From contig NZ_QXEV01000003.1 in NCBI RefSeq assembly GCF_003550015.1, positions 1 through 64,000 of the forward strand: 64,000 nt of DNA, written 5' to 3'. The position numbers and the translations under genes were made by a program. The first letter of the stretch is position 1; each line of letters starts with the position of its first letter. The notes under the pieces are model-generated. The model did not search any database and was not told the DNA's origin. It saw only the letters and a program-made list of their open reading frames with translations. The DNA is from Anaeroplasma bactoclasticum. GTDB lineage: Bacteria > Bacillota_I > Bacilli_A > Acholeplasmatales > Anaeroplasmataceae. Shown here piece after piece: positions 1 to 64,000 of this stretch.

Positions 1-26
1 GTTGAAAATAATAATTAACGAGAAAT

Positions 27-55
27 TATAGCCGATTATTCGGCTATATTTTTTT
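27..55 (+). terminator. Intrinsic terminator of an upstream gene
   Basis: A perfect 9-bp stem (TATAGCCGA / TCGGCTATA) with a TTAT loop runs into a T-rich tail. It must end a transcript entering from the left. The first 18 bases could be the last codons of that gene in frame 1 (ending TAA at 16-18), but too little is present to identify it. Confidence 0.8.
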
Positions 56-92
56 CTAAAAATTCTAAGAAACCACTTTCAAAGACACATAA

Positions 93-121
93 CTAGAATT
101 TATTCTAGAATGTGTTATAAT
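93..121 (+). promoter_or_regulatory. prs promoter with overlapping palindrome
   Basis: An extended -10 (TG at 113-114, TATAAT at 116-121) stands 41 bp before the prs start. No good -35 is visible. In its place is a perfect inverted repeat, CTAGAATTTATTCTAG (93-108, 7-bp arms, 2-bp centre), in the position expected of an operator. The promoter call is firm; the operator role is inference. Confidence 0.6.
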
Positions 122-161
122 CTATATTGGTTTAAAACACTACTTAGGAGGGAAATTTCTC

Positions 162-1145
162 ATGTCAATCTTATTGGGAAAAAAAGTAAAAGTTTTCACA
201 TTATCTTCAAATCCAGAATTAGCACAAGAAATCTGCGATTCTATTGGTATTCCACTATCTGATTGCGAAGTATTACATTTCGCTGATGGTGAAATCAACG
301 TTCAGATTAACGAAACTGTTCGTGGTCACCATGTATTCATTATTCAGCCAACAAGTGCTCCAGTTAATGATCATTTAATGGAAGTATTAATTATGTGTGA
401 TGCATTAAAAAGAGCATCCGCTAAGACAATTAACCTAGTAATTCCTTACTATGGCTATAGCCGTCAGGATCGTAAGGCAAGAAGCCGTCAGCCAATTAGT
501 GCAAAGCTTGTTGCTGACCTTTTACAGGTTGCAGGTGCAGACCGTGTTATCACAATGGATATTCATGCAGCTCAGGAACAGGGCTTCTTCGATATTCCAG
601 TTGATAACTTTATGGGCTTACCTATCTTAGTAAATTACTTAATGGATAAGCATTTAAAGGATGTTGTTGTTGTATCTCCAGACCATGGTGGAGCAACAAG
701 AGCTAGAGAATTCGCTAAGATTTTAGAGGCTCCAATGGCTATCATTGATAAGAGAAGACCTGAGCCAAATAAGATGGAGGTTATGAACATCATTGGTGAT
801 GTTAAGGGTAAGACTTGTATCTTAGTTGACGATATGGTTGATACAGCTGGTACATTAACTGTTGGTGCACAGGCATTAGTTGATGCTGGTGCAACTGAGG
901 TTTATGCAGCTTGTACTCATGGTGTATTATCTGGTCCTGCAATTGAAAGAATTAAGAATTCTGTATTAAAGGAAATGATTATCACTAATACAATTAAGTT
1001 ACCTGAAGAGAAGAAAATTGATAAGATTACTGTATTATCCGTTGGTCAGTTACTTGGTCATGGTATTTTAAGAATCTTATCTGATGAACCATTATCTGGT
1101 TTATTTACTTATACATACGATAAGAGCAAGAGAGAATTATTATAA
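162..1145 (+). CDS. prs: Ribose-phosphate pyrophosphokinase (PRPP synthetase)
   Basis: Makes phosphoribosyl pyrophosphate from ribose 5-phosphate and ATP, the cytosolic precursor for purine, pyrimidine, NAD, histidine and tryptophan synthesis. The 327-residue product is slightly longer than the usual ~315. It carries the class I hallmarks: an early substrate-binding stretch ending YSRQDRK, the [10 protein letters not shown] flexible loop, and the PRPP-binding motif [10 protein letters not shown]. The ATG at 162 follows a strong site (AGGAGG at 147-152). pth starts 2 bp after the stop, so the pair is co-transcribed; prs-pth adjacency is common in Bacillota. Confidence 0.97.
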
Positions 1146-1147
1146 AA

Positions 1148-1714
1148 ATGAAGCTTATAATTGGACTTGGAAATCCAGGTAAGGAGTATGAGAATACTCG
1201 TCACAATGCTGGATTTATGGCAGTCGATGCTTTTGCTTTGAAGCACGATATCTCCTTTAGCCTTGAGCCTAAAATGAAGGGAATGCTAGCCCAGGTCAAT
1301 TTAGGTGGAAATAAGGCAATCCTACTTAAGCCTATGACATATATGAATTTGTCTGGTGAAAGTGTAATTAAAGTAATGCAGTTTTACAAAATCGAAGTAG
1401 ATGATATTTTAGTAATATCTGATGACTTAGATTCACGTCTTGGTAGACTTCGCCTTCGCGCTAAGGGAAGCGCAGGTGGACATAACGGACACAAGAATAT
1501 TGCAATGCATATACACTCAGAGGATTATAAGAGGATTAAGATAGGAATTGACCGCTCTGATGTTATTCCTGTTGTTGATTGGGTGCTAAAAAAGATGACT
1601 CCATCTGAACTTGAAATAATGAAAGAAGCAACAGAAATTGCAGCAAATGCAATTGAGGACTTTATTTTAGGCGAAGAATTTGTTAAAATAGCATCGAAGT
1701 ATTCACAAAAGTAA
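1148..1714 (+). CDS. pth: Peptidyl-tRNA hydrolase
   Basis: Cleaves peptidyl-tRNA released by stalled ribosomes and so recycles tRNA. The 188-residue protein has the full bacterial Pth signature: GLGNPGKEYENTRHN at the N-terminus with the catalytic His in TRHNAG, KPMTYMNLSG, and the DDLDSRLGRLRLR / GSAGGHNGHK segment. It starts 2 bp after prs without its own strong ribosome site, which suggests translational coupling. A manganese riboswitch begins within 10 bp of its stop, so read-through from pth into the exchanger gene is gated there. Confidence 0.97.
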   Translation: MKLIIGLGNPGKEYENTRHNAGFMAVDAFALKHDISFSLEPKMKGMLAQVNLGGNKAILLKPMTYMNLSGESVIKVMQFYKIEVDDILVISDDLDSRLGRLRLRAKGSAGGHNGHKNIAMHIHSEDYKRIKIGIDRSDVIPVVDWVLKKMTPSELEIMKEATEIAANAIEDFILGEEFVKIASKYSQK

Positions 1715-1719
1715 ATATT

Positions 1720-1841
1720 TTTACTCGCAGGGAGTAGAAAGCCTGGTAAACAGGTTGTAATACCGACAATCGCGGCTTCGGGCCCGGTATTATATTAAAT
1801 TTTGAGACTGCAGTACCTTATGGCGGTACTGCGGTCTTTTT
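1720..1841 (+). promoter_or_regulatory. yybP-ykoY (manganese) riboswitch with terminator
   Basis: The leader contains the conserved loop GGGAGTAG (1730-1737), a short P2 hairpin (CCTG/CAGG), and a P3 arm AATACC...GGTATT enclosing GACAATCGCG and the invariant CCCGGTAT element. These are the yybP-ykoY landmarks; that class binds Mn2+ and usually turns genes on. A strong intrinsic terminator follows: GACTGCAGTACC (1806-1817) pairs with GGTACTGCGGTC (1825-1836) before TTTTT. Aptamer plus terminator lies 24 bp before the exchanger gene. No separate promoter is obvious, so it may act on pth read-through. Confidence 0.85.
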
Positions 1842-1864
1842 GTTTCTAAAAAGGGGGTATATAA

Positions 1865-2965
1865 ATGTTTTTAGATTTAGTAGATTCTTGGATATCTAGC
1901 TGGACTATTGGGAATTGGAGTATTTTATTCTTTATCGTTTTTTTGATCATTGGAGTATTTTTCTTAGTAAAATGTTGTGACATTTTTGTAGATAGTGCAG
2001 CATCCATTGCAAAAAAGGCACATGTATCTCCTTTGGTTATCGGTCTTACGATTGTGGCTATGGGAACCTCATGTCCTGAGCTTGCGGTATCGGCATCCGA
2101 TTCAATTTCAGCATTAGTGGATTCCATAAGTACAGGCACAACAATTCAAGCGAATATTGCGATGGGGAATGTTGTAGGATCCAATATATGTAATATTTTA
2201 TTAGTATTAGGATTATCTATTATCTTTACACCTATCATTGTTAAGAAAGCGGTACTGAAAAGAGATTACCCATTCCTAATTGGTGCATCCTTACTTTTGG
2301 TTTTATTTGGTATTTTCTTTGGTATTTCATCTGCAGTAGGCGATTATACAATTATGCGATGGGAAGGTATTATCTTTATCGTATTAATGGTAGCTTATTT
2401 AATCTATTTAATTTTAGATAGTAAAAGACATCCAACAGATGAAGAGGATGAAGAAATAAAGGATATGCCTGTATGGAAGGCAATCCTATTCTTAGTTTTA
2501 GGCGCACTTGGAATTGCCCTAGGTGGAGAGCTTGTTGTTGTAGGATCTAAAAACCTAGCTGTAATGGGGGCAACCGCAATCGGTATTGAATCCGATTTAG
2601 CTGAAAAGATTGTAGGACTTACGATTGTAGCTGTAGGTACATCACTACCTGAGCTTGTAACTTCTGTAATTGCAGCAAAAAAAGGCCAAGTCGATATGGC
2701 CCTTGGTAATGTCATCGGTTCAAACCTATTTAATATTTTATTTGTATTAGGTGTTTCAGCAACCATTAATCCAATCGTTGCAGATAGTACAATTATCTTT
2801 GATTTAGTATTTATGATGACAACAACCTTATTACTATTCGGTTTATCCTTTACAGGTAAGCTAAAGAAGTGGATGGGATTTTTATTCTTAGGATTATATA
2901 TAGCCTATTTAGTTTATTTAGTTTTAAGAGTTGTTTTAGCATCAAAGGGTATTTGGTTACCTTAA
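1865..2965 (+). CDS. CaCA-family cation/Ca2+ (probably Mn2+) exchanger
   Basis: Polytopic membrane protein (366 residues, about 10-11 helices) of the YrbG/CaxA branch of the Ca2+:cation antiporter superfamily. It shows the two inverted alpha-repeats: GLTIVAMGTSCPELAVS with GNVVGSNICNILLVLG in the first half, and GLTIVAVGTSLPELVTS with GNVIGSNLFNILFVLG in the second. A charged loop (DEEDEEIKD) separates the halves. The manganese riboswitch just upstream implies a role in Mn2+ efflux; YrbG-like exchangers are a known member class of that regulon. A U-rich hairpin follows the stop, so it is the last gene of its transcript. Confidence 0.9.
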   Translation: MFLDLVDSWISSWTIGNWSILFFIVFLIIGVFFLVKCCDIFVDSAASIAKKAHVSPLVIGLTIVAMGTSCPELAVSASDSISALVDSISTGTTIQANIAMGNVVGSNICNILLVLGLSIIFTPIIVKKAVLKRDYPFLIGASLLLVLFGIFFGISSAVGDYTIMRWEGIIFIVLMVAYLIYLILDSKRHPTDEEDEEIKDMPVWKAILFLVLGALGIALGGELVVVGSKNLAVMGATAIGIESDLAEKIVGLTIVAVGTSLPELVTSVIAAKKGQVDMALGNVIGSNLFNILFVLGVSATINPIVADSTIIFDLVFMMTTTLLLFGLSFTGKLKKWMGFLFLGLYIAYLVYLVLRVVLASKGIWLP

Positions 2966-2970
2966 GGACA

Positions 2971-2997
2971 AAAAGGGGAAATTTCCCTTTTTTCTTT
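2971..2997 (+). terminator. Intrinsic terminator after the exchanger
   Basis: AAGGGGAAA pairs with TTTCCCTTT and runs into a T/C-rich tail 6 bp after the stop codon. Confidence 0.8.
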
Positions 2998-3050
2998 CTT
3001 GAAAAGACGAGTTTTATGATAGAATGATAATATAAAATGGAGATGATTAT

Positions 3051-4784
3051 ATGGCAAAGAAAAGACAAACAAAAAAGGCGATTAGAGAAGCGAAGAAGCT
3101 TGCTAAAAAAAGCCCTAAATTATTTATAACCTTAGTTGTATTATTAGCTATTGCAGCTATTATATTTATTGTATTGTGGAGAGTAGGTGTTATTTCCTTT
3201 GGAGATAAAAAGACAGATAAACCAGTTGAGACAACTACAAATCCAGTAGAAACTACAACTACTACAATTACTCCAACAACAACAGAAGTTATCGAAGAAA
3301 AAAGCTATAGCTTTGATAGTAATTTAAAATATTATAAGGTAGAATACGATTCTATAAATAATGAATTCCTTGTAAAGGAAGAAGCATCCTTAGAAAAAGA
3401 TTCCTTATATATTATTGCAAAAGATGTATCAGGTGTGGTATCCTTATATATCCTAGAGGATAATAACACAAAGGAAGTATCCATAGGTGTTTTACCGGCT
3501 AAGGTAGAAAAGGAATATGTTTGGATTTTTAAGGAGACTAAGGATTCAAAGAATGAATTTGTAAAATATGTAGGTGGAATTGTTGAAGGTGTTTGTTATG
3601 ATGAATTCCAAATTCATTTCATGATGCTTGGAAACGATAAGGCTGGAGATTGTACATATATTAAGGCTGGAGATACAGATATTTTAATTGATGCTGGATC
3701 TACATCTGGTTCTTATACTACAACTAGTGCTTATATTAATCAGTATTGTAAGGATAATTCCTTTGAATATGTTATTGCAACACACGGAGATCAAGACCAT
3801 ATTGCAGCATTCCCTAATTTCTTTAAGAATTATGAAGTAGATACTGTAATTGATTTTTCATGTGAAACATATACAAAATATCAAGCATTTAAGGAATCTA
3901 AAAAGACAACTAGAGATTATTTTGCTGGCACAACTAAAACTACCGCAACATATGGTTCATATTTAGAGGCTAGAGATACTTATGCAAAAAAGCATTATAC
4001 TGCTGGTGATTGCTATAATAATATCAATGGTGCAAAAAGAACATATCAGCTATCTGAAAATGTAACTATGGATATTTTATATAACTATTACTATTATGAT
4101 AATAATAATGATGGTAAGGTAGATTCAACAGATGAGAACAATTTCTCTGTATTAACTTTATTCACTTATAATCTAAATGGTACATATCATAGATTCTTCT
4201 TAGGTGGAGATTTAGAAAAAGAGGGAGAAGAAAAGTTTGCAGAATATTATGATGGCTCAACAGAAGAAAAAACAATGCATAGCGTAGATTTATATAAGGC
4301 AGGACATCATGGCTCTAAAACATCATCGAATGATTGCTTATTAGATATATTACAGCCAAAGCTTTGTGTTGCTTGTTGTTGCTGTGGTACAGATGAATAT
4401 ACACCAATTACAGATAATCAATTCCCAACACAGGATTTTATTAATCGTATTGCGAAGTGGACAGATAAGGTTTATGCACCATCTGTATTTGATTCTTATG
4501 AAATTGTAACAGCTTCTCAAGCAAAGGATTCTGATGGTAATTTAAAATTTGATAAGAATGGAAATCCTGTATCTGAAAGAAGTGGAGTTGCTATTGGTGA
4601 ACAATATATTCATACAACAGGATTTAAAGAGCTAAATGGTAATATTATTGTTTCATGTAATGGTAGCAATGTAGGACTTTGGGCATCTAATAATTTAACA
4701 AAGCTTAAAGACACGGAATGGTTTAATTCAAAGGTAACACTAGATGGTATAGAAAGGACAATGAGAGTCTGGCCATCTATTTAA
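3051..4784 (+). CDS. Membrane-anchored metallo-beta-lactamase-fold hydrolase (ComEC-like domain)
   Basis: 577 residues: a very basic cytosolic N-terminus, one helix (about residues 25-45), a Thr-rich spacer (~55-80) as in surface-exposed proteins, a beta-rich segment, then a metallo-beta-lactamase domain of the ComEC/Rec2 C-terminal type. Metal ligands visible are THGDQDH and KAGHHGSKTS, with DAGSTSG before them. A run CVACCCC follows; its role is unknown. There is no ComEC channel domain, so this is an extracytoplasmic hydrolase of unknown substrate (nucleic acid or phosphoester is a guess). An ATG at 3051 fits GGAGATG upstream. The DHH phosphoesterase gene follows after 10 bp. Confidence 0.8.
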   Translation: MAKKRQTKKAIREAKKLAKKSPKLFITLVVLLAIAAIIFIVLWRVGVISFGDKKTDKPVETTTNPVETTTTTITPTTTEVIEEKSYSFDSNLKYYKVEYDSINNEFLVKEEASLEKDSLYIIAKDVSGVVSLYILEDNNTKEVSIGVLPAKVEKEYVWIFKETKDSKNEFVKYVGGIVEGVCYDEFQIHFMMLGNDKAGDCTYIKAGDTDILIDAGSTSGSYTTTSAYINQYCKDNSFEYVIATHGDQDHIAAFPNFFKNYEVDTVIDFSCETYTKYQAFKESKKTTRDYFAGTTKTTATYGSYLEARDTYAKKHYTAGDCYNNINGAKRTYQLSENVTMDILYNYYYYDNNNDGKVDSTDENNFSVLTLFTYNLNGTYHRFFLGGDLEKEGEEKFAEYYDGSTEEKTMHSVDLYKAGHHGSKTSSNDCLLDILQPKLCVACCCCGTDEYTPITDNQFPTQDFINRIAKWTDKVYAPSVFDSYEIVTASQAKDSDGNLKFDKNGNPVSERSGVAIGEQYIHTTGFKELNGNIIVSCNGSNVGLWASNNLTKLKDTEWFNSKVTLDGIERTMRVWPSI

Positions 4785-4794
4785 GGAGGCATAT

Positions 4795-5745
4795 ATGGAA
4801 ACTATATTAAATAAAATTAAAGAATTTGACAAAATCATAATTCAAGGTCATAGTAGACCAGATGGAGATTGTATTGGATCTCAATATGGCTTATATTATT
4901 TAATTAAGGAGTCTTTCCCTAATAAAACTGTAATTATTACAGGTGAAACTAGTGAATATGTATCTTTTATTGGAAGACCTACATTATGCTTAGATTCTGA
5001 TTTTGAAGGAGCATTATCTATTTGCCTAGATTGTGGTAATTCAGAAAGATTATCTGATAAAAGATTTACCTTAGCTAAATATGTAATTAAAATTGATCAT
5101 CATCCAAATGTAGAACCATATGGTGATTATGTATATGTAGATACTACTTCCCCTGCATGTGCACAAATCATTACAGAGTTCTATATGAAATATAAGGATG
5201 AGCTTAAAATGACAAAGGAATGTGCAACAGCACTTTATACAGGTATTTTAACAGATACAGGTAGATTTAAATTTGATTCTGTAAATTCTAGAACCTTTAA
5301 TGCTGCCGCATGCTTAGTAGACCATGGCGTTGATTTAGCTTATATTGACAACAAGCTATCTGTAGAAACATTAGATACGCTAAAGCTTAAAGGATGGGTT
5401 TTAACAAACTTTAAGATGAGCGAGCATGGATTTGCATATATCGTATTAAAAAGAGAAACTATTGAGCAATTTAAGGTATCCGATGAGGATGCGTCTAATC
5501 AGGTATCAACAATATCTACAATAGAAGGATGTCCTGTTTGGGCATTATTCATTGAGTACCCAGGTGAGATTAGAATAAGGTTAAGATCTAGGGGACCTGT
5601 GATTAATCTTTTAGCTTCAGAATATGAAGGTGGAGGACACCCTAAGGCTGCAGGAGCTAAGCTTGCTTCTTGGGATGATTTAGATTCATTTGTAAAAAAA
5701 GCGGATACTTTAACATTAGAATATAAAAAGTCTCTTGAAAACTAG
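4795..5745 (+). CDS. DHH-family phosphoesterase, NrnA-like (nanoRNase/pAp phosphatase)
   Basis: 316 residues with the DHH architecture: an N-terminal metal motif HSRPDGDCIGS, a second acidic motif CLDCGN, the IDHHPN signature, and a C-terminal DHHA1 domain with the glycine-rich EYEGGGHPKAAG substrate motif. NrnA-type enzymes degrade 2-5 nt RNAs and 3'-phosphoadenosine 5'-phosphate; others cleave c-di-AMP products such as pApA. Which substrate applies cannot be told from sequence. It is probably co-transcribed with the preceding gene (10-bp gap, AAGGAGG site). The tRNA-Gln promoter overlaps its 3' end. Confidence 0.88.
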   Translation: METILNKIKEFDKIIIQGHSRPDGDCIGSQYGLYYLIKESFPNKTVIITGETSEYVSFIGRPTLCLDSDFEGALSICLDCGNSERLSDKRFTLAKYVIKIDHHPNVEPYGDYVYVDTTSPACAQIITEFYMKYKDELKMTKECATALYTGILTDTGRFKFDSVNSRTFNAAACLVDHGVDLAYIDNKLSVETLDTLKLKGWVLTNFKMSEHGFAYIVLKRETIEQFKVSDEDASNQVSTISTIEGCPVWALFIEYPGEIRIRLRSRGPVINLLASEYEGGGHPKAAGAKLASWDDLDSFVKKADTLTLEYKKSLEN

Positions 5746-5763
5746 AATAAAATTTAGTAGAAT
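5735..5763 (+). promoter_or_regulatory. Promoter of tRNA-Gln
   Basis: TTGAAA (5735-5740), a 17-bp spacer and TAGAAT (5758-5763) straddle the end of the preceding gene. A 6-bp stem (AGGGTC/GACCCT, 5769-5789) lies between the expected start site and the tRNA and has no U-run, so it looks like a leader hairpin. Confidence 0.55.
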
Positions 5764-5792
5764 AATAAGGGTCTCGTAAAAGGACCCTAAAT

Positions 5793-5867
5793 AGGACTAT
5801 AGCCAAGCGGTAAGGCAAGGGACTTTGACTCCCTCATGCGCTGGTCCGAATCCAGCTAGTCCTGCCA
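5793..5867 (+). tRNA. tRNA-Gln (anticodon TTG)
   Basis: Full cloverleaf: acceptor AGGACTA/TAGTCCT, D-stem GCC/GGC, anticodon stem AGGGA/TCCCT around CTTTGAC, T-stem GCTGG/CCAGC with loop TCCGAAT, discriminator G and encoded CCA. All stems pair perfectly. The accessory region with direct repeats begins right after it, as at many tRNA integration sites. Confidence 0.97.
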
Positions 5868-5884
5868 TCAAAGAATAATAGAGA

Positions 5885-5966
5885 TTGTGTCGAGAGACAC
5901 AAGCCTTTAGTAATAAAGTTACACAAAAAGTAGCGAAAGATAGAGACCTAGCAATAGGTCTTTTTT
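5885..5966 (+). repeat. Direct repeat copy A, ending in an intrinsic terminator
   Basis: Begins with a perfect hairpin (TTGTGTC-GAGA-GACACAA) and ends with AGACCTA-GCAA-TAGGTCT (5944-5961) followed by TTTTTT, a GNRA-capped terminator that would end the tRNA-Gln transcript. Bases 5918-5958 recur without mismatch at 10446-10486, and similarity extends about 30 bp further upstream. The copies flank the accessory genes in direct orientation. The far copy lacks the second half of the terminator. Confidence 0.85.
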
Positions 5967-6022
5967 CTTTATGTTGCACACTTCACGATATCGTGGTATA
6001 ATGAAATTGGAGGAAATAGAAT

Positions 6023-6277
6023 ATGCCAACAATAGCATTATTCTATGGTATTATTATCCAAATGTATTTCTTGAGTTCTGAACATAATCCTCCACATATT
6101 CATGCAATCTATAATGATCATAGGGCAACGTATTCATTAATAGATATGACGAAAATCAATGGAGATCTTCCTGTTAAGGCAGAAAAGTTAGTTTTAGAGT
6201 GGATGAAGCTTCATATTGATGAATTGCGTGAAATGTGGGATAGTCAGACATTTAAGAGAATTGAACCATTAGAATAG
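6023..6277 (+). CDS. DUF4160 domain protein
   Basis: An 84-residue protein that is almost wholly a DUF4160 domain: the start MPTIALFYG, the conserved NPPHIHA, and the C-terminal EWMKLHIDELREMW. DUF4160 genes are typically found next to DUF2442 genes, as here (the next gene), and the pair is widely suspected to be a toxin-antitoxin-like or phage-associated module, without a proven activity. A GGAGG site at 6009-6013 precedes the ATG. First gene of the repeat-flanked patch. Confidence 0.85.
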   Translation: MPTIALFYGIIIQMYFLSSEHNPPHIHAIYNDHRATYSLIDMTKINGDLPVKAEKLVLEWMKLHIDELREMWDSQTFKRIEPLE

Positions 6278-6289
6278 GAGGTGGATGCA

Positions 6290-6730
6290 GTGAAATATAT
6301 TTTTCATCCAGTAAGGACTGTTACAGCATTAGATAATTATATGTTATTTGTTGAATTTTGTGAGGGTGTATCAAAAATATATGATATTAAACCATTATTT
6401 GAAAGAATACCTATCTTCAACGAATTAAAAGAAAACAATCTATTTTATCAAGTACATGTAGATGTTGGTGGTTATGGTACTATCTGGAACGATAAAATAG
6501 ATTTAGCTGCAGAAGAACTTTATTATAATGGTACTCTTGTTCCATCTAGATTTGATGGCATTATGGCACTTGGTGACGCTGCTCAATTTTGGAATATAGA
6601 TGATTCTACATTACGTCACGCTATAAAAAATGGGAAATTTAAATGTGGTACTGACATTACTAAATTTGGAAAGCAATGGGTAATCACCATAGAAGCAATG
6701 GTTCGCGAATACGGCGAGCCAAAGCATTAA
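6290..6730 (+). CDS. DUF2442 protein with C-terminal helix-turn-helix
   Basis: 146 residues. The N-terminal part (HPVRTVTALDNYMLFVEF through the VGGYGTIWNDKIDL stretch) is DUF2442-like. The C-terminal part (AQFWNIDDSTLRHAIKNG and a KQWVITIEAMVREYG end) resembles the small helix-turn-helix domain often fused to it. I chose GTG at 6290, 6 bp after AGGAGGTG (6276-6283), over an in-frame GTG at 6281 that lies inside that site. It follows the DUF4160 gene by 12 bp and is likely its partner, perhaps an autoregulator. Its last codons and downstream DNA are duplicated at 7564-7598. Confidence 0.75.
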   Translation: MKYIFHPVRTVTALDNYMLFVEFCEGVSKIYDIKPLFERIPIFNELKENNLFYQVHVDVGGYGTIWNDKIDLAAEELYYNGTLVPSRFDGIMALGDAAQFWNIDDSTLRHAIKNGKFKCGTDITKFGKQWVITIEAMVREYGEPKH

Positions 6731-6747
6731 TTGCTATTTGAGAAAAA
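6713..6747 (+). repeat. 35-bp repeat, copy 1 (3' end of the DUF2442 gene)
   Basis: Runs from GGCGAGCC through TATTTGAGAAAAA; 34 of 35 bases match 7564-7598. The 13-mer TATTTGAGAAAAA occurs a third time at 6786-6798, inside the first codons of the acetyltransferase gene, so the repeats bracket that gene. Confidence 0.85.
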
Positions 6748-6782
6748 TATATAAAAACCAATAGGAGATGAGGTATTAATTT

Positions 6783-7496
6783 ATGTATTTGAGAAAAATG
6801 AAAATAGAAGATTACGATAATGTATATTCGCTATGGATGTCTTGTGTAGGAATAGGATTAAATAATCTTGATGACTCTAAAGATGGAATTGAAAAGTTTT
6901 TAAATAGAAATGTGTATCATACATTTGATCCGGCTTTTGCTATAGAAAGAATACTGGAAGAAAAAAACATTTTATTAGATGAAGAATCTCAAAATAAAAA
7001 AATAATGAATATTATTAGGAATCAGCACTATGAACAATATGTTAAATTAATTCCTATGACTAAAGAACTTGCACATAAGCTTTTCGTAGATTTCAAAAAC
7101 GATATTTCACTTTTTGACAATAAGGAAGATTTTAAAGAATATCAATATGAAAAAGAAAAAGTGGATTTATATGCGGATAGTTACAAAGAAAAAGGATATA
7201 TTTTACTTGCAATAATATATAAAGATGAAGTTATTGGAGAAATTAGATTTAAAAATATTACTGAAGAATCTGCAGAATTAGGCATAATATTAAAAAACGA
7301 TAATTATAAAAATAGAGGCTTAGGATCATATTCTATAATAAAAGCTTTGGATTATGCTAAAACATTTTTAAAATTAAAGAAGATTATTTTATCTATATTG
7401 CCTAGTAATACTAAATCAATTCATGTTTTTGAAAAAAACGGATTTAAAGAAACTCATGAAGATGATAAATTTGTTTGGTTTGAGAAAATATTATAA
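6783..7496 (+). CDS. GNAT-family N-acetyltransferase, apparently chimeric
   Basis: 237 residues. Residues 1-43 (RKMKIEDYDNVYSLW, GIGLNNLDDSKDGIEKFL) look like the start of one GNAT acetyltransferase. From about residue 86 (YVKLIPMTKELAHKLF) a second, complete-looking GNAT begins, with the acetyl-CoA loop NRGLGSYS (177-184) and a typical HVFEKNGFKET end. Residues 44-85 between them match neither. The simplest reading is that a truncated N-terminus of one gene has been joined to another, consistent with the short repeats on both sides. It may still be an active acetyltransferase; the substrate is unknown. Confidence 0.65.
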   Translation: MYLRKMKIEDYDNVYSLWMSCVGIGLNNLDDSKDGIEKFLNRNVYHTFDPAFAIERILEEKNILLDEESQNKKIMNIIRNQHYEQYVKLIPMTKELAHKLFVDFKNDISLFDNKEDFKEYQYEKEKVDLYADSYKEKGYILLAIIYKDEVIGEIRFKNITEESAELGIILKNDNYKNRGLGSYSIIKALDYAKTFLKLKKIILSILPSNTKSIHVFEKNGFKETHEDDKFVWFEKIL

Positions 7497-7534
7497 AATT
7501 ATGTAATTAATTTGTTAGGCTTTCCGCTAGCCTT

Positions 7535-7598
7535 ACGCGTCATTTTTTGTACTACCCTGCTATGGCGAGCCAAAGCAATAATTGCTATTTGAGAAAAA
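7535..7598 (+). repeat. Composite repeat after the acetyltransferase gene
   Basis: Two repeat blocks meet here. 7535-7567 (GCGTCATTTTTTG...GCTATGGCG) resembles 10374-10404. 7564-7598 copies the end of the DUF2442 gene (34/35). Read in frame, the join ends in a YGEPK-stop like that gene's own end, so it may be a remnant of a second such gene. No intact gene lies in 7497-7787. Confidence 0.75.
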
Positions 7599-7705
7599 AA
7601 TAAAAAATAATACTAATTATGATGAAGCAAATATACAATTTAAGAAATTGTTACTTACTATAAAAAAACACAAAATATAGTGTAAAATGAAATGTAAGGT
7701 GCCAC

Positions 7706-7772
7706 TTGACAAAATTCTAGGCTACTCTTTATGGAATGTTTGATTTGCAAGGCATACAATTAAGTTGCAAAT
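7706..7772 (+). promoter_or_regulatory. Likely promoter and inverted repeat before the XRE gene
   Basis: A consensus -35 (TTGACA, 7706-7711) is followed 16-17 bp later only by a weak -10 (TTTATG). Downstream, ATTTGCAA (7743-7750) and TTGCAAAT (7765-7772) form a perfect 8-bp inverted repeat with a 14-bp spacer, ending 2 bp before GGAGGG of the XRE gene. It could be an operator for that protein or a leader hairpin. Confidence 0.45.
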
Positions 7773-7787
7773 ATGGAGGGGACAAAT

Positions 7788-8588
7788 ATGCAGTTAGCAG
7801 ATAAAATAAGAATTATTAGAAAAGCTAGAGGTTATTCTCAAGAACAACTTGGTGATAGGCTATCTAGAGTAAGTGAAAATGGAATTAGCCGTCAAGCAGT
7901 ATCCGATTGGGAAAATGGAAAGACTGAACCTAAACTAGATAATATTAGGGATTTAGCTGAAGTATTAAATGTATCTTATGATGCGCTATTAGATGAAAGT
8001 ATCGATTTAGAAGAACCTAAGGTATTAAGTAAAATATTAGGTGAAAAAGAAACTGAACCAAATATAGTTGCTACACCTAATAGATTACACTTACTACATT
8101 ATGAATATATTAGTAAAACTAAATTATTTAATATGCCACTTGTGCATATTAATATCGGCTTTGGAGTAAGAAGAGCTAAAGGCGTTATTGCAATTGGAAA
8201 TATTGCAACAGGATTACTTTCAATAGGGTTAGTTTCTGTTGGCTTAATTTCTTTAGGAGTTTTATCTTTAGGTTTATTGTTTGCTTTTGGAGCATTATCT
8301 TTAGGCTTCTTATCTATTGGTGCTATAGCAATAGGCTTCTTATCTATCGCAAGTATTTCAGTTGGATATTTCTCAATAGGTGCAATAGGTGTAGGTAAAT
8401 ATTCAATTGGAGCTTTAGCTTATGGTTCTAGTATATCTTATGGTTCAAAGGCCTTTGGTGGTTGCCCAATTGAGACAAATAATGGAGAAATCTCTTATAC
8501 AAAAGAACAAATTAAAAATATAATTGAATCAAACGCAAAGAATGTCCCTTATTTCATTAAGCAAATCTTTATAGGATTAGGCGCATAA
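7788..8588 (+). CDS. XRE-family protein with pentapeptide-periodic hydrophobic domain
   Basis: 266 residues. Residues ~1-65 are a Cro/CI-type helix-turn-helix (KIRIIRKARGYSQEQLG, SRQAVSDWENGKTEP). After a linker comes a domain (~132-213) of about 14-16 five-residue units of the type x-x-S-[ILV]-G (LLSIG, LVSVG, LISLG, FLSIG and so on), which is either a membrane-embedded or a beta-solenoid structure. Start ATG 7788 fits GGAGGGG at 7775-7781; the in-frame ATG at 7773 lies before that site. The CPBP protease gene starts 1 bp after the stop, so both are one unit. A DNA-binding domain on a repeat domain suggests a membrane-associated sensor-regulator (inference). Confidence 0.7.
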   Translation: MQLADKIRIIRKARGYSQEQLGDRLSRVSENGISRQAVSDWENGKTEPKLDNIRDLAEVLNVSYDALLDESIDLEEPKVLSKILGEKETEPNIVATPNRLHLLHYEYISKTKLFNMPLVHINIGFGVRRAKGVIAIGNIATGLLSIGLVSVGLISLGVLSLGLLFAFGALSLGFLSIGAIAIGFLSIASISVGYFSIGAIGVGKYSIGALAYGSSISYGSKAFGGCPIETNNGEISYTKEQIKNIIESNAKNVPYFIKQIFIGLGA

Positions 8589-8589
8589 T

Positions 8590-9222
8590 ATGGAAAAAGA
8601 AAAGAAGTATATTATTCTTATAGTAGAAACATTAATTATTACAGGAATGCTATGTCTAGCTAAGTTTATTCCATCTACAGGTATTAATGGCCTAGATATA
8701 GTATTCAATATATCTTATAACTTAATTATGGGAATTACAGCCTTTATAGCTTGTAAGCTAACAGGAATAAAGATTGATTTTGAATGGAAGAATTATAAAC
8801 AATTTATTATTGGTTTTGGTATCGCATCTTTATTAGCATTAGCTTTAGGTGTAATCCCTGCAGCATGTGGAGGAAGCTTGGCTGGTCCACATCAAAATTT
8901 TAAAATTTGGAATTTCTTATTTAATTTATTCTATTTATTATTAATTATTGGACCAGTAGAAGAAATGGTATTTAGAATGTATTATCAAAATACTTTTATA
9001 TCATTTTTTAAAAAATATAAGTGGATTGGTATAATAGTAGCTTCTATTATATTTGGATTATTCCATATCTTTAATGGATGGATCTCAGTACTAATTACAT
9101 TTGGAATAGGATTAATATTTGGATTTTCTAAAGAGTATATTAAAGATATACATTATCCGGGAATATCATTTGCTCATGGATTATATGATTTATTCCTTAG
9201 AAGTATAACTTATATATTTTAA
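8590..9222 (+). CDS. CPBP-family (CAAX/Abi) intramembrane metalloprotease
   Basis: 210 residues, about 6-7 helices. The three CPBP motifs are present in order: EEMVFR (EExxxR), FGLFHIFNG, and a late FAHGLYD. In bacteria this family includes bacteriocin self-immunity proteins and Abi proteins; the bacterial substrates are mostly unknown. It is directly coupled to the XRE/pentapeptide gene (1-bp gap), so the two may form a signalling or immunity pair. A terminator follows. Confidence 0.85.
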   Translation: MEKEKKYIILIVETLIITGMLCLAKFIPSTGINGLDIVFNISYNLIMGITAFIACKLTGIKIDFEWKNYKQFIIGFGIASLLALALGVIPAACGGSLAGPHQNFKIWNFLFNLFYLLLIIGPVEEMVFRMYYQNTFISFFKKYKWIGIIVASIIFGLFHIFNGWISVLITFGIGLIFGFSKEYIKDIHYPGISFAHGLYDLFLRSITYIF

Positions 9223-9256
9223 TTACATATAAAGTTTAATATGAATATTACAGTTT

Positions 9257-9282
9257 AAAGGCCTCTAAGGGGCTTTTTTTCG
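9257..9282 (+). terminator. Intrinsic terminator after the CPBP gene
   Basis: AAAGGCCTC pairs with GGGGCTTT (one bulged G) before a run of seven T. Confidence 0.65.
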
Positions 9283-9382
9283 TTTGGTAGACACTCATAT
9301 AAAATTAAACAAAAAATATTCATTAAAATACTTGAATAAAATTTTTAATTAAGATTCAATTGAATTATAAAGGAGTTTTATT

Positions 9383-10357
9383 GTGAAAGTATTAAAGAAT
9401 TATTCAAGTAAAAATGATGTCAATATATGTCAAATAGTAGCTTATAAGGGAAATGAATTATTGATAGAAGAGTATCGTAATGCTTTTTCCAAAGAAGACA
9501 CTATGAATGTAATGAGTGTTACTAAGTCAATCACTTCGCTTCTTGTAGGTATTGCAATAGATAAAGGATATATTAGAAGTGTAGATGATTATGTTATGGA
9601 TTATTTTAAGGACTATACTCCTAAAAGAGGGGAAAAAATGATTTATGATGTAAAAATTAAGCATTTATTAACAATGACTGCCCCATCTAAAGGAAAGAGT
9701 GAACCTTGGAAGAAGGTATGTACATCTAAGGATTGGACATATACAACACTAGATATATTAGGTGGAAGAAATGGTACTATTGGAGAATTCAAATATAGAA
9801 CTTTAATAGTCCAGATATTATTAGGAATTATAAAGAATAGCACAAAAATGAATGTATTAGATTTCGCAAACAAGTATTTATTTAATCCCTTAGGTATAGA
9901 AAATAGAGGCAGCGCAAATTGCTTTAACGCACAAGAACAAATGGAATATACAATGAGTAAAAAGAACCACGGAAAAGTATGGTTTTTAGATCCTACTAAT
10001 ATGCCTACAGCAGGTTGGGGATTATCCTTATCCGCCTATGAAATGGCTCAAATTGGATTAATGGTATTAAATAAAGGCGTTTATAATAATAAAAGAATAG
10101 TAAGTGAAAATTGGATAGACCAGATGGGTAAATCATACATTTCATTAGATTTAAAATTTGGTAATCAAGATTATGGATATATGTGGTGGTTACCACATAG
10201 AACATCTAATGTTATAGCCGCGATTGGTGATGGTGGAAATGTCATCTATGTTAATTATGATAAAAATATCGTAGTTGCTATAACGGGATATTTTAAACCT
10301 ATGGTATTCGATCGAATTAAATACATAGAAGAAAATATAGTTAAACCAATAGAATAA
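9383..10357 (+). CDS. Serine hydrolase of the beta-lactamase/class C penicillin-binding family
   Basis: 324 residues, cytosolic as read (no signal peptide). The catalytic SxxK is SVTK within MSVTKSITSLLVG. The later region YGYMWWLP and the glycine-rich GDGGNVIYV near the C-terminus correspond to the class C / esterase-type fold; the GD-GG stretch stands where a KTG triad would be. Probably an esterase or peptidase-like hydrolase rather than an antibiotic beta-lactamase. The GTG at 9383 is chosen from AAGGAG at 9370-9375. It stands alone between a terminator and the repeats at 10374. Confidence 0.8.
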   Translation: MKVLKNYSSKNDVNICQIVAYKGNELLIEEYRNAFSKEDTMNVMSVTKSITSLLVGIAIDKGYIRSVDDYVMDYFKDYTPKRGEKMIYDVKIKHLLTMTAPSKGKSEPWKKVCTSKDWTYTTLDILGGRNGTIGEFKYRTLIVQILLGIIKNSTKMNVLDFANKYLFNPLGIENRGSANCFNAQEQMEYTMSKKNHGKVWFLDPTNMPTAGWGLSLSAYEMAQIGLMVLNKGVYNNKRIVSENWIDQMGKSYISLDLKFGNQDYGYMWWLPHRTSNVIAAIGDGGNVIYVNYDKNIVVAITGYFKPMVFDRIKYIEENIVKPIE

Positions 10358-10373
10358 AAATTCAGTTAGCCTA

Positions 10374-10486
10374 CCGCGTCATTTTTGTGCTACCTGCTAT
10401 GGCGTTAGACAACTTTGTCGTATGACACAAGCCGTTAGCATAAATGTTACACAAAAAGTAGCGAAAGATAGAGACCTAGCAATAGG
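10374..10486 (+). repeat. Composite repeat: block shared with 7535, then direct repeat copy B
   Basis: 10374-10404 matches 7535-7567 apart from two indels and two or three changes. After GTTAGACAAC, bases 10414-10486 match copy A (5885-5958), with 10446-10486 identical over 41 bp. Copy B keeps the first arm AGACCTA and the loop of the terminator but stops at TAGG, where unrelated sequence begins, so it cannot terminate. The stretch 10358-10610 has no gene. Confidence 0.85.
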
Positions 10487-10610
10487 ATATATATCCCCTC
10501 TAATAAAGATAGAAAGAAGTAGAGAAGCAATAATTAAATAAATGGTCTTTAACTATTTGCTTTATAATCTTCTTCATTGTAAAATGTATATAATTAAAAG
10601 AGGTTATGAT

Positions 10611-10925
10611 ATGAGAAGAAAAGAAAGACCACAGCTTACTAAAGATCAAATAAGAAGAAATATATTTTTAACAACTATTGTTATTGTATTAATTGAAGTA
10701 TTATTATTAACATTAATATTTGTTAGAAAACAATACAATTTATTATGGACTCCAGCAATATTTGTTATCGTATATTTCTTTGCTTTATTTATGGATTTTG
10801 GTAAGCTAAAAGACCTTGAAAACCAAGACGAAAATGAAGAAAAAAATGAAGAAAATGTTTCTTTAGAAAACGAAAATGATGATATAAATAATGACGAAAA
10901 CGAAGTAAAAAACAATAACGCATAA
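10611..10925 (+). CDS. Small membrane protein with acidic Asn/Glu tail
   Basis: 104 residues: a basic N-terminus, two hydrophobic helices (about 20-41 and 48-66) and a C-terminal tail made almost only of Glu, Asp, Asn and Lys. No recognised family. The ATG at 10611 follows AGAGG; an upstream in-frame ATG at 10542 would put the candidate -10 (TATAAT, 10589-10594) inside the gene. The tail is low-complexity, so similarity searches would be unreliable. Confidence 0.55.
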   Translation: MRRKERPQLTKDQIRRNIFLTTIVIVLIEVLLLTLIFVRKQYNLLWTPAIFVIVYFFALFMDFGKLKDLENQDENEEKNEENVSLENENDDINNDENEVKNNNA

Positions 10926-10967
10926 CGTTTTTGTAATCAAACAAACGAACGAAAAAAGTATTAAAAT

Positions 10968-11016
10968 AATGGCTTGTTCGATTTTAAAAAAATCCCACAA
11001 TTGAGCCATTTTTTTA
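10968..11016 (+). terminator. Probable terminator before pfl
   Basis: AATGGCT (10968-10974) pairs with AGCCATT (11004-11010), with an inner GATTTT/AAAATC stem, followed by seven T. Confidence 0.55.
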
Positions 11017-11040
11017 ATTTTTGTATACTTCCGAAAATTG

Positions 11041-11116
11041 GGCAAACGTTTACACGAAAAATTACTCTTAAGAGTAGCCTTCTTGTGTTGTTTTTTTTCT
11101 TTTCAAAAGGTATAAT
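11041..11116 (+). promoter_or_regulatory. pflB promoter with CcpA-like site and palindrome
   Basis: -35 TTGTTT (11088-11093), 17 bp, -10 TATAAT (11111-11116). Upstream, GGCAAACGTTTACA (11041-11054) matches the catabolite-responsive element TGNAANCGNTNNCA except at its first base. Between them is a perfect 14-bp palindrome TACTCTTAAGAGTA (11063-11076) ending 11 bp before the -35. A leader stem TTAAAGG/CCTTTAA follows the start site. The CcpA role is inferred from consensus and from known control of pfl in Bacillota. Confidence 0.65.
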
Positions 11117-11166
11117 TTTAGAGGTTAAAGGGATCGCGCCTTTAAACAAGAAAGAAGGAATATGGA

Positions 11167-13419
11167 ATGAGTGAATACAGCGGTTGGACTGGTTTTAAGG
11201 GTTCTAAATGGAAGAATTCAATTGATGTTAGAGACTTTATTCAGACAAACTACACAGTGTATGAAGGGGATGAAAGCTTTTTAGCAGGTCCTACAGATGC
11301 AACAAAGACTCTTTGGAAGAAGGTTTCAGACCTACAAAAAGAAGAAAGAGCCAAGGGTGGAGTTTTAGATATGGAAACAGAAGTTGTTACATCCTTAACA
11401 GCTTATGGTGCAGGCTATATCGATAATGAAACAAAGGAACTAGAAAAGGTTGTTGGTTTACAAACAGATAAACCATTAAAAAGAGCATTTATGCCATTTG
11501 GCGGTATTAAAATGGCTGAACAGGCTTGTACTACTTATGGTTATACTCCATCAGAGAAGATTCATGAGATTTTTACAAAATATCATAGAACACATAACGA
11601 TGGTGTATTTGATGCATATACAGAAGAAATGCTTCGCTGTAGACACAATAAAATTCTAACTGGCTTACCTGATACTTATGGTAGAGGTAGAATCGTTGGT
11701 GATTACAGAAGAGTTGCTTTATACGGTATTGACTTCTTAATTGAAAACAAAAAGCGTGATTTAAAATATACAGGTCTTCGTGGAATGGATTACGAAACAG
11801 TACAGCTTCGTGAAGAAATTGCACTTCAGATTCGTGCATTAAATGAAATGAAGATTATGGCATCCATTTATGGCTTTGATATTTCAGAGCCAGCAAAGAA
11901 TGCTAAAGAAGCATTCCAGTGGTTATATTTTGGATATCTTGCAGCTATTAAAACACAAAATGGTGCTGCGATGAGTGTTGGTAGAGTTTCAACATTCTTA
12001 GATATCTATATTCAAAGAGATTTAGAAAATGGTACTATTACTGAGGCTGAAGCTCAGGAATTAGTTGACCATTTTGTAATGAAGCTTAGAATGGTTAAAT
12101 TCGCAAGAATCCCATCATACAATCAGTTATTCTCTGGTGACCCAGTTTGGGCTACACTTGAGGTTGCAGGTATGGGTGGAGATGGTCGTCCTCTTGTAAC
12201 AAAGAATGATTTCAGATTCTTACATACATTACAGAATATGGGACCAGCACCAGAACCAAACCTAACAGTACTTTGGTCATCTAGATTACCTGAAAACTTC
12301 AAGAAGTATGCAGCATTAATCAGTGTTGAAACTTCTTCAATTCAGTATGAAAATGACTGTGTAATGAGACCTATTTGGACAGATGATTATTCTATTTGTT
12401 GTTGTGTATCTGCAACACAAACAGGAAAAGAAATGCAGTTCTTTGGTGCACGTGCTAACCTAGCTAAGTGCTTATTATATGCAATTAATGGTGGTGTTGA
12501 TGAAATTACTCATCAGCAGGTTGGACCACAGTATTCCAAGATTTCAGCAGATCTTTTAACATATGATGAGGTTATTGCTAAATACGATCAGATGATGGAG
12601 TGGTTAGCAGAAATCTATGTTAATACATTAAATGTAATTCACTTCATGCATGATAAATATTATTATGAAGCTGCAGAAATGGCTTTAATTGATACAAACG
12701 TAAGAAGAACCTTCGCAACAGGTATTGCAGGTTTCTCTCATGTAGTAGATTCCTTATCTGCAATTAAATATGCAAAGGTATCTGTAGTAAGAGATGAAAC
12801 AGGTATCGCAACAGACTTCAATATCGAAGGCGACTTCCCAAGATATGGTAATGATGATGATAGAGCTGATGAAATTGCAGTATGGCTATTAAAGACATTC
12901 TTAGCAAAGATTTCTCGTCATAATACTTATAGACATTCTGAGCCTACAACATCCATCCTTACAATTACTTCTAATGTAGTATATGGTAAGGCTACTGGTT
13001 CTATGCCAGATGGTAGAAAAAGAGGAGAGCCATTATCTCCAGGCGCAAACCCTGCATATGGTGCAGAAAAGAATGGTCTTCTTGCATCCTTAAACTCTGT
13101 AGCTAAGCTTCCATATGAAATGGCACTTGATGGTATTTCTAATACTCAAACAATTAACCCTAATGCATTAGGTCATAATGATACAGAAAGAAAGAATAAT
13201 TTATCTCAGATTTTAGATGGTTACTTTGATCAGGGAGCTCATCATTTAAATGTAAATGTATTTGGTACTGAAAAGCTAATTGATGCAATGAATCATCCTG
13301 AAAAGGAAGAATACCAGAACTTTACAATTCGTGTATCTGGCTATGCAGTTAAGTTCATTGACTTAACTAAGGAACAGCAGCTAGACGTTATTGCTCGTAC
13401 TTGTCACGAAAGCTTATAA
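11167..13419 (+). CDS. pflB: Formate C-acetyltransferase (pyruvate formate-lyase)
   Basis: Glycyl-radical enzyme converting pyruvate and CoA to acetyl-CoA and formate in anaerobic fermentation. The product has 750 residues, the usual length. The catalytic cysteine pair is in [10 protein letters not shown] (Cys 411-413) and the radical Gly is residue 725 in RVSGYAV near the C-terminus. The early [11 protein letters not shown] segment is typical. An AAGAAGGA site precedes the ATG. The activase gene follows 3 bp after the stop. No paralogous spare-part protein is present here. Confidence 0.97.
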
Positions 13420-13422
13420 GAT

Positions 13423-14154
13423 ATGGCTAGCGCATTTTATTCAAAATTTGAATCCTTTGCGTCAGTAGACGGACCTGGTGTCAGGTCCGTTCTGTTTCTT
13501 TGTGGATGTCCATTTCGTTGTCTTTATTGCCACAACCCAGAAACCTGGACTACAAAGGGCGGAAAAGAAATAACAAGCGAGGATGCATTTAAGTTATTAT
13601 CTAAATATAAACCTTATTGGAAAAACAATGGAGGAATTACTATTTCAGGTGGTGAACCACTTCTCCATATGGATTTTTTAATAGAGTTATTTAAGCTTTG
13701 TAAAGAAAAAGGAATATCAACTTGCATTGATACTTCCGGAGCTCCATTTACAAAAGAAGAACCATTTATATCTAAATTTAATGAGTTATTAAAATATACA
13801 GACTTATTTTTAATGGATATTAAAGCACCAAATGAAGAATTACATCAGGTGATTACTGGAAAGTCCAATAAAAATGTCTTAGAAATGTTTGATTATTTAA
13901 ATGAAAAAAATATACCCATTTGGATTCGATATGTATTAGTCCCTAAATATACAGATTCCAAAGAAGTATTAAATCAAACAAAGGATTTTATAAATACATT
14001 AGGGAACGTGAAAAGAGTAGAGGTATTACCATATCATCCATTCGCACTTCCAAAATATGAAGAGCTAGGTATTGAATATCCACTAAAGGATATTAATATG
14101 CCAGATAAAGAATCCTTGGCTTACGCAAAAGAATTATTAGAATTTGAAAGATAA
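13423..14154 (+). CDS. pflA: Pyruvate formate-lyase activating enzyme (radical SAM)
   Basis: 243 residues. Radical-SAM protein that generates the glycyl radical on PflB from S-adenosylmethionine. The 4Fe-4S motif is CGCPFRCLYCHN (CxxxCxxC), preceded by SVDGPGVRSVLFL and followed by the SAM-binding ISGGEPLLH. No ferredoxin insert, as expected for the PflA class. It is co-transcribed with pflB (3-bp gap) and a strong terminator begins at its stop codon. Confidence 0.96.
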   Translation: MASAFYSKFESFASVDGPGVRSVLFLCGCPFRCLYCHNPETWTTKGGKEITSEDAFKLLSKYKPYWKNNGGITISGGEPLLHMDFLIELFKLCKEKGISTCIDTSGAPFTKEEPFISKFNELLKYTDLFLMDIKAPNEELHQVITGKSNKNVLEMFDYLNEKNIPIWIRYVLVPKYTDSKEVLNQTKDFINTLGNVKRVEVLPYHPFALPKYEELGIEYPLKDINMPDKESLAYAKELLEFER

Positions 14155-14179
14155 TCGTACATAAAAAGTACGATTTTTC
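14153..14179 (+). terminator. Terminator of the pfl operon
   Basis: Perfect 8-bp stem AATCGTAC / GTACGATT with a 7-nt loop and a T-rich tail; it starts within the pflA stop codon. Confidence 0.85.
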
Positions 14180-14207
14180 TTTACAATAAGAAAAATGCAT
14201 ATATAAT
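14180..14207 (+). promoter_or_regulatory. Promoter of the second manganese riboswitch transcript
   Basis: TTTACA (14180-14185), 16-bp spacer, TATAAT (14202-14207), giving a start about 20 bp before the aptamer. So this riboswitch has its own promoter. Confidence 0.6.
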
Positions 14208-14229
14208 TATAGATGGAAAATGAATAACA

Positions 14230-14346
14230 CTTCTATAAAAGGGAGTAGGTGCCCAATTGTTGGGTATATATATCGTCAAGACGGGAAACCCGGTATATAT
14301 TTAAAATTCGAGACTTTTACAATTTAGGATTGTAGAAGTCTTTTCT
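14230..14346 (+). promoter_or_regulatory. yybP-ykoY (manganese) riboswitch with terminator
   Basis: The aptamer shows GGGAGTAG (14241-14248), a P2 hairpin (GCCCA/TGGG), and a P3 arm of ATATATA/TATATAT enclosing CGTCAAGAC, a GGG-AAA-CCC stem and the invariant CCCGGTAT. The arrangement is the same as at 1720-1841 but with different stem sequences, so base-pairing covaries between the copies. The expression platform is a terminator: GACTTTTACAAT (14312-14323) pairs perfectly with ATTGTAGAAGTC (14329-14340), then TTTTCTTTTCTTTT. The gene at 14367 follows after a GGAGGGG site. Confidence 0.87.
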
Positions 14347-14366
14347 TTTCTTTTGGAGGGGACAAA

Positions 14367-14840
14367 ATGAAAAAACATTTACTTTATGGTAGTTTTAGAG
14401 AATTGCTTGCTTTTGGTATCATTGATCTTGCAGCGATTTTGGCACTTGTTACTCTTAATATAAGTGGCAATGCCAAAATCTGGTACAATGTAATATTGAT
14501 TGTTATTGCAAGCTTATTCTCTGTTTCATTTGTTATATTTTTGGTTTTTTATGTCATTAAGCTTTATGCAAGATGTGGAAAGAAAACAACCGGTGTAATC
14601 TTGGATGTTTTTCAAGTATGGCATAAAAGAAGACCAGATGATTATGTAATTGAAGTAAAATACACCAATGAATTTAATAAGGAATGCAAATTCTATGACA
14701 AGATATCTTGGGAGTTATTTGATCTTTTATCTAAAGATGATATCATTCCTATTCGAGTTCATGGTAAATTTGGCGCACTTATTCCTAATGAGGTACAAGA
14801 TTATATGGAAAGAACATTAAAAAGGAGATCCGGTTTATAA
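14367..14840 (+). CDS. Riboswitch-controlled membrane protein, DUF3592-like
   Basis: 157 residues: two helices (about 15-32 and 41-64), then a soluble beta-rich domain with a pattern shared with the protein at 15829 (YTNEFNKEC against YKNEYGEEC, and DDIIPIRVHGKFGA against ETIPVHVKEKYAA). This fold pattern resembles DUF3592 proteins; no function is known. It is the first gene behind a manganese riboswitch, so a role in Mn2+ stress or homeostasis is likely (inference from regulation). No metal-binding cluster of His/Asp is evident in the helices, which argues against a simple transporter. Confidence 0.6.
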   Translation: MKKHLLYGSFRELLAFGIIDLAAILALVTLNISGNAKIWYNVILIVIASLFSVSFVIFLVFYVIKLYARCGKKTTGVILDVFQVWHKRRPDDYVIEVKYTNEFNKECKFYDKISWELFDLLSKDDIIPIRVHGKFGALIPNEVQDYMERTLKRRSGL

Positions 14841-14902
14841 GATTTCATATAATCAGAAGTGAATTTCATTTTTAAATATATAAAAAGGAGAGAGAAAGTA
14901 TT

Positions 14903-15331
14903 ATGAAAACAGCAGCACGTGTTCTTACTTTTGTATCTGCAGGAGTAGGTATTCTAACAGCATTTATTTGCTTTATTTATTATTCTAATTTCAATGAATT
15001 ACTTGCTAATTCACAAGTAGATGATCCAAAAGCATTGGATTTAATCGCATTTTTTAAAGGATTATTGCTATTCTTGATTATTGGATGCATAGTTTCTGCA
15101 ATATATGCTTTTATTGCAGGATCACTTTATTCAAGTGATGCAGATCCAAGTATCAAAAAAGCACTTGGAATTGTAGCAATTATTATTGGTATGATTACAA
15201 ATACTGCATTACTTTTAGGTGGTATTTTTGCAGTGGTTTCTGCATCAAGAGAAATCTCTACAAAAGAATACCATTCATCTACTATTAACAATAATAGTAA
15301 TAATGATGATGAATATTCAATTTATAGATAA
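14903..15331 (+). CDS. Small membrane protein, tandem paralogue 1
   Basis: 142 residues with about three or four helices: KTAARVLTFVSAGVGILTAF at the N-terminus, then a variable polar loop (NSQVDDPKAL), a middle helix, a conserved DADPSIKKALGIVAIIIG segment and a last helix, ending in an Asn/Ser-rich tail. The layout resembles small DUF4064-type proteins. It is 62 bp after the previous gene with no terminator between, so the manganese riboswitch should control it. The next gene is a close paralogue. Function unknown. Confidence 0.65.
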   Translation: MKTAARVLTFVSAGVGILTAFICFIYYSNFNELLANSQVDDPKALDLIAFFKGLLLFLIIGCIVSAIYAFIAGSLYSSDADPSIKKALGIVAIIIGMITNTALLLGGIFAVVSASREISTKEYHSSTINNNSNNDDEYSIYR

Positions 15332-15367
15332 GTTTTATTTATAATAAAAAAACGGGAGGAAAAGATT

Positions 15368-15793
15368 ATGAAAACAGCAGCACGTATTATTACTTTTGTA
15401 TCTGCAGGAGCAGGTATCTTAACAGCATTTATTTGTTTTCTATATTTAACTTTATTTACAAAAATATTTGATTTTGCACAATCACAAGAACCTGATCCAA
15501 GATTAACGGATTTAGAGGTATTCTATCAAAGATTATTCTTATATTTAATTATTGCAGGCTTAGTTTCAGCAGTAGTTGCAATCATTGCAGGTATTGTTTT
15601 TTCAAGTGAAGCAGATCCAAGTGTAAAAAAAGCACTTGGAATTGTAGCTATTATCATTGGTGCCTTCGCAAATACAGTATTACTTTTAGGTGGAATCTTT
15701 GAAGTGGTTTCTTCATCAAGAACGATTACTTCAAATAATTATTCATCTTCTAATAAGAATAATAGCGATAATGGTTATACAGTTTATAGATAA
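15368..15793 (+). CDS. Small membrane protein, tandem paralogue 2
   Basis: 141 residues and closely related to the preceding product: the first ~23 residues and the SSEADPSVKKALGIVAIII region are nearly identical, also at DNA level, while the polar loop (AQSQEPDPRLTDLEVFYQ) and the tail have diverged. This is a recent tandem duplication with divergence confined to the presumed exposed loop. A GGGAGG site lies 8 bp before the ATG. Same operon; function unknown. Confidence 0.65.
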   Translation: MKTAARIITFVSAGAGILTAFICFLYLTLFTKIFDFAQSQEPDPRLTDLEVFYQRLFLYLIIAGLVSAVVAIIAGIVFSSEADPSVKKALGIVAIIIGAFANTVLLLGGIFEVVSSSRTITSNNYSSSNKNNSDNGYTVYR

Positions 15794-15828
15794 TTATTAT
15801 ATATAATAGGCTAAGGAGGCTAACAGTT

Positions 15829-16413
15829 ATGAAAACATATAAAATAGGGTGTAGTACATCTAGAAGTGTATGGCTAGCGTTAACTATTCCTTTACTAGCA
15901 ATTGTAATTATAACCTTAGCTACAGTAAAGAATAGTCCACAGATTATACCCTGGGCTATCGTTTTTGGTATTGCTTTTGGTATTGTTTTAACAGGATTTA
16001 TTGTATCTAGTATATTTGAAAATAGAAAAACCTTTGCCTTATCTGGTAATTTATCTACTGCAACTATAGAAAAAATAAAAAAGAACCCATTTTCAGAAAC
16101 ATATTCGACAGTATTTTATAAATATAAAAATGAATATGGTGAAGAATGTATTGGAAAATGTAAATTATTTAAAGATTGGGTAGAAATGCTTTATGAAGGT
16201 GAGACAATTCCTGTACATGTAAAAGAGAAATATGCAGCATTTGATATGGAAGAAATTACTACCAATAAATATGTTGTAAAGCCTACTATAGTTATTAAAG
16301 AAGAAAAAGAAGTATTTGTTGCTCCAAAGGCTTATTGTGAATATTGTAATTCTAAATATGATATTAAATTAGAAAAATGCCCATATTGTGGTGCAGTAAA
16401 TAAAGCAAAATAA
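15829..16413 (+). CDS. DUF3592-like membrane protein with C-terminal zinc ribbon
   Basis: 194 residues: two helices (about 13-30 and 37-62), a soluble domain homologous to that of the 14367 product (FYKYKNEYGEECIG, ETIPVHVKEKYAAF), a linker, and a C-terminal zinc ribbon CEYCNSKYD / CPYCGAVNK (two CxxC pairs). It follows the duplicated genes by 35 bp with an AAGGAGG site and ends the riboswitch-controlled unit before the tRNA-Thr promoter. The paired DUF3592-like proteins at both ends of the unit suggest partners in one complex (inference). Confidence 0.62.
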   Translation: MKTYKIGCSTSRSVWLALTIPLLAIVIITLATVKNSPQIIPWAIVFGIAFGIVLTGFIVSSIFENRKTFALSGNLSTATIEKIKKNPFSETYSTVFYKYKNEYGEECIGKCKLFKDWVEMLYEGETIPVHVKEKYAAFDMEEITTNKYVVKPTIVIKEEKEVFVAPKAYCEYCNSKYDIKLEKCPYCGAVNKAK

Positions 16414-16417
16414 GATA

Positions 16418-16449
16418 TTGTTTTATCATTCATTTATCTGTGCTATAAT
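16418..16449 (+). promoter_or_regulatory. Promoter of tRNA-Thr
   Basis: An extended -10 (TGC then TATAAT, 16444-16449) lies 10 bp before the tRNA. A TTGTTT at 16418-16423 is the best -35 but its 20-bp spacer is long, so the extended -10 probably dominates. Confidence 0.55.
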
Positions 16450-16459
16450 ATTTGGGTAT

Positions 16460-16535
16460 GCTGGATTAGCACAGTTGGTAGTGCAGCTCCCTCGTAAAGA
16501 GCAGGTCGTAGGTTCAAGTCCTATATCCAGCACCA
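16460..16535 (+). tRNA. tRNA-Thr (anticodon CGT) with a C31-A39 mismatch
   Basis: Cloverleaf with acceptor GCTGGAT/ATCCAGC, D-stem GCAC/GTGC, T-stem GTAGG/CCTAT (one G-U) and encoded CCA. The anticodon loop CTCGTAA reads CGT, the Thr isoacceptor for ACG. The anticodon stem GCTCC/AGAGC pairs at four positions, and the pair next to the loop is C-A. Either the tRNA tolerates this or it is a decayed or edited gene. Everything else is intact. Confidence 0.93.
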
Positions 16536-16547
16536 TAATAGTTATTA

Positions 16548-16577
16548 AGAGATTGCCTAGGTAATCTCTTTTCTTAT
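16548..16577 (+). terminator. Terminator of tRNA-Thr
   Basis: AGAGATTGCC pairs with GGTAATCTCT (one G-U pair), followed by TTTTCTT. Confidence 0.8.
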
Positions 16578-16628
16578 CATTAATAAATTATTTTATGATA
16601 TAATGGTTTTGTATAGGAGGACATTCTT

Positions 16629-17006
16629 ATGGAAAACACAGAAGGAATTAATTTATTAATGGTAGAATATGAAGAAAATGTGAATGTGGTAGCTAAAATT
16701 AATACAGAGCTATGTAAGATGTATGGGCTAGAGCATTATTTAACAGAGTTTTCTTCTAATTTAATTAATGCTTTAAATCAATATAAGAGATTTGTAATGC
16801 TAATGAATGAAAGAAAAAAGTTTGTTTTAGGATTACTTGATTTTTCTCGTGCTTGTATTGAATTCTTTGAACAAAATAAGGATGTTAATAAATCTAGTCA
16901 TGATGCAATTGTTGAAAAGATGAATAATTTAATAAAGACAATGAATGTCATTAATGATCAAATTAACAATACATTTCAAGATTCTGTAAAGGATTATTTA
17001 AAATAA
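16629..17006 (+). CDS. Hypothetical protein, helical, 125 residues
   Basis: Not recognised. The sequence is almost entirely helix-forming, without helices hydrophobic enough for the membrane, and contains only two cysteines (in TELCKMY and SRACIEF). A DUF1871- or coiled-coil-like bundle is possible but not supported by any motif. It has a good start (TAGGAGG before the ATG at 16629) and overlaps the next gene by one base (TAATG), so it opens a five-gene unit reaching to dus. Confidence 0.55.
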   Translation: MENTEGINLLMVEYEENVNVVAKINTELCKMYGLEHYLTEFSSNLINALNQYKRFVMLMNERKKFVLGLLDFSRACIEFFEQNKDVNKSSHDAIVEKMNNLIKTMNVINDQINNTFQDSVKDYLK

Positions 17007-17494
17007 TGAAATATGTAGTTAGAATAAAGGCAGTCTCTGAATGCATGAGAATCAGAAGAGCTGCCCTTTGTTATGTAAGGGCAGAAAATCATACTTATGA
17101 TATTCATAAGGAGGCACATCCATTAAAGAAGTTTATTAGTATTACTATAAAGGATTCTATGATTATTGTAGATGGTAAGATGGAAGCATTAAAAATAGGA
17201 GAGGAAGTATTCTTTTATAAAAAGAATCTAGTGGATACTGGATTAAAAATGGAAGAAGAAATCTTAGTTTTAGGTGCTATGCTAATACCACTAGATATAG
17301 AAATGAAGGACCATTATATAGATTTAATTGAAAAAGGGGAAACCTTTGATCAGTGGAATGGCGAAATAGAATATCTTTTAGGAATGATGTATGAGCTTGA
17401 TTTAAAGGATGATTCCTTAGCTAATGAATGGTATATAAAGGCTAAGGATAAGAAATTTAATTTCTCATTACTCAATATGGATAAGGTATGTTAA
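17006..17494 (+). CDS. Hypothetical protein, 162 residues
   Basis: Not recognised. The first ~75 residues are beta-rich (VVRIKAVSECMRIRRAA, FISITIKDSMIIVDG) and the rest is helical and acidic, including YLLGMMYELDLKDDSLANEWYIKAKDK, which looks like a single TPR/Sel1-like helical pair. Soluble. Translationally coupled to the preceding unknown gene (shared base) and 10 bp from the M28 peptidase gene; it probably functions with them, but the role is open. Confidence 0.55.
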   Translation: MKYVVRIKAVSECMRIRRAALCYVRAENHTYDIHKEAHPLKKFISITIKDSMIIVDGKMEALKIGEEVFFYKKNLVDTGLKMEEEILVLGAMLIPLDIEMKDHYIDLIEKGETFDQWNGEIEYLLGMMYELDLKDDSLANEWYIKAKDKKFNFSLLNMDKVC

Positions 17495-17504
17495 GGAGAT
17501 AGTC

Positions 17505-18764
17505 ATGAAAAGTTATCATAGTTTTAATTTTTTAAAGAAAATATATTTTGTAAGAACTGGTGGTTCTATAGAAGAATTAAACGCAGCTAAATTAATTCAA
17601 GAAGAAGTTAAAAGCTTAGGTGGAGAAGCTACTATAGAAGAGTTTTTAGTGGATTATTCTGACATTCAAGAAGCTAAGCTTATTTTTGATGATAAAGTAG
17701 AAATTGAATGCAAGGGCTCTGGCTATAGTGGAAATACTCCTAAAGAAGGTATTCATGGTGAGCTTGTATATGTTTCTTCGGATGAAGATTTAAAAATGAC
17801 AAACCTTGAAGGTAAAGTAATCCTATATCCAGCAAAAAGAGTGCCTCATAAGGTATATATGAAGGCATTAAAGGAAAAAGCAGTAGGCTTTATTACTACT
17901 ACTGGAGATGTCTATAAAAGCGATAAGGATGTAGATTTAGATCCATATTTAAATAGAGATGCTTATTATAAGGAAGGTATGATTCCTACAGTTATGATAA
18001 GAATGAGAGATGCTGAAAAGATATTAGCTAATGAATATAAACGCGTAAATTTAACTTTAATATCAAAAGATTCTAAAAGAAATTCTAGAAATGTTGTCGC
18101 AACCATTTTAGGTAGTGATATTAAAGATGAAATGATTACTTTTACTGCTCATTATGATAGTGTTGCCTTTTCAAAAGGCGCATTTGATAATGGTACTGGA
18201 GTTATTACTTTATTACAATTATTCCATTATTATATGAATAATAAACCAAGAAGAACCTTAAAATTTATATGGTGTGGTAGTGAAGAAATGGGACTTCTTG
18301 GTAGTAAGGCATATGTAGCTATGCACGAAGATGAATTAGATAAGATTCGTCTAAATATTAATGTAGATATGGTTGCAGCAACCATAGGATATGATATTGC
18401 TTGTGTTACAGGTGAAACTAATATTATTAATTATATAGAGTATACATCTAAGGAACTAGGGTTCCCAATTCATGTATATCAAGGAGTATATTCATCTGAT
18501 TCAACTCCTTTTGCAGATAAGGGCATTCCTGCAATTAGTTTTGCAAGACTTGCCAAAAATGGTGGAGCTACAATTCATTCAAAGAATGATATTATTGAAA
18601 GATTAAGTGAACCTAATTATATTAAGACATATTCATTTATTATTAATCTTACAAAGAGATGGATTGATGCTATCTATTTCCCAATTGAAAAGAAAATGCC
18701 AGATAATATGAAGGATGAATTGGATTATTATTTATTAAGAAAGCCAAGACCTGAAAAGAGGTAG
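17505..18764 (+). CDS. M28-family zinc aminopeptidase
   Basis: 419 residues. Zinc peptidase of the M28 (aminopeptidase Y/S) family, with a PA-type insertion around residues 75-155. Motifs in order: TAHYDSVAFSKGAFDNGTG (first His and bridging Asp), WCGSEEMGLLGSKAY (catalytic Glu and zinc Glu), NVDMVA, and a late TIHSKND His ligand. No signal peptide, so it acts in the cytosol, probably in peptide turnover. Start chosen from AAGGAGA before ATG 17505. maf follows after 3 bp. Confidence 0.9.
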   Translation: MKSYHSFNFLKKIYFVRTGGSIEELNAAKLIQEEVKSLGGEATIEEFLVDYSDIQEAKLIFDDKVEIECKGSGYSGNTPKEGIHGELVYVSSDEDLKMTNLEGKVILYPAKRVPHKVYMKALKEKAVGFITTTGDVYKSDKDVDLDPYLNRDAYYKEGMIPTVMIRMRDAEKILANEYKRVNLTLISKDSKRNSRNVVATILGSDIKDEMITFTAHYDSVAFSKGAFDNGTGVITLLQLFHYYMNNKPRRTLKFIWCGSEEMGLLGSKAYVAMHEDELDKIRLNINVDMVAATIGYDIACVTGETNIINYIEYTSKELGFPIHVYQGVYSSDSTPFADKGIPAISFARLAKNGGATIHSKNDIIERLSEPNYIKTYSFIINLTKRWIDAIYFPIEKKMPDNMKDELDYYLLRKPRPEKR

Positions 18765-18767
18765 TTT

Positions 18768-19337
18768 ATGAAGGATATTATACTTAAAAGCTCATCTCCA
18801 AGAAGAAAGGAATTATTATCCAATATGGGATATTCCTTTACGATTAAGGTATATGATGTAGATGAGACTATGGATAAAGATAAAAGCCCATATTTTAATG
18901 TTAAAGCCTTAGGCTTAAAAAAGGCTATGGTTAATAAAGAAATGGATTATGGGGCTATTTTAATAGGTTGTGATACTATTGTTGTATTAGATGATAAGAT
19001 TTATGGAAAGCCTAAAGATGAAAAGGATGCATATCAAATGCTTAAAAGCTTATCTGGTAAGAAGCACCAGGTAATGAGTGGACTTGCGGTTATATATAAA
19101 GAGCATATATATAATGATGTTGAAGTATCTGATGTTTATTTTAAAGAATTAAGCGATAAAGATATTTATGATTATATAAGCACCGGGGAATGCTTTGGAA
19201 AAGCAGGTGGATATGCTATTCAAGGGATTGGTATAAGATTAATTGATCATTATGAAGGATCCTTAAATAATATCATTGGGCTTCCAACAGAAAAGCTTGA
19301 AAAAATATTAGGTGAAATCAATGGAATGGAAAATTAG
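18768..19337 (+). CDS. maf: Maf-family nucleoside-triphosphate pyrophosphatase
   Basis: 189 residues. Maf proteins hydrolyse non-canonical or specific nucleotides (dTTP/UTP and modified pyrimidines for the YhdE type) and were first linked to septum inhibition. Signature SSSPRRKELLSNMGYSF at the N-terminus, CDTIVVLDDKIYGKP, and KAGGYAIQGIG. These fit the dTTP/UTP type. It overlaps the dus start by 17 bp. Confidence 0.93.
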   Translation: MKDIILKSSSPRRKELLSNMGYSFTIKVYDVDETMDKDKSPYFNVKALGLKKAMVNKEMDYGAILIGCDTIVVLDDKIYGKPKDEKDAYQMLKSLSGKKHQVMSGLAVIYKEHIYNDVEVSDVYFKELSDKDIYDYISTGECFGKAGGYAIQGIGIRLIDHYEGSLNNIIGLPTEKLEKILGEINGMEN

Positions 19338-20298
19338 AGATATTACAATACCTAATCAGCTAGTATTAGCGCCTATGGCAGGTAATACAAATGAAGCATT
19401 TAGAATCATTTGTAAAGAAATGGGCTGTGGCCTTGTAATGGCTGAAATGGTATCGGATAAAGCAATAGGCTTTAAAAATGTAAAAACCTTAAAAATGACA
19501 AAGGTAAATCCTATTGAGCATCCTATTTCTATGCAAATCTTTGGGGCAGATATAGAATCACTAGTAAATGCAGCTAAATTTATTGATTTACAAAGTGATG
19601 CAGATATTATTGATATTAATATGGGATGCCCTGTAAATAAGGTTGCAAAGAAAAGTGGTGCAGGAGCATTCCTTTTACAAGACCCAGCAAAGGTTTATGA
19701 AATCGTAAAGGCGGTAGTAGAGGCTGTATCTAAGCCAGTTACAGTTAAAATTAGAATTGGTTGGGATAGTGACCACATTAACTGTGTTGAGGTTGCAAAG
19801 CTAATAGAGGAGGCTGGAGCCTCTGCAATTACAGTTCATGGTAGAACAAGAAGCCAAATGTATTCTGGTAAAGCCGATTGGGATTGGATTAAAAAGGTCA
19901 AAGAGGCAGTATCTATTCCTGTAGTTGGCAATGGAGATATTGTAGATATTGAATCTGCAAGAAAAATGCTTGAATATACTGGCTGTGATGCGATTGCAAT
20001 CGCAAGAGGAGCCTTAGGTAATCCTTTCCTATTTAGAGAAATAAAGGCTGCGTTAGATGGAAATGATATTCCAGCAAGACCAACCCATGAGGAATTATAT
20101 GATACAATTGTAAGGCATTATCATTTATTGTTAGAGCTTAAGGGAGAACATCTTGCGATGCTTGAAATGAGAAGCCATGTGGCTTGGTATTTAAAAGGAA
20201 TGCCTGGGTCAGCTAAGGTAAAGGATGAATGTAATCATCATACAAATTTTGATGAGGTATTAGCTATATTAAGAGAGTATTTAAATATTCAAGAATAG
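19321..20298 (+). CDS. tRNA-dihydrouridine synthase (Dus)
   Basis: 325 residues. FMN-dependent TIM-barrel enzyme reducing uridines in the tRNA D-loop. Shows VLAPMAGNTNEAFR, the catalytic-Cys region DINMGCPVNKVAKKSGAG, TVHGRTRSQMYSG and GNGDIVD, ending in the short C-terminal helical domain; it is of the DusB-like type common in Bacillota. The ATG at 19321 is chosen because AGGTGA lies 5-10 bp before it; the in-frame GTG at 19312 lies within that site. The start is inside the end of maf, so the two are coupled. Confidence 0.92.
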   Translation: MEWKIRDITIPNQLVLAPMAGNTNEAFRIICKEMGCGLVMAEMVSDKAIGFKNVKTLKMTKVNPIEHPISMQIFGADIESLVNAAKFIDLQSDADIIDINMGCPVNKVAKKSGAGAFLLQDPAKVYEIVKAVVEAVSKPVTVKIRIGWDSDHINCVEVAKLIEEAGASAITVHGRTRSQMYSGKADWDWIKKVKEAVSIPVVGNGDIVDIESARKMLEYTGCDAIAIARGALGNPFLFREIKAALDGNDIPARPTHEELYDTIVRHYHLLLELKGEHLAMLEMRSHVAWYLKGMPGSAKVKDECNHHTNFDEVLAILREYLNIQE

Positions 20299-20307
20299 TA
20301 TAATTAT

Positions 20308-20335
20308 TGACATTATAAATTAAAGAGAGTAGTAT
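20308..20335 (+). promoter_or_regulatory. Probable promoter of the lipoprotein gene
   Basis: A perfect -35 TTGACA (20308-20313) followed 16 bp later by a weaker TAGTAT (20330-20335). Confidence 0.5.
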
Positions 20336-20372
20336 AAAAACAGCATTATTTTATATGAAGGAGGGAGAAAAA

Positions 20373-21113
20373 ATGAAAAAGAGAATTATAGGAATTACAT
20401 TAGCAATGGGCGCTCTATTACTTGCAAGCTGTGGAGGGAACGATTCCAAAAGAGATACATATGTAGAGGTATTAAATCAGTGTAATAAAAAGCTTCAGGA
20501 ATCTAGCGATACAAAGCTTGCCTCTAGTATTTCAATGGATAATTTTTCGTTAAGTAAAACAGATACAGGTGATATTACAAGCACAAGAACATTCGTTCAT
20601 TATATGTCTTTATTATATAAAAATCCAAATTTTAAAATAACAGAAGATGCTGTTTCGGTAGATTCAGATTATGTTAAAAATGGGAAAGTTCTTCAGGATA
20701 ACGAAATTACTATTTTAGGAAAAATGGAAGAAGAATCAGGGCTTGTAAACTTTGAACTTTATGGCACATGTACAAATATGTACTCGGAACCACGTTATTT
20801 CTATTTTATGTTTGAAATTCATTTTGATTTCACAAAGGGTATTTTGAATGACTTTGACACGTATGTTTATTATGTTGAAAATGGGGATTTAGATAAGAAT
20901 AACCCGTATGTAAATCGCTATATGGATGGTAATCTCTACTATGGTTTAACAGATGAAGAGCATTCTATGGTATTTTATGACTATGTGAATACAAATTATT
21001 GGGGCAAACATAAGGAAAGCTTGAAGAACGCAGAGAAGATTGGTGATTTCTCTTATGAATATACTAAGGCTACAAATGATATCCTTGGTGAGGATTGGCT
21101 AAAAGTAAACTAA
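20373..21113 (+). CDS. Lipoprotein of unknown function
   Basis: 246 residues with a lipoprotein signal peptide: KKRIIG, a short hydrophobic stretch and the lipobox LLASC (acylated Cys around residue 19). The rest is a mixed alpha/beta extracellular domain with no motif I recognise. The ATG at 20373 sits behind GGAGGGAG; the upstream in-frame ATG at 20355 precedes the ribosome site. It has its own promoter and terminator and is therefore monocistronic. Confidence 0.75.
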   Translation: MKKRIIGITLAMGALLLASCGGNDSKRDTYVEVLNQCNKKLQESSDTKLASSISMDNFSLSKTDTGDITSTRTFVHYMSLLYKNPNFKITEDAVSVDSDYVKNGKVLQDNEITILGKMEEESGLVNFELYGTCTNMYSEPRYFYFMFEIHFDFTKGILNDFDTYVYYVENGDLDKNNPYVNRYMDGNLYYGLTDEEHSMVFYDYVNTNYWGKHKESLKNAEKIGDFSYEYTKATNDILGEDWLKVN

Positions 21114-21147
21114 AAAACAATTTATATGGTGAATAAAGAAGAATTAT

Positions 21148-21183
21148 AGGATTGACGAAACTAAAGTCAATCCTTTTCTTTTT
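21148..21183 (+). terminator. Terminator after the lipoprotein gene
   Basis: Perfect AGGATTGAC / GTCAATCCT stem followed by TTTCTTTTT. Confidence 0.85.
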
Positions 21184-21238
21184 ATAAATTCATGGATATT
21201 TCAGCCAAAATCTTTATTTTTGTATTCAAAAACTATCA

Positions 21239-21253
21239 ACGAAAAATTTTCGT
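21239..21253. promoter_or_regulatory. Palindrome upstream of the TetR gene
   Basis: ACGAAAAATTTTCGT is a perfect 7-1-7 inverted repeat about 147 bp before the TetR start. It is a candidate operator for the regulator of the galactoside operon, but AT-rich palindromes of this length can arise by chance. Nothing else that is clear lies in 21184-21399; no convincing -35/-10 pair was found. Confidence 0.3.
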
Positions 21254-21399
21254 AAAACTTTCATAACATTTTCAGCCTCTTTCATGTTGCATTGTTTGTT
21301 AAATATGGTATCATTAAATTGTGATAGGCTAACTCTCACTTTGATAGCAAGACTTTTAAATGAAGAGATGGCCAGAACTATGGTAAGGATGGTGGTTAT

Positions 21400-22008
21400 A
21401 TGAACAAAATGAAGGACAAGGCTAAAGCGTTTATTATTGATGAAGCCTGTAGAATGTTCCTTCAAAACTCTATTGCAGGTGTTACAATGAGTGATATTGC
21501 TAAAGAAGTAGGAGTAGGAGATGCAACAATGTATCGCTACTTTGGCTCTAAGCAAAAGATTATTATGAGTGTAGCTGTTAAGCTTGCGAAGGAAGTATAT
21601 GAGAAATACTTCCAAGATCAAGGAAATAAAACAGGCTATGAAAAGATTAAGGATTTTTATTATTCCTACCTTGAGGTTTTCAAAAATCATAATTCTTATT
21701 TCGCATTCGTAAGAGAGTTTGATGCATTCTTCTTAACAGAAGCCAAAGAAAAGGTTGATTACGAGCAAGAAATTGACCTATTTAAAAATAAGTTCGTGGA
21801 AGCTTATGTTTGGGGTGCACAGGATGGCACAATCAAGAAAATAGATAATGTTGAATTATTCTATTATTCCACAACACATGCTTTATTAAATCTTTGTAAG
21901 ACATTATCTTATAGTGGTGCATTAATTAGCCAAGATGAGAGAACATCTAAAGAAGATGAAATAAAGACATTAATTGATATCTACTTATATAGAGTAGCTA
22001 ACAAGTAA
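21400..22008 (+). CDS. TetR/AcrR-family transcriptional regulator
   Basis: 202 residues. N-terminal helix-turn-helix of the TetR type: AGVTMSDIAKEVGVGDATMYRYFGSK. The C-terminal ligand domain is helical and divergent. It is the first gene before the GPH transporter (34-bp gap, same strand, no terminator), so it probably controls the alpha-galactoside operon and itself. TetR proteins are unusual regulators for alpha-galactoside genes, where AraC, LacI or ROK proteins are commoner. It carries an ATG behind GGTGG. Confidence 0.88.
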   Translation: MNKMKDKAKAFIIDEACRMFLQNSIAGVTMSDIAKEVGVGDATMYRYFGSKQKIIMSVAVKLAKEVYEKYFQDQGNKTGYEKIKDFYYSYLEVFKNHNSYFAFVREFDAFFLTEAKEKVDYEQEIDLFKNKFVEAYVWGAQDGTIKKIDNVELFYYSTTHALLNLCKTLSYSGALISQDERTSKEDEIKTLIDIYLYRVANK

Positions 22009-22042
22009 TTTTTATTTTAAAAAAAACAAAGGAGTCAAAAAC

Positions 22043-23617
22043 ATGAAAACAAGAAGATTAACAAAAAAAGAAATGTGGATTTTCGCTATTGGTCAGCTAG
22101 GTTGGTCAATTCTATCTGGTATTATTAGTGCATGGTTAGTAGCATTCTACTTACCTACAAAGGATAAAACAAATCCAGTGTACTTCTCAGATACAACACT
22201 TAATTTCTACACATTAATTACGCCAGGCTTAATTATTGGTGGCTTCTTAACAATTTTAGGTTTAATTACTGCACTTTGTAGAGTATGGGATGCAGTATCA
22301 GACCCATTAGTTGCAAATTTAAGTGATAATTCAAAGAATCCTAAGGGAAGAAGATTCCCATTCATGAAGTTTGCAGCAATTCCATTTGCAGTTGTAACAA
22401 TTTTAATTTTCATCTGTCCATCACTTATTTCTGGTGGTACTGAGCCAACTGGTTGGAATGTTGCTTGGGTTGCAGTTATGCTTGTATTATTCTATACATT
22501 TATGACAATTTATTGTACTCCATATAATGCATTAATTAGTGAATTTGGTAAGACTCAGGAAGATAGAATGAATATTTCTACATATATTTCATTAACATTC
22601 TTCGCTGGTACATTAATTGCTTATTTACCATTCGTATTCTCTGGTATTGTTAGAGGATTTGGCGTTGGTTATTATTGGAGCTATGTAATTTGTTTTATTC
22701 CACTTGTAATTATTGCATGCGTTTCAATGCTAATTCCTACATTATTATTAAAGGAAACAGACTTTGTTGAACCAAAGCCAGCTGGAACTAATGCATTTAA
22801 GTCATTAACTACTACATTTAAGAATAAGAACTTCTTAGTATTCTCTGGTTCTGATGTTATGTATTTCATTGGTTTAACATTATTCCAGACAGGTTTACCA
22901 TTCTTCGTTAAGGTTACAATGGGTCTTGACGAGTCTTGGACAATGTATCTACTTGGTGGTATGACTGTATTATCTGCAGCATTCTATCCAGTTGTATCTA
23001 AGCTAGTTTCTAAGTGGGGTAAGAAGAAGCTTGTTATTGCTGGTTTCTTAGGCTTAGCAGTAGCTTATGTTTTAGCAGCATTAGCTTATCCTATTACTCA
23101 TAATGAAAATTCAGCATTAAGCTACCTTGTAGGCTTTGGTGTAGTTGTAATCGCAGCATTCCCAATGGCATTACTTGGTATCATTCCACAGTCAATCGTT
23201 GCCGATGTTGCAGAACAGGATTCTATCGTTACAGGCGAAAAGAGAGAGGGTATGTTCTTCGCAGCAAGAACATTCGCTATGAAGCTTGGTCAGTCTATCG
23301 CAATGCTAGTATTTACTTCATTAGCTGTAATTGGTGCTGATCATGTTGATACAGCTTCTAATGATATTTCTGCACACCACATTGGTGTAACAATCGTTGC
23401 AATCGTTGCAGTAGTATTCTGTTTACTTGGTGCAGCTATTCTATTCTTCTATAATGAAAAGAAGGTTATGAAGACTATTGCTGATCATCAATTAGAAGAG
23501 GGTTTAATTACTGAGGCAGAAGAAAAAGAATTAGTTGGCGAAGAAGAGGCTGTTGATGCTCCAGCTGAAGAAGCTACTGAAGTTGAAGAAGCTAAAGAAG
23601 AAGTTACTGAAGAATAA
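22043..23617 (+). CDS. GPH-family sugar:cation symporter (MelB-like)
   Basis: 524 residues, about 12 membrane helices, of the glycoside-pentoside-hexuronide:cation symporter family. Visible family features: ALCRVWDAVSDPLVANLSDNSKN with GRRFPFM near the second helix (the cation-site region of MelB-type carriers), and YNALISEFGK between helices 4 and 5. A long acidic Glu/Ala tail (~residues 480-524) follows the last helix and looks cytosolic. With two alpha-galactosidases downstream, the cargo is probably melibiose, raffinose or a similar alpha-galactoside. Confidence 0.88.
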   Translation: MKTRRLTKKEMWIFAIGQLGWSILSGIISAWLVAFYLPTKDKTNPVYFSDTTLNFYTLITPGLIIGGFLTILGLITALCRVWDAVSDPLVANLSDNSKNPKGRRFPFMKFAAIPFAVVTILIFICPSLISGGTEPTGWNVAWVAVMLVLFYTFMTIYCTPYNALISEFGKTQEDRMNISTYISLTFFAGTLIAYLPFVFSGIVRGFGVGYYWSYVICFIPLVIIACVSMLIPTLLLKETDFVEPKPAGTNAFKSLTTTFKNKNFLVFSGSDVMYFIGLTLFQTGLPFFVKVTMGLDESWTMYLLGGMTVLSAAFYPVVSKLVSKWGKKKLVIAGFLGLAVAYVLAALAYPITHNENSALSYLVGFGVVVIAAFPMALLGIIPQSIVADVAEQDSIVTGEKREGMFFAARTFAMKLGQSIAMLVFTSLAVIGADHVDTASNDISAHHIGVTIVAIVAVVFCLLGAAILFFYNEKKVMKTIADHQLEEGLITEAEEKELVGEEEAVDAPAEEATEVEEAKEEVTEE

Positions 23618-23651
23618 CTAATTTTTCAAAAACAAGGATGGAGGAGCAAAT

Positions 23652-25292
23652 ATGAAGTTTGAAATTACTTATCAGCATAATGGTAAGACATTTACAACAA
23701 AATCAAATGATACAATGGTTGAGGTTATAGCTAAAGAAGAGGGAGTAAGAAATCAGCTTAGCCTTAAGGCTAATGAAAATATTACAGTTAAAGAAGCTAA
23801 GGTTTTCTTAGATTTTACTTTTAAGGAATCGGATGCCTTATTTTGTAATGGATATCAGTCTTGTACAGATACACAGGAATTTGGTATTCATGATAAATTA
23901 AATAACTTAAAACAAATCCCAGGATTTGGTGTTAAAATGTTCTCTTTCAAAAGCTATGGAGATATTGCATTCTATGAATATCAAAAGAATGTATTACATG
24001 GCTGGGATGTTGGATATATCCGTGGAGATGAGAACTTATTCATTGGAAATAATAATTATGAGTGGGCAGGCATGATTATTGAATTTCATGTTACTGAAAA
24101 TCAAATTGTATTAGTATTAGATATTAATAATGTTAAGCTTTCTTCTAACGAAGAGAAGTTATTCTTCGATTTCAATTTAGAAAAGTTTGATGATTTAAAT
24201 AATTTAGAATATTTTAAGAAGTTTAGTCCAAGAACAACAAACAAGCTTGTTGGTTATTCTTCTTGGTATAACCATTTTGATAAGGTTAATGAATCTATTT
24301 TAATTGAAAACCTTCGTGCTGTAGATAAGAACCACTTCAATCTATTCCAGATTGATGATGGTTATGAATCTGCAGTAGGTGATTGGAAGGTTTGTAATCA
24401 TGAAAAATTCCCTAATGGCTTAAGAAGCGTAGTTGAAAAGATTCATGAAAAAGAATTAATGGCAGGTATTTGGGTTGCACCATTCGTTGCCCAAGAAGGC
24501 TCTAAGCTTTTAGCTAACCATCCAGGATGGTTTAAAAAGGATTCTGATGGAAAGATGATTAAGTGTGGCTCTAACTGGGGTGGATTCTATGCACTTGATT
24601 TCTACAATGAAGAAGTTAAGGCTTATATTAAGGAAGTATTATTATACTTTAAGAATTTAGGCTTTGATTATTTCAAGCTAGATTTCTTATATGCAGTATC
24701 CCTACCTTTATATGAAGGTAAGAATAGAAGCCAGGTAGCTTGTGAGGCATACCGCTTCTTACGTGAGGTTTTAGGTGATTCTCTAATCTTAGGTAATAGC
24801 TGTATTATGGCACCTGCATTCGGCGTATTTGATTTTGTACGTGTTGGACCATCTGTAACTACAGAATGGGATGATTCTTGGTTAATGAGAAAGATGCATC
24901 GCGAAAGAAATTCCACAAAGCATACGATTTTAAATACAATTTCTAGATCCATTTTCAATGGTAAGGTATTCTTAAATGACCCAGATGCATTCTTATTACG
25001 TAAGGATATTGGATTAACTTATGATCAAAAGAAATCCTTAGCTACAATCAATGCATTGTTTGGTTCTGTATTAACAACATCAGATGATATTACAACATAT
25101 GATAGATTATATCCAAATTATGATAAAAAGGCTGCAGCTGTACTTGAGCAGACTCTAGAGCTTCAGAAATCTGCAAAGAATGTTTCCTTCGTTAAGAAGG
25201 GTAACCTTATTGAGATTTCTTATGAATTAAATGATTCTACTCATGTATTTATGTATGATCCTGAAACAGGAAACAGCCAAGAGAAAAAATAA
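23652..25292 (+). CDS. GH36-family protein with altered acid/base position
   Basis: 546 residues, cytosolic. The GH36 alpha-galactosidase barrel is clear: FQIDDGYE (234-239 for the IDDGYE part), WVAPFVAQEGS, and FKLDFLYA with the nucleophile Asp344. In the motif that normally reads R-x-G-P-D and provides the acid/base, this protein has RVGPS (Ser401). The neighbouring paralogue keeps Asp there. EWDD follows and could supply an alternative acid. It may have altered specificity, transferase behaviour or no hydrolytic activity. Same operon as the transporter. Confidence 0.8.
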   Translation: MKFEITYQHNGKTFTTKSNDTMVEVIAKEEGVRNQLSLKANENITVKEAKVFLDFTFKESDALFCNGYQSCTDTQEFGIHDKLNNLKQIPGFGVKMFSFKSYGDIAFYEYQKNVLHGWDVGYIRGDENLFIGNNNYEWAGMIIEFHVTENQIVLVLDINNVKLSSNEEKLFFDFNLEKFDDLNNLEYFKKFSPRTTNKLVGYSSWYNHFDKVNESILIENLRAVDKNHFNLFQIDDGYESAVGDWKVCNHEKFPNGLRSVVEKIHEKELMAGIWVAPFVAQEGSKLLANHPGWFKKDSDGKMIKCGSNWGGFYALDFYNEEVKAYIKEVLLYFKNLGFDYFKLDFLYAVSLPLYEGKNRSQVACEAYRFLREVLGDSLILGNSCIMAPAFGVFDFVRVGPSVTTEWDDSWLMRKMHRERNSTKHTILNTISRSIFNGKVFLNDPDAFLLRKDIGLTYDQKKSLATINALFGSVLTTSDDITTYDRLYPNYDKKAAAVLEQTLELQKSAKNVSFVKKGNLIEISYELNDSTHVFMYDPETGNSQEKK

Positions 25293-25310
25293 AAACAAAG
25301 GAGATAAATT

Positions 25311-26912
25311 ATGAAATTAGCATATACCATTAAGGGAGTTCTATTTCAAACAGAGAAAAGTGATGATGCTGTTGAGATTAATGTAGCTACAAAGCAAAAT
25401 AGAACTACAGTTATCTTAAAAGCAAAAAAAGAGATAAAGATTGAATCTATAGAACTAACTGAACCATATGCATATAATCCCAATGACTTAGTATTTGTTA
25501 ATGGATACCAGTCTTGGACAGACACAAAGGAATTTACTGTAAAAGAGAATCTAAAGAATATTTATAAGGTTCCTAAGTTTTTAGTAAATAAGTTTGCCTT
25601 TGATAAATATGGAGATGCTCCTTTTAAGAAATATCGCAAGGGTGTATTACATGGCTTTGATTATTCTTATATTCGTGGAGAAAAGCCAGTATTTATTGGA
25701 TCATATAACTCAAGGAATGCTTATTTAATTATTAATCATGAGCTAAAGAAGAATCAGATTACTCTTGAGGCTGATTGCAAAATCACATTAACTCAGGGTG
25801 ATGAATTCACTGTCTTTGATTATGCAATGGTTTATGGAGATTTAGATAAAACCATAGAGGCATTCTTCCCTAAGAAAATGGAAGATAAGAACATCTTTGG
25901 ATACACTTCTTGGTATAACCATTATCAAAATATTACAGAGGATATCATTTTAGATAACCTAAAGAATATTGACCCTAGATTTGATTTATTCCAAATCGAT
26001 GATGGCTATGAGCAGTTTGTTGGTGACTGGTTAAAGGTAGATAAAGTTAAATTCCCTAACGGACTTGAAGGAATTTGTAAGCAAATTCTAGATAAGAATG
26101 TAACTGCAGGTATTTGGCTTGCGCCATTTGTAGCTGAAGAGAAGAGTGATTTATATAAAGAACATCCGGATTGGTTATACAAGGATAAGGAAGGAAACCC
26201 TATTAAGTGTGGATCTAACTGGAGTGGATTCTATGTATTAGATATTTATAATGAGAATGCTAAAGCATATATTGTAGAATGCTTAACTCATTATAAGGAA
26301 ATGGGCTTCCGTTTCTTTAAACTAGATTTCTTATATTCTGTTGGAATGATTGAAAGAGAAGATAAGACTCGTGCTCAAATTACAGAAGATGCATATCAGC
26401 TAATTGTAGATACTTTAACAGATTGCAAGGTATTAGGATGTGGTGCTATCCCATCAAATTCTGCAGGTAAGTTTACTTACTTAAGAATTGGACCAGATGT
26501 TTCACTTATTTTTGATGACGTTTGGTTTATGAGATTCTTCCATAGAGAAAGAATCTCTACAAAGGTAACATTACAAAATACGATTTATAGATCTATTTTT
26601 GCTAGAAGCTTATTCTTAAATGATCCAGATGTATTCTTATTAAGAGATAACAATATTAGTCTTTCTAAGGAGCAAAAGGAAGCTTTAGCAACTATTAATG
26701 CATTATTTGGTAATGTATTAATGACTTCAGATAATCCTGGAGATTATGATGAGGAAAGAAAAGAAGTATTAACTAAGATTTTACATATTAATCAAGATGC
26801 TAAGAATAAGAAATATAGTAGAAATGGTGATTTAATTAATATTTCTTATGAATTAGATGGAAAAGTAATAAATAAGGTTTATGATACACAAAGAGGTGTT
26901 TTCAATGAGTGA
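25311..26912 (+). CDS. Alpha-galactosidase (GH36)
   Basis: 533 residues, cytosolic, no signal peptide, so it acts on imported sugar. All expected GH36 residues are present: FQIDDGYE, WLAPFVAEE, FKLDFLYS with nucleophile Asp339, CGSNWSGFY, and RIGPD with acid/base Asp396. It is paralogous to the preceding product along its length. Hydrolyses terminal alpha-1,6-galactose from melibiose/raffinose-type sugars (family knowledge). The start of the next gene overlaps its end by 8 bp. Confidence 0.9.
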   Translation: MKLAYTIKGVLFQTEKSDDAVEINVATKQNRTTVILKAKKEIKIESIELTEPYAYNPNDLVFVNGYQSWTDTKEFTVKENLKNIYKVPKFLVNKFAFDKYGDAPFKKYRKGVLHGFDYSYIRGEKPVFIGSYNSRNAYLIINHELKKNQITLEADCKITLTQGDEFTVFDYAMVYGDLDKTIEAFFPKKMEDKNIFGYTSWYNHYQNITEDIILDNLKNIDPRFDLFQIDDGYEQFVGDWLKVDKVKFPNGLEGICKQILDKNVTAGIWLAPFVAEEKSDLYKEHPDWLYKDKEGNPIKCGSNWSGFYVLDIYNENAKAYIVECLTHYKEMGFRFFKLDFLYSVGMIEREDKTRAQITEDAYQLIVDTLTDCKVLGCGAIPSNSAGKFTYLRIGPDVSLIFDDVWFMRFFHRERISTKVTLQNTIYRSIFARSLFLNDPDVFLLRDNNISLSKEQKEALATINALFGNVLMTSDNPGDYDEERKEVLTKILHINQDAKNKKYSRNGDLINISYELDGKVINKVYDTQRGVFNE

Positions 26913-28341
26913 TAAGACAAGTGTGATTTTTGGCAATCCAATAGATAAAAAGACAATTAAGGCTGCAGAAAAATCCAAAAAGAAATATATAAAGAAATAT
27001 GGCGATGATACAAATAAGGACTATAAGCTTGGATTTGAGGATATTCCTACCCTAGATTTTATGGGCTGTAAGAATTTAGTGTTCAAGGATAAAGTAGAAA
27101 GCCTTGGAGAAAAGCCTCTTATTGTAGGTAATATTCGTATGGGCTTTGGTCATTATAGAATTTCTATCGCTATGGCATCCTGTGCTAAAGCCTTAGGCTT
27201 TACACCATATTGGTTAAATTTAGCAGGCTTTGATGCCACTGGATCTAAAATGATTCAAGAACAGAATGCAATGTATTCTTTAGCTTCTCGCTTATCTCAA
27301 AAATCTCATTTATTTAATCATTTTGTATGGGAGCCATTAAATAGCGAGGGCTTCCGTAAGTTAACATATAATGCTAAGGATCAGAAGAATTCTGAATTAC
27401 TTGCTCCAATCATTAAATCCTTACCAAAGGATACTCCATATATTGCAACTCATGTATGGCCAAGCCAGGCTGCAATTCATGCAGGTATGACAAATGTAGT
27501 TAATGCTATTCCAGATAACTGGCCTATGGCACTACATTTATCTGAAGGTGCAATTCATACAGTACAAACTCCATTTGCTTACTTCGGATATAAGATGATG
27601 AATGGCTTTGCAAAAACTCCACTTAAGGGTATTCCAGAATCTGAAATTCAAATGGTTGGAAGATATATTGACCATGAATTATTAGTAAATCTAGAAGAAG
27701 ATAACCAAAAGAGAATTGATAGAGTTACTAATGGAAAACCTATTAGAATCTTACTTACCGTTGGTGGCGCAGGTGCTGGTTTTGATATGTTCTTAGCTAT
27801 GGTTAAGCATTTAATTCCTTATGTAAAACAGGAAAAGGTTGCATTATTCATTAATTTTGGCGATCACCAGGATGTATATGAAAAAATGCAAAAGAAGATT
27901 AGTATTGAAGATAAAACATACTTTAATAAGTATGATGAATTTAAGGAATTTGTAAAAGCATTAAGAAATAATGATGCACATGGCGTATACGCTATTTGCA
28001 ATAATGATATCTTCCAGGCAGTATACGCAACAAATTTATTAATGCCTGAATGTGATATTTTAGTTACTAAGCCTAGTGAGCTTGCATACTACCCAATTCC
28101 AAAGGTATTTATGAGACATATTGGTGGTCACGAGGTTTATGGAGCAGTAAACTCTAGTGAACTTGGTGATGGTACATTTGAATGCCCAACAGAAGAAACC
28201 GTAAACGGAATGCTAGATCGTCTACTTATGGATAAGGAATTAATTATTCATATGTGCAAACGTATTGACGAACTAAAGAAAACCGGTTATTATGATGGTG
28301 CATACAAGTGTGTTAAGCTTGCAGCAGGTATAAAAGAATAG
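26905..28341 (+). CDS. GT-B-fold glycosyltransferase-like protein of unknown function
   Basis: 478 residues, soluble. Not a family I can name. It resembles MGDG-synthase/MurG-type GT-B proteins: a glycine-rich N-terminal loop GNIRMGFGHYRIS, a middle HVWPSQAAIHAG, then a second domain starting ILLTVGGAGAGFDMF and a nucleotide-site-like DILVTKPSELAYYPIPK. ATG 26905 fits AGAGGTG and overlaps the GH36 gene. Lying between GH36 and GalT, it may transfer or phosphorolyse galactosyl units. No GalK or GalE is in this operon, so a bypass role is possible (speculation). Confidence 0.6.
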   Translation: MSDKTSVIFGNPIDKKTIKAAEKSKKKYIKKYGDDTNKDYKLGFEDIPTLDFMGCKNLVFKDKVESLGEKPLIVGNIRMGFGHYRISIAMASCAKALGFTPYWLNLAGFDATGSKMIQEQNAMYSLASRLSQKSHLFNHFVWEPLNSEGFRKLTYNAKDQKNSELLAPIIKSLPKDTPYIATHVWPSQAAIHAGMTNVVNAIPDNWPMALHLSEGAIHTVQTPFAYFGYKMMNGFAKTPLKGIPESEIQMVGRYIDHELLVNLEEDNQKRIDRVTNGKPIRILLTVGGAGAGFDMFLAMVKHLIPYVKQEKVALFINFGDHQDVYEKMQKKISIEDKTYFNKYDEFKEFVKALRNNDAHGVYAICNNDIFQAVYATNLLMPECDILVTKPSELAYYPIPKVFMRHIGGHEVYGAVNSSELGDGTFECPTEETVNGMLDRLLMDKELIIHMCKRIDELKKTGYYDGAYKCVKLAAGIKE

Positions 28342-28349
28342 AATAAGAA

Positions 28350-28371
28350 TTACCCGGCATTGACCGGGTAA
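28350..28371 (+). other. Intergenic hairpin without U-run
   Basis: TTACCCGG/CCGGGTAA, a perfect 8-bp GC-rich stem between the GT-B-like gene and galT. Without a T tract it is unlikely to terminate; it could stabilise or separate the two mRNA halves, or be a processing site. Confidence 0.6.
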
Positions 28372-28399
28372 TCTCGCATATTTAGAAAGGGTGATTAAA

Positions 28400-29875
28400 A
28401 TGATTAATTCTTACATTAATGGATTAGTTTCTTATGCAGTAAAAAAAGGCTTAATTGAAGAAGAAGATAGTGTTTATTCTAGAAATAGAGTATTAGCTTT
28501 ATTAAAGCTTGATGATTATAAAGAATGTGAGCCTAAGGAATTAGAGCTTCATGAATTATTAAAGGGTATTACAGATTTTGCAGTAGAAAAGGGCTTATTA
28601 AATGATTCTATTACAGAGCGTGATATCTTTGATACAGAGCTTATGGCTATTTTTACAGATAGACCATCAAGTCTTATTAAGAAATATAATGAATTATATA
28701 AAAAGGATCCAATGCTTGCTACCAATTGGTATTATGAGTTCTCTTGTAATACAAACTATATTAGAAAAGATAGAATTGCTAAGGATGTTAAATGGAAAAC
28801 AGATACAGAATATGGTACATTAGATATCACTATTAACTTATCTAAACCAGAAAAGGACCCTAAGGCAATTGCTGCAATGAGAAATGCTAAGGTAAGTCAA
28901 TATCCTGCATGTCAATTATGTAAGGAAAATGAAGGCTACTTAGGTAGATTAAATCACCCAGCAAGAGGAAATCATAGAATTATTCCCCTATCTATGGAAG
29001 GAGAAGATTTCTTCTTACAGTATTCTCCATATGTTTATTACAATGAGCATTGTATTGTATTTAACAAAATACATAAGCCAATGATTATTGATAAGCCAAC
29101 ATTAAGAAAGCTACTTTCCTTTGTGGATTACTTACCTCATTACTTTGTAGGCTCTAATGCGGATTTACCTATTGTTGGTGGTTCTATTTTAGCTCATGAG
29201 CATTTCCAAGGTGGTCATAACCATTTTGCAATGGAAGATGCAAAGCCTATTTATGAATTTACAGTAAAGGGATATCCAAATAGCAAGCTTGCGATTGTAA
29301 AATGGCCACTATCTGTAATTCGTGTATATTCTAGCAATAAGGATGAGGCAGCAAATTTAGGTGAGCATATTTTAAACACATGGATTAATTATTCTGATGA
29401 AGAAGTATCTATTTATGCTTATACAGATGGTGTAAGACATAATACAATTACTCCAATTGTTCGTAAGAAGAATGGATTATATGAAATGGATTTAGTATTA
29501 AGAAATAATCTTACTACAGAAGAATATCCATTAGGATTATTCCATCCACATCCAGAATATCATCATATAAAGAAGGAAAATATTGGATTAATTGAAGTTA
29601 TGGGTCTTGCAATTTTACCAGCAAGATTAAAGAAGGAAATCCAATTAGTAGAAGAAATACTACTTGGTAAATCAGATATCACAGAAGAAACAGAAAAGCA
29701 TAAGGATTGGATTGAATCCTTAAAAAAGAAATATACATTTACAGAAGAGAATGTAGATTCTATTGTTAAAGAAGAAATCGGTATTACATTCGGTAAAATA
29801 CTTGAAAATGCAGGTGTATATAAAATGACAGATGAAGGAATTGAACACTTCATTAAGTTTACAAAGGCATTATAA
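28400..29875 (+). CDS. galT: UDP-glucose-hexose-1-phosphate uridylyltransferase (class II GalT)
   Basis: 491 residues, the length of the Bacillus/Lactobacillus-type GalT, which lacks the classical HPH motif region of the E. coli enzyme. Typical are PACQLCKENEGYLGR, the NEHCIVFNKIHKPM strand, and GGSILAHEHFQGGHNHFAME with the His cluster. It exchanges UMP between UDP-glucose and galactose 1-phosphate (Leloir pathway). Start ATG 28400 follows GAAAGGG; the GTG at 28391 is too near the site. Last gene of the galactoside operon; galK and galE must lie elsewhere. Confidence 0.93.
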   Translation: MINSYINGLVSYAVKKGLIEEEDSVYSRNRVLALLKLDDYKECEPKELELHELLKGITDFAVEKGLLNDSITERDIFDTELMAIFTDRPSSLIKKYNELYKKDPMLATNWYYEFSCNTNYIRKDRIAKDVKWKTDTEYGTLDITINLSKPEKDPKAIAAMRNAKVSQYPACQLCKENEGYLGRLNHPARGNHRIIPLSMEGEDFFLQYSPYVYYNEHCIVFNKIHKPMIIDKPTLRKLLSFVDYLPHYFVGSNADLPIVGGSILAHEHFQGGHNHFAMEDAKPIYEFTVKGYPNSKLAIVKWPLSVIRVYSSNKDEAANLGEHILNTWINYSDEEVSIYAYTDGVRHNTITPIVRKKNGLYEMDLVLRNNLTTEEYPLGLFHPHPEYHHIKKENIGLIEVMGLAILPARLKKEIQLVEEILLGKSDITEETEKHKDWIESLKKKYTFTEENVDSIVKEEIGITFGKILENAGVYKMTDEGIEHFIKFTKAL

Positions 29876-29917
29876 AAAGAAATAGGTATATAATACAATT
29901 TGTAAAAGTGTAATTTT

Positions 29918-29954
29918 GCGTGCTATCAAATTTTTGATAGCGCGCATTTTTTTT
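29918..29954 (+). terminator. Terminator of the galactoside operon
   Basis: A 13-bp stem GCGTGCTATCAAA / TTTGATAGCGCGC (one G-U) is followed by eight T. Confidence 0.9.
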
Positions 29955-30035
29955 GATATATGATAAACCAACAATAAAAAGAGACGTGAATTTTAAAAAA
30001 AACACAAATTTAAATTAAAACTTCATATAAAAATT

Positions 30036-30065
30036 GTTTGACAGTCAAACAAATAACAGTATAAT
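30036..30065 (+). promoter_or_regulatory. Promoter with operator-like palindrome for the lipoprotein/protease unit
   Basis: -35 TTGACA (30038-30043), 16-bp spacer, -10 TATAAT (30060-30065). The -35 lies inside GTTTGACAGTCAAAC (30036-30050), a perfect 7-1-7 inverted repeat, a typical repressor layout. No regulator gene is adjacent, so a distant repressor would be needed. Confidence 0.7.
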
Positions 30066-30111
30066 TGTTCTTGAAAAACTAGAAAACTACAAAAAAGGGA
30101 GGGATTATATT

Positions 30112-31305
30112 ATGTTAAAAAAGTTTTTTGGTATTTTATTGAGTACTGCAAGTAAGCACATATTTTTTAGAAGATGTCAAACTAGGAAGTGTATTCGATA
30201 TATATTTGTAGTTGTTTCAGTGTTTACCACGGTTTTTATCCTTGGTGCATGTTCTAATGGAAATCATGATCAAATTAAAATACGTGACATTGGTATAGTT
30301 GGATGTAATAGCATAGAAGATTATCAAGATTTTTTATATAATCAATTTGATAGTATTATCTCAAATGAAGATGAAGGAGTTATTGATTTAACCTTGACAA
30401 ATAATTTGTCAAATTATCAAAAAAAACAATTTACCTTCTTATCATCAATTGATGAATCAAAAAAGGTTAATAAAAAAACAAATATATCTTTTGATTGTGA
30501 GACATTAATTTTTAATTGCTCTATATCATATGAGTGTGAAGGCGAAGTAATAAAAGAAGATATTATTGAAAGTAATCCATATTATGTTCCGGAGACTAAT
30601 GATTATTATATTTTCGTTGATGGGGAAGAAATATCTATAAGCGAAGCACTGAATAATGATTCGATTGATTTTTGTATTGCGCTAGTTGATGATGCGGTAT
30701 ATTTAGCTGCTATAGCAGTTGTTGCAGTTGTAATAGTTTCTATGCCTGTTATTGAAAAAGTTGTTACTGGTTTTGTTAAAGCTGTAGAAACATTCTTTAC
30801 TAGTTTTTGGAATTGGTTAAAAGGAATTTTTTCAACAAAAACTACATATACTCCTGTTTATGAAGACAGAATTAGTTATGAGGTTAGATATGAAAATATC
30901 ACATATACATTGGTGGAGGCGGATGTAAAAGAATCGGATTTGAAAGAGAAAAAATATTATTTGTGTGTTGTAGCAACCGACGAGAAAAAACTTTATATGT
31001 CTCCTATTCCACTTAGAGACTGTTATGTTGCCCCTATACTAGCTTCATCAAAATATGTTAATAGTTTTTCCAAAGATGGAGAAAGGTATTGTTTGAGTAC
31101 ATATACGCAAAAGGATGATGATGCATATTCTGCTGCATTGGCCGCAGCCAATTTAATTGGATTAGATTATGTTACTTTTCATTCAAAATACACTAGCAAT
31201 GGCACTATAAAAAGTGGACTCCAATTTGATCACTATCATCCTGGATATGACAACGGAAGATGTTCACATGCACATAGTTTATTTGGTATTCCAACATTAA
31301 AATGA
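30112..31305 (+). CDS. Lipoprotein with internal membrane helix and toxin-like His-rich C-terminus
   Basis: 397 residues. An unusually long, basic signal region (RRCQTRKCIRY) leads to the lipobox ILGAC (Cys47). A beta-rich domain (~55-190), a strong helix (~194-213), an amphipathic Trp-containing stretch (FWNWLKGIF) and another beta domain follow. The end holds FDHYHPGYDN...HAHSLFG (His374, 376, 386, 388). Such DHYHP...HAHSxxG endings occur in some polymorphic-toxin C-termini; I cannot name the family. ATG 30112 follows AAGGGAGGG. Overlaps the next gene by ATGA. The base composition looks unlike its neighbours and may mark transfer. Confidence 0.55.
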   Translation: MLKKFFGILLSTASKHIFFRRCQTRKCIRYIFVVVSVFTTVFILGACSNGNHDQIKIRDIGIVGCNSIEDYQDFLYNQFDSIISNEDEGVIDLTLTNNLSNYQKKQFTFLSSIDESKKVNKKTNISFDCETLIFNCSISYECEGEVIKEDIIESNPYYVPETNDYYIFVDGEEISISEALNNDSIDFCIALVDDAVYLAAIAVVAVVIVSMPVIEKVVTGFVKAVETFFTSFWNWLKGIFSTKTTYTPVYEDRISYEVRYENITYTLVEADVKESDLKEKKYYLCVVATDEKKLYMSPIPLRDCYVAPILASSKYVNSFSKDGERYCLSTYTQKDDDAYSAALAAANLIGLDYVTFHSKYTSNGTIKSGLQFDHYHPGYDNGRCSHAHSLFGIPTLK

Positions 31306-31679
31306 TTATGACAATAGATAGATTTTATAAAACAATAGAGCAGTATTCTTATAAAGAGATATTATTAAAAGATGACTACGAGTATTATGTTCGTGTTAAT
31401 GAGAAACATAGAAGAATTCATCTTAGCGGCAAAAGCAAATCAATTGAATCAATTTCTAATGGCGAAATAAAATCTAGTGAATGCTATAAAGTATTTGTTA
31501 TTGACGTTGGTACTTGTTATCAAGATTTACTCAAAAAACATATAAATGGTTTTTATAGGGTTTTAATTATAATACAAATTGATGAAAACAATGTTAAGAA
31601 ATGTATAATGAAGTACCCATATTGCAATGATAATTGCCTAGAAATAATATCAGAGGATTTTGAATTATATGAAAGATAA
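31302..31679 (+). CDS. Small unknown protein of the lipoprotein/protease unit
   Basis: 125 residues, soluble, mixed alpha/beta, no recognised family. Four Cys are scattered (ECYKV, GTCYQ, KKCIM, and YCNDNC). It begins within the stop codon of the lipoprotein gene (ATGA); an alternative ATG at 31308 is also possible. Its end overlaps the protease gene by about 11 bp. Position directly after a toxin-like gene would suit an immunity or inhibitor protein, but this is inference from order only. Confidence 0.5.
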   Translation: MIMTIDRFYKTIEQYSYKEILLKDDYEYYVRVNEKHRRIHLSGKSKSIESISNGEIKSSECYKVFVIDVGTCYQDLLKKHINGFYRVLIIIQIDENNVKKCIMKYPYCNDNCLEIISEDFELYER

Positions 31680-32346
31680 AAGAATTGTTTTTATCCTTTG
31701 TATGAATATTATAGAAATATTTGCTATAGTTTTCTTTGTTATATTTGCAGTAAAAAATAGATATACAATTAGCTATGAAGACTATTTTATGGGAGTTGTC
31801 GAAATAAAAATAGAAACGACTGACGGCAAAAATGGATATGCAACTGGGTTCAAAATCGAAAATGGAATATTGACGAATAAGCATGTTATACAAAAAAATA
31901 ATAATTATTATAAAAGTATTGAATATAGAAATGCAAATGAAACAGGGTATAACGTTATAAATAAAGAGAATATTATAGTTGATGATTCTTCTGATTTAGC
32001 ATTCATAAATATGGAAACAAATAATTGTTTAAAGTTGACCGACAGTTTTACATTGGGGGATAGTATATTTACAATTGGTAATCCAAATGGTTGCGGTTTG
32101 GGACTATCTTTTGGGTATGTGTCAGCGTATAATTATTCGGAGAATTTTGAAATGAATGTAATTAGATTGGATTGTAGTTTAAATAACGGAAACAGTGGAG
32201 GACCAGTTATTAATAAGAATGGATGCGTAATTGGAATTGTTTCTTTTAAAATAAATGATTTGCAAGGAAATGCATTAGATGGAATAGCTTATGCGATTCC
32301 ATCTAATGAGATAATGAGATTTTTACAAAAATGTTTTCGAGCATAA
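31669..32346 (+). CDS. Membrane-anchored trypsin-like (S1/HtrA-type) serine protease without PDZ
   Basis: 225 residues: one N-terminal helix (~6-28) then an extracytoplasmic chymotrypsin-fold domain. The triad is visible: His72 in TNKHVI, Asp109 in SSDLAF, and Ser176 in GNSGGPV, with a GNPNGCGLG turn between. It ends at AIPSNEIMRFL, where HtrA proteins would continue into PDZ domains; none is present. Start ATG 31669 has AGAGG 12 bp upstream; a TTG at 31660 is an alternative. Being co-expressed with an outer-leaflet lipoprotein, it may process that protein (inference). Confidence 0.82.
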   Translation: MKDKRIVFILCMNIIEIFAIVFFVIFAVKNRYTISYEDYFMGVVEIKIETTDGKNGYATGFKIENGILTNKHVIQKNNNYYKSIEYRNANETGYNVINKENIIVDDSSDLAFINMETNNCLKLTDSFTLGDSIFTIGNPNGCGLGLSFGYVSAYNYSENFEMNVIRLDCSLNNGNSGGPVINKNGCVIGIVSFKINDLQGNALDGIAYAIPSNEIMRFLQKCFRA

Positions 32347-32452
32347 AGTGCATTAGTTCAGGGTTAAGAAATTATTTCAAAATATAGTATGATTTGGGTT
32401 TTACTTTAGTATTTTTGTATTAATAAGAAGGATAGTATAACATTACATATAG

Positions 32453-32485
32453 AGTCTAAGGCAAAATTGCTTTAGACTTTTTTTC
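32453..32485 (+). terminator. Terminator downstream of the protease gene
   Basis: AGTCTAAGGCAA pairs with TTGCTTTAGACT (one G-U), then TTTTTTTC. It stands 106 bp after the protease stop; the intervening sequence holds nothing recognisable. Confidence 0.8.
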
Positions 32486-32534
32486 TTTATATTTTTAAAG
32501 AAAAATGGTATATTATTATTCAGAGGAAGAGATT

Positions 32535-33698
32535 ATGAGATTTTCAAAACTAATGGATACCTTTGAAGAAGGTATATTTGCAAATCTAAATAATAAAAAG
32601 CTAAAGCTAGAATCAAGTGGTAAAAAGGTTTATGATCTATTTGTCGGTACACCAGATTTTAAACCAGATTTAAGTATTATAAATGCTATGAAAAATGCTT
32701 TAGATGATCCAAATAATATTAAATATTCCTTACATGATATGGATAGCTTATTAGAAAGATTCATTAAGCATTATAAGGATAGATTTAATGTAGAATTAAC
32801 TAAGGATGAAATCACTACTGTAAATGGTACTCAAGAGGGTATGTGCCATATCGGAATGCTACTATGTGATCCAGGGGATTACTGTTTATTACCTAATCCT
32901 GGATATGTAGCATTTAATGCTTCAGCTAAGCTAGCTAAAGCAAATATAATTACATATCCATTACTTGAAGAAAATGATTTTATGCCAAGATTAGATTTAT
33001 TGGATGAAGAAGTATTAAAGAAGATTAAGTATGTTATAATATCTTATCCATCAAATCCTACTGGTGGTATTATAACTAAAGAAAGATATTTAGAAATTAT
33101 TGAATTAGCTAAAAAGTATGGTTTTATTATTGTAAATGATAATGCATATTCCGATATTATTTTTGATGGAAATGAATCTTTTTCATTTTTATCCTTGCCA
33201 GGTGCATTTGATTGTGGATGTGAATTTTATTCCTTATCTAAATCCTATAATACAACTGGCGCAAGAATATCTTTCTTTTTAGGTAATAGTAAAATAGTTT
33301 CTGAATTTAAAAAGCTAAGAAGTCAGTATGACTTTGGTATGTTTTATCCTATTCAATATGCAGCTATTGCTGCAATGGATGTAGATAAAACGATTATTGA
33401 AGCTCAAAAAAAAGAATACGAATTAAGAAGAAATGCTTTATGTGATGGCTTATCTTCCATTGGATGGAAGGTAAATAGAAGCAAAGGCACAATGTTTGTG
33501 TTTGCGAAGATCCCAAATAAATATGAGGATTCCCTAGAGTTCGCAGAAGATTTACTAGAAAAAACAGGCGTACTTTGTACCCCAGGTGCTGCCTTTGGTA
33601 CTCTAGGTAAGAAATATGTTCGTTTTGCGCTTGTAAAGCCTGTAGAAGAATTGCAGGAGGTTATACGTGTAATCGATGAGTCCGGTATTTTAAAATAA
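32535..33698 (+). CDS. Pyridoxal-phosphate class I/II aminotransferase
   Basis: 387 residues, fold type I. Visible: GTQEGMCHIGMLLCDPGD near the cofactor site, SYPSNPTGGIITKE with the conserved Asn, VNDNAYSDI, and the PLP lysine in EFYSLSKSYN. It resembles the LL-diaminopimelate/aspartate-type aminotransferases of Bacillota; the substrate is not determined. ATG 32535 is used because GGAAGAG precedes it and the in-frame ATG at 32505 falls in the likely promoter. The next gene follows closely (20 bp). Confidence 0.85.
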   Translation: MRFSKLMDTFEEGIFANLNNKKLKLESSGKKVYDLFVGTPDFKPDLSIINAMKNALDDPNNIKYSLHDMDSLLERFIKHYKDRFNVELTKDEITTVNGTQEGMCHIGMLLCDPGDYCLLPNPGYVAFNASAKLAKANIITYPLLEENDFMPRLDLLDEEVLKKIKYVIISYPSNPTGGIITKERYLEIIELAKKYGFIIVNDNAYSDIIFDGNESFSFLSLPGAFDCGCEFYSLSKSYNTTGARISFFLGNSKIVSEFKKLRSQYDFGMFYPIQYAAIAAMDVDKTIIEAQKKEYELRRNALCDGLSSIGWKVNRSKGTMFVFAKIPNKYEDSLEFAEDLLEKTGVLCTPGAAFGTLGKKYVRFALVKPVEELQEVIRVIDESGILK

Positions 33699-33718
33699 AA
33701 TAAAAAGGAAGTGAGACA

Positions 33719-34174
33719 TTGAACAAATACATGTTTGTTGCAATCGAAGAGGCAAGATATGGCATCAATCATGGACATGGTGGTCCATTTGGGGCTGTAG
33801 TTGTTAAGGATGGAGAAATTATTGGCCGTGGTCATAATCAAGTAATTCTTAATAATGATCCAACATGTCATGGTGAGATGATGGCAATTCATGATGCTTG
33901 TAAAAAATTAGGCACTTTTGATTTGTCTGGCTGTGAGATTTACACAACTGGTGAGCCATGTCCAATGTGTATGGGTGCTATTTTGTGGGCAAACCTCGAC
34001 AAGGTGTATTTCGGCTGTAATGTTATAGATACAGAAGATATTGGCTTTAGAGACAATAAGTTCTATAACAGAACAGAAGAGGAAAAGAAAAAATTTTCTA
34101 TTTGCTTAGATAGAGATGAATGCTTAAAGCTATATGCCGAATACAAAGCTATAGAAGATAAGAAGGGATATTAA
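33719..34174 (+). CDS. Cytidine/guanine-deaminase-family protein, guanine deaminase-like
   Basis: 151 residues. Zinc-dependent deaminase with CHGEMMAI (catalytic Glu, with the ligand His and a Cys before it) and GEPCPMCMGAILWA as ligand Cys pair. The HGGPFGAVVVKDGEIIGRGHN start and NNDPTCHGE context follow B. subtilis GuaD rather than TadA. Probably converts guanine to xanthine. The start seems to be TTG at 33719 behind AAGGAAGTGA; an ATG at 33731 would shorten it by four residues. Confidence 0.82.
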   Translation: MNKYMFVAIEEARYGINHGHGGPFGAVVVKDGEIIGRGHNQVILNNDPTCHGEMMAIHDACKKLGTFDLSGCEIYTTGEPCPMCMGAILWANLDKVYFGCNVIDTEDIGFRDNKFYNRTEEEKKKFSICLDRDECLKLYAEYKAIEDKKGY

Positions 34175-34175
34175 T

Positions 34176-34448
34176 ATGAAAATGCTATTAAAAAACCATT
34201 GGAAAGAATTGGCAATTGTTTTTGTATATATATTAGTAGCATGCTTAGCCTATGGAGTTTGGTTTAATTCCTTATGGCATAAGTGGTATATCAATTTAAT
34301 TACTATTTTAGTGATTATAGCAATTGGTGTGGTTATTGGCTTCTTCTATATCAAAGGAATGGATAAGGAAAAAGCTAAAGAAGAACAAAAGGAACCATCT
34401 ATAGAAGAACCTATAGTGGAAATAAAAGAAAGTGAAGGAGAAAACTAA
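34176..34448 (+). CDS. Small membrane protein, 90 residues
   Basis: Two helices (about 12-30 and 37-56) followed by a charged Glu/Lys-rich tail. No family recognised. It starts one base after the deaminase stop and ends one base before the GTG of the ABC ATPase, so it probably belongs to that transporter unit as a small accessory subunit. Confidence 0.6.
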   Translation: MKMLLKNHWKELAIVFVYILVACLAYGVWFNSLWHKWYINLITILVIIAIGVVIGFFYIKGMDKEKAKEEQKEPSIEEPIVEIKESEGEN

Positions 34449-34449
34449 C

Positions 34450-35373
34450 GTGGGAGACATAGTTTTAAAAACCTATGGACTATCAAAAAAATATGATGGT
34501 GCATTAGTTTTAAATGATGTAAATATGACTGTTTATAAGGGGGATATTTACGGATTTGTTGGAGAAAATGGTAGTGGTAAAACTACTATTATTCGTTTAA
34601 TTTCTGGTCTTATATTCCCTAATGCTGGATATTATGAGCTAATGGGAAAGAAATCAGATGATCCAGAAATTATTGAATCAAGAAGAAGAATGGGTGCAAT
34701 TGTTGAATCCCCATCTATTTACTCACATTTAAATGCGAGAGATAATCTTTATATGCAAGCTTTAATTTTGGGCATTAAGGATGAAGGAAGAATTAAATGG
34801 GCATTAGATACTGTTGGTCTTGGTCGTTTATATGCGGATGATAAAAAGGCTGGCAATTTCTCTTTAGGTATGAGACAAAGACTAGGTATCGCAATGGCAT
34901 TAATGACTCAAGCAGATTTCTTAGTATTAGATGAACCATTAAATGGATTAGACCCAGAGGGTATTGTTGAGGTTCGTAATTTAATTAAAGAATTAAATCA
35001 GAAATATGGAATTACATTCTTAATTTCATCTCATATTCTTACAGAATTATCTTTAGTTGCTACAAGATATGGTATTATTTCTAAAGGTCATATGATTAAA
35101 GAAATTAGTGCAGATGAATTAAAGAATCAGTGTGAGAAGAGAATTGCAATTTCTACATTAGATAAGGTAAATGTAAAGAATGCATTATTATCTTTAGTTT
35201 CTTTAGAAGATATAAAGGAGACTCCTGAAGGATTTGTTATTCCTGGTGATTTAGAGTATTCTAAGGTTTTAAGTGCATTACAGGGACTTCCTATTACTGG
35301 AATAAATACAGAAACCACCTCAATTGAGGATTATTATTTATCTGTAATTAGAGGAGGTAAGCAAAATGCTTAA
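34450..35373 (+). CDS. ABC transporter ATP-binding protein
   Basis: 307 residues. Walker A GENGSGKTT, signature FSLGMRQRLGIA, Walker B FLVLDEPLNGLDPEG, and H-loop SSHIL. It has the C-terminal extension typical of bacitracin/lantibiotic-type exporters (BcrA-like). GTG at 34450 follows AAGGAGAAAA at 34434-34443; an in-frame GTG at 34432 lies before the site. Pairs with the permease gene, which it overlaps by 8 bp. Cargo unknown. Confidence 0.88.
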   Translation: MGDIVLKTYGLSKKYDGALVLNDVNMTVYKGDIYGFVGENGSGKTTIIRLISGLIFPNAGYYELMGKKSDDPEIIESRRRMGAIVESPSIYSHLNARDNLYMQALILGIKDEGRIKWALDTVGLGRLYADDKKAGNFSLGMRQRLGIAMALMTQADFLVLDEPLNGLDPEGIVEVRNLIKELNQKYGITFLISSHILTELSLVATRYGIISKGHMIKEISADELKNQCEKRIAISTLDKVNVKNALLSLVSLEDIKETPEGFVIPGDLEYSKVLSALQGLPITGINTETTSIEDYYLSVIRGGKQNA

Positions 35374-36166
35374 TGTATTAAAAGCGGATTTATATCGTAT
35401 TGTTAAAGATAAGATGTTCATAATTCTTCTTATTATTGGTGCAGCTATTTCTGTTGTGTTACCTGTAGCTCTTGCAGGAATTTATATGGGAGTGGCTGGA
35501 GGCTATAACCGCGCGGCTGTGGATTCATTATATATTGTTGATGTAGTTGCTTCTCCAAGCTCAGCATTCGGACTTGTTTTAGGAATATTTATTTTAATTT
35601 TCTTAGGTAAGGATGCAACAACCTTAAGAAATAAAGTTATCGGTGGTATTTCAAGAAAAGATATTTATTTTTCTAACTTGCTATTATGTATTATTCTTTA
35701 TGTAGGTTTAATGCTTGCACATTCCTTATTAACATTTGTAGTTACTGAAATTTTCTTTGATATAAAAGCTGCGGATTTCCTATATGTCTTTTTGGGATTC
35801 TTATTTAAGGTTTTTGGATATTTTGTTATAGCAGCTATGCTATCCTTCTTTGGACAAGCATTCCGTACTATCGCACTTGGAATTGTATTATTTGTAATTC
35901 TAGCAGAAGTTACAGTAGGTTTTGGTTCAATAGTTCAAGCTCTTGTACCTACTATGATGGGTCAGCCAGGTTATGAACATTTGGAGCCATTATTTAAAGG
36001 ATTAACCATTGTATCATATGCTTTGTTCCAATATTCAATAGGTTTAACATTACAGGTTGAGCATAATTTAATGTTCTGCTTAACTTATTTCACATCTTTA
36101 GTATTATTTGGTATGGCATTTATTGGCTTTGGCTACTTAATTATGCAGAAAAAAGATTTAAAATAA
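35366..36166 (+). CDS. ABC-2-type transporter permease
   Basis: 266 residues, six helices, the usual size for the permease partner of a BcrA-type ATPase. The first helix follows a short basic N-terminus (LKADLYRIVKDKMF), a common ABC-2 feature. It overlaps the ATPase gene by 8 bp. A terminator lies 10 bp downstream. Confidence 0.82.
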   Translation: MLNVLKADLYRIVKDKMFIILLIIGAAISVVLPVALAGIYMGVAGGYNRAAVDSLYIVDVVASPSSAFGLVLGIFILIFLGKDATTLRNKVIGGISRKDIYFSNLLLCIILYVGLMLAHSLLTFVVTEIFFDIKAADFLYVFLGFLFKVFGYFVIAAMLSFFGQAFRTIALGIVLFVILAEVTVGFGSIVQALVPTMMGQPGYEHLEPLFKGLTIVSYALFQYSIGLTLQVEHNLMFCLTYFTSLVLFGMAFIGFGYLIMQKKDLK

Positions 36167-36175
36167 CATGGATTA

Positions 36176-36199
36176 GGCCCTATATGGGCCTTTTCTTTT
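36176..36199 (+). terminator. Terminator of the deaminase-ABC unit
   Basis: GGCCC-TATAT-GGGCC followed by TTTTCTTTT. Confidence 0.8.
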
Positions 36200-36206
36200 C
36201 CATTTA

Positions 36207-36234
36207 TTGAATTTTAGAATTATTGTGATATAAT
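36207..36234 (+). promoter_or_regulatory. serS promoter
   Basis: TTGAAT (36207-36212), 16 bp, TATAAT (36229-36234). The leader to the gene is only about 40 nt, too short for a T-box. Confidence 0.65.
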
Positions 36235-36281
36235 TATCCTAGTTTATCTAAAACTAATGTTTTAGAGAGTGAGGTAATATT

Positions 36282-37559
36282 ATGTTAGATATTAAATTTG
36301 TTAGAGAAAACCCTGAAATAGTAAAAGAAAACATCAAAAAGAAATTCCAAGATCAAAAATTACCTTTAGTTGATGAGGTAATTGAAATTGATACAAAGAT
36401 TCGTGCATTAAAGGTTGAAGGTGAAAACCTAAAGGCACAAAGAAATACTCTATCTAAGCAGATTGGTCAGCTTATGAGAGAAAAGAAGGTAGAAGAAGCA
36501 AATAAGATTAAGGAAATCGTTGCAAAGAACAACGAAAGAATTGCTGAAATCGATCCTGAAATTGCTACTTTAGAAGAAGAATTAAAGAAGAGAATGATGG
36601 TTATTCCGAATATCGTAGATGCATCTGTACCAGTTGGTAAGGATGATTCTATGAATGTGGAAAACCAAAAATATGGTGAGCCTGTTGTTCCACCATATGA
36701 AATTCCATATCATGCAGATATCATTGCTAAATTCAATGGCTTAGATAAGGAAGCTGCTGGTAGAACAAGTGGTAATGGTTTCTATTACCTAGTTGGTGAT
36801 ATTGCTAGATTACATTCTGCAATGCTATCTTATGCAAGAGATTTTATGATTGATAAGGGCTTTACTTATTGTATTCCACCATTTATGATTCACTCTGATG
36901 TTGTAAATGGCGTTATGTCTTTTGCTGAAATGGAAAATATGATGTATAAGATCGAAGGCGAGGATTTATACTTAATTGGTACATCTGAGCATTCTATGAT
37001 TGGTAGATTTAAAGGACAGATTATTAAAGAATCTGATTTACCTTTAACTTTAACAAGTTATTCTCCATGCTTCCGTAAGGAGGTTGGTGCTCATGGTATT
37101 GAAGAAAGAGGAATTTACCGTGTTCACCAGTTTGAAAAGCAAGAGATGATTGTTATTTGTAAGCCTGAGGATTCTATGGAATGGTATAACAAAATGTGGA
37201 GTTACACAGTAGAATTCTTTAGAAGCCTAGACGTACCTGTACGTACTTTAGAGTGCTGTACTGGTGACTTAGCTGATTTAAAGGTTAAGTCTTGTGATGT
37301 TGAAGCTTGGTCTCCTCGTCAGCAGAAGTATTTTGAGGTTGGTTCTTGTTCTACTTTAGGTGATGCTCAAGCAAGAAGATTACAGATTCGTACTAAGGGT
37401 GATAATGGTACATATTTAGTTCATACACTAAATAATACAGTACTTGCTACACCAAGAGGATTAATCGCTGTACTTGAGAATAATTATAATGAGGATGGTT
37501 CTGTTAGCATTCCTAAGGCATTACAGCCTTATATGGGTGGAAAGACTATCATTAAGTAA
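36282..37559 (+). CDS. serS: Serine-tRNA ligase
   Basis: 425 residues, the standard class II SerRS length. The N-terminal coiled-coil arm that grips the tRNA long arm is visible (residues ~30-105, charged heptads). The class II motifs follow: GTSEHSMIGRF, PCFRKEVGAHG, RVHQFEKQEM, and VKSCDVEAWSPRQQKYFEVGSCS near the end. It has its own promoter and terminator. Confidence 0.97.
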   Translation: MLDIKFVRENPEIVKENIKKKFQDQKLPLVDEVIEIDTKIRALKVEGENLKAQRNTLSKQIGQLMREKKVEEANKIKEIVAKNNERIAEIDPEIATLEEELKKRMMVIPNIVDASVPVGKDDSMNVENQKYGEPVVPPYEIPYHADIIAKFNGLDKEAAGRTSGNGFYYLVGDIARLHSAMLSYARDFMIDKGFTYCIPPFMIHSDVVNGVMSFAEMENMMYKIEGEDLYLIGTSEHSMIGRFKGQIIKESDLPLTLTSYSPCFRKEVGAHGIEERGIYRVHQFEKQEMIVICKPEDSMEWYNKMWSYTVEFFRSLDVPVRTLECCTGDLADLKVKSCDVEAWSPRQQKYFEVGSCSTLGDAQARRLQIRTKGDNGTYLVHTLNNTVLATPRGLIAVLENNYNEDGSVSIPKALQPYMGGKTIIK

Positions 37560-37561
37560 TT

Positions 37562-37587
37562 AAAGGGATTTGAAATCCCTTTTTTTT
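37562..37587 (+). terminator. serS terminator
   Basis: AAAGGGATTT / AAATCCCTTT with a long T tract. Confidence 0.85.
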
Positions 37588-37667
37588 ACATATAATAAAC
37601 ATTTGTGTTTGATAATTTCTAGATTTGTTGTTATAATGCTAGAGTACGTTTTAAGGAGGTTTTAATT

Positions 37668-38597
37668 TTGAATCCTTTATATATAAATTTATTTGAGGCT
37701 GTAACTACTACAGCAGAGGAAACTACAACTACACAAACAGCTGCCGAAGAGCTTGCATCCATTACTTGGGTGGATGTATGGAATAAAATCGTTGACTGGG
37801 CAATGAATACCGGAGTAAAGATTTTAATTGCTTTAGTTGTTTGGATTGTTTCATTTAAAATTATTAATATTATATTTAAAAGAATTGCAAGAGGACTTGC
37901 AAAGAAAAAGGCAGATGCTACTTTATCTAAGGTATTAGTAAATATGGGTAGAATCGCAATTAAAATACTAGTTTTAATTGGATTAATTGCTTATGTAGGT
38001 ATTCAAACTGCATCTCTATCCGCATTAGTATTAGCTATAGGTACAGGTATTTCCCTTGCACTTCAAGGAACATTATCTAATTTTGCTGGTGGTGTAATCA
38101 TTATAATTATGAGACCATTTAAATTAGGTGATTTCATTACATCTAATGATCAATCTGGTACAGTAGAGGATATTAAATTATTCTATACTTATATTACAAC
38201 TCCAGATAATAAGGTTGTAATGATACCAAATGGTGCACTTGCAAATAATGTTATTGTAAACTTCTCAGCTAAGGATACTAGAAGAGTTGATGTTGTTATG
38301 TCTATTGCATATGGTGCTGATTTAGAGCTTGCTAAGAAAATAGCAAAAGAGGTTTGCTCAAATAATGAGAAAATCTTCCCAACTCCAGCTCCATTTGCAG
38401 AGGTTGGTGAATATGGCGCATCCTCTGTTGAAGTATATATTAGATGCTGGTGTAAAAAGGAAGATTTCTGGAATGTAAAATTCTATATGCTAAGGGAAAT
38501 TAAGAAGTCATTTGATGAAAATGGAATTGAGATTCCATTCAATCAATTGGATATCAATTTTAGAAATGCTATTCCAGAAAATGTTAGTAAAAAATAG
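37668..38597 (+). CDS. MscS-family mechanosensitive channel
   Basis: 309 residues. After a Thr-rich N-terminus come three helices; the pore helix region GTGISLALQGTLSNFAGGVIII and MRPFKLGDFI are the MscS signature, followed by the beta domain (IPNGALANNVIVNFS) and an alpha/beta C-terminal vestibule domain. It relieves turgor after osmotic downshock. The start is ambiguous: 37668 reads TTG behind AAGGAGG, and no ATG is near. Confidence 0.92.
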   Translation: MNPLYINLFEAVTTTAEETTTTQTAAEELASITWVDVWNKIVDWAMNTGVKILIALVVWIVSFKIINIIFKRIARGLAKKKADATLSKVLVNMGRIAIKILVLIGLIAYVGIQTASLSALVLAIGTGISLALQGTLSNFAGGVIIIIMRPFKLGDFITSNDQSGTVEDIKLFYTYITTPDNKVVMIPNGALANNVIVNFSAKDTRRVDVVMSIAYGADLELAKKIAKEVCSNNEKIFPTPAPFAEVGEYGASSVEVYIRCWCKKEDFWNVKFYMLREIKKSFDENGIEIPFNQLDINFRNAIPENVSKK

Positions 38598-38622
38598 GCC
38601 TGTGGTTTCACAGACCTTTTCT
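38597..38622 (+). terminator. Terminator after the MscS gene
   Basis: GGCCTGTG-GTTT-CACAGACC (one mismatch) followed by TTTTC, overlapping the stop codon. Confidence 0.7.
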
Positions 38623-38639
38623 CGCTTTAGGGAGGGTAT

Positions 38640-40409
38640 ATGTTAAAAAGATTTATTAGCTACTATAAGCCATATAAGGGTATGTTCACCCTAGATATGC
38701 TTGCATCCTTATTCATTGCAATTATAGGTATGGCATATCCAATATTAACCAATATTATCTTAAGAAATGTAGTTCCAGATGAACAAATGGAAGAGACAAG
38801 AAAAATTACTTTAATTTGCATATTAGCTAGTATTTTAATTGCTTGTTATTTTATTCGTATGGGACTTAGATTCTTTGTTCAATATTACGGCCATGTCATT
38901 GGTGTTAAAATGCAAGCCGATATGAGAAGAGAATTGTTTACTAAGCTTGAGAAGCTTCCATTTTCTTATTATGATGAGCATGAAACAGGTAAAATAATGT
39001 CAAGAATGACCAATGACTTAATGGATATATCCGAGCTTGCTCACCATGGTCCTGAAAATTTCTTTATTTGTGGAATTAGTATTATTTTATCCTTAGGATA
39101 CTTATTCTATTTGAATTGGGTCTTTGCATTAATTATATTAGGCTGTGTACCACTACTTATAGTAATTACTTTAATATATAGAAAGAAAATGAGAGATGCC
39201 TTCATGGCAACAAGAAAAAGTGTTGCAGAAATTAATGGTGCATTAGAATCCTCTATTTCTGGTGTTAGAGTTACAAAGGCATTTACGAATTCAGAAAAGG
39301 AATTAGAAAAATTTGAAATAGGTAATAAAAGCTTTGTAAAATCAAGATCCATTGCATATAAGGCTATGGGTGCATATTCTTCTACAACTACCTTTGTTAC
39401 AGATTTATTTAATGTAGCATTATTAGCTGGTGGTGGAATTTTAGTTGCTCTAGGTAAGCTTGAAATATCTATTTATGTAACATTTGTTGTTTCTGTATCT
39501 TTATTTATTACTCCACTTACTACATTAATTAATTTCGTAGAACAATATCAAAATGGTGTAACAGGCTTTAAAAGATTCGTTGAAATCATTGATGAAAAGG
39601 AAGAAGAAACTGATCCAAATAGTATTACAGTATCTAAATTAAAAGGCGAAATTGAATTCCATGATGTATCCTTTGGCTATCATAATAAGGATTATGATAT
39701 CGAAGAAAATGAATATCAGCAAGAAAGAAAAGAAGTCTTATCTCATGTATCCTTCAAATTAGATGAAGGAAAGACTATTGCGTTAGTTGGACCATCTGGA
39801 GGTGGGAAGACTACTATTTGTCATTTGATTCCTAACTTTTATAAATGCAGTGATGGATATATTACAATTGATGGAAAAAGAATTAATCAAATTACTTTTG
39901 ATTCCTTAAGAAGAAATATAGGTATTGTTCAACAGGATGTATTCTTATTTAATGGCTCTATAAAAGATAACATTTTATATGGTCGATTAGATGCAACAAT
40001 GGAAGAAGTCATTGATGCGGCGAAAAGAGCGAATATCCATGACTATATCATGAATTTAGAGCATGGCTATGATACTCAAATTGGTGAAAGAGGCGTAAGA
40101 TTATCTGGTGGACAAAAACAAAGATTATCTATCGCTAGAGTATTCTTAAAGAATCCATCTATTTTAATCTTAGATGAGGCAACAAGTGCCCTAGATAACG
40201 CAACAGAAATTTTAATTCAAAGAGCTTTAGATGATTTATGTAAGGGTAGAACTACAATTGTTGTTGCTCACAGATTATCTACAATAAGAAATGCAGATGA
40301 AATCTTAGTTGTAATGGATGGAATAATAAAAGAAAGAGGTACCCATGAAGAATTATTATTAATGAATGGGGAATATACAAAGCTTTATCAAGCTCAATTT
40401 GGAAAATAA
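38640..40409 (+). CDS. ABC exporter half-transporter (fused permease and ATPase)
   Basis: 589 residues: six-helix ABC-type-1 domain (~1-310) and an ATPase domain with Walker A GPSGGGKTT, signature LSGGQKQRLS, Walker B ILILDEATSALD, and VAHRLST. MsbA/LmrA/BmrA-like; probably works as a homodimer, since no partner gene is next to it. The start ATG follows GGAGGG. Substrate (lipid or drug) cannot be told. Confidence 0.92.
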   Translation: MLKRFISYYKPYKGMFTLDMLASLFIAIIGMAYPILTNIILRNVVPDEQMEETRKITLICILASILIACYFIRMGLRFFVQYYGHVIGVKMQADMRRELFTKLEKLPFSYYDEHETGKIMSRMTNDLMDISELAHHGPENFFICGISIILSLGYLFYLNWVFALIILGCVPLLIVITLIYRKKMRDAFMATRKSVAEINGALESSISGVRVTKAFTNSEKELEKFEIGNKSFVKSRSIAYKAMGAYSSTTTFVTDLFNVALLAGGGILVALGKLEISIYVTFVVSVSLFITPLTTLINFVEQYQNGVTGFKRFVEIIDEKEEETDPNSITVSKLKGEIEFHDVSFGYHNKDYDIEENEYQQERKEVLSHVSFKLDEGKTIALVGPSGGGKTTICHLIPNFYKCSDGYITIDGKRINQITFDSLRRNIGIVQQDVFLFNGSIKDNILYGRLDATMEEVIDAAKRANIHDYIMNLEHGYDTQIGERGVRLSGGQKQRLSIARVFLKNPSILILDEATSALDNATEILIQRALDDLCKGRTTIVVAHRLSTIRNADEILVVMDGIIKERGTHEELLLMNGEYTKLYQAQFGK

Positions 40410-40429
40410 GCACCTAGAGTGCTTTTTTC
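40409..40429 (+). terminator. Terminator after the ABC exporter gene
   Basis: AGCAC-CTAGA-GTGCT with TTTTT, in the + direction. Confidence 0.7.
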
Positions 40430-40435
40430 TATTAA

Positions 40436-40460
40436 TCAAAAAAGTGGAGACATCTCCACT
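40436..40460 (-). terminator. Terminator of the toxin-antitoxin operon (- strand)
   Basis: Perfect 8-bp stem AGTGGAGA/TCTCCACT; read on the - strand it is followed by a run of T. It faces the + strand terminator, so the two convergent units are closed here. Confidence 0.75.
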
Positions 40461-40774
40461 TAAATAATTACAATATTAATGTTTCTTTTTGAATAAAATA
40501 TATTTACTATTGTTATAGTAGAAGAATTATCATCTATATAGTATAAGATTTTGAAATTCTTGAAATGTGTTGATCTGATATTCTTGTTCTTTAAAAATAT
40601 CTCATCACATAATTTATTTCTTTTAGGCAATTCGCTTAAAGAATTAATTGTAGACATTATACCTAGTGTAATAATTTGTGCAGCTCTAGGTCCAAGTAAC
40701 ACGTTAGAAATATAATCATATATTTCATTTAAACTATTTTCGGCTATAGATGAATATTCAATTTTATAGTGCAT
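40460..40774 (-). CDS. RelE/ParE-family toxin
   Basis: 104 residues of the RelE/ParE fold: KIEYSSIAENSLNEIYDYI at the start, the middle helix ITLGIMSTINSLSELP, and a C-terminal beta region with FKNFKILYYIDD and FYSKRN. RelE members cleave mRNA on the ribosome; ParE members poison gyrase; the sequence does not decide. It starts within the antitoxin gene (11-bp overlap), as in most such operons. Confidence 0.85.
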   Translation of the reverse strand: MHYKIEYSSIAENSLNEIYDYISNVLLGPRAAQIITLGIMSTINSLSELPKRNKLCDEIFLKNKNIRSTHFKNFKILYYIDDNSSTITIVNIFYSKRNINIVII

Positions 40775-41072
40775 TATTAAATTTCTTCCTTAGCTTTGCT
40801 TCTACATCTTGGCTAGAAATGGTAGTTCCATTAGTATGTTCTTCAATTGCTTTATCACACATTAAAGCTATTTCATCTTCTGTATAATCTTCATATGGTT
40901 TAGGCATATTTGAAATGACTGGAGTAAATGGAATTCCATTCCTCATCTTTATTTGATTGAAATACATAGTAATTGCAGTTGTCATAGGAATTCCTAGGCT
41001 TTTTAATATCTTATCAACATCATTTTTTAATTCTCTGTCTATACGCAATGAAATGGTTGAATCTTTTTGCAT
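40764..41072 (-). CDS. RelB/DinJ-family antitoxin
   Basis: 102 residues. Ribbon-helix-helix DNA-binding start (DSTISLRIDRELKNDVDKILKSLG) and the DinJ-typical TTAITMYFNQI, then an acidic C-terminus that would wrap the toxin. AGAGGTGATTT stands before the start on the - strand; a TATAAT-like -10 lies further upstream. It probably autorepresses with the toxin. First gene of the operon. Confidence 0.88.
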   Translation of the reverse strand: MQKDSTISLRIDRELKNDVDKILKSLGIPMTTAITMYFNQIKMRNGIPFTPVISNMPKPYEDYTEDEIALMCDKAIEEHTNGTTISSQDVEAKLRKKFNNAL

Positions 41073-41246
41073 TTTAAATCACCTCTAAATATATTATATT
41101 TTACAAGACTAACAAAATCAATACAACGTAATGCAAATGTTTAAACAGTATAAATTCCATTGGTTTTATGTATATAAATAAATAATAAGGAGTGCTTTTT
41201 TCTTTTTTGGTTTTGTTTTATAATAAAAACAATAGGGAGGTAGTTT

Positions 41247-41720
41247 ATGAGCTACAAACGATTCAATAATTTAGTAAAAATGACATTAGATGATTTATAT
41301 TTAGGAAATCCTAAGACATTATCGGATTTAAAAGAAAACATATATAATATTGTTGAAATGGAAGCTCCACTTACTTTAAATACATTAAAGGCTAGATTAA
41401 GAGAAGCCTTTGGTGTTGCTAAAATAAGTCAAAAGGCTTTAGATATTATTATGGAAGATATTAAAGAATTAGGCTTAAAAACTACAGATAATTTTTATGA
41501 TATAGTTTTATGGCCTAAAAGTGGTGTATTTGATATAGATGAATTAAGAGAAGGAGATCGCCTAATTTATGATATTCCATATCAAGAAATGGTTATCCTA
41601 GCTTCTAGCTTAAGCTTATCTGGAGAAAAATTATATAGAGCTATCTTAGCTCATTTTGGCTTACAGGTATTAACCCAAAAGGCTTTAGATTATTTAAGAT
41701 TTATTGAAACAAAACTATAA
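41247..41720 (+). CDS. Stand-alone DUF3320-like protein
   Basis: 157 residues, soluble. The segment IVEMEAPLTLNTLKARLREAFGV with KISQKALDIIMEDI resembles the DUF3320 domain normally found at the C-terminus of large DNA helicase-like proteins. Here it is alone, with an N-terminal ~30-residue extension and a second helical repeat (SLSLSGEKLYRAILAHFGL). No partner gene is adjacent. Own terminator; ATG 41247 behind GGGAGG. I infer DNA or protein binding only from the domain. Confidence 0.5.
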   Translation: MSYKRFNNLVKMTLDDLYLGNPKTLSDLKENIYNIVEMEAPLTLNTLKARLREAFGVAKISQKALDIIMEDIKELGLKTTDNFYDIVLWPKSGVFDIDELREGDRLIYDIPYQEMVILASSLSLSGEKLYRAILAHFGLQVLTQKALDYLRFIETKL

Positions 41721-41726
41721 TAAATT

Positions 41727-41754
41727 ATCCTAAGATTTTCTTAGGATTTTTCTT
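41727..41754 (+). terminator. Terminator after the DUF3320-like gene
   Basis: ATCCTAAG / CTTAGGAT stem with a T tract. Confidence 0.8.
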
Positions 41755-41809
41755 TACTATTGTTCAATTAATTTATTATAGTATAATGTATTTGAAATTA
41801 GGTGATGGT

Positions 41810-42985
41810 ATGTTAACTGTTGTATTAAATAAAAACGAAGAAAAAGAAAAAATAGAAGGATTTCCTTGGGTTTTTAATAATGAAATAAATTCCTTTAAAG
41901 GAGATAATATTGTATCTGGGGAAGTAGTAAGGGTTGTTACTTTTGATGGTAAATTTGTTGCTTACGGATTTTTAAATACATCTTCAAAAATAATGGTAAG
42001 AATATTATCAAGAAATGAAGAGGATGTAATTGATAGAGAATTCTTTAAAAGAAAAATGGAATATGCATTAGAGCATAGAAAGAATATTAACTTTAATGAT
42101 TCTAATTGTATGAGATTAATATTTGCTGAGGCAGATTCTCTACCTGGTTTAATTGTAGATAAGTATGCAAATTATTTATCTGTTCAGTTTTTATCCTTAG
42201 GAATGGATAAGATTAAAGGAATGATAGTAGAATTATTAATTGAATTAACAGGTTGCTTAGGTATATATGAAAGAAGTGATGTACCTGTAAGAGAAAAAGA
42301 AGGACTTCCTCTTTTTAAAGGTCCTATATATGGTGAATTTGACCCTAGAGTTGAAGTTATGGAAAACGGAATAAAGTTTATCGTTGATTTAGCTGAAGGT
42401 CAAAAAACAGGCTATTTCTTAGACCAAAAGCTAAATAGAGATAATATTAAATATTATTGTAAAGATAAAAATGTATTAGATTGCTTTTCTAATGTTGGAG
42501 GATTTGCACTTCATGCATGTAAATATGGAGCAGCCCATGTAGATGCATGTGATATATCAAAGAAGGCTTGTGATGATATATTAGTAAACGCTAGATTAAA
42601 TAATTTTAATCAATTAGATGTTATCTGTGAGGATACATTCAATCTACTTAGAGACCCTAAAATGGTAAATAAGTATGATACTATAATCTTGGACCCGCCA
42701 GCATTCACCAAATCAAAGGATTCTGTTAAGAATGCTTATAAGGGATATAAAGAAATTAATTTATCCGCAATGAAGATTATTAAATCTGGTGGATATTTAT
42801 TAACATTTAGCTGTAGCCAGCATATGACTCCAGATTTATTCATGCAAATGATTAAAGAAGCAGCTCATGATGCAAAAAGAAGTGTACAATTCTTAGATTT
42901 TAGAATTCAATCTATTGATCATCCTGCATTACTTCAATCGGATGAACAGCTATATTTAAAATGTATGATATTAAGAATAAACTAA
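41810..42985 (+). CDS. Class I SAM-dependent rRNA methyltransferase (RlmI/RlmK-like)
   Basis: 391 residues: N-terminal PUA domain (VFNNEINSF ... GEVVRVVTFDGKFVAYG), a middle EEHEE-like part, and a Rossmann methyltransferase domain with DCFSNVGGFALHACKYGA, DPPAFTKSK and TFSCSQHM. These are the 23S rRNA m5C1962-type (RlmI) signatures. Start ATG 41810 is chosen because a TATAAT at 41782-41787 would give a transcript beginning after the ATG at 41786, and AGGTGA lies just upstream. Confidence 0.85.
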   Translation: MLTVVLNKNEEKEKIEGFPWVFNNEINSFKGDNIVSGEVVRVVTFDGKFVAYGFLNTSSKIMVRILSRNEEDVIDREFFKRKMEYALEHRKNINFNDSNCMRLIFAEADSLPGLIVDKYANYLSVQFLSLGMDKIKGMIVELLIELTGCLGIYERSDVPVREKEGLPLFKGPIYGEFDPRVEVMENGIKFIVDLAEGQKTGYFLDQKLNRDNIKYYCKDKNVLDCFSNVGGFALHACKYGAAHVDACDISKKACDDILVNARLNNFNQLDVICEDTFNLLRDPKMVNKYDTIILDPPAFTKSKDSVKNAYKGYKEINLSAMKIIKSGGYLLTFSCSQHMTPDLFMQMIKEAAHDAKRSVQFLDFRIQSIDHPALLQSDEQLYLKCMILRIN

Positions 42986-43007
42986 AAAGAGGACGTCGTC
43001 CTCTTTT
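42985..43007. terminator. Bidirectional terminator between convergent genes
   Basis: AAAAGAGGAC-GTC-GTCCTCTTTT, a perfect 10-bp stem with T tracts on both strands. It overlaps the end of the AraC gene and closes both units. Confidence 0.85.
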
Positions 43008-43872
43008 AGTTATTTATATACTTTTGTTTATATTTTGTTGGAGTATATCCTGTTATTCTTTTAAATGCTTCTGTGAAGCTAGATAAGTTTTTATATCCAA
43101 CTTGTCTATATATTTCAGTGAAGGATTTTTCACCTCTTAATAATAAAGCCTTTGCTTCACTAATTCTTAGTTTATTTAAATGTACGATAGGAGTATCATT
43201 CATATAAGCCTTAAAGGCTTTTGTGAAATATGCTAAAGAATAATCACTCATTGCTGCTAGATTGGATATATCTAAATCTGGTTCCATATAATGATTATAC
43301 ATATATAGAATCATATTCTTTATATTCTTTCTATATTTCTTTTCTGGTCTTCTATTATCTACTCCAATAGATAATCCACTACAAATTAAAGTAGAAGTAA
43401 TTAGCTTTGCTAAATTTTCTGCTTTAAAGATATTATATTGTGGTTTAGCTAATTCTTTTTGGAAATCTTTAATAACCTCTAAAATAGTTGGAGGCATATT
43501 AAATCTTGTATAGAAATATTTATCTTCATATCCTAGTCTTTTCTTTAGATCATCTAAATAATCCTTATCTACTGTAATATCAATTACAGAAGATTTATCT
43601 AATGGGAATACAATTCCATGAGTAACTAAAGGATTTACAGGATAAATATATCCCACCTCTCCAATATAATTGGCTTTTTCATATACGAGTAATGCAACAG
43701 TATCTATTGGAATAATAAATTCATACTCTGTATGAGAATGGGAAAAGGCATCAATGGTTTCATGTCCTTCCTCATAATAATACTCTGCAATTGAAAAATC
43801 CCTTATTGTAGATATAGAGTTATAATTTTTAATTTGGCTAATACTTGCTCCATGAGCTTGTAATACTCCCAT
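43006..43872 (-). CDS. AraC-family transcriptional regulator
   Basis: 288 residues. An N-terminal cupin-like sensor (HSHTEYEFIIPIDTVALL, VYPVNPLVTHGI-like segment) and two C-terminal helix-turn-helix motifs, SNLAAMSDYSLAYFTKAFK and FTEIYRQVGYKNLSSFTEAFKR. AGGGTTAGTT precedes the start on the - strand. The effector and targets are unknown; the only divergent neighbour is the membrane protein gene at 44090, about 220 bp away. Confidence 0.9.
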   Translation of the reverse strand: MGVLQAHGASISQIKNYNSISTIRDFSIAEYYYEEGHETIDAFSHSHTEYEFIIPIDTVALLVYEKANYIGEVGYIYPVNPLVTHGIVFPLDKSSVIDITVDKDYLDDLKKRLGYEDKYFYTRFNMPPTILEVIKDFQKELAKPQYNIFKAENLAKLITSTLICSGLSIGVDNRRPEKKYRKNIKNMILYMYNHYMEPDLDISNLAAMSDYSLAYFTKAFKAYMNDTPIVHLNKLRISEAKALLLRGEKSFTEIYRQVGYKNLSSFTEAFKRITGYTPTKYKQKYINN

Positions 43873-44038
43873 AACTAACCCTCCGAATGGTATATCTTAT
43901 TGTGATAATAACATAATTATTTTAAAAAAAGAAACATTTTTGTATATATTTTTCAATTATTTTCCCAAAATACATTACTTTTTTCATTTTTTGGACATTT
44001 TAGTTATTAATGTGTTTTTATTTATAAAGTTGTAATCA

Positions 44039-44067
44039 TTGCGAAGCATTTATAAAAATAATATAAT
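44039..44067 (+). promoter_or_regulatory. Promoter of the 44090 gene
   Basis: TTGCGA (44039-44044), 17 bp, TATAAT (44062-44067), about 22 bp before the ATG. Confidence 0.5.
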
Positions 44068-44089
44068 ATAAACAATTAGGAAGGTTGTT

Positions 44090-44746
44090 ATGCATAAGAA
44101 TTTCTTTATTTCACTTATTGTACTTTTATTTTTTATTAGTACAGCAATAATTACATATTGTTTACATTTTTTACCTTCTTGGAATTTAACCTTAGGCTTT
44201 ATTATGGGATTTTCCATCTTTGCATTTTCTATGCTTGTTGGAATTATAGGAAGAAAAATATTAATATTTAATATATTCTCCTTTGTTTTATCAGGATTCG
44301 CTTTGGCATTTTTTATTTTAATATGGTTAACTTATAAGGAATTAGAAGTATCTATTTTAATGTTACTTGCGAATGCAGGATTAGCATTTGCATATACCTT
44401 TATTTATTATCTAATTATTTTAATTCCAGGTATAAGAAATCATAGGATAATATCTGCAATTTTATTTACAATACTTGGTATTGCAAGTATGCCCTTTTTC
44501 TTAAGCGCTACAGAGCTTACTTGGTTTTCAACATTTGGTTTATTTATGGTTTTATCTATATCCTTCATTTGGGTTGGGATTAAAGATAAAAAGGATAAGA
44601 AAGAGGCAATGAGGCACATATCCTATGCTGGATTTGCGAGTGTCATAGTTGGGGTTATTGTACTTCTTGCAGTTTCTGGTGGAGATTTAGATATACCAGA
44701 TTTTGATATTGGTGTTGGCGGCAAAAAGAAAAAGAATAAAATGTAG
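44090..44746 (+). CDS. Polytopic membrane protein of unknown function
   Basis: 218 residues with about seven helices and a short basic tail (GGKKKKNKM) facing the cytosol. No family recognised; the spacing of helices is regular and there is no extracellular domain. It begins behind AGGAAGG and precedes the thioesterase gene by 16 bp, so they may be co-transcribed. Divergent from the AraC gene, which might control it. Confidence 0.55.
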   Translation: MHKNFFISLIVLLFFISTAIITYCLHFLPSWNLTLGFIMGFSIFAFSMLVGIIGRKILIFNIFSFVLSGFALAFFILIWLTYKELEVSILMLLANAGLAFAYTFIYYLIILIPGIRNHRIISAILFTILGIASMPFFLSATELTWFSTFGLFMVLSISFIWVGIKDKKDKKEAMRHISYAGFASVIVGVIVLLAVSGGDLDIPDFDIGVGGKKKKNKM

Positions 44747-44762
44747 GATTGGAGATTAATTT

Positions 44763-45179
44763 ATGGAGAATTATTATCATAACGTACAATATTACGAAAC
44801 AGATAAAATGGGTGTAACTCATCATTCCAATTATATTCGTTGGATGGAAGAAGCTAGAATAGATTTTTTTAAAAAGTTAGGATTTGATTATTTGGATTTT
44901 GAAAAACAGGGAGTATTTTCTCCTGTAATTGGATTAAATAATATTAAATATAAAAAGCCATCTACAGTTGGAGATATAATTGAAATAGAGGTTACTATTA
45001 AATCCTATAATCGATTAGTTTTAGGAATTCACTATGTAATGAAAAAAGATGGAGTTTCTATTTTTGAAGGAGATAGTGAGCACTGCTTCATTAAAGAGGA
45101 TGGAAAGCTTGTAAGGCTTGGGGATGATATGTTTTCTCGATTACATGAAAAGCTTAAAGAACTTACAAATAAAGAATAA
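44763..45179 (+). CDS. Hotdog-fold acyl-CoA thioesterase (YbgC/FadM type)
   Basis: 138 residues, the normal size of a 4-hydroxybenzoyl-CoA thioesterase-like protein. YETDKMGVTHHSNYIRWMEEARIDFF contains the catalytic Asp-x-x-Gly-x-x-x-x-x-x-Tyr pattern of the family. Hydrolyses acyl-CoA; the chain length is unknown. Last gene before a terminator. Confidence 0.88.
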   Translation: MENYYHNVQYYETDKMGVTHHSNYIRWMEEARIDFFKKLGFDYLDFEKQGVFSPVIGLNNIKYKKPSTVGDIIEIEVTIKSYNRLVLGIHYVMKKDGVSIFEGDSEHCFIKEDGKLVRLGDDMFSRLHEKLKELTNKE

Positions 45180-45182
45180 TAG

Positions 45183-45205
45183 GACACCCAGAGGTGTCTT
45201 TTTCT
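45183..45205 (+). terminator. Terminator after the thioesterase gene
   Basis: GACACC-CAGA-GGTGTC followed by TTTTTC. Confidence 0.8.
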
Positions 45206-45289
45206 ATTTTGTTGGTCTTTATTTTTTAAAAAATATAGGTTAAAATAAATTTAATAGAACGATTTAAAAAAATATTAGAGGAGGCTTTT

Positions 45290-45469
45290 ATGGGCAAAAT
45301 AGTTATTAAAGATGGCATTACTTATTATGCAATTAATTGTATGGGCTGTGGACAGGAATTATTATTCAAAATGGATAATGATGTAAGAAGAGTTTATGGT
45401 GCATGCAGAAAGTGTATGAAGAATTTTAGCCTTGAGGTACCAAAGCTTGAAAAAAATATGAAGCCTTAA
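45290..45469 (+). CDS. Short zinc-ribbon-like protein, 59 residues
   Basis: A small gene in an otherwise empty 381-bp gap. The product has two Cys pairs, CMGCGQ and CRKCMK, separated by 18 residues, the layout of a zinc ribbon, and a Lys-rich end. TAGAGGAGG lies 5-13 bp before the ATG and is among the better ribosome sites here. Role unknown; a small regulator or subunit is possible. Confidence 0.6.
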   Translation: MGKIVIKDGITYYAINCMGCGQELLFKMDNDVRRVYGACRKCMKNFSLEVPKLEKNMKP

Positions 45470-45560
45470 TTTTAAGACAAAAAAATGAAGAAGATTTAAA
45501 ACAATATTTTATTTTTTTTCAAAGTAGCATTATAATGTATATAAACTAGGAGGAAATATA

Positions 45561-46007
45561 ATGGAAGAAAAAAGATTTATTGGTATGACACCTAATGTAG
45601 TTTTTGGTCTTACTTGGTTATTATTCCCATTCGGAATTGTAGCTTTAGCTGTAGATCATGATAAGATGACAAAAAATGATAAGCAGCAGATTGTATCTGC
45701 CTTTGTATTAGAGGCTCTTTCTGCTATCATTTCTATCATCTTCTCTATTGTAGATGCAATTATTGTTGCTTCTACAAATGGTGCAGTAACATGGGTACCT
45801 CTACTTGGATTAGTATTCTATGTTCCAATTTTCGTTTTCTGGTTAATCTCTATGATTCAGGCATTCCGTGGTATTGAATTCCATTGCCCTATCGCTTGGA
45901 GCATTGCTGGTGGCTTTGTTCATGAGGGTAAGGCTGATCAGGCTGAAACTAAAGAAGAACCAAAGGCAGAAGAACCAAAGGCAGAAGAAGAAAACAAAGA
46001 AGAATAA
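45561..46007 (+). CDS. Small membrane protein with acidic repeat tail (DUF4870-like)
   Basis: 148 residues. The start (GMTPNVVFGLTWLLFPFGIVALAVD), two further helices and WLISMIQAFRGIEFHCPI resemble DUF4870/Tic20-like bacterial membrane proteins. The last ~25 residues are a KAEEPKAEE-type acidic repeat. AGGAGGAAA precedes the ATG. Function unknown; monocistronic with its own terminator. Confidence 0.65.
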   Translation: MEEKRFIGMTPNVVFGLTWLLFPFGIVALAVDHDKMTKNDKQQIVSAFVLEALSAIISIIFSIVDAIIVASTNGAVTWVPLLGLVFYVPIFVFWLISMIQAFRGIEFHCPIAWSIAGGFVHEGKADQAETKEEPKAEEPKAEEENKEE

Positions 46008-46016
46008 TATAGATTG

Positions 46017-46038
46017 GACGGATTTTATCCGTCTTTTC
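46017..46038 (+). terminator. Terminator after the DUF4870-like gene
   Basis: GACGGAT / ATCCGTC with TTTTC. Confidence 0.75.
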
Positions 46039-46087
46039 TTTTAATTCTTAACTTTAAATGATAAAATACTATAAAGGATGTGGTTTT

Positions 46088-46927
46088 ATGCTTAAGAATA
46101 ATTATCATACACATACATATCTATGCCGTCATGCAGAGGGTAAGGTTATGGATTATGCTAAAGCGGCATATGAAAATGGCTTTTTAGAGCTTGGTATGTC
46201 TGATCATGCACCTGTGTTAAAGGATTTTATGAGGGAAGAAGAATATTTAAGAAATCATTTAGATACTGGAGCAATGGATATTAGTGAATTAGATTTATAT
46301 TTTAAGCAAATTGAAGAAGCTAAAATAGCATATCCTGATTTAAAAATATATTCTGGCTTTGAAACAGAATATTTAGAAGAACAATATGATTTTTATAAGT
46401 CCTTAAGAAAAAGAGTGGATTATTTTAATTTAGGAATTCATTTTTTTAAGGATAAAAATGGAAATGTTTTAAATTGCTATACAGAATTAGATTATTCTAA
46501 TTTAGATGAATATTATAATAATGCGAAAATGGCATTATCTACAGGAATGTATACTACATTTGTTCACCCAGATATATTTATGTTTGGATATAAGGATATA
46601 AATGGAAATCATGTATTTGATCAAAAATGTGAGGAAATCACAAGAAAAATTGCAGAATTAGCTTTAAAATATGATATTTATTTGGAAGTAAATACCAATG
46701 GATTAAAGTATTGTAAGGATAAACAGGATAGATCTACATGGTTATATCCATATCCAAAATTTTGGGAAATCATAAAAGAGTATCCTGTAAAAATATTAGT
46801 TGGAGCGGATGCTCATACTGTAGATGCACTTTATAATGAAAATGTTCGCCTAGTTTTTGATTTTATTCATGAATTAGGTTTAAAAATAGAAGAAAAGATG
46901 GTGATTAAAAATGATGAAAAATTATAG
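46088..46927 (+). CDS. PHP-family phosphatase, histidinol-phosphatase (HisJ/HisK)-like
   Basis: 279 residues. PHP metal-site motifs: NYHTHTYLCRHAEG, GMSDHAPV, GFETEYLEE, LGIHFFKD, THV-like FVHPD, and VGADAHTVDAL at the end. This is the HisJ/YtvP type, but no other his gene is nearby, so the phosphatase may serve other substrates. ATG 46088 is chosen from AGGATGTGG upstream. It overlaps the next gene by 17 bp. Confidence 0.85.
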   Translation: MLKNNYHTHTYLCRHAEGKVMDYAKAAYENGFLELGMSDHAPVLKDFMREEEYLRNHLDTGAMDISELDLYFKQIEEAKIAYPDLKIYSGFETEYLEEQYDFYKSLRKRVDYFNLGIHFFKDKNGNVLNCYTELDYSNLDEYYNNAKMALSTGMYTTFVHPDIFMFGYKDINGNHVFDQKCEEITRKIAELALKYDIYLEVNTNGLKYCKDKQDRSTWLYPYPKFWEIIKEYPVKILVGADAHTVDALYNENVRLVFDFIHELGLKIEEKMVIKNDEKL

Positions 46928-48227
46928 AATTACCCCAACTCTTTTATACCAAGAGTATGATAGTGAAGATGAAATGTTTCAAGCCTTTGATGACTACTTA
47001 CAGAGTGGATATAAGGTAAAAGAAACAATATATCTATGCCCTGTTATTACAAATAGACAAGAAGAGATTATTTTATCTTATATTCATATGAAGGATATTG
47101 GTGAGGATATAAAGAAAAAAATTCACCGTATGTGTAAATCTATTCGAATAATGAAACCAGATTATAGCGACACTATATTAAATATTATTGGTGGAATTAG
47201 AAATAATTATGGATATGAAAGTCACTTTAAGGACTCCCATAATGTGTTGGATAGAAAATATAAAAATTGTATTATTTTATTACTTGATGGATTAGGCGCG
47301 AGTGTATTAAAGGAAAATCTAGATGAGGATGCCTTCTTAAATAAGAAGCTATCCTTCACTGAGCACGCTATCTATCCATCTACTACAGCCGCATCAACTA
47401 CTTCAACTCAATGTGGATTAACTCCACTAGAATCTAGCTGGACAGGCTGGAGTAATTGGATTAGAGAATTAAATAGAGAAATAATCTTATTTACTGGAAA
47501 TAATTATTATACAGATGAACCAACTGGCAGAAGTGGATTTGATTTTATTCCCTTTAAGCCATTCTTCCATGATATGAAGGTAAAGGGATATATTATTAAT
47601 CCGGATTTTTCTAAAGAGACTAAGGATATTAATGATGTATTAAGTGATTCCTTATCCAAATTAAATTTCCCACAGCCTATAGTTCAATATGTATATTGGC
47701 CAGAGCCTGATGGCATTATGCATCAATATGGCACTTATTCAAATGAGGCTAAAGAGGCGATTCGAGATATAAATGATAAGGTAGAAAGGTATTCTCAGGC
47801 ATTACCTTTAGATACTATCTTAATTATTTCTGCAGATCATGGTCATACTCCAGTAAAGCCTATTAATATTTATAATTGTGAAGTATTAAATAGATATTTA
47901 AAAACAAAGCCATCCAATGATTCTAGATGTGTAGTATTTAGAGTAAAGGATGGAATGGGTTCTAAATTTGAAAAAATGTTTAATAGTCTATTTGGTGAAG
48001 TATTTAAGCTATTACCTAGTAAGGATGCTATAAAAATGGGCTATTTTGGAGACCCAAATGGTCATATTCACCAAAGAATTGAGGATTTCTTAGGAGATTA
48101 TGTAGCTATAGCTACTAACCAATTTTATTTAAACTCTAAAGAAAATAATTTTAATTTTAAATCTCATCATGCGGGTATAACAAAGGATGAGATGGAAGTA
48201 CCAGTAATAGTTATAAGGAAGTATTAA
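46911..48227 (+). CDS. Alkaline-phosphatase-superfamily phosphodiesterase/pyrophosphatase
   Basis: 438 residues, no signal peptide. The metal and nucleophile region reads LLLDGLGAS ... YPSTTAASTTSTQCGLTP (probable catalytic Thr in STTAAS), then YWPEPDGIMHQYG, SADHGHTPV and SHHAGITKDEM with His ligands. It matches the type I phosphodiesterase/nucleotide pyrophosphatase group. It lies between a PHP phosphatase and an enzyme-I-like gene, overlapping the former and 1 bp from the latter. Confidence 0.85.
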   Translation: MMKNYRITPTLLYQEYDSEDEMFQAFDDYLQSGYKVKETIYLCPVITNRQEEIILSYIHMKDIGEDIKKKIHRMCKSIRIMKPDYSDTILNIIGGIRNNYGYESHFKDSHNVLDRKYKNCIILLLDGLGASVLKENLDEDAFLNKKLSFTEHAIYPSTTAASTTSTQCGLTPLESSWTGWSNWIRELNREIILFTGNNYYTDEPTGRSGFDFIPFKPFFHDMKVKGYIINPDFSKETKDINDVLSDSLSKLNFPQPIVQYVYWPEPDGIMHQYGTYSNEAKEAIRDINDKVERYSQALPLDTILIISADHGHTPVKPINIYNCEVLNRYLKTKPSNDSRCVVFRVKDGMGSKFEKMFNSLFGEVFKLLPSKDAIKMGYFGDPNGHIHQRIEDFLGDYVAIATNQFYLNSKENNFNFKSHHAGITKDEMEVPVIVIRKY

Positions 48228-48228
48228 T

Positions 48229-49722
48229 ATGAAAATTCAAGTGGACTCTATTTTATCCCAAGGAATTACCTATGGTAAGATTCATATTATGGATAAAATG
48301 GAAGAGGATGATACGGATTCCTCAAATGATTATATAAAACTTGATAATGCGATTGAAAAATCTTTAGCTGAGATAGAGGAAATGAAAAAGAAATCCCCTG
48401 AATTATCTAGCTATTTATTAGTTCAAGAATATATGATATCGGATCCTGAGCTTAAGAAAAGAATCGTGTTAATGCTTGATGAAGGTATTTCTGTTTTTCA
48501 TGCTGTTTCTGCAGTAATGAAGGAATTCATTAAGGGCTTAGCGGAATCTAATTCTGGTTATTTAAAGGAAAGAACAAATGATATGGAGGATGCCGCAAGA
48601 AGAATTATCATGAATCTTTCAGATACTAAGGTTATAACTCCAGAGGAGCCATTCATCCTTTATACAGATAAACCATATCCTTCTTATTTAATTCATAATA
48701 AAGAAAAGATCTTAGGTATTATATCAAAAACGGGAGGATACACCTCTCATACAGCTATTTTAGCTAGAAACTATGATATTCCTTTTGTTATTTCTAAAGA
48801 AGAATTCAAAGAAGGGGAAGAAGTATTAATTGATACAAGAAAAGAAATTATTATTACGAATCCTTCTGCCTTACAAAAGAATATCAAAAAGGATTCAAAA
48901 CATAAAAAAGCCGTTTTACATGCAGGATATAAATTCTTGGCAAATGCTGCATCATCTTCTGATGTAAAAAAAGCTATGGATTATGGATTTGATGGTATTG
49001 GACTTTATAGAACAGAAATGATATTCATGAATTCGAATAGACCATTTACTGCAATCGAGCAGTATAAGATTTATAGTGAGGCTGTAGAAGCCTTAGATGA
49101 TTCTAAATATATTGTATTTAGAACATTTGATGTTGGTGGAGATAAACAAATATCTTATGTTCATACGAATAAAAAGGGTATAGATAATTATAAACAAAAT
49201 CCTTATATCTTTGAAAATCAGGTAATGGCAATATTAAAAATATATACGGATACAAAAAAGGATATAAGAATAATGTTCCCTATGATATTTGCCCCAGAAG
49301 AATTTGATTATTTAAGGGGCTGGGTTTTTGATTTAGCATCTAGATTTGGTTATAAGGTTCCACCTTTAGGTATGATGCTTGAAACAGAAAGTGCATTAGA
49401 AAAAATAAAAGAATTTAGAGGTATTAAATTCATTTCTATTGGAACAAATGACTTAGTTAAAGATATTTATAAAATAGATAGAGAAACTGCAGTCGATAGA
49501 CTAGATGAATATAAGGATGACCTTATTAAAAGATTACCACCAGTTGTAGAATTTGCAGAAAGAAAGAATATCATTCTATCTGTATGTGGTGAGATTGCAT
49601 CTATTCCTGATATTGCAGAAGAATTCTATAAAATAGGGATTAAGAATCTATCTGTTTCCCCATCCTTAGTAAATATGCTAAATCAAGCATATCAGGACTA
49701 TACGAATAAAACAATGAAGTAG
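48229..49722 (+). CDS. Short PTS enzyme I-like PEP-utilising phosphotransferase
   Basis: 497 residues against ~570 for standard enzyme I. The N-domain helices (YLKERTNDMEDAARRI), the phosphohistidine loop GGYTSHTAILARN, and the PEP-barrel motifs GIGLYRTEMIFM, FRTFDVGGDKQ, GMMLETES, SIGTNDL and SVCGEIAS are all present, so catalysis looks intact. The barrel is shortened, and the usual NPxLGxRAIR stretch is replaced by NPYIFENQVMAIL. No HPr or EII gene is in the window. It may be the only EI or a nitrogen-PTS-like regulator. Confidence 0.8.
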   Translation: MKIQVDSILSQGITYGKIHIMDKMEEDDTDSSNDYIKLDNAIEKSLAEIEEMKKKSPELSSYLLVQEYMISDPELKKRIVLMLDEGISVFHAVSAVMKEFIKGLAESNSGYLKERTNDMEDAARRIIMNLSDTKVITPEEPFILYTDKPYPSYLIHNKEKILGIISKTGGYTSHTAILARNYDIPFVISKEEFKEGEEVLIDTRKEIIITNPSALQKNIKKDSKHKKAVLHAGYKFLANAASSSDVKKAMDYGFDGIGLYRTEMIFMNSNRPFTAIEQYKIYSEAVEALDDSKYIVFRTFDVGGDKQISYVHTNKKGIDNYKQNPYIFENQVMAILKIYTDTKKDIRIMFPMIFAPEEFDYLRGWVFDLASRFGYKVPPLGMMLETESALEKIKEFRGIKFISIGTNDLVKDIYKIDRETAVDRLDEYKDDLIKRLPPVVEFAERKNIILSVCGEIASIPDIAEEFYKIGIKNLSVSPSLVNMLNQAYQDYTNKTMK

Positions 49723-49755
49723 AAGATATCTGTAAAAGGGGAGAAATGTGATAAT

Positions 49756-50169
49756 ATGAAAAAAGTAATTTGTATGATTTCTTTATTATTCTTAACGATT
49801 CTTAGTGGTTGTGGCAATGACACACCACAGCGTGCATACGAGATAGGAAAAGTGGAGTCATTTGATAAAACCCTTATTTTAATTGAATGCGATACAGAAA
49901 ATGAACTGTTTAGTATTGATGTTAAGAATTTAAAATATGAAGCTGTGTTTGACTTTAGATTAACAATTGATTTTAAGCAAATTGACAATTTACAATTTTA
50001 TAATGTCACTAAAGGAGAAGCTATTTCTATAGCTGAAAATTATACTATGAAAGAAGACTCCACATTTAATGTTTCATATAAAGATATTTCGATTGATTAT
50101 AAGAATGAAATTCTAAAAGGGAATTTTCAAATAGATTTCTATGGAAGTCTTTGGGTGATAATCAAATAA
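49756..50169 (+). CDS. Small lipoprotein of unknown function
   Basis: 137 residues. Signal peptide KKVICMISLLFLTIL and lipobox LSGC (Cys near residue 19), then a beta-rich domain with no known motif. It is 33 bp after the enzyme-I-like gene and may be the last gene of that unit; a terminator follows. Confidence 0.7.
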   Translation: MKKVICMISLLFLTILSGCGNDTPQRAYEIGKVESFDKTLILIECDTENELFSIDVKNLKYEAVFDFRLTIDFKQIDNLQFYNVTKGEAISIAENYTMKEDSTFNVSYKDISIDYKNEILKGNFQIDFYGSLWVIIK

Positions 50170-50188
50170 GACTTGAATCAAGTTTTTT

Positions 50189-50214
50189 AGGAGGTGAATT
50201 TTCACTTCCTTTTT
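50189..50214 (+). terminator. Terminator before purA
   Basis: AGGAGGTGAA / TTCACTTCCT (one G-U) with TTTT. Confidence 0.75.
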
Positions 50215-50254
50215 AATTGTAATCGGTTTTATACTTTGGATTATGGATTTTAAA

Positions 50255-50283
50255 TTGAATTTGATTCCTATATTTAGTATAAT
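50255..50283 (+). promoter_or_regulatory. purA promoter
   Basis: TTGAAT (50255-50260), 17 bp, TATAAT (50278-50283). The leader is about 28 nt, so there is no room for a purine riboswitch. Confidence 0.65.
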
Positions 50284-50314
50284 TACTAATGGTTTTGAAA
50301 AGAATGGAGATTAA

Positions 50315-51601
<1,287 letters not shown>

Positions 51602-51602
51602 A

Positions 51603-52034
51603 ATGGAAAAGATATTAGTATCCGGCTGTTTAGCCGGATTTAATACAAAATATAATGGTAAAAATAATTACAACTCTTTAATTGAAGAATTAAAAGAGAA
51701 ATATGAGCTTATCTATATATGCCCTGAGGTTGATGGGGGATTATCTATTCCAAGAGATCCATCAGAAAGAGTATTAGATAAGGTTATTTCTATAAATGGT
51801 AAGGATGTAACAAAAGAGTATTCTTTAGGTGCTAAGATAGCACTAGATAAGGCACTAAAGAATAATATCAAGATTGCAATATTAAAGGATGGGTCACCAT
51901 CCTGTGGATCCACTTATATTTATGATGGTACATTTAGTCATAAAAAGATTAATAAACAAGGCGTTACTGCAGAATTATTAATTAAGCATGGAATAAAGGT
52001 ATATACAGAAGAAGAAATAATAAAGCTATTATAA
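51603..52034 (+). CDS. DUF523 domain protein
   Basis: 143 residues, soluble, wholly DUF523: ILVSGCLAGFNTKYNGKNN, CPEVDGGLSIPRDPSERV, and LKDGSPSCGSTYIYDGTF. The conserved cysteines suggest a metal or nucleophile role, but the family has no established function in most organisms. Coupled to purA (1-bp gap), which may be incidental. Confidence 0.88.
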   Translation: MEKILVSGCLAGFNTKYNGKNNYNSLIEELKEKYELIYICPEVDGGLSIPRDPSERVLDKVISINGKDVTKEYSLGAKIALDKALKNNIKIAILKDGSPSCGSTYIYDGTFSHKKINKQGVTAELLIKHGIKVYTEEEIIKLL

Positions 52035-52045
52035 AGGGTGATTAT

Positions 52046-52513
52046 ATGAGTGAACTTGAAGTTACTAAATCTGAGATGAGAAAATGCTTAGATATAAAGA
52101 AAATAATCATAAATCTAATCATATATTTTTCTATATATGCCATTATTTTTACAGGTCTTTATCTTCTTATGTATTATTACATTTTAGATGTAACCTGGTG
52201 GGCTGTTGTTGTAACAATAATATCTGTTTTCTTTTTAATCTTTGAAATTAGTAATTTTATAAGGCTATTTTATATGCTGAACGCATATAAGCATTTACCT
52301 TGCTATAAAGTAAAATTAGACAAGGTAAATTATTATTTAAATAAAAAAATACCTGTATTTGCATGTGCTATACCAACAAAGCTTGGTATAGAGGTAGTAG
52401 AAACAAATGCGATATATAAAATAAAGGATGTCCCATATTATAAGGGACACCAAGCGAAGGTATTATATGATTCAAAGAAGCATAGAATATATGTAATTTC
52501 TTTGGTAGACTAA
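52046..52513 (+). CDS. Membrane protein of unknown function, 155 residues
   Basis: Two helices (about 23-45 and 51-75) separated by a very short turn, then a cytosolic beta-rich domain (CYKVKLDKVNYYLN, YYKGHQAKVLYDSKKHRIYVI). The two-helix-plus-beta-domain layout recalls the DUF3592-like products at 14367 and 15829, but I see no clear sequence match. 11 bp after the DUF523 gene. Confidence 0.55.
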   Translation: MSELEVTKSEMRKCLDIKKIIINLIIYFSIYAIIFTGLYLLMYYYILDVTWWAVVVTIISVFFLIFEISNFIRLFYMLNAYKHLPCYKVKLDKVNYYLNKKIPVFACAIPTKLGIEVVETNAIYKIKDVPYYKGHQAKVLYDSKKHRIYVISLVD

Positions 52514-52541
52514 GGCATCGTTATGGTGTCTTTTCTTTTTT
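52512..52541 (+). terminator. Terminator before the GntR operon
   Basis: AAGGCATC / GGTGTCTT with two wobble pairs, then TTCTTTTTTT. Weak stem, good tail. Confidence 0.6.
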
Positions 52542-52591
52542 TATAAAAAGTTAATTCTATGAATTAAAAAAATTAATTTATCAAAAAAAAT

Positions 52592-52655
52592 AACACTGGT
52601 GTTGACAAAAAAACAATCTGGTCCTATAATATGGAACAGATGGGACAGATGGAAC
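52592..52655 (+). promoter_or_regulatory. Promoter and likely operator of the GntR-ABC operon
   Basis: Near-perfect sigma-A promoter: TTGACA (52602-52607), 17 bp, TATAAT (52625-52630). AACACTGGTGTT (52592-52603), a perfect 5-2-5 palindrome, overlaps the -35. From 52632, three near-identical 9-bp units (GGAACAGAT, GGGACAGAT, GGAACAGTT) follow in tandem at the start site. The palindrome is a plausible autorepression site for the first gene. Confidence 0.8.
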
Positions 52656-52690
52656 AGTTTGCCCCAATTCAAGAAAGCGAGGGACGATAT

Positions 52691-53038
52691 ATGGAAATTA
52701 ATAATACCGGAAATGTATTTGAACAAATCGTGAATTATTATAGAAAATATATCTCTTTAGGCTTGCTTGAAGAAAATGATAGGATGCCATCTTGTAGAGA
52801 GCTTGCGATAAAGATAGGCGTTAACCACAAAACAGTGGATAAGGCATATCAAGAGCTTGTAAAAGAAGGACTTATCTATAATGTTCCAAAAAAAGGATTC
52901 TTTGTTAGGGGTAAGGTAGTACAAAAGGAAAACAAAATGGCCAAGGAGGTCATCCTTAACCTTAAGAATCAAGGAGTAGAAAAGGGAGAGCTACTCAGCA
53001 TAATTGAGAAGGTGTATGGAGGAGAGAGCGATGATTGA
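52691..53038 (+). CDS. GntR-family regulator, YtrA subfamily
   Basis: 115 residues, the short YtrA type: a winged helix-turn-helix (FEQIVNYYRKYISLG, MPSCRELAIKIGVNHKTVDKAY, YNVPKKGFFV) with only a short C-terminal dimer helix. YtrA proteins usually repress the ABC transporter genes they precede. ATG 52691 follows GAGGGA; the ATG at 52631 lies on the -10 side of the start site and cannot be used. The ABC ATPase gene overlaps its end by 8 bp. Confidence 0.88.
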   Translation: MEINNTGNVFEQIVNYYRKYISLGLLEENDRMPSCRELAIKIGVNHKTVDKAYQELVKEGLIYNVPKKGFFVRGKVVQKENKMAKEVILNLKNQGVEKGELLSIIEKVYGGESDD

Positions 53039-53906
53039 AATTATTAATGTGTGTAAGTCTTATGATGAACCTGTTTTAGAGAATATTAATTTCATCATTG
53101 AAAATGGGTCTATATTTGGTCTTATCGGTATTAATGGTGCCGGTAAGACAACCTTCTTAAATATGATATCAGGTGTCATGGGCGTAGATTCGGGAGAGAT
53201 ATTATATGATGGAATGCATGTATATGAGAATATTGATGTTAAAAAGGATATATTCTTTTTACCAGATGAACCATTTTATACTATGAATACTACGCCTTTG
53301 AACCTAGTTAATACCTATAAGGTGTTTTATAAAATTGATATAGAGGCATATTATAAGTATTTAAAGCTTTTTAAATTACCTATAGATAGCTCAATGTATA
53401 ATTTCTCTAAGGGAATGAAAAGACAGGTATTTGTATCCTTAGCTTTAGCTATAAAACCCAAATACTTATTCTTAGATGAAACATTTGATGGATTAGATCC
53501 TTTAGCAAGATTAACTTTAAAAAGAGAATTAATTAAGCTTGTAGAAGAAAAGAATACTACAGTTGTAATATCTAGCCATTCCTTAAGAGAGCTTGCAGAT
53601 ATTTGTGATTCTTATGGAATCATCAATAAGCATGATGTCCTATCCTATGGTAATTTAGATGAGCTAATGTATAAATATCATAAATACACTATGGCATTCG
53701 ATAGAATCCTAGAGGAAAAGGATTTTGATTTCCCTATAGTTAAGTTTAATAGAGAAAATAAGATTATCTCTATTGTTACTACACTTGATTATGAGGAAAT
53801 GAAGGATAAGGTTTCTTTATTAGATCCAATTGATTTAGAGGAATCTCCGCTAGATTTTGAAGAGGAATTTATGATAGAGGTTAAAAATCAGGGAGTAGAG
53901 CGATGA
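53031..53906 (+). CDS. ABC transporter ATP-binding protein (module 1)
   Basis: 291 residues. Walker A GINGAGKTT, signature FSKGMKRQ, Walker B YLFLDETFDGLD, and SSHSL. Its C-terminal domain (MAFDRILEEKDFDFPIVKF) is paralogous to that of the ATPase at 58433. ATG 53031 (behind GGAGGAGAG) overlaps the GntR gene. Its stop overlaps the permease start (ATGA). Confidence 0.9.
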   Translation: MIEIINVCKSYDEPVLENINFIIENGSIFGLIGINGAGKTTFLNMISGVMGVDSGEILYDGMHVYENIDVKKDIFFLPDEPFYTMNTTPLNLVNTYKVFYKIDIEAYYKYLKLFKLPIDSSMYNFSKGMKRQVFVSLALAIKPKYLFLDETFDGLDPLARLTLKRELIKLVEEKNTTVVISSHSLRELADICDSYGIINKHDVLSYGNLDELMYKYHKYTMAFDRILEEKDFDFPIVKFNRENKIISIVTTLDYEEMKDKVSLLDPIDLEESPLDFEEEFMIEVKNQGVER

Positions 53907-54952
53907 GGGAGTATTTTTTAAGTGTATTAAAAAAGAGAACGCCAATTATGATTGCGTTAACCATTGTATTTTTAATTGCTACAGTTGTTGTAAATAATGT
54001 AAGCCCATATGTAGTAATTGAATATAGTGATGGCATCTTCTATGATGCTCCAAAGGCAGGATTATTTATTGTATATATTGCAGGAATAATTGCTTTATCT
54101 GTTGTAGTATCCTTAATTGAATTCTCATTTAAAATGATAAGAATTCAATCCCAACAGGCATATTCCTTTCCAATAAAAAGAGAAAAGCTATTTTTAGCTA
54201 GATATCTTATTGGTTTAATTGAAATTGTTGTTCCAATTACAATTTCTTATTGTGTATCTAGCGTAATGATTTGTACTTCACATAATTTGTATAATTTAAC
54301 TTATTTATGGTTATATTTGCCTTGTGCCTTAGTTACTGCATGGCTATGCTATTCTTATTTATCCTTCATGTTTTGTAGAGCGAATAATATCATTGATGGA
54401 ATTGCTGGAATGGTTTTAGCAGTATTAGCACCACTTGCGGTAGGATTTGCATGTGAGACGTTTTTAAATCGTATACAAATTACATATGGTATACAAATTA
54501 ACTTTATGAAATTTTATTATTGTTCTCCATTTTATATATTAGATTATTCAACAAGATTTATAGAAGCTAAGATGCTAGATAGAGAATTTGTATTCTCTTG
54601 GATTCCATTTGCTTTCTTTATGCTATGGGTTATCCTATCAGGATTAACTATAGGATTAATGGGATTTTTCAATAAAAGAATTAAAAGCGAGGATATCGCA
54701 AGTGATTCGAATTCAATATTTACTTATAAAATGTTTATCGGAATTACCACAGTAAGCTTAACAATTTCTTTAAGCTTTGTAATTAGTCTTTGGGCACCAA
54801 TACTTGGTATTGGATTAACCTATTTGGGTTATTTCTTATATCAAAGAGGTACAGACTTAGGGGATAAGATTTTATATCCTTTATGGATATCCTTAGGAGC
54901 ACTTGTACTTGGTGTTTTATTAGTCTCTTTACAATGGGGAGGGCTATTATGA
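53903..54952 (+). CDS. ABC-type permease (module 1)
   Basis: 349 residues, about eight or nine helices with a conserved-looking turn FPIKREKLFLARYLIG after the second helix, the YtrC/YtrD-like arrangement. Paralogous in layout to the permease at 59310 (its counterpart is RLSVSKRSMYFARYIMG). It starts within the ATPase stop and ends overlapping the LRR lipoprotein start, so the three are translationally coupled. Cargo unknown. Confidence 0.82.
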   Translation: MREYFLSVLKKRTPIMIALTIVFLIATVVVNNVSPYVVIEYSDGIFYDAPKAGLFIVYIAGIIALSVVVSLIEFSFKMIRIQSQQAYSFPIKREKLFLARYLIGLIEIVVPITISYCVSSVMICTSHNLYNLTYLWLYLPCALVTAWLCYSYLSFMFCRANNIIDGIAGMVLAVLAPLAVGFACETFLNRIQITYGIQINFMKFYYCSPFYILDYSTRFIEAKMLDREFVFSWIPFAFFMLWVILSGLTIGLMGFFNKRIKSEDIASDSNSIFTYKMFIGITTVSLTISLSFVISLWAPILGIGLTYLGYFLYQRGTDLGDKILYPLWISLGALVLGVLLVSLQWGGLL

Positions 54953-57540
54953 GAAAGTTAAAATTATATATGATTGGTATGGCTTTCATGGGAGCCTTAA
55001 TACTTTCATCCTGTGGTCAAACCTATAGGGGAGCATATCAAGGTTATTATAGTAAAACGATGTTCAAGTATGAGTATTATCCTGTAGATGGTGGCTATGG
55101 ACTTGACATTATTGATCCATGGGTAAGCACAGACTATCAATTAAATGAAAATCCAGAGTATCTATTTGATTCTGTTCCTATGGGAAATGAAGAACTTGTA
55201 TTACCTTCTTATTATAACGGACTTCCTATATTAGAAATATCTAATGCCAAGGGGCTTCAATATGATGATGAATTAAAAACTGTTGTTTTACCTGAAAAAT
55301 TAGAATATATAAAAACCTCTCGTTATGAGAAGGAGTATAGAGAATGGGTTGGCACTTCAGCATTTCAATCGTGCAATAATATAGAAAGTATAGTTTTCCC
55401 ATCTACTCTAAAAAAAATAGAAAATAATGCATTTTCTAATTGTAACAAGCTAGATAATGTATTTATACCTGGTTCGGTAGAAAAAATAGGTGATAGTGCA
55501 TTTGCATATTGTCGTAATTTAAAAGATATCTATTTAGCTGATGGAGTAAAGGAAATAGGGGATTATGCGTTTAACACTGGTAAAATAAAGAATTTGCGTA
55601 TACCAGAGACATTAGAGAGTGTTGGAGTATCCGCATTTAGTGTTACAAGAAGCCTTTGTAATACCTATGATAATCTTTTATATATGGGAAATGGAGAGAA
55701 CCCATATTTATTATGTGTTGGTAGAGAAAATTTAGAAGCTACAACTATCAATATAAAGGATGGCTGTAAATATATCGCACCTCGTGCTTTTGAAAATATA
55801 TCTGTTGAAACTCTTACTATCCCTTCTAGTGTTAAAAGAATTTTTGAACTTGCATTTGGGGGTTCAAAAGTAAAGAATGTTACCTTTTCGAGTGGAATAG
55901 AATATTTAGGTGATTATTCTTTTAAAGAAACTCAAATCACAAGCCTAGAATTACCAGATAGCTTAATAAGCCTTGGTAAGAGTGCATTTTCCGATTGTAA
56001 GCAATTAGAAAGCATAAGCTTGCCAAAATCCATAAGAGAAATTAGTCAAGATGCATTTAGTGGATGTAAAAGCTTAAATACATTAACTATACCAAGCAAT
56101 ATCATTCGTATAGAGGATGGTGCATTTAGTGGATGCTCATCCTTAGAAAGCATTGATTTTAAAGAAGGACTTAAATATATAGGATCCGGAGCCTTTATGG
56201 ATTGTACTAGCTTAAATGAGGTTACTCTTCCAGATAGTTTAATTAAAATGCTAGGCTACGCATTTTATGATTGCTCATCTTTAAAAACTATGACTATTTC
56301 AGATACCATTTTAGAGATTCCAAGTTATTTTTGTGGAGGATGTACTATCCTAAATAGCGTTCAATTACCAAAGGATTTAAGATATATTGATGGTTGTGCA
56401 TTTAGTAATTGTAAGGAACTAAAGAGTGTTACATTCCCTAATTCTTTAAAAGAAATAGGAGCTTGCGCCTTTATGAATTGTCCTTTAGAAAATATTACAA
56501 TACCTAAGAGTGTTTCACTTGTAAAGGATCATGCTTTTAAGTCAAGTGTTTTGGATACTATTACCTTTGAAGAGGGGGCATCAGGTATTGATGCTTATTC
56601 ATTCGGTGTGGGTAGTCTTGATTCAGAATATTTGGGTGATGAAAATAATCCAAATTATATGCTGAATAAGTATCAGTATGGAATCTCAAGCGATTGTAAG
56701 GTTATTGGTAAAAATGCTATTACAGATTTCACATCTTTGATTGAGATACCAGAAGGAGTAATAAGGTTAGATGATTATGCAGTAAATTTCAATAATGAAA
56801 CCCCATATATAGTTTATTTACATCTTCCAAATTCGCTAGAATCCATAGGAAATATCCCATTTATAGAGGGATATAGGCTTACAGAATTTGAAAATGGATT
56901 ATATTTAGGAAATTATGAAAATCCTTATTTGGTATTCTGTAAAATGAAGGATAAAACTGCAGAAAAAATTAATATTTCTTCAAGCTGTAAGTTTATTCTA
57001 AATAGTGCATTTTACGATTCTGGATTAAAAGAAGTAACAATCCCAGAGGGCGTAAAAGAGATTGGGGATTATGCATTCCGTCAATGCCGCGCTTTAGAAA
57101 AAGTAAGTATTCCAAATAATGTAAAAAGAATTGGGGCATATGCTTTTAGTGGATGTACTAATCTAAAAGATATTACATTATCCAATTCTATTACTTGTAT
57201 AGAGGAATACACATTTAAGGATTGTACTTCCCTTAAGAAGATTGATATTCCAAATGGTGTAGTAGAAATCGGGGAGGAAGCATTTTTAGGTAGTGCTATT
57301 ACAAATTTAGAATTACCTAGTTCTGTAAAGTATATAGCTACTTTTAATCTGCAAAACTTCTCTTTTTCAAAGAGATTAAATAATTGCTATGTAGGGACTT
57401 TTGACATGGTTTCCAATTCCGTAATTACTTTTGATGGTACGATGGAAGAATTAAAAAATATGTATGTTTACCGTTGTGTTTATGGAGATGACGGTATGAT
57501 AATTCAGTGCTTAGATGGCGATATAAAAATGACTTGGTAG
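54949..57540 (+). CDS. BspA-type leucine-rich-repeat surface lipoprotein
   Basis: 863 residues. Signal peptide with lipobox ILSSC (Cys near residue 20), a ~60-residue spacer, then about 25-30 BspA/TpLRR repeats of 22-24 residues such as LPDSLISLGKSAFSDCKQLES and PSSVKRIFELAFGGS, broken by two similar inserts (LLYMGNGENPYLLC and LYLGNYENPYLVF). Such domains bind host or bacterial ligands in oral and gut species. ATG 54949 sits 5 bp after GGGGAGGG and overlaps the permease stop. Confidence 0.9.
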   Translation: MRKLKLYMIGMAFMGALILSSCGQTYRGAYQGYYSKTMFKYEYYPVDGGYGLDIIDPWVSTDYQLNENPEYLFDSVPMGNEELVLPSYYNGLPILEISNAKGLQYDDELKTVVLPEKLEYIKTSRYEKEYREWVGTSAFQSCNNIESIVFPSTLKKIENNAFSNCNKLDNVFIPGSVEKIGDSAFAYCRNLKDIYLADGVKEIGDYAFNTGKIKNLRIPETLESVGVSAFSVTRSLCNTYDNLLYMGNGENPYLLCVGRENLEATTINIKDGCKYIAPRAFENISVETLTIPSSVKRIFELAFGGSKVKNVTFSSGIEYLGDYSFKETQITSLELPDSLISLGKSAFSDCKQLESISLPKSIREISQDAFSGCKSLNTLTIPSNIIRIEDGAFSGCSSLESIDFKEGLKYIGSGAFMDCTSLNEVTLPDSLIKMLGYAFYDCSSLKTMTISDTILEIPSYFCGGCTILNSVQLPKDLRYIDGCAFSNCKELKSVTFPNSLKEIGACAFMNCPLENITIPKSVSLVKDHAFKSSVLDTITFEEGASGIDAYSFGVGSLDSEYLGDENNPNYMLNKYQYGISSDCKVIGKNAITDFTSLIEIPEGVIRLDDYAVNFNNETPYIVYLHLPNSLESIGNIPFIEGYRLTEFENGLYLGNYENPYLVFCKMKDKTAEKINISSSCKFILNSAFYDSGLKEVTIPEGVKEIGDYAFRQCRALEKVSIPNNVKRIGAYAFSGCTNLKDITLSNSITCIEEYTFKDCTSLKKIDIPNGVVEIGEEAFLGSAITNLELPSSVKYIATFNLQNFSFSKRLNNCYVGTFDMVSNSVITFDGTMEELKNMYVYRCVYGDDGMIIQCLDGDIKMTW

Positions 57541-57550
57541 GAGGTTTATA

Positions 57551-58408
57551 ATGAATAAATTAAATAAAGCAATTTATACATTAATGGCTGGTTTTTGTTT
57601 ATGTACTTTAACCTCCTGCTCCTCCTATGAGCTATTGTATGAATATTATGATGATTTAGATGGATATATTGTTTATTCACAGGAGTCTACAGTATCTAGA
57701 TATAATCTAATGGATTCTATTCAAATTGCAGGCTTATATGCATATAAGCCAGTATTAGGTATTTCTTCATATACATTTTATAAATGTAGTAATTTAAGGA
57801 ATGTAGCTTTACCATCTAATATAAAACAAATAGGTGCATATTCCTTCTCAGAATGTCATTCTTTGGCAAGTATTTATTTCCCTAAAAGCTTAGAGGTTAT
57901 AGATTCTTGTGCATTTAAAGGATGTGCACTTAATAAGGTAAATATTCCTGCTAATGTTAATCATATTGGAACAGGTGCCTTCGCAGACTGTCCATTAGAA
58001 GAAATTACTATAGATTATAATAACTCCTTATTTGATACAACAAAGGATATTAATGCAATTATCCATTTAGAGGATAAAAGATTAATTTCAGGCTGTAAAA
58101 ATACGGTAATACCTGATTATGTAAAAACAATTGGGGCATATTCCTTCTATGGAACAACATTAGAGCATATTGATATTCCAGCCAGTGTTGAAGAAATATT
58201 AAATTATGCATTTTATAATTGTGATTCATTATCTGAAATTGATATACCTAGTACTGTAAAGTGTATTGAGGATAAAGCATTTTCTTCCAATACAAAGGTT
58301 AATTATTCAGGTACAATAAGTGAATTCTTGGGCATTTATCAATGCACAGAGAGCGGGGCAAAAGGGTTAACCATTACATGTAGTGATGGTTCATATACTT
58401 ATAGCTAA
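57551..58408 (+). CDS. Smaller BspA-type LRR lipoprotein
   Basis: 285 residues. Signal peptide with lipobox LTSC (Cys near residue 23), then about eight BspA-type repeats (LPSNIKQIGAYSFSECHSLA, IPASVEEILNYAFYNCDSL). Probably arose from its larger neighbour or a common ancestor; it lacks that protein's inserts. 10 bp after the larger lipoprotein gene and 24 bp before the second ATPase gene, so it lies centrally in the operon. Confidence 0.88.
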   Translation: MNKLNKAIYTLMAGFCLCTLTSCSSYELLYEYYDDLDGYIVYSQESTVSRYNLMDSIQIAGLYAYKPVLGISSYTFYKCSNLRNVALPSNIKQIGAYSFSECHSLASIYFPKSLEVIDSCAFKGCALNKVNIPANVNHIGTGAFADCPLEEITIDYNNSLFDTTKDINAIIHLEDKRLISGCKNTVIPDYVKTIGAYSFYGTTLEHIDIPASVEEILNYAFYNCDSLSEIDIPSTVKCIEDKAFSSNTKVNYSGTISEFLGIYQCTESGAKGLTITCSDGSYTYS

Positions 58409-58432
58409 TATCCTTAGGAGAGAGGGATTCTT

Positions 58433-59317
58433 ATGATAGAGATTAAAAATGTAACTAAATGTTATGACAAAAACAAGGTAATATTAGAAGATGTTAATGC
58501 CACAATTCCAGATGGATCTATCGTTGGTTTAATTGGATTAAATGGAGCTGGTAAATCTACTTTATTAAGATTAATTGCTGGAGTATATGAACCAGATTCA
58601 GGGGACATCTTATTTGATGGAGAGAGTATTTATAAAGATGAGAGAGTAAAAAGAAGATTATTCTATGTGCCAGATGAACCATATTTTAGGCGAGGAGAGA
58701 CGCCTAGATCCTTAACAGAGGATTATAGATTTTGGTTTAATCCTTTAGCATATTATGTAACATTTAGATCTCATTTAAATAAATTTAATATTAATGAAAA
58801 TAAGCCTTTATATAAGTTTTCCAAGGGTATGAAAAGACAAACCGCACTAGCCTTAGGGGTTTCTGTTGAACCTAAATATCTATTTTTAGATGAAGCATTC
58901 GATGGAGTAGACCCTCTTGCTAGAAAGGATTTAAAGGAGCTATTGCTCAAAAATCAAGAGAAGAATAATTCAACAATTATTCTATCTAGCCATTCCTTAA
59001 GGGAGCTTGAGGATATTTGTGATACTTATTTAGTTGTAGATGAAACAAAGGTATATGTATATAATGATGTATCTGAATTTAGTTATCATAGATATGTAAT
59101 GGCTTTTGATGAGAACATTAATGAGAAAAGCTTTGGTATTCATTTTGTAAGATTTGACAAGGAAAATAAGATTATTTCTTGTGTAACTAAGCTAACCTTT
59201 AAGGAAATGAAGGAAAGAATTGCCAAATTTAATCCAAAGCTTTTAGAAGAACAGCCTATGAGTGTTGAGGAATCCTTTATCATTAGAATGGGATATGATG
59301 GTGATAGAAATGCGTAG
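58433..59317 (+). CDS. ABC transporter ATP-binding protein (module 2)
   Basis: 294 residues, paralogue of the 53031 product throughout: Walker A GLNGAGKST, signature FSKGMKRQTALA, Walker B YLFLDEAFDGVD, SSHSL, and the same C-terminal extension (MAFDENINEKSFGIHFVRF, KENKIISCVTKL). AGGAGAGAGG precedes the ATG. It overlaps the permease start by 8 bp. Confidence 0.9.
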   Translation: MIEIKNVTKCYDKNKVILEDVNATIPDGSIVGLIGLNGAGKSTLLRLIAGVYEPDSGDILFDGESIYKDERVKRRLFYVPDEPYFRRGETPRSLTEDYRFWFNPLAYYVTFRSHLNKFNINENKPLYKFSKGMKRQTALALGVSVEPKYLFLDEAFDGVDPLARKDLKELLLKNQEKNNSTIILSSHSLRELEDICDTYLVVDETKVYVYNDVSEFSYHRYVMAFDENINEKSFGIHFVRFDKENKIISCVTKLTFKEMKERIAKFNPKLLEEQPMSVEESFIIRMGYDGDRNA

Positions 59318-60353
59318 ATATTTTGGTTTTCTATTTTCTAAAAGAGGTAAAATACGATTTGCAATCTTTGCGTTAAGTACGGCAATTATGATAGGCTTAT
59401 CCTATGCAAGTGGATTATCTTGGGGTAAATGGGAGAGTGTAGAGGGAGGATATCGATATGTTGTTGATATCCTTACCGCAAGCCCTTATATATTTTCCTT
59501 TGTTTTATTAGGGTTATGCTTTATTGAGCCTGCGCTTATATTTTCTTTTAAAATGAAAAGAAATAGCTTTGAAACAGAAAGGAGATTATCTGTTTCTAAA
59601 AGGTCAATGTATTTTGCTAGATATATTATGGGATATTTAGAAATTATCCTTCCATATACATTTGCATATTTTATTTCTGCAGGATTTCTTTTTATTAATC
59701 GAGGATATTGGGATTCCTTTTATCTTGCATCATTCTTTTATGTAGTACTTCATGTAGGAGGTATATTTGCATATAGCTTCTTTACATTCTTTTATTTAAG
59801 AGGAAGAAATATAATTGATGGATTTGTTCTTATGGTTTTAGCAACCCTAGCTATTATGTTTTTAGGAAATGCTATCTTGTATTTAGGAAATATGGCTGGT
59901 GGAGCACTTATGGGTTCCTTTGAATATAGAGTTAATCCATTTTCTATGTTTCAATGGGCTTGTATCTATTTAGATGATGCACTTAATCATAAGAGTACCT
60001 TAGATAATATAACAAAAATATTTGGAATGGTTTCTACAGGTTTATTTTCTCTTTCAATATTTGGTATTGTATTACACAAGGGAGACTTTAATTGTGAGCA
60101 TGCAAATCAAAAAACAGTATCCTATTTTGGTTATAAAACATTAATTCCTTTAACGTTTATACCACTTATGGTATTTAAAAATGTTATTGGATTACCAATA
60201 TATTATATTTTCTTTGTATTAGTATTCTCTTTAACCTATTTAGCTTATGCCCTATCCTATAGAAGATTTATGTTTACGAAAAGAGAATGGCAGCTATATT
60301 TTATAATTATTGGTGCGGAAGCATTTGTTTATTTTTTAACTCTATTCTTATAA
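59310..60353 (+). CDS. ABC-type permease (module 2)
   Basis: 347 residues with about eight helices, matching the module 1 permease in length and order of helices. The second module with its own ATPase suggests two heteromeric transporters, or one complex using both pairs. ATG 59310, within the end of the ATPase gene, is chosen over the in-frame ATG at 59262. Confidence 0.8.
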   Translation: MRRYFGFLFSKRGKIRFAIFALSTAIMIGLSYASGLSWGKWESVEGGYRYVVDILTASPYIFSFVLLGLCFIEPALIFSFKMKRNSFETERRLSVSKRSMYFARYIMGYLEIILPYTFAYFISAGFLFINRGYWDSFYLASFFYVVLHVGGIFAYSFFTFFYLRGRNIIDGFVLMVLATLAIMFLGNAILYLGNMAGGALMGSFEYRVNPFSMFQWACIYLDDALNHKSTLDNITKIFGMVSTGLFSLSIFGIVLHKGDFNCEHANQKTVSYFGYKTLIPLTFIPLMVFKNVIGLPIYYIFFVLVFSLTYLAYALSYRRFMFTKREWQLYFIIIGAEAFVYFLTLFL

Positions 60354-60382
60354 ATCACAATTTTAAAAAAGGGAGAGTACTT

Positions 60383-60598
60383 ATGGTAATTTATTTGCTT
60401 GTGACATATATATGGTCGATGATATTTAATGGTTTATTTATTTGGCACGTTGTACATTCTAAAAGAAAAGAAGAGCCTTGGAGTAGACCAATGTTGGTTT
60501 TAAATATATTCTTTTCTTTGTTGTGGATTTTACCATTACTTTGGTGTATTGCAATATTAATTGCCCTATCCAGTGGTGGAGGATTGGTTTCAATGTAG
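60383..60598 (+). CDS. Tiny membrane protein, 71 residues
   Basis: Two helices with a short charged turn (HSKRKEEPWSRP) between. No known family. GGGAGAG before the ATG. It stands between the second permease and another tiny membrane protein, so it may be an accessory subunit of the second transporter. Confidence 0.6.
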   Translation: MVIYLLVTYIWSMIFNGLFIWHVVHSKRKEEPWSRPMLVLNIFFSLLWILPLLWCIAILIALSSGGGLVSM

Positions 60599-60608
60599 GA
60601 GGGAAAAT

Positions 60609-60752
60609 ATGAGTGATCGTAAGTTTTTTATCTTATTTGGAATAATAGTTGGTATTGGTTTATTACTTTCTATTGTACATGTCATTTATTTAGCTCAAGC
60701 ATATCCTAATGCCTCCATCATTCAGTTTATTGCAAGGGAGTGGTGGATATGA
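60609..60752 (+). CDS. Tiny membrane protein, 47 residues
   Basis: One helix (about 5-26) and a short hydrophobic end. Unrecognised. AGGAGGGA precedes the ATG at 60609, a strong site that supports real translation. Its stop overlaps the start of the PstS-like gene (ATGA), which supports both starts. Confidence 0.55.
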   Translation: MSDRKFFILFGIIVGIGLLLSIVHVIYLAQAYPNASIIQFIAREWWI

Positions 60753-61738
60753 AAAGAAAAATAGCTATGCTTATTGGAACGGCTCTATTCTTTGTTTTAG
60801 CGAATCTGTTTTTATATTTTTCTTTAACAAGAAGAATAACAAATAATTATAGTAGCGCCTCCCAAATGAAAATGATTGATGTTTCTAAATATTTACCATT
60901 TGAAGAGGAATCTACTTTAGCAAGAACAGGCTCTAGTATTAAATATAGTAAAGATGATGACTTACCTACCTTAGATGGAGCTGCAGCCTTAGTTCCTATT
61001 TATGCATCCTTAATTGATAATATTTATCCAGAAGGCTCTGTAACATATATAGGCGGAAAGTTTTCAGATGATAATTATTATGGGGAAAACTTTGCAAGCG
61101 ATAGCAAAATGAAATACCAAAATACAATTAGAGGATTTAATGCGCTTCTTGATGGAAGTGTAGATTTATTCTTTACAGCATATCCATCGAAAGCGCAGCT
61201 AGCCCAAGCAGAAGAAAAGAAAGTAGAGCTTGAAATTGTGCCTATTGGTATAGAAGCATTTGTTTTCTTTGTAAATAAGAAAAACCCTGTAGATGGACTT
61301 TCTATAGATGAGATTAAATCCATATATAGGGGTGAAATTACAAATTGGAATCAAGTAGGTGGTCCATATAAAGATATCTATCCTGTAACAAGAGTAGAAG
61401 GTTCTGGAAGCCAAACTATGATGGAATATTTTATGGGTGGCAAATTTGATCCAAAGCAAACTCCATTTTCTATCTTTGGTGGTTCTATTGGATATTCCTT
61501 TAGATTTTATTTATCTGGTATGATTGCATCAAGTGATGTAAAAATGCTAGAAGTAAATGGAGTATATCCAAACGAAGAAAATGTAAAGAATGGTTCATAT
61601 CCTATTACCACAAAATTTTATGTTGCCTATAGAAAGGATAATACTAATCCTAAAGTAAAAGAATTAGTTTCTTGGTTATTATCTACTGAAGGCCAAAAAA
61701 TGATTGAAGAAGTAGGTTATGTAGGCTTACCTAATTAA
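60749..61738 (+). CDS. Membrane-anchored PstS-like substrate-binding protein
   Basis: 329 residues. One N-terminal helix (~5-25) acts as the anchor; there is no lipobox. A phosphate-binding-protein-like (PBP2) domain follows: DGAAALVPIYASLID, GSVDLFFTAYPSKAQLAQ, SIYRGEITNWNQVGG, EGSGSQTMMEYFM and a VSWLLSTEGQKMIEEVGYVG end. In PstS the GSGSG/T loop binds phosphate; here EGSGSQT is close, so phosphate or a similar anion is plausible. Last gene of the operon; no PstC/A/B genes accompany it. Confidence 0.82.
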   Translation: MKRKIAMLIGTALFFVLANLFLYFSLTRRITNNYSSASQMKMIDVSKYLPFEEESTLARTGSSIKYSKDDDLPTLDGAAALVPIYASLIDNIYPEGSVTYIGGKFSDDNYYGENFASDSKMKYQNTIRGFNALLDGSVDLFFTAYPSKAQLAQAEEKKVELEIVPIGIEAFVFFVNKKNPVDGLSIDEIKSIYRGEITNWNQVGGPYKDIYPVTRVEGSGSQTMMEYFMGGKFDPKQTPFSIFGGSIGYSFRFYLSGMIASSDVKMLEVNGVYPNEENVKNGSYPITTKFYVAYRKDNTNPKVKELVSWLLSTEGQKMIEEVGYVGLPN

Positions 61739-61749
61739 AATATATTTTT

Positions 61750-61780
61750 AGCATTTCTTAAGGGGGATGCTTTTTCTTTT
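61750..61780 (+). terminator. Terminator of the GntR-ABC-LRR operon
   Basis: AGCAT / ATGCT with a further wobble stem (TTCTT/GGGGG) and a T tract. Confidence 0.6.
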
Positions 61781-61801
61781 TATAAAAAAAAATTAAAAAA
61801 A

Positions 61802-61880
61802 TTAGCACTCATGTATTGACAGTGCCAAAAATTGTGATATACTATAGGTGTAATTGGCAGTCAGAGACATAGAGTGCCAA
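61802..61880 (+). promoter_or_regulatory. Hsp20 promoter flanked by two CIRCE-like elements
   Basis: -35 TTGACA (61816-61821), 16 bp, -10 TATACT (61838-61843). The first element, TTAGCACTC-N9-CAGTGCCAA (61802-61828), overlaps the -35; the second, TTGGCAGTC-N9-GAGTGCCAA (61854-61880), lies just after the start site. The HrcA consensus is TTAGCACTC-N9-GAGTGCTAA; both keep the 9-bp spacer with two or three changed bases. They would let HrcA block transcription on both sides of the start. hrcA is not in the window. Confidence 0.85.
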
Positions 61881-61917
61881 CATAAGAAAGATAAAATTTG
61901 AAAGGAAATGAAGAATT

Positions 61918-62301
61918 ATGAGAAATGAATTACAGTCTTTAATGGAAGAGTTAAATAATATGTTTTATACATGTGGAGGATCTACTAAGAGCTTCCCTGT
62001 AGATGTTATCGAGGAAAAGAATGGATATAAGGTATATGCCGAAATCCCAGGAGTAAAGAAAGAGGATATCAAGGTAACATTCTTAGATGGTACATTAAGT
62101 ATTTCTGCAAATGTAGAGGGCAAGAAGGATTTAAAGTATATCATCCGTGAAAGAAATCAGGTTAAGTATGCAAGAGATATTTACTTTGGAGATATTTTAG
62201 AGGATACAATAGCTGCAAAATATGAAGGTGGTGTACTTACTGTTACCATTACAACTAAGGCACCAGAGGAAAAGCCTCGTAAGGTAATTGAGATTCAATA
62301 A
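61918..62301 (+). CDS. Small heat shock protein (Hsp20) 1
   Basis: 127 residues, alpha-crystallin domain: FPVDVIEEKNGYKVYAEIPGVKKEDIKV, FLDGTLSISANVE, YEGGVLTVTI, ending in the PRKVIEIQ anchor-type tail. ATP-independent holdase chaperone. First of three tandem paralogues behind the HrcA-type operators. Confidence 0.92.
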   Translation: MRNELQSLMEELNNMFYTCGGSTKSFPVDVIEEKNGYKVYAEIPGVKKEDIKVTFLDGTLSISANVEGKKDLKYIIRERNQVKYARDIYFGDILEDTIAAKYEGGVLTVTITTKAPEEKPRKVIEIQ

Positions 62302-62321
62302 ATGGAAAGGAGATGAGAATT

Positions 62322-62678
62322 ATGATGCATGGATATTTAGATAGCAAGAACAATCATGAGTATTACATAGGATTTCCGCTTGATGTAACTGAAGATGATA
62401 CTTCGTATACTGTTACTGCTGATTTACCAGGTGTAGAGAAGGAAAATATTAAGGTTGGCTTCTTAGATGGTGTTTTGACAATAACCGCTAAAAAGGATTA
62501 TCCAAAGGATCATAATAAATATCTTATTCATGAAAGAAGCTTTATGAATATGAAGCGTGAAATCAACTTTGGCGATGTAGAAGAGGATACAATTTCTGCA
62601 AAGCTTAATGATGGTGTATTAACTATTGTTATTGCTAAGGAGCCAAAAAGAATGGAAAAAACCATTGAGATTCAATAG
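62322..62678 (+). CDS. Small heat shock protein (Hsp20) 2
   Basis: 118 residues with the same domain: PLDVTEDDTSYTVTADLPG, FLDGVLTITAKKD, LNDGVLTIVIAKE, and KTIEIQ. GGAGATG ends 7 bp before ATG 62322; an in-frame ATG at 62313 overlaps that site. The N-terminus is shorter and quite different from paralogue 1, so they are old duplicates. Confidence 0.9.
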   Translation: MMHGYLDSKNNHEYYIGFPLDVTEDDTSYTVTADLPGVEKENIKVGFLDGVLTITAKKDYPKDHNKYLIHERSFMNMKREINFGDVEEDTISAKLNDGVLTIVIAKEPKRMEKTIEIQ

Positions 62679-62692
62679 AGGAGGTAATGATT

Positions 62693-63097
62693 ATGATGAA
62701 TCTAGATAAGAAGAATGAAAATAATTTGAGCTTGTGGGATTCCTTTAGTTCCCTATGGAATGATGCATTTACTAAGGAAATGAAAACAGATATCGAAGAA
62801 AACGAGAATGAATATGTGTTAACTGTTGAGGTTCCTGGAATGAATAAGGAGAATGTATCTGTTACATTCTCGGATGAAACCTTAACTATTCATGTAGCTC
62901 GTGAGGATAATAAGGATAACAAGGATAAATCCTATATTTGTAAGGAAAGAACATCCATTGATATGGAAAGAAGCTATTACTTAGAGAATGCAGATGAAAA
63001 CCAAATTACCGCAAAGATGGAAAATGGTATTCTTACATTAAATGTAGGTAAGCTTAAAGATATTGCTAACCCTAAAAAGGTTATTAATATAGAATAA
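62693..63097 (+). CDS. Small heat shock protein (Hsp20) 3
   Basis: 134 residues: an N-terminal arm (LSLWDSFSSLWNDAFTKEM), then an alpha-crystallin domain TVEVPGMNKENVSVTFSDETL and MENGILTLNVGKL, ending KKVINIE. AGAGGAGG (62677-62684) favours ATG 62693; ATG 62687 is too close. The arm length differs among the three, suggesting division of labour or mixed oligomers (inference). Confidence 0.9.
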   Translation: MMNLDKKNENNLSLWDSFSSLWNDAFTKEMKTDIEENENEYVLTVEVPGMNKENVSVTFSDETLTIHVAREDNKDNKDKSYICKERTSIDMERSYYLENADENQITAKMENGILTLNVGKLKDIANPKKVINIE

Positions 63098-63115
63098 ACA
63101 CTCTCCTTATTTGCT

Positions 63116-63143
63116 GGAGGCCAAAAAGGCCTCCTTTGTTTTT
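63116..63143 (+). terminator. Terminator of the Hsp20 operon
   Basis: Perfect GGAGGCC-AAAAA-GGCCTCC followed by TTTGTTTTTT. Confidence 0.9.
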
Positions 63144-63169
63144 TAAAAACGCTATTTTCAAAGTTATTG

Positions 63170-63198
63170 TTTCCATTAAATAAATTTAATGGTACAAT
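63170..63198 (+). promoter_or_regulatory. Probable promoter with AT-rich palindrome
   Basis: TTTCCA (63170-63175), 17 bp, TACAAT (63193-63198). The spacer contains ATTAAATAAATTTAAT (63175-63190), a perfect 7-2-7 palindrome. Confidence 0.4.
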
Positions 63199-63224
63199 AT
63201 ACAAGAATTATTGTGAGGTAGAAT

Positions 63225-64000
63225 ATGACATTATTAGCCAAGAGAAGTATTATCAAGGAAGATAAAAGTAATATTATAACCTTAGGTGCAATTGCAAAGG
63301 AAGAAAAAATGAAGGATCCTTCCGTTACAAACGCAACTATTGGTATGCTTTATGGAGAGGATTCCAAGTTATTCGCATTTAAGAGTGTAGATAATGCCTT
63401 AAATGGATTATCTACAGATGAAAAATATGCTTATGGTGCAACACCAGGTTCTAAAGCATTTCATGAAGCAGTAAAAATGTGGGTATTTAGAAATTATTAT
63501 GAAGAAATGAAGGATAATTCTAAGGTAATGGCAACACCAGGTGGTACAGGTGCCTTATCCAATACATTTTCCAATTACTTAAATGAAGATGATAAAGCAT
63601 TACTTCCAAATTATATGTGGGGAAATTATAAACAATGCTTATATGAAAATCATCAAGGCTTTGAAACCTATAAGTTATTTGATGATAAGGGTGGATTTAA
63701 TGTAGCAGATTTAAAAGAAAAAATGCTACTTATGAAAAAAAGCCAAGGTAGAGTATTATTTGTAATTAATGATCCTTGTCATAATCCAACAGGTTATACA
63801 ATGACTAGTACAGAATGGGACTTAGTTATTGATTTAATGAATGAGGTATCTAGTGATGGAACGCCAGTAATCCTACTTCATGATATGGCCTATATTGATT
63901 ATGCAAAGGAAGGCTTTGAATATACTAGAGATAATATTTATAAATATAAGAGATTAAATGAGAATTGCTTAGTAATTATGGCATTCTCTGGTTCTAAGAC
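63225..64000 (+). CDS. Class I/II aminotransferase, 3' end outside window
   Basis: The first 258 residues of a PLP-dependent aminotransferase of the aromatic/aspartate type. Visible: YGATPGSKAFHEAVK, MATPGGTGALSNTF, LLPNYMWGNY, INDPCHNPTGYTMT with the conserved Asn, and LLHDMAYIDYAKEG. The sequence stops just after AFSGSKT, at the PLP-lysine region SGSK, so the cofactor lysine is probably the last K seen. GTGAGG precedes ATG 63225. The C-terminal third lies beyond the window. Confidence 0.85.
   Translation, partial: MTLLAKRSIIKEDKSNIITLGAIAKEEKMKDPSVTNATIGMLYGEDSKLFAFKSVDNALNGLSTDEKYAYGATPGSKAFHEAVKMWVFRNYYEEMKDNSKVMATPGGTGALSNTFSNYLNEDDKALLPNYMWGNYKQCLYENHQGFETYKLFDDKGGFNVADLKEKMLLMKKSQGRVLFVINDPCHNPTGYTMTSTEWDLVIDLMNEVSSDGTPVILLHDMAYIDYAKEGFEYTRDNIYKYKRLNENCLVIMAFSGSK

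Follow-up and report, generated by a model that had tools for sequence, protein, structure and literature searches.

Layout of the locus

The window analysed here is the whole stretch of 64,000 nucleotides from Anaeroplasma bactoclasticum (contig NZ_QXEV01000003.1). At the locus under study, a pyruvate formate-lyase activase gene ends at 14154 and is followed by a terminator-like site (14153–14175), a structured leader and four open reading frames (ORF1–ORF4), each preceded by a plausible ribosome-binding site (Table 1). An earlier note on this DNA, made from the sequence alone, had described the leader as a yybP-ykoY manganese riboswitch with its own promoter and a perfect terminator. Both accessory elements are borne out: the promoter-like site deviates from the consensus at a single position and is the top-scoring one within 2.8 kb, and the terminator hairpin has 15 uninterrupted pairs, three of them G-U (z −6.2). 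Between ORF4 and a tRNA-Thr gene 47 bases downstream (16414–16532) there is no terminator-like site, so that transcription from the riboswitch may continue through the tRNA.

Table 1. Features of the leader, the operon and the second riboswitch copy in the window
Feature	Position	Strand	Basis or detail
Predicted sigma-70 type promoter TTTACA-16-TATAAT	14180–14207	+	11/12 consensus positions
Predicted P4-less (three-way junction) Mn2+ riboswitch aptamer	14236–14318	+	Model R1, 79.7 bits; covariation, 86 relatives
P1 (P1.1) 5' strand AAAAG	14237–14241	+	Partner 14314–14318 CUUUU
L1 5' side GGAGUAG	14242–14248	+	Opposite 14309–14313 CGAGA
P2 hairpin	14250–14266	+	Covariation in 4/4 modelled P2 pairs
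P3 and L3, UAUAUA/UAUAUA enclosing CGUCAAGAC...CGG	14267–14299	+	Covariation in 6/6 P3.1 pairs
J3/1 linker UUUAAAA at the P4 site of canonical riboswitches	14300–14306	+	Constant length in relatives
Intrinsic terminator, 5' arm including the P1 3' strand	14310–14342	+	Hairpin prediction
Shine-Dalgarno sequence GGAGGGG ahead of ORF1	14355–14361	+	Sequence
ORF1, 157 aa, apparent TM segments in a hydrophobic N-terminal half, plus a soluble domain	14367–14840	+	ORF4 homologue
ORF2, 142 aa, DUF4064	14903–15331	+	Pfam PF13273, 34.1 bits (cut-off 32.1)
ORF3, 141 aa, tandem duplicate of ORF2	15368–15793	+	63% identity to ORF2; PF13273 at 28.0 bits misses the cut-off
ORF4, 194 aa, apparent TM hairpin of two long N-terminal helices, small beta barrel and C-terminal zinc ribbon	15829–16413	+	Predicted fold
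Second P4-less Mn riboswitch, predicted	1725–1812	+	R1 49.8 bits, E 2.3e-7; outside training set
Terminator of the second copy, overlapping its P1 3' strand	1804–1838	+	15 pairs
Na+/Ca2+ exchanger family (YrbG-type) protein behind the second copy	1865–2965	+	Pfam PF01699, E 9.9e-65

Structure of the aptamer

Aligned elements of the family have in common AAAAGGGAGUAG, a hairpin and a second hairpin with CGUCA opposite CGG, followed in the 3' part by UUAAA and then by (C/U)RAGACUUUU, which leads into the terminator. For the analysis of covariation, 86 P4-less matches were aligned to a purpose-built covariance model (R1, see below), a fitting that leans the counts towards the model. Standard pairs occupied 89.5% of the cells compared with 60.0% after shuffling, and the covariation score was 0.696 compared with 0.188. 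When the pairing partners were slid by one to three columns the signal was lost, with a score of at most 0.115. Changes on both sides were found in 18 of the 19 pairs of the 86 elements. The gap between the real alignment and both controls is large despite the model-fitted alignment. RNAalifold applied to a MAFFT alignment recovered P2 alone because MAFFT had misregistered P2 and P3, and the model-based alignment was used instead.

The helices backed by covariation are P1, P1.2, P2 and P3. Four of the five P1 pairs are altered on both sides among the relatives, and in the copy at 1725 this helix reads GCAG/CUGC. P1.2, which begins in the leader with the pair G14248–C14309, is weak in the window, a G-C and a G-U pair being followed by a mismatch. 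L1 reads GGGAGUA(G/A) in 83 of the 86 relatives and the strand facing it (C/U)RAGAC in 85. The segment between P3 and P1.2 has a constant length in 71 of the 86 and the consensus UURAA. Where a four-way junction would have P4, the window has a linker of about 6 nt; P4 being absent, the junction is three-way. The earlier note had overlooked this missing helix.

Among families of three-way junctions, a long J3/1 combined with almost no J2/3 is expected to place P3 beside P1. Such a placement would give the docking that the metal site needs.

Detection and distribution of the element

As a check on its assignment the earlier note had proposed a search with the Rfam model RF00080, with a score below threshold counting against it. 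In a cmscan against Rfam this model did not match the leader even at E 10, and in scans of the window, its own genome and the class there were zero matches above the cut-off (19 of 395 genomes of the class matched, none above the gathering threshold). The check thus formally failed and, by the note's own measure, the riboswitch would have to be given up. The assignment to yybP-ykoY stands nevertheless, since the Mn-binding core is intact and homologous elements from many genera lie before Mn exporters. RF00080 has a P4 helix in its printed consensus, the first 25 positions of which, P1 included, are unpaired; the leader was probably missed because it has no P4, while the model expects P4 and describes no P1.

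R1 was built from 21 sequences, and its E-values are rough; the leader, which is itself one of the 21, scored 79.7 bits (E 3.8e-13). Matches were found in 52 of 160 genomes of the order. In the class, with a limit of E ≤ 0.001 for each genome, there were matches in 64 of 395 genomes, where about 0.4 would be expected by chance. In the window's own genome R1 finds four copies, among them the one at 1725–1812 of the window. A DNA search with the leader also returned another copy there, 86% identical, as well as fragments in 20 of the 55 family genomes. Among named genomes, a pattern scan located the P4-less core in rumen Acholeplasmatales MAGs, Erysipelotrichaceae, Clostridia, Streptococcus and Floricoccus. 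In one relative (L006), a homologue of the target at C2:65248 in the window's own genome lies behind a decayed riboswitch with a truncated P3 and no terminator.

Members containing P4 occur in a sister genus of the same family, where RF00080 gives them 33–35 bits and R1 finds them too, so the P4-containing and P4-less forms look homologous. For this reason, and because P4-less elements precede the streptococcal P-type ATPase gene for which a yybP-ykoY switch has been reported (PMC11434433), we do not count P4 as defining. We hold with high confidence that the leader belongs to a known riboswitch class, as a variant that Rfam misses and whose target genes are partly new. Because the Rfam model expects P4, a large set of Mn2+ riboswitches from Bacilli and Clostridia appears to have gone unannotated.

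Streptococcal relatives

The streptococcal and Floricoccus P4-less elements stand before P-type ATPases, and for mgtA of S. pneumoniae, a P-type ATPase gene, control by a Mn/Ca-sensing riboswitch of the yybP-ykoY family has been reported (PMC11434433). The best-scoring Rfam family on the leader was SSRC10 (RF02617), with 29.1 bits and E 8e-4, below its gathering cut-off of 56. This match is what favours the view that the leader is an unrelated attenuator or an sRNA such as SSRC10 and resembles a Mn riboswitch by coincidence. We regard that view as very improbable, because the printed SSRC10 consensus itself contains the P4-less Mn-switch core (AGGGAGUAGC, CGUCAAUACGG, CCGG and GCGAGACC, with a short linker and no P4), because SSRC10 was mapped beside a putative calcium transporter gene in S. 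pyogenes (PMC3675131), and because both gene association and covariation speak against coincidence. From sequence likeness, SSRC10 would rather be the terminated leader of a streptococcal P4-less Mn switch, and we infer that the P4-less streptococcal element and SSRC10 are the published mgtA riboswitch. Rfam lists SSRC10 (L118:347–461 and 14235–14347 of the window) as a streptococcal sRNA; the catalogued structure and type look wrong.

Metal site and proposed switching

In the L. lactis structure, Mn2+ is bound by phosphates of G9, U39, C40, U44 and C45 and by N7 of A41 (PMC9190785, PMC6754395). L3 is UCAAUUC in L. lactis and ACAUACU in X. oryzae (PMC6754395); it is UCAAGAC in the window (14276–14282) and ACAUACC in another subgroup of the window's family. 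A14278 is the counterpart of A41, and all 86 relatives have the equivalent adenosine. The L1 consensus GGGAGUAG opposite RAGAC beside P1 is likewise found in the window (14241–14248 with 14309–14314).

The ligand is most likely Mn2+, a reading in which we have good confidence, because of the covariation, the invariant Mn-sensing adenosine, the association with exporters, the second copy in the window and the streptococcal mgtA members. The P4-less junction may alter affinity or specificity, and an RNA of the same class could have another or broader ligand, such as both Ca2+ and Mn2+, or a different soft divalent ion. In favour of this are the many targets that are Ca2+-type P-ATPases or Na+/Ca2+-type exchangers, the phosphate or potassium transporters among the rest, the Mn/Ca-sensing label of the streptococcal mgtA switch (PMC11434433) and the variable L3 (CGUCA, CGACA or CAACA). 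The invariance of the adenosine with its Mn-specific N7, together with the dedicated Mn exporter family MntP as first gene in 9 elements, makes this alternative improbable.

The P1 3' strand lies within a terminator-like stem in 118 of 136 elements, compared with 81 of 408 random positions, and in the window leader P1 and the terminator are mutually exclusive, as in a switch helix. In L. lactis, Mn2+ stabilises P1.1 and thereby permits read-through (PMC11087558), so that by analogy the leader would act as a Mn2+ ON switch. Under Mn2+ scarcity, the terminator hairpin would capture the CUUUU strand of P1 and transcription would end ahead of ORF1. In Mn2+ excess, the ion would bind between L1 and L3, with a contact through A14278, docking the P1-P2 and P3 legs and stabilising P1; the terminator could then not form and the four-gene operon would be transcribed.

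The covarying structure, the intact metal-site nucleotides, the overlap with the terminator, the promoter-like site and the presence of the same RNA before Mn exporter families are all observed, and the leader is very probably a compact, P4-less yybP-ykoY Mn2+ switch by which Mn2+ excess turns the operon on through read-through of the terminator. It is thus probable that manganese switches on the four little-known membrane proteins. Given confirmation of the ligand, the P4-less form would offer a smaller aptamer for studies of Mn2+ sensing.

Genes behind related elements

Across Bacilli and Clostridia, relatives of the leader stand ahead of known Mn exporters. Of 59 elements outside the window's family, 24 have as first gene one for a P-type ATPase, 16 one for a YrbG-type exchanger and 8 one for MntP, the Pfam families having been checked for representatives. 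Genes of manganese homeostasis are associated with 48 of these 59 elements and with 44 of 77 inside the family; the four-gene operon of the window shows no such association.

Behind the second copy in the window (1865–5745), the exchanger gene is followed by genes for a metallo-beta-lactamase-fold protein and a DHH phosphoesterase, and this gene order is repeated in several congeners. Tandem riboswitches stand before adjacent exchanger and TrkH genes in L080 and before two paralogous exchangers in L195. Phosphate transporters (PHO4, Na/Pi cotransporter with PhoU) lie behind the same riboswitch in L091, L068 and L178, sometimes with a YrbG-type exchanger next to them.

A second kind of target recurs. 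SPFH/flotillin is the first gene behind 18 related elements, including one from a clostridial genome (L261), and zinc-ribbon proteins follow the element in several genomes, the C2 target of the window's own genome included. A DUF3784 protein lies behind one related element, and a congener protein (L087) weakly similar to ORF1 (E 6e-4) is also found behind the element. Loci with the element directly before flotillin/SPFH genes are L061, L074, L077, L079, L086, L175, L261, L130 and L217; one related element precedes a pair of an SPFH gene and a gene that is NfeD-like by appearance. The recurrence of flotillin/SPFH and zinc-ribbon membrane proteins suggests that these are Mn2+-induced envelope genes. 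The flotillins FloT and FloA of B. subtilis co-purify with MeeF and MeeY, TerC proteins that metalate exoenzymes (PMC10550928).

The four membrane proteins

ORF2 and ORF3 are the tandem duplicated small membrane proteins that had been claimed, and it is also right that none of the four products is a known transporter of the kind this riboswitch controls. The designation of ORF1 and ORF4 as DUF3592-like was not upheld, as no Pfam match to this family was obtained up to E 1; Pfam and NCBIfam assigned no family to either protein. The two are homologous to each other (27% identity, E 1e-6). The C-terminal end of ORF4 carries a CxxC...CxxC zinc ribbon that shares 49% identity with the zinc ribbon of a congener's riboswitch-linked protein. 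In a model of ORF4 from a two-row alignment (mean pLDDT 66), the two long helices are accompanied by a barrel of five strands, modelled with moderate confidence, and by a zinc-ribbon tail that is uncertain; the best match of this model among solved structures (Z 6.9) is middling and non-diagnostic.

No orthologues of ORF1–ORF4 were found among 54 genomes of the family; the conserved synteny with the riboswitch for which the earlier note had proposed to look is therefore absent. No riboswitch was found near weak homologues of the DUF4064 proteins or of ORF4 elsewhere, and homologues of the operon lacking the riboswitch are what that note had named as speaking against its claim. The four proteins may be new components of Mn2+ stress, as it suggested, but the genes are unconserved in relatives and their weak homologues are free of the riboswitch. 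What favours the suggestion is indirect: in related genomes other small membrane, zinc-ribbon and SPFH/flotillin proteins lie repeatedly behind the element.

Protection or remodelling of the membrane under Mn2+ excess is the most likely role of the four proteins, held with low confidence. It is rather unlikely, if worth serious weight, that the riboswitch is genuine and the operon incidental, a duplicated leader having come to stand before fast-evolving membrane genes whose products have no role in manganese. Such an origin would fit the lack of the four genes in the 54 family genomes, the near-identical aptamers before unrelated genes inside one genome and the decayed element that is all L006 keeps before its homologue of the C2 target. 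Against it, the leader has an intact aptamer and terminator as well as an intact promoter-like site and ribosome-binding site, and small membrane, zinc-ribbon and SPFH proteins are repeatedly targets in several genomes. Since this alternative is confined to the role of the four proteins, it is compatible with the leader being a P4-less Mn2+ switch.

We tentatively suggest, at less than even chances, that the compact Mn2+ riboswitch of this rumen lineage governs an envelope regulon beyond the exporters, in which Mn2+ excess would induce flotillin/SPFH scaffolds and small DUF4064, DUF3784, beta-barrel and zinc-ribbon membrane proteins, the window operon included. If true, such a regulon would be a second line of defence or a metal-handling route at the membrane. 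Were the ligand confirmed, the targets would point to a response to Mn2+ by flotillin/SPFH and by several membrane families that are so far unknown.

Comparison with known systems

Searches of the open literature, most subscription papers lying outside their scope, gave no relevant paper on a Mn riboswitch with a three-way junction, or on Mn riboswitches with DUF4064 or with flotillin, SPFH or NfeD; a solved structure of the P4-less form was not found in the literature searched.

DUF4064 is a four-helix domain present in AuxB of Staphylococcus aureus, which acts on the cell envelope (PMC12505970). ORF2 and ORF3 share this membrane domain with AuxB, which differs by its long cytoplasmic tail and by its binding to GpsB and PknB; the covered part of that source reports no manganese link. 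SPFH/flotillin scaffolds such as FloT and FloA, with NfeD, are found behind related elements but are absent from the window operon.

The Streptococcus mgtA switch (PMC11434433) and SSRC10 share with the leader the lack of P4, the same linker region and terminator arrangement; they differ in their target genes, standing before a P-type ATPase, and SSRC10 is listed as an sRNA with a different structure. From the canonical yybP-ykoY riboswitches (RF00080; L. lactis and X. oryzae, PMC6754395) the leader differs by its lack of P4, its three-way junction with a short UURAA linker and its invisibility to RF00080. With them it shares L1 (GGGAGUAG/RAGAC), L3 of the form UCA(N)4 with the Mn-contacting adenosine and CGG on the opposite side, the competition of the P1 switch helix with the terminator and, presumably, the ON-switch logic.
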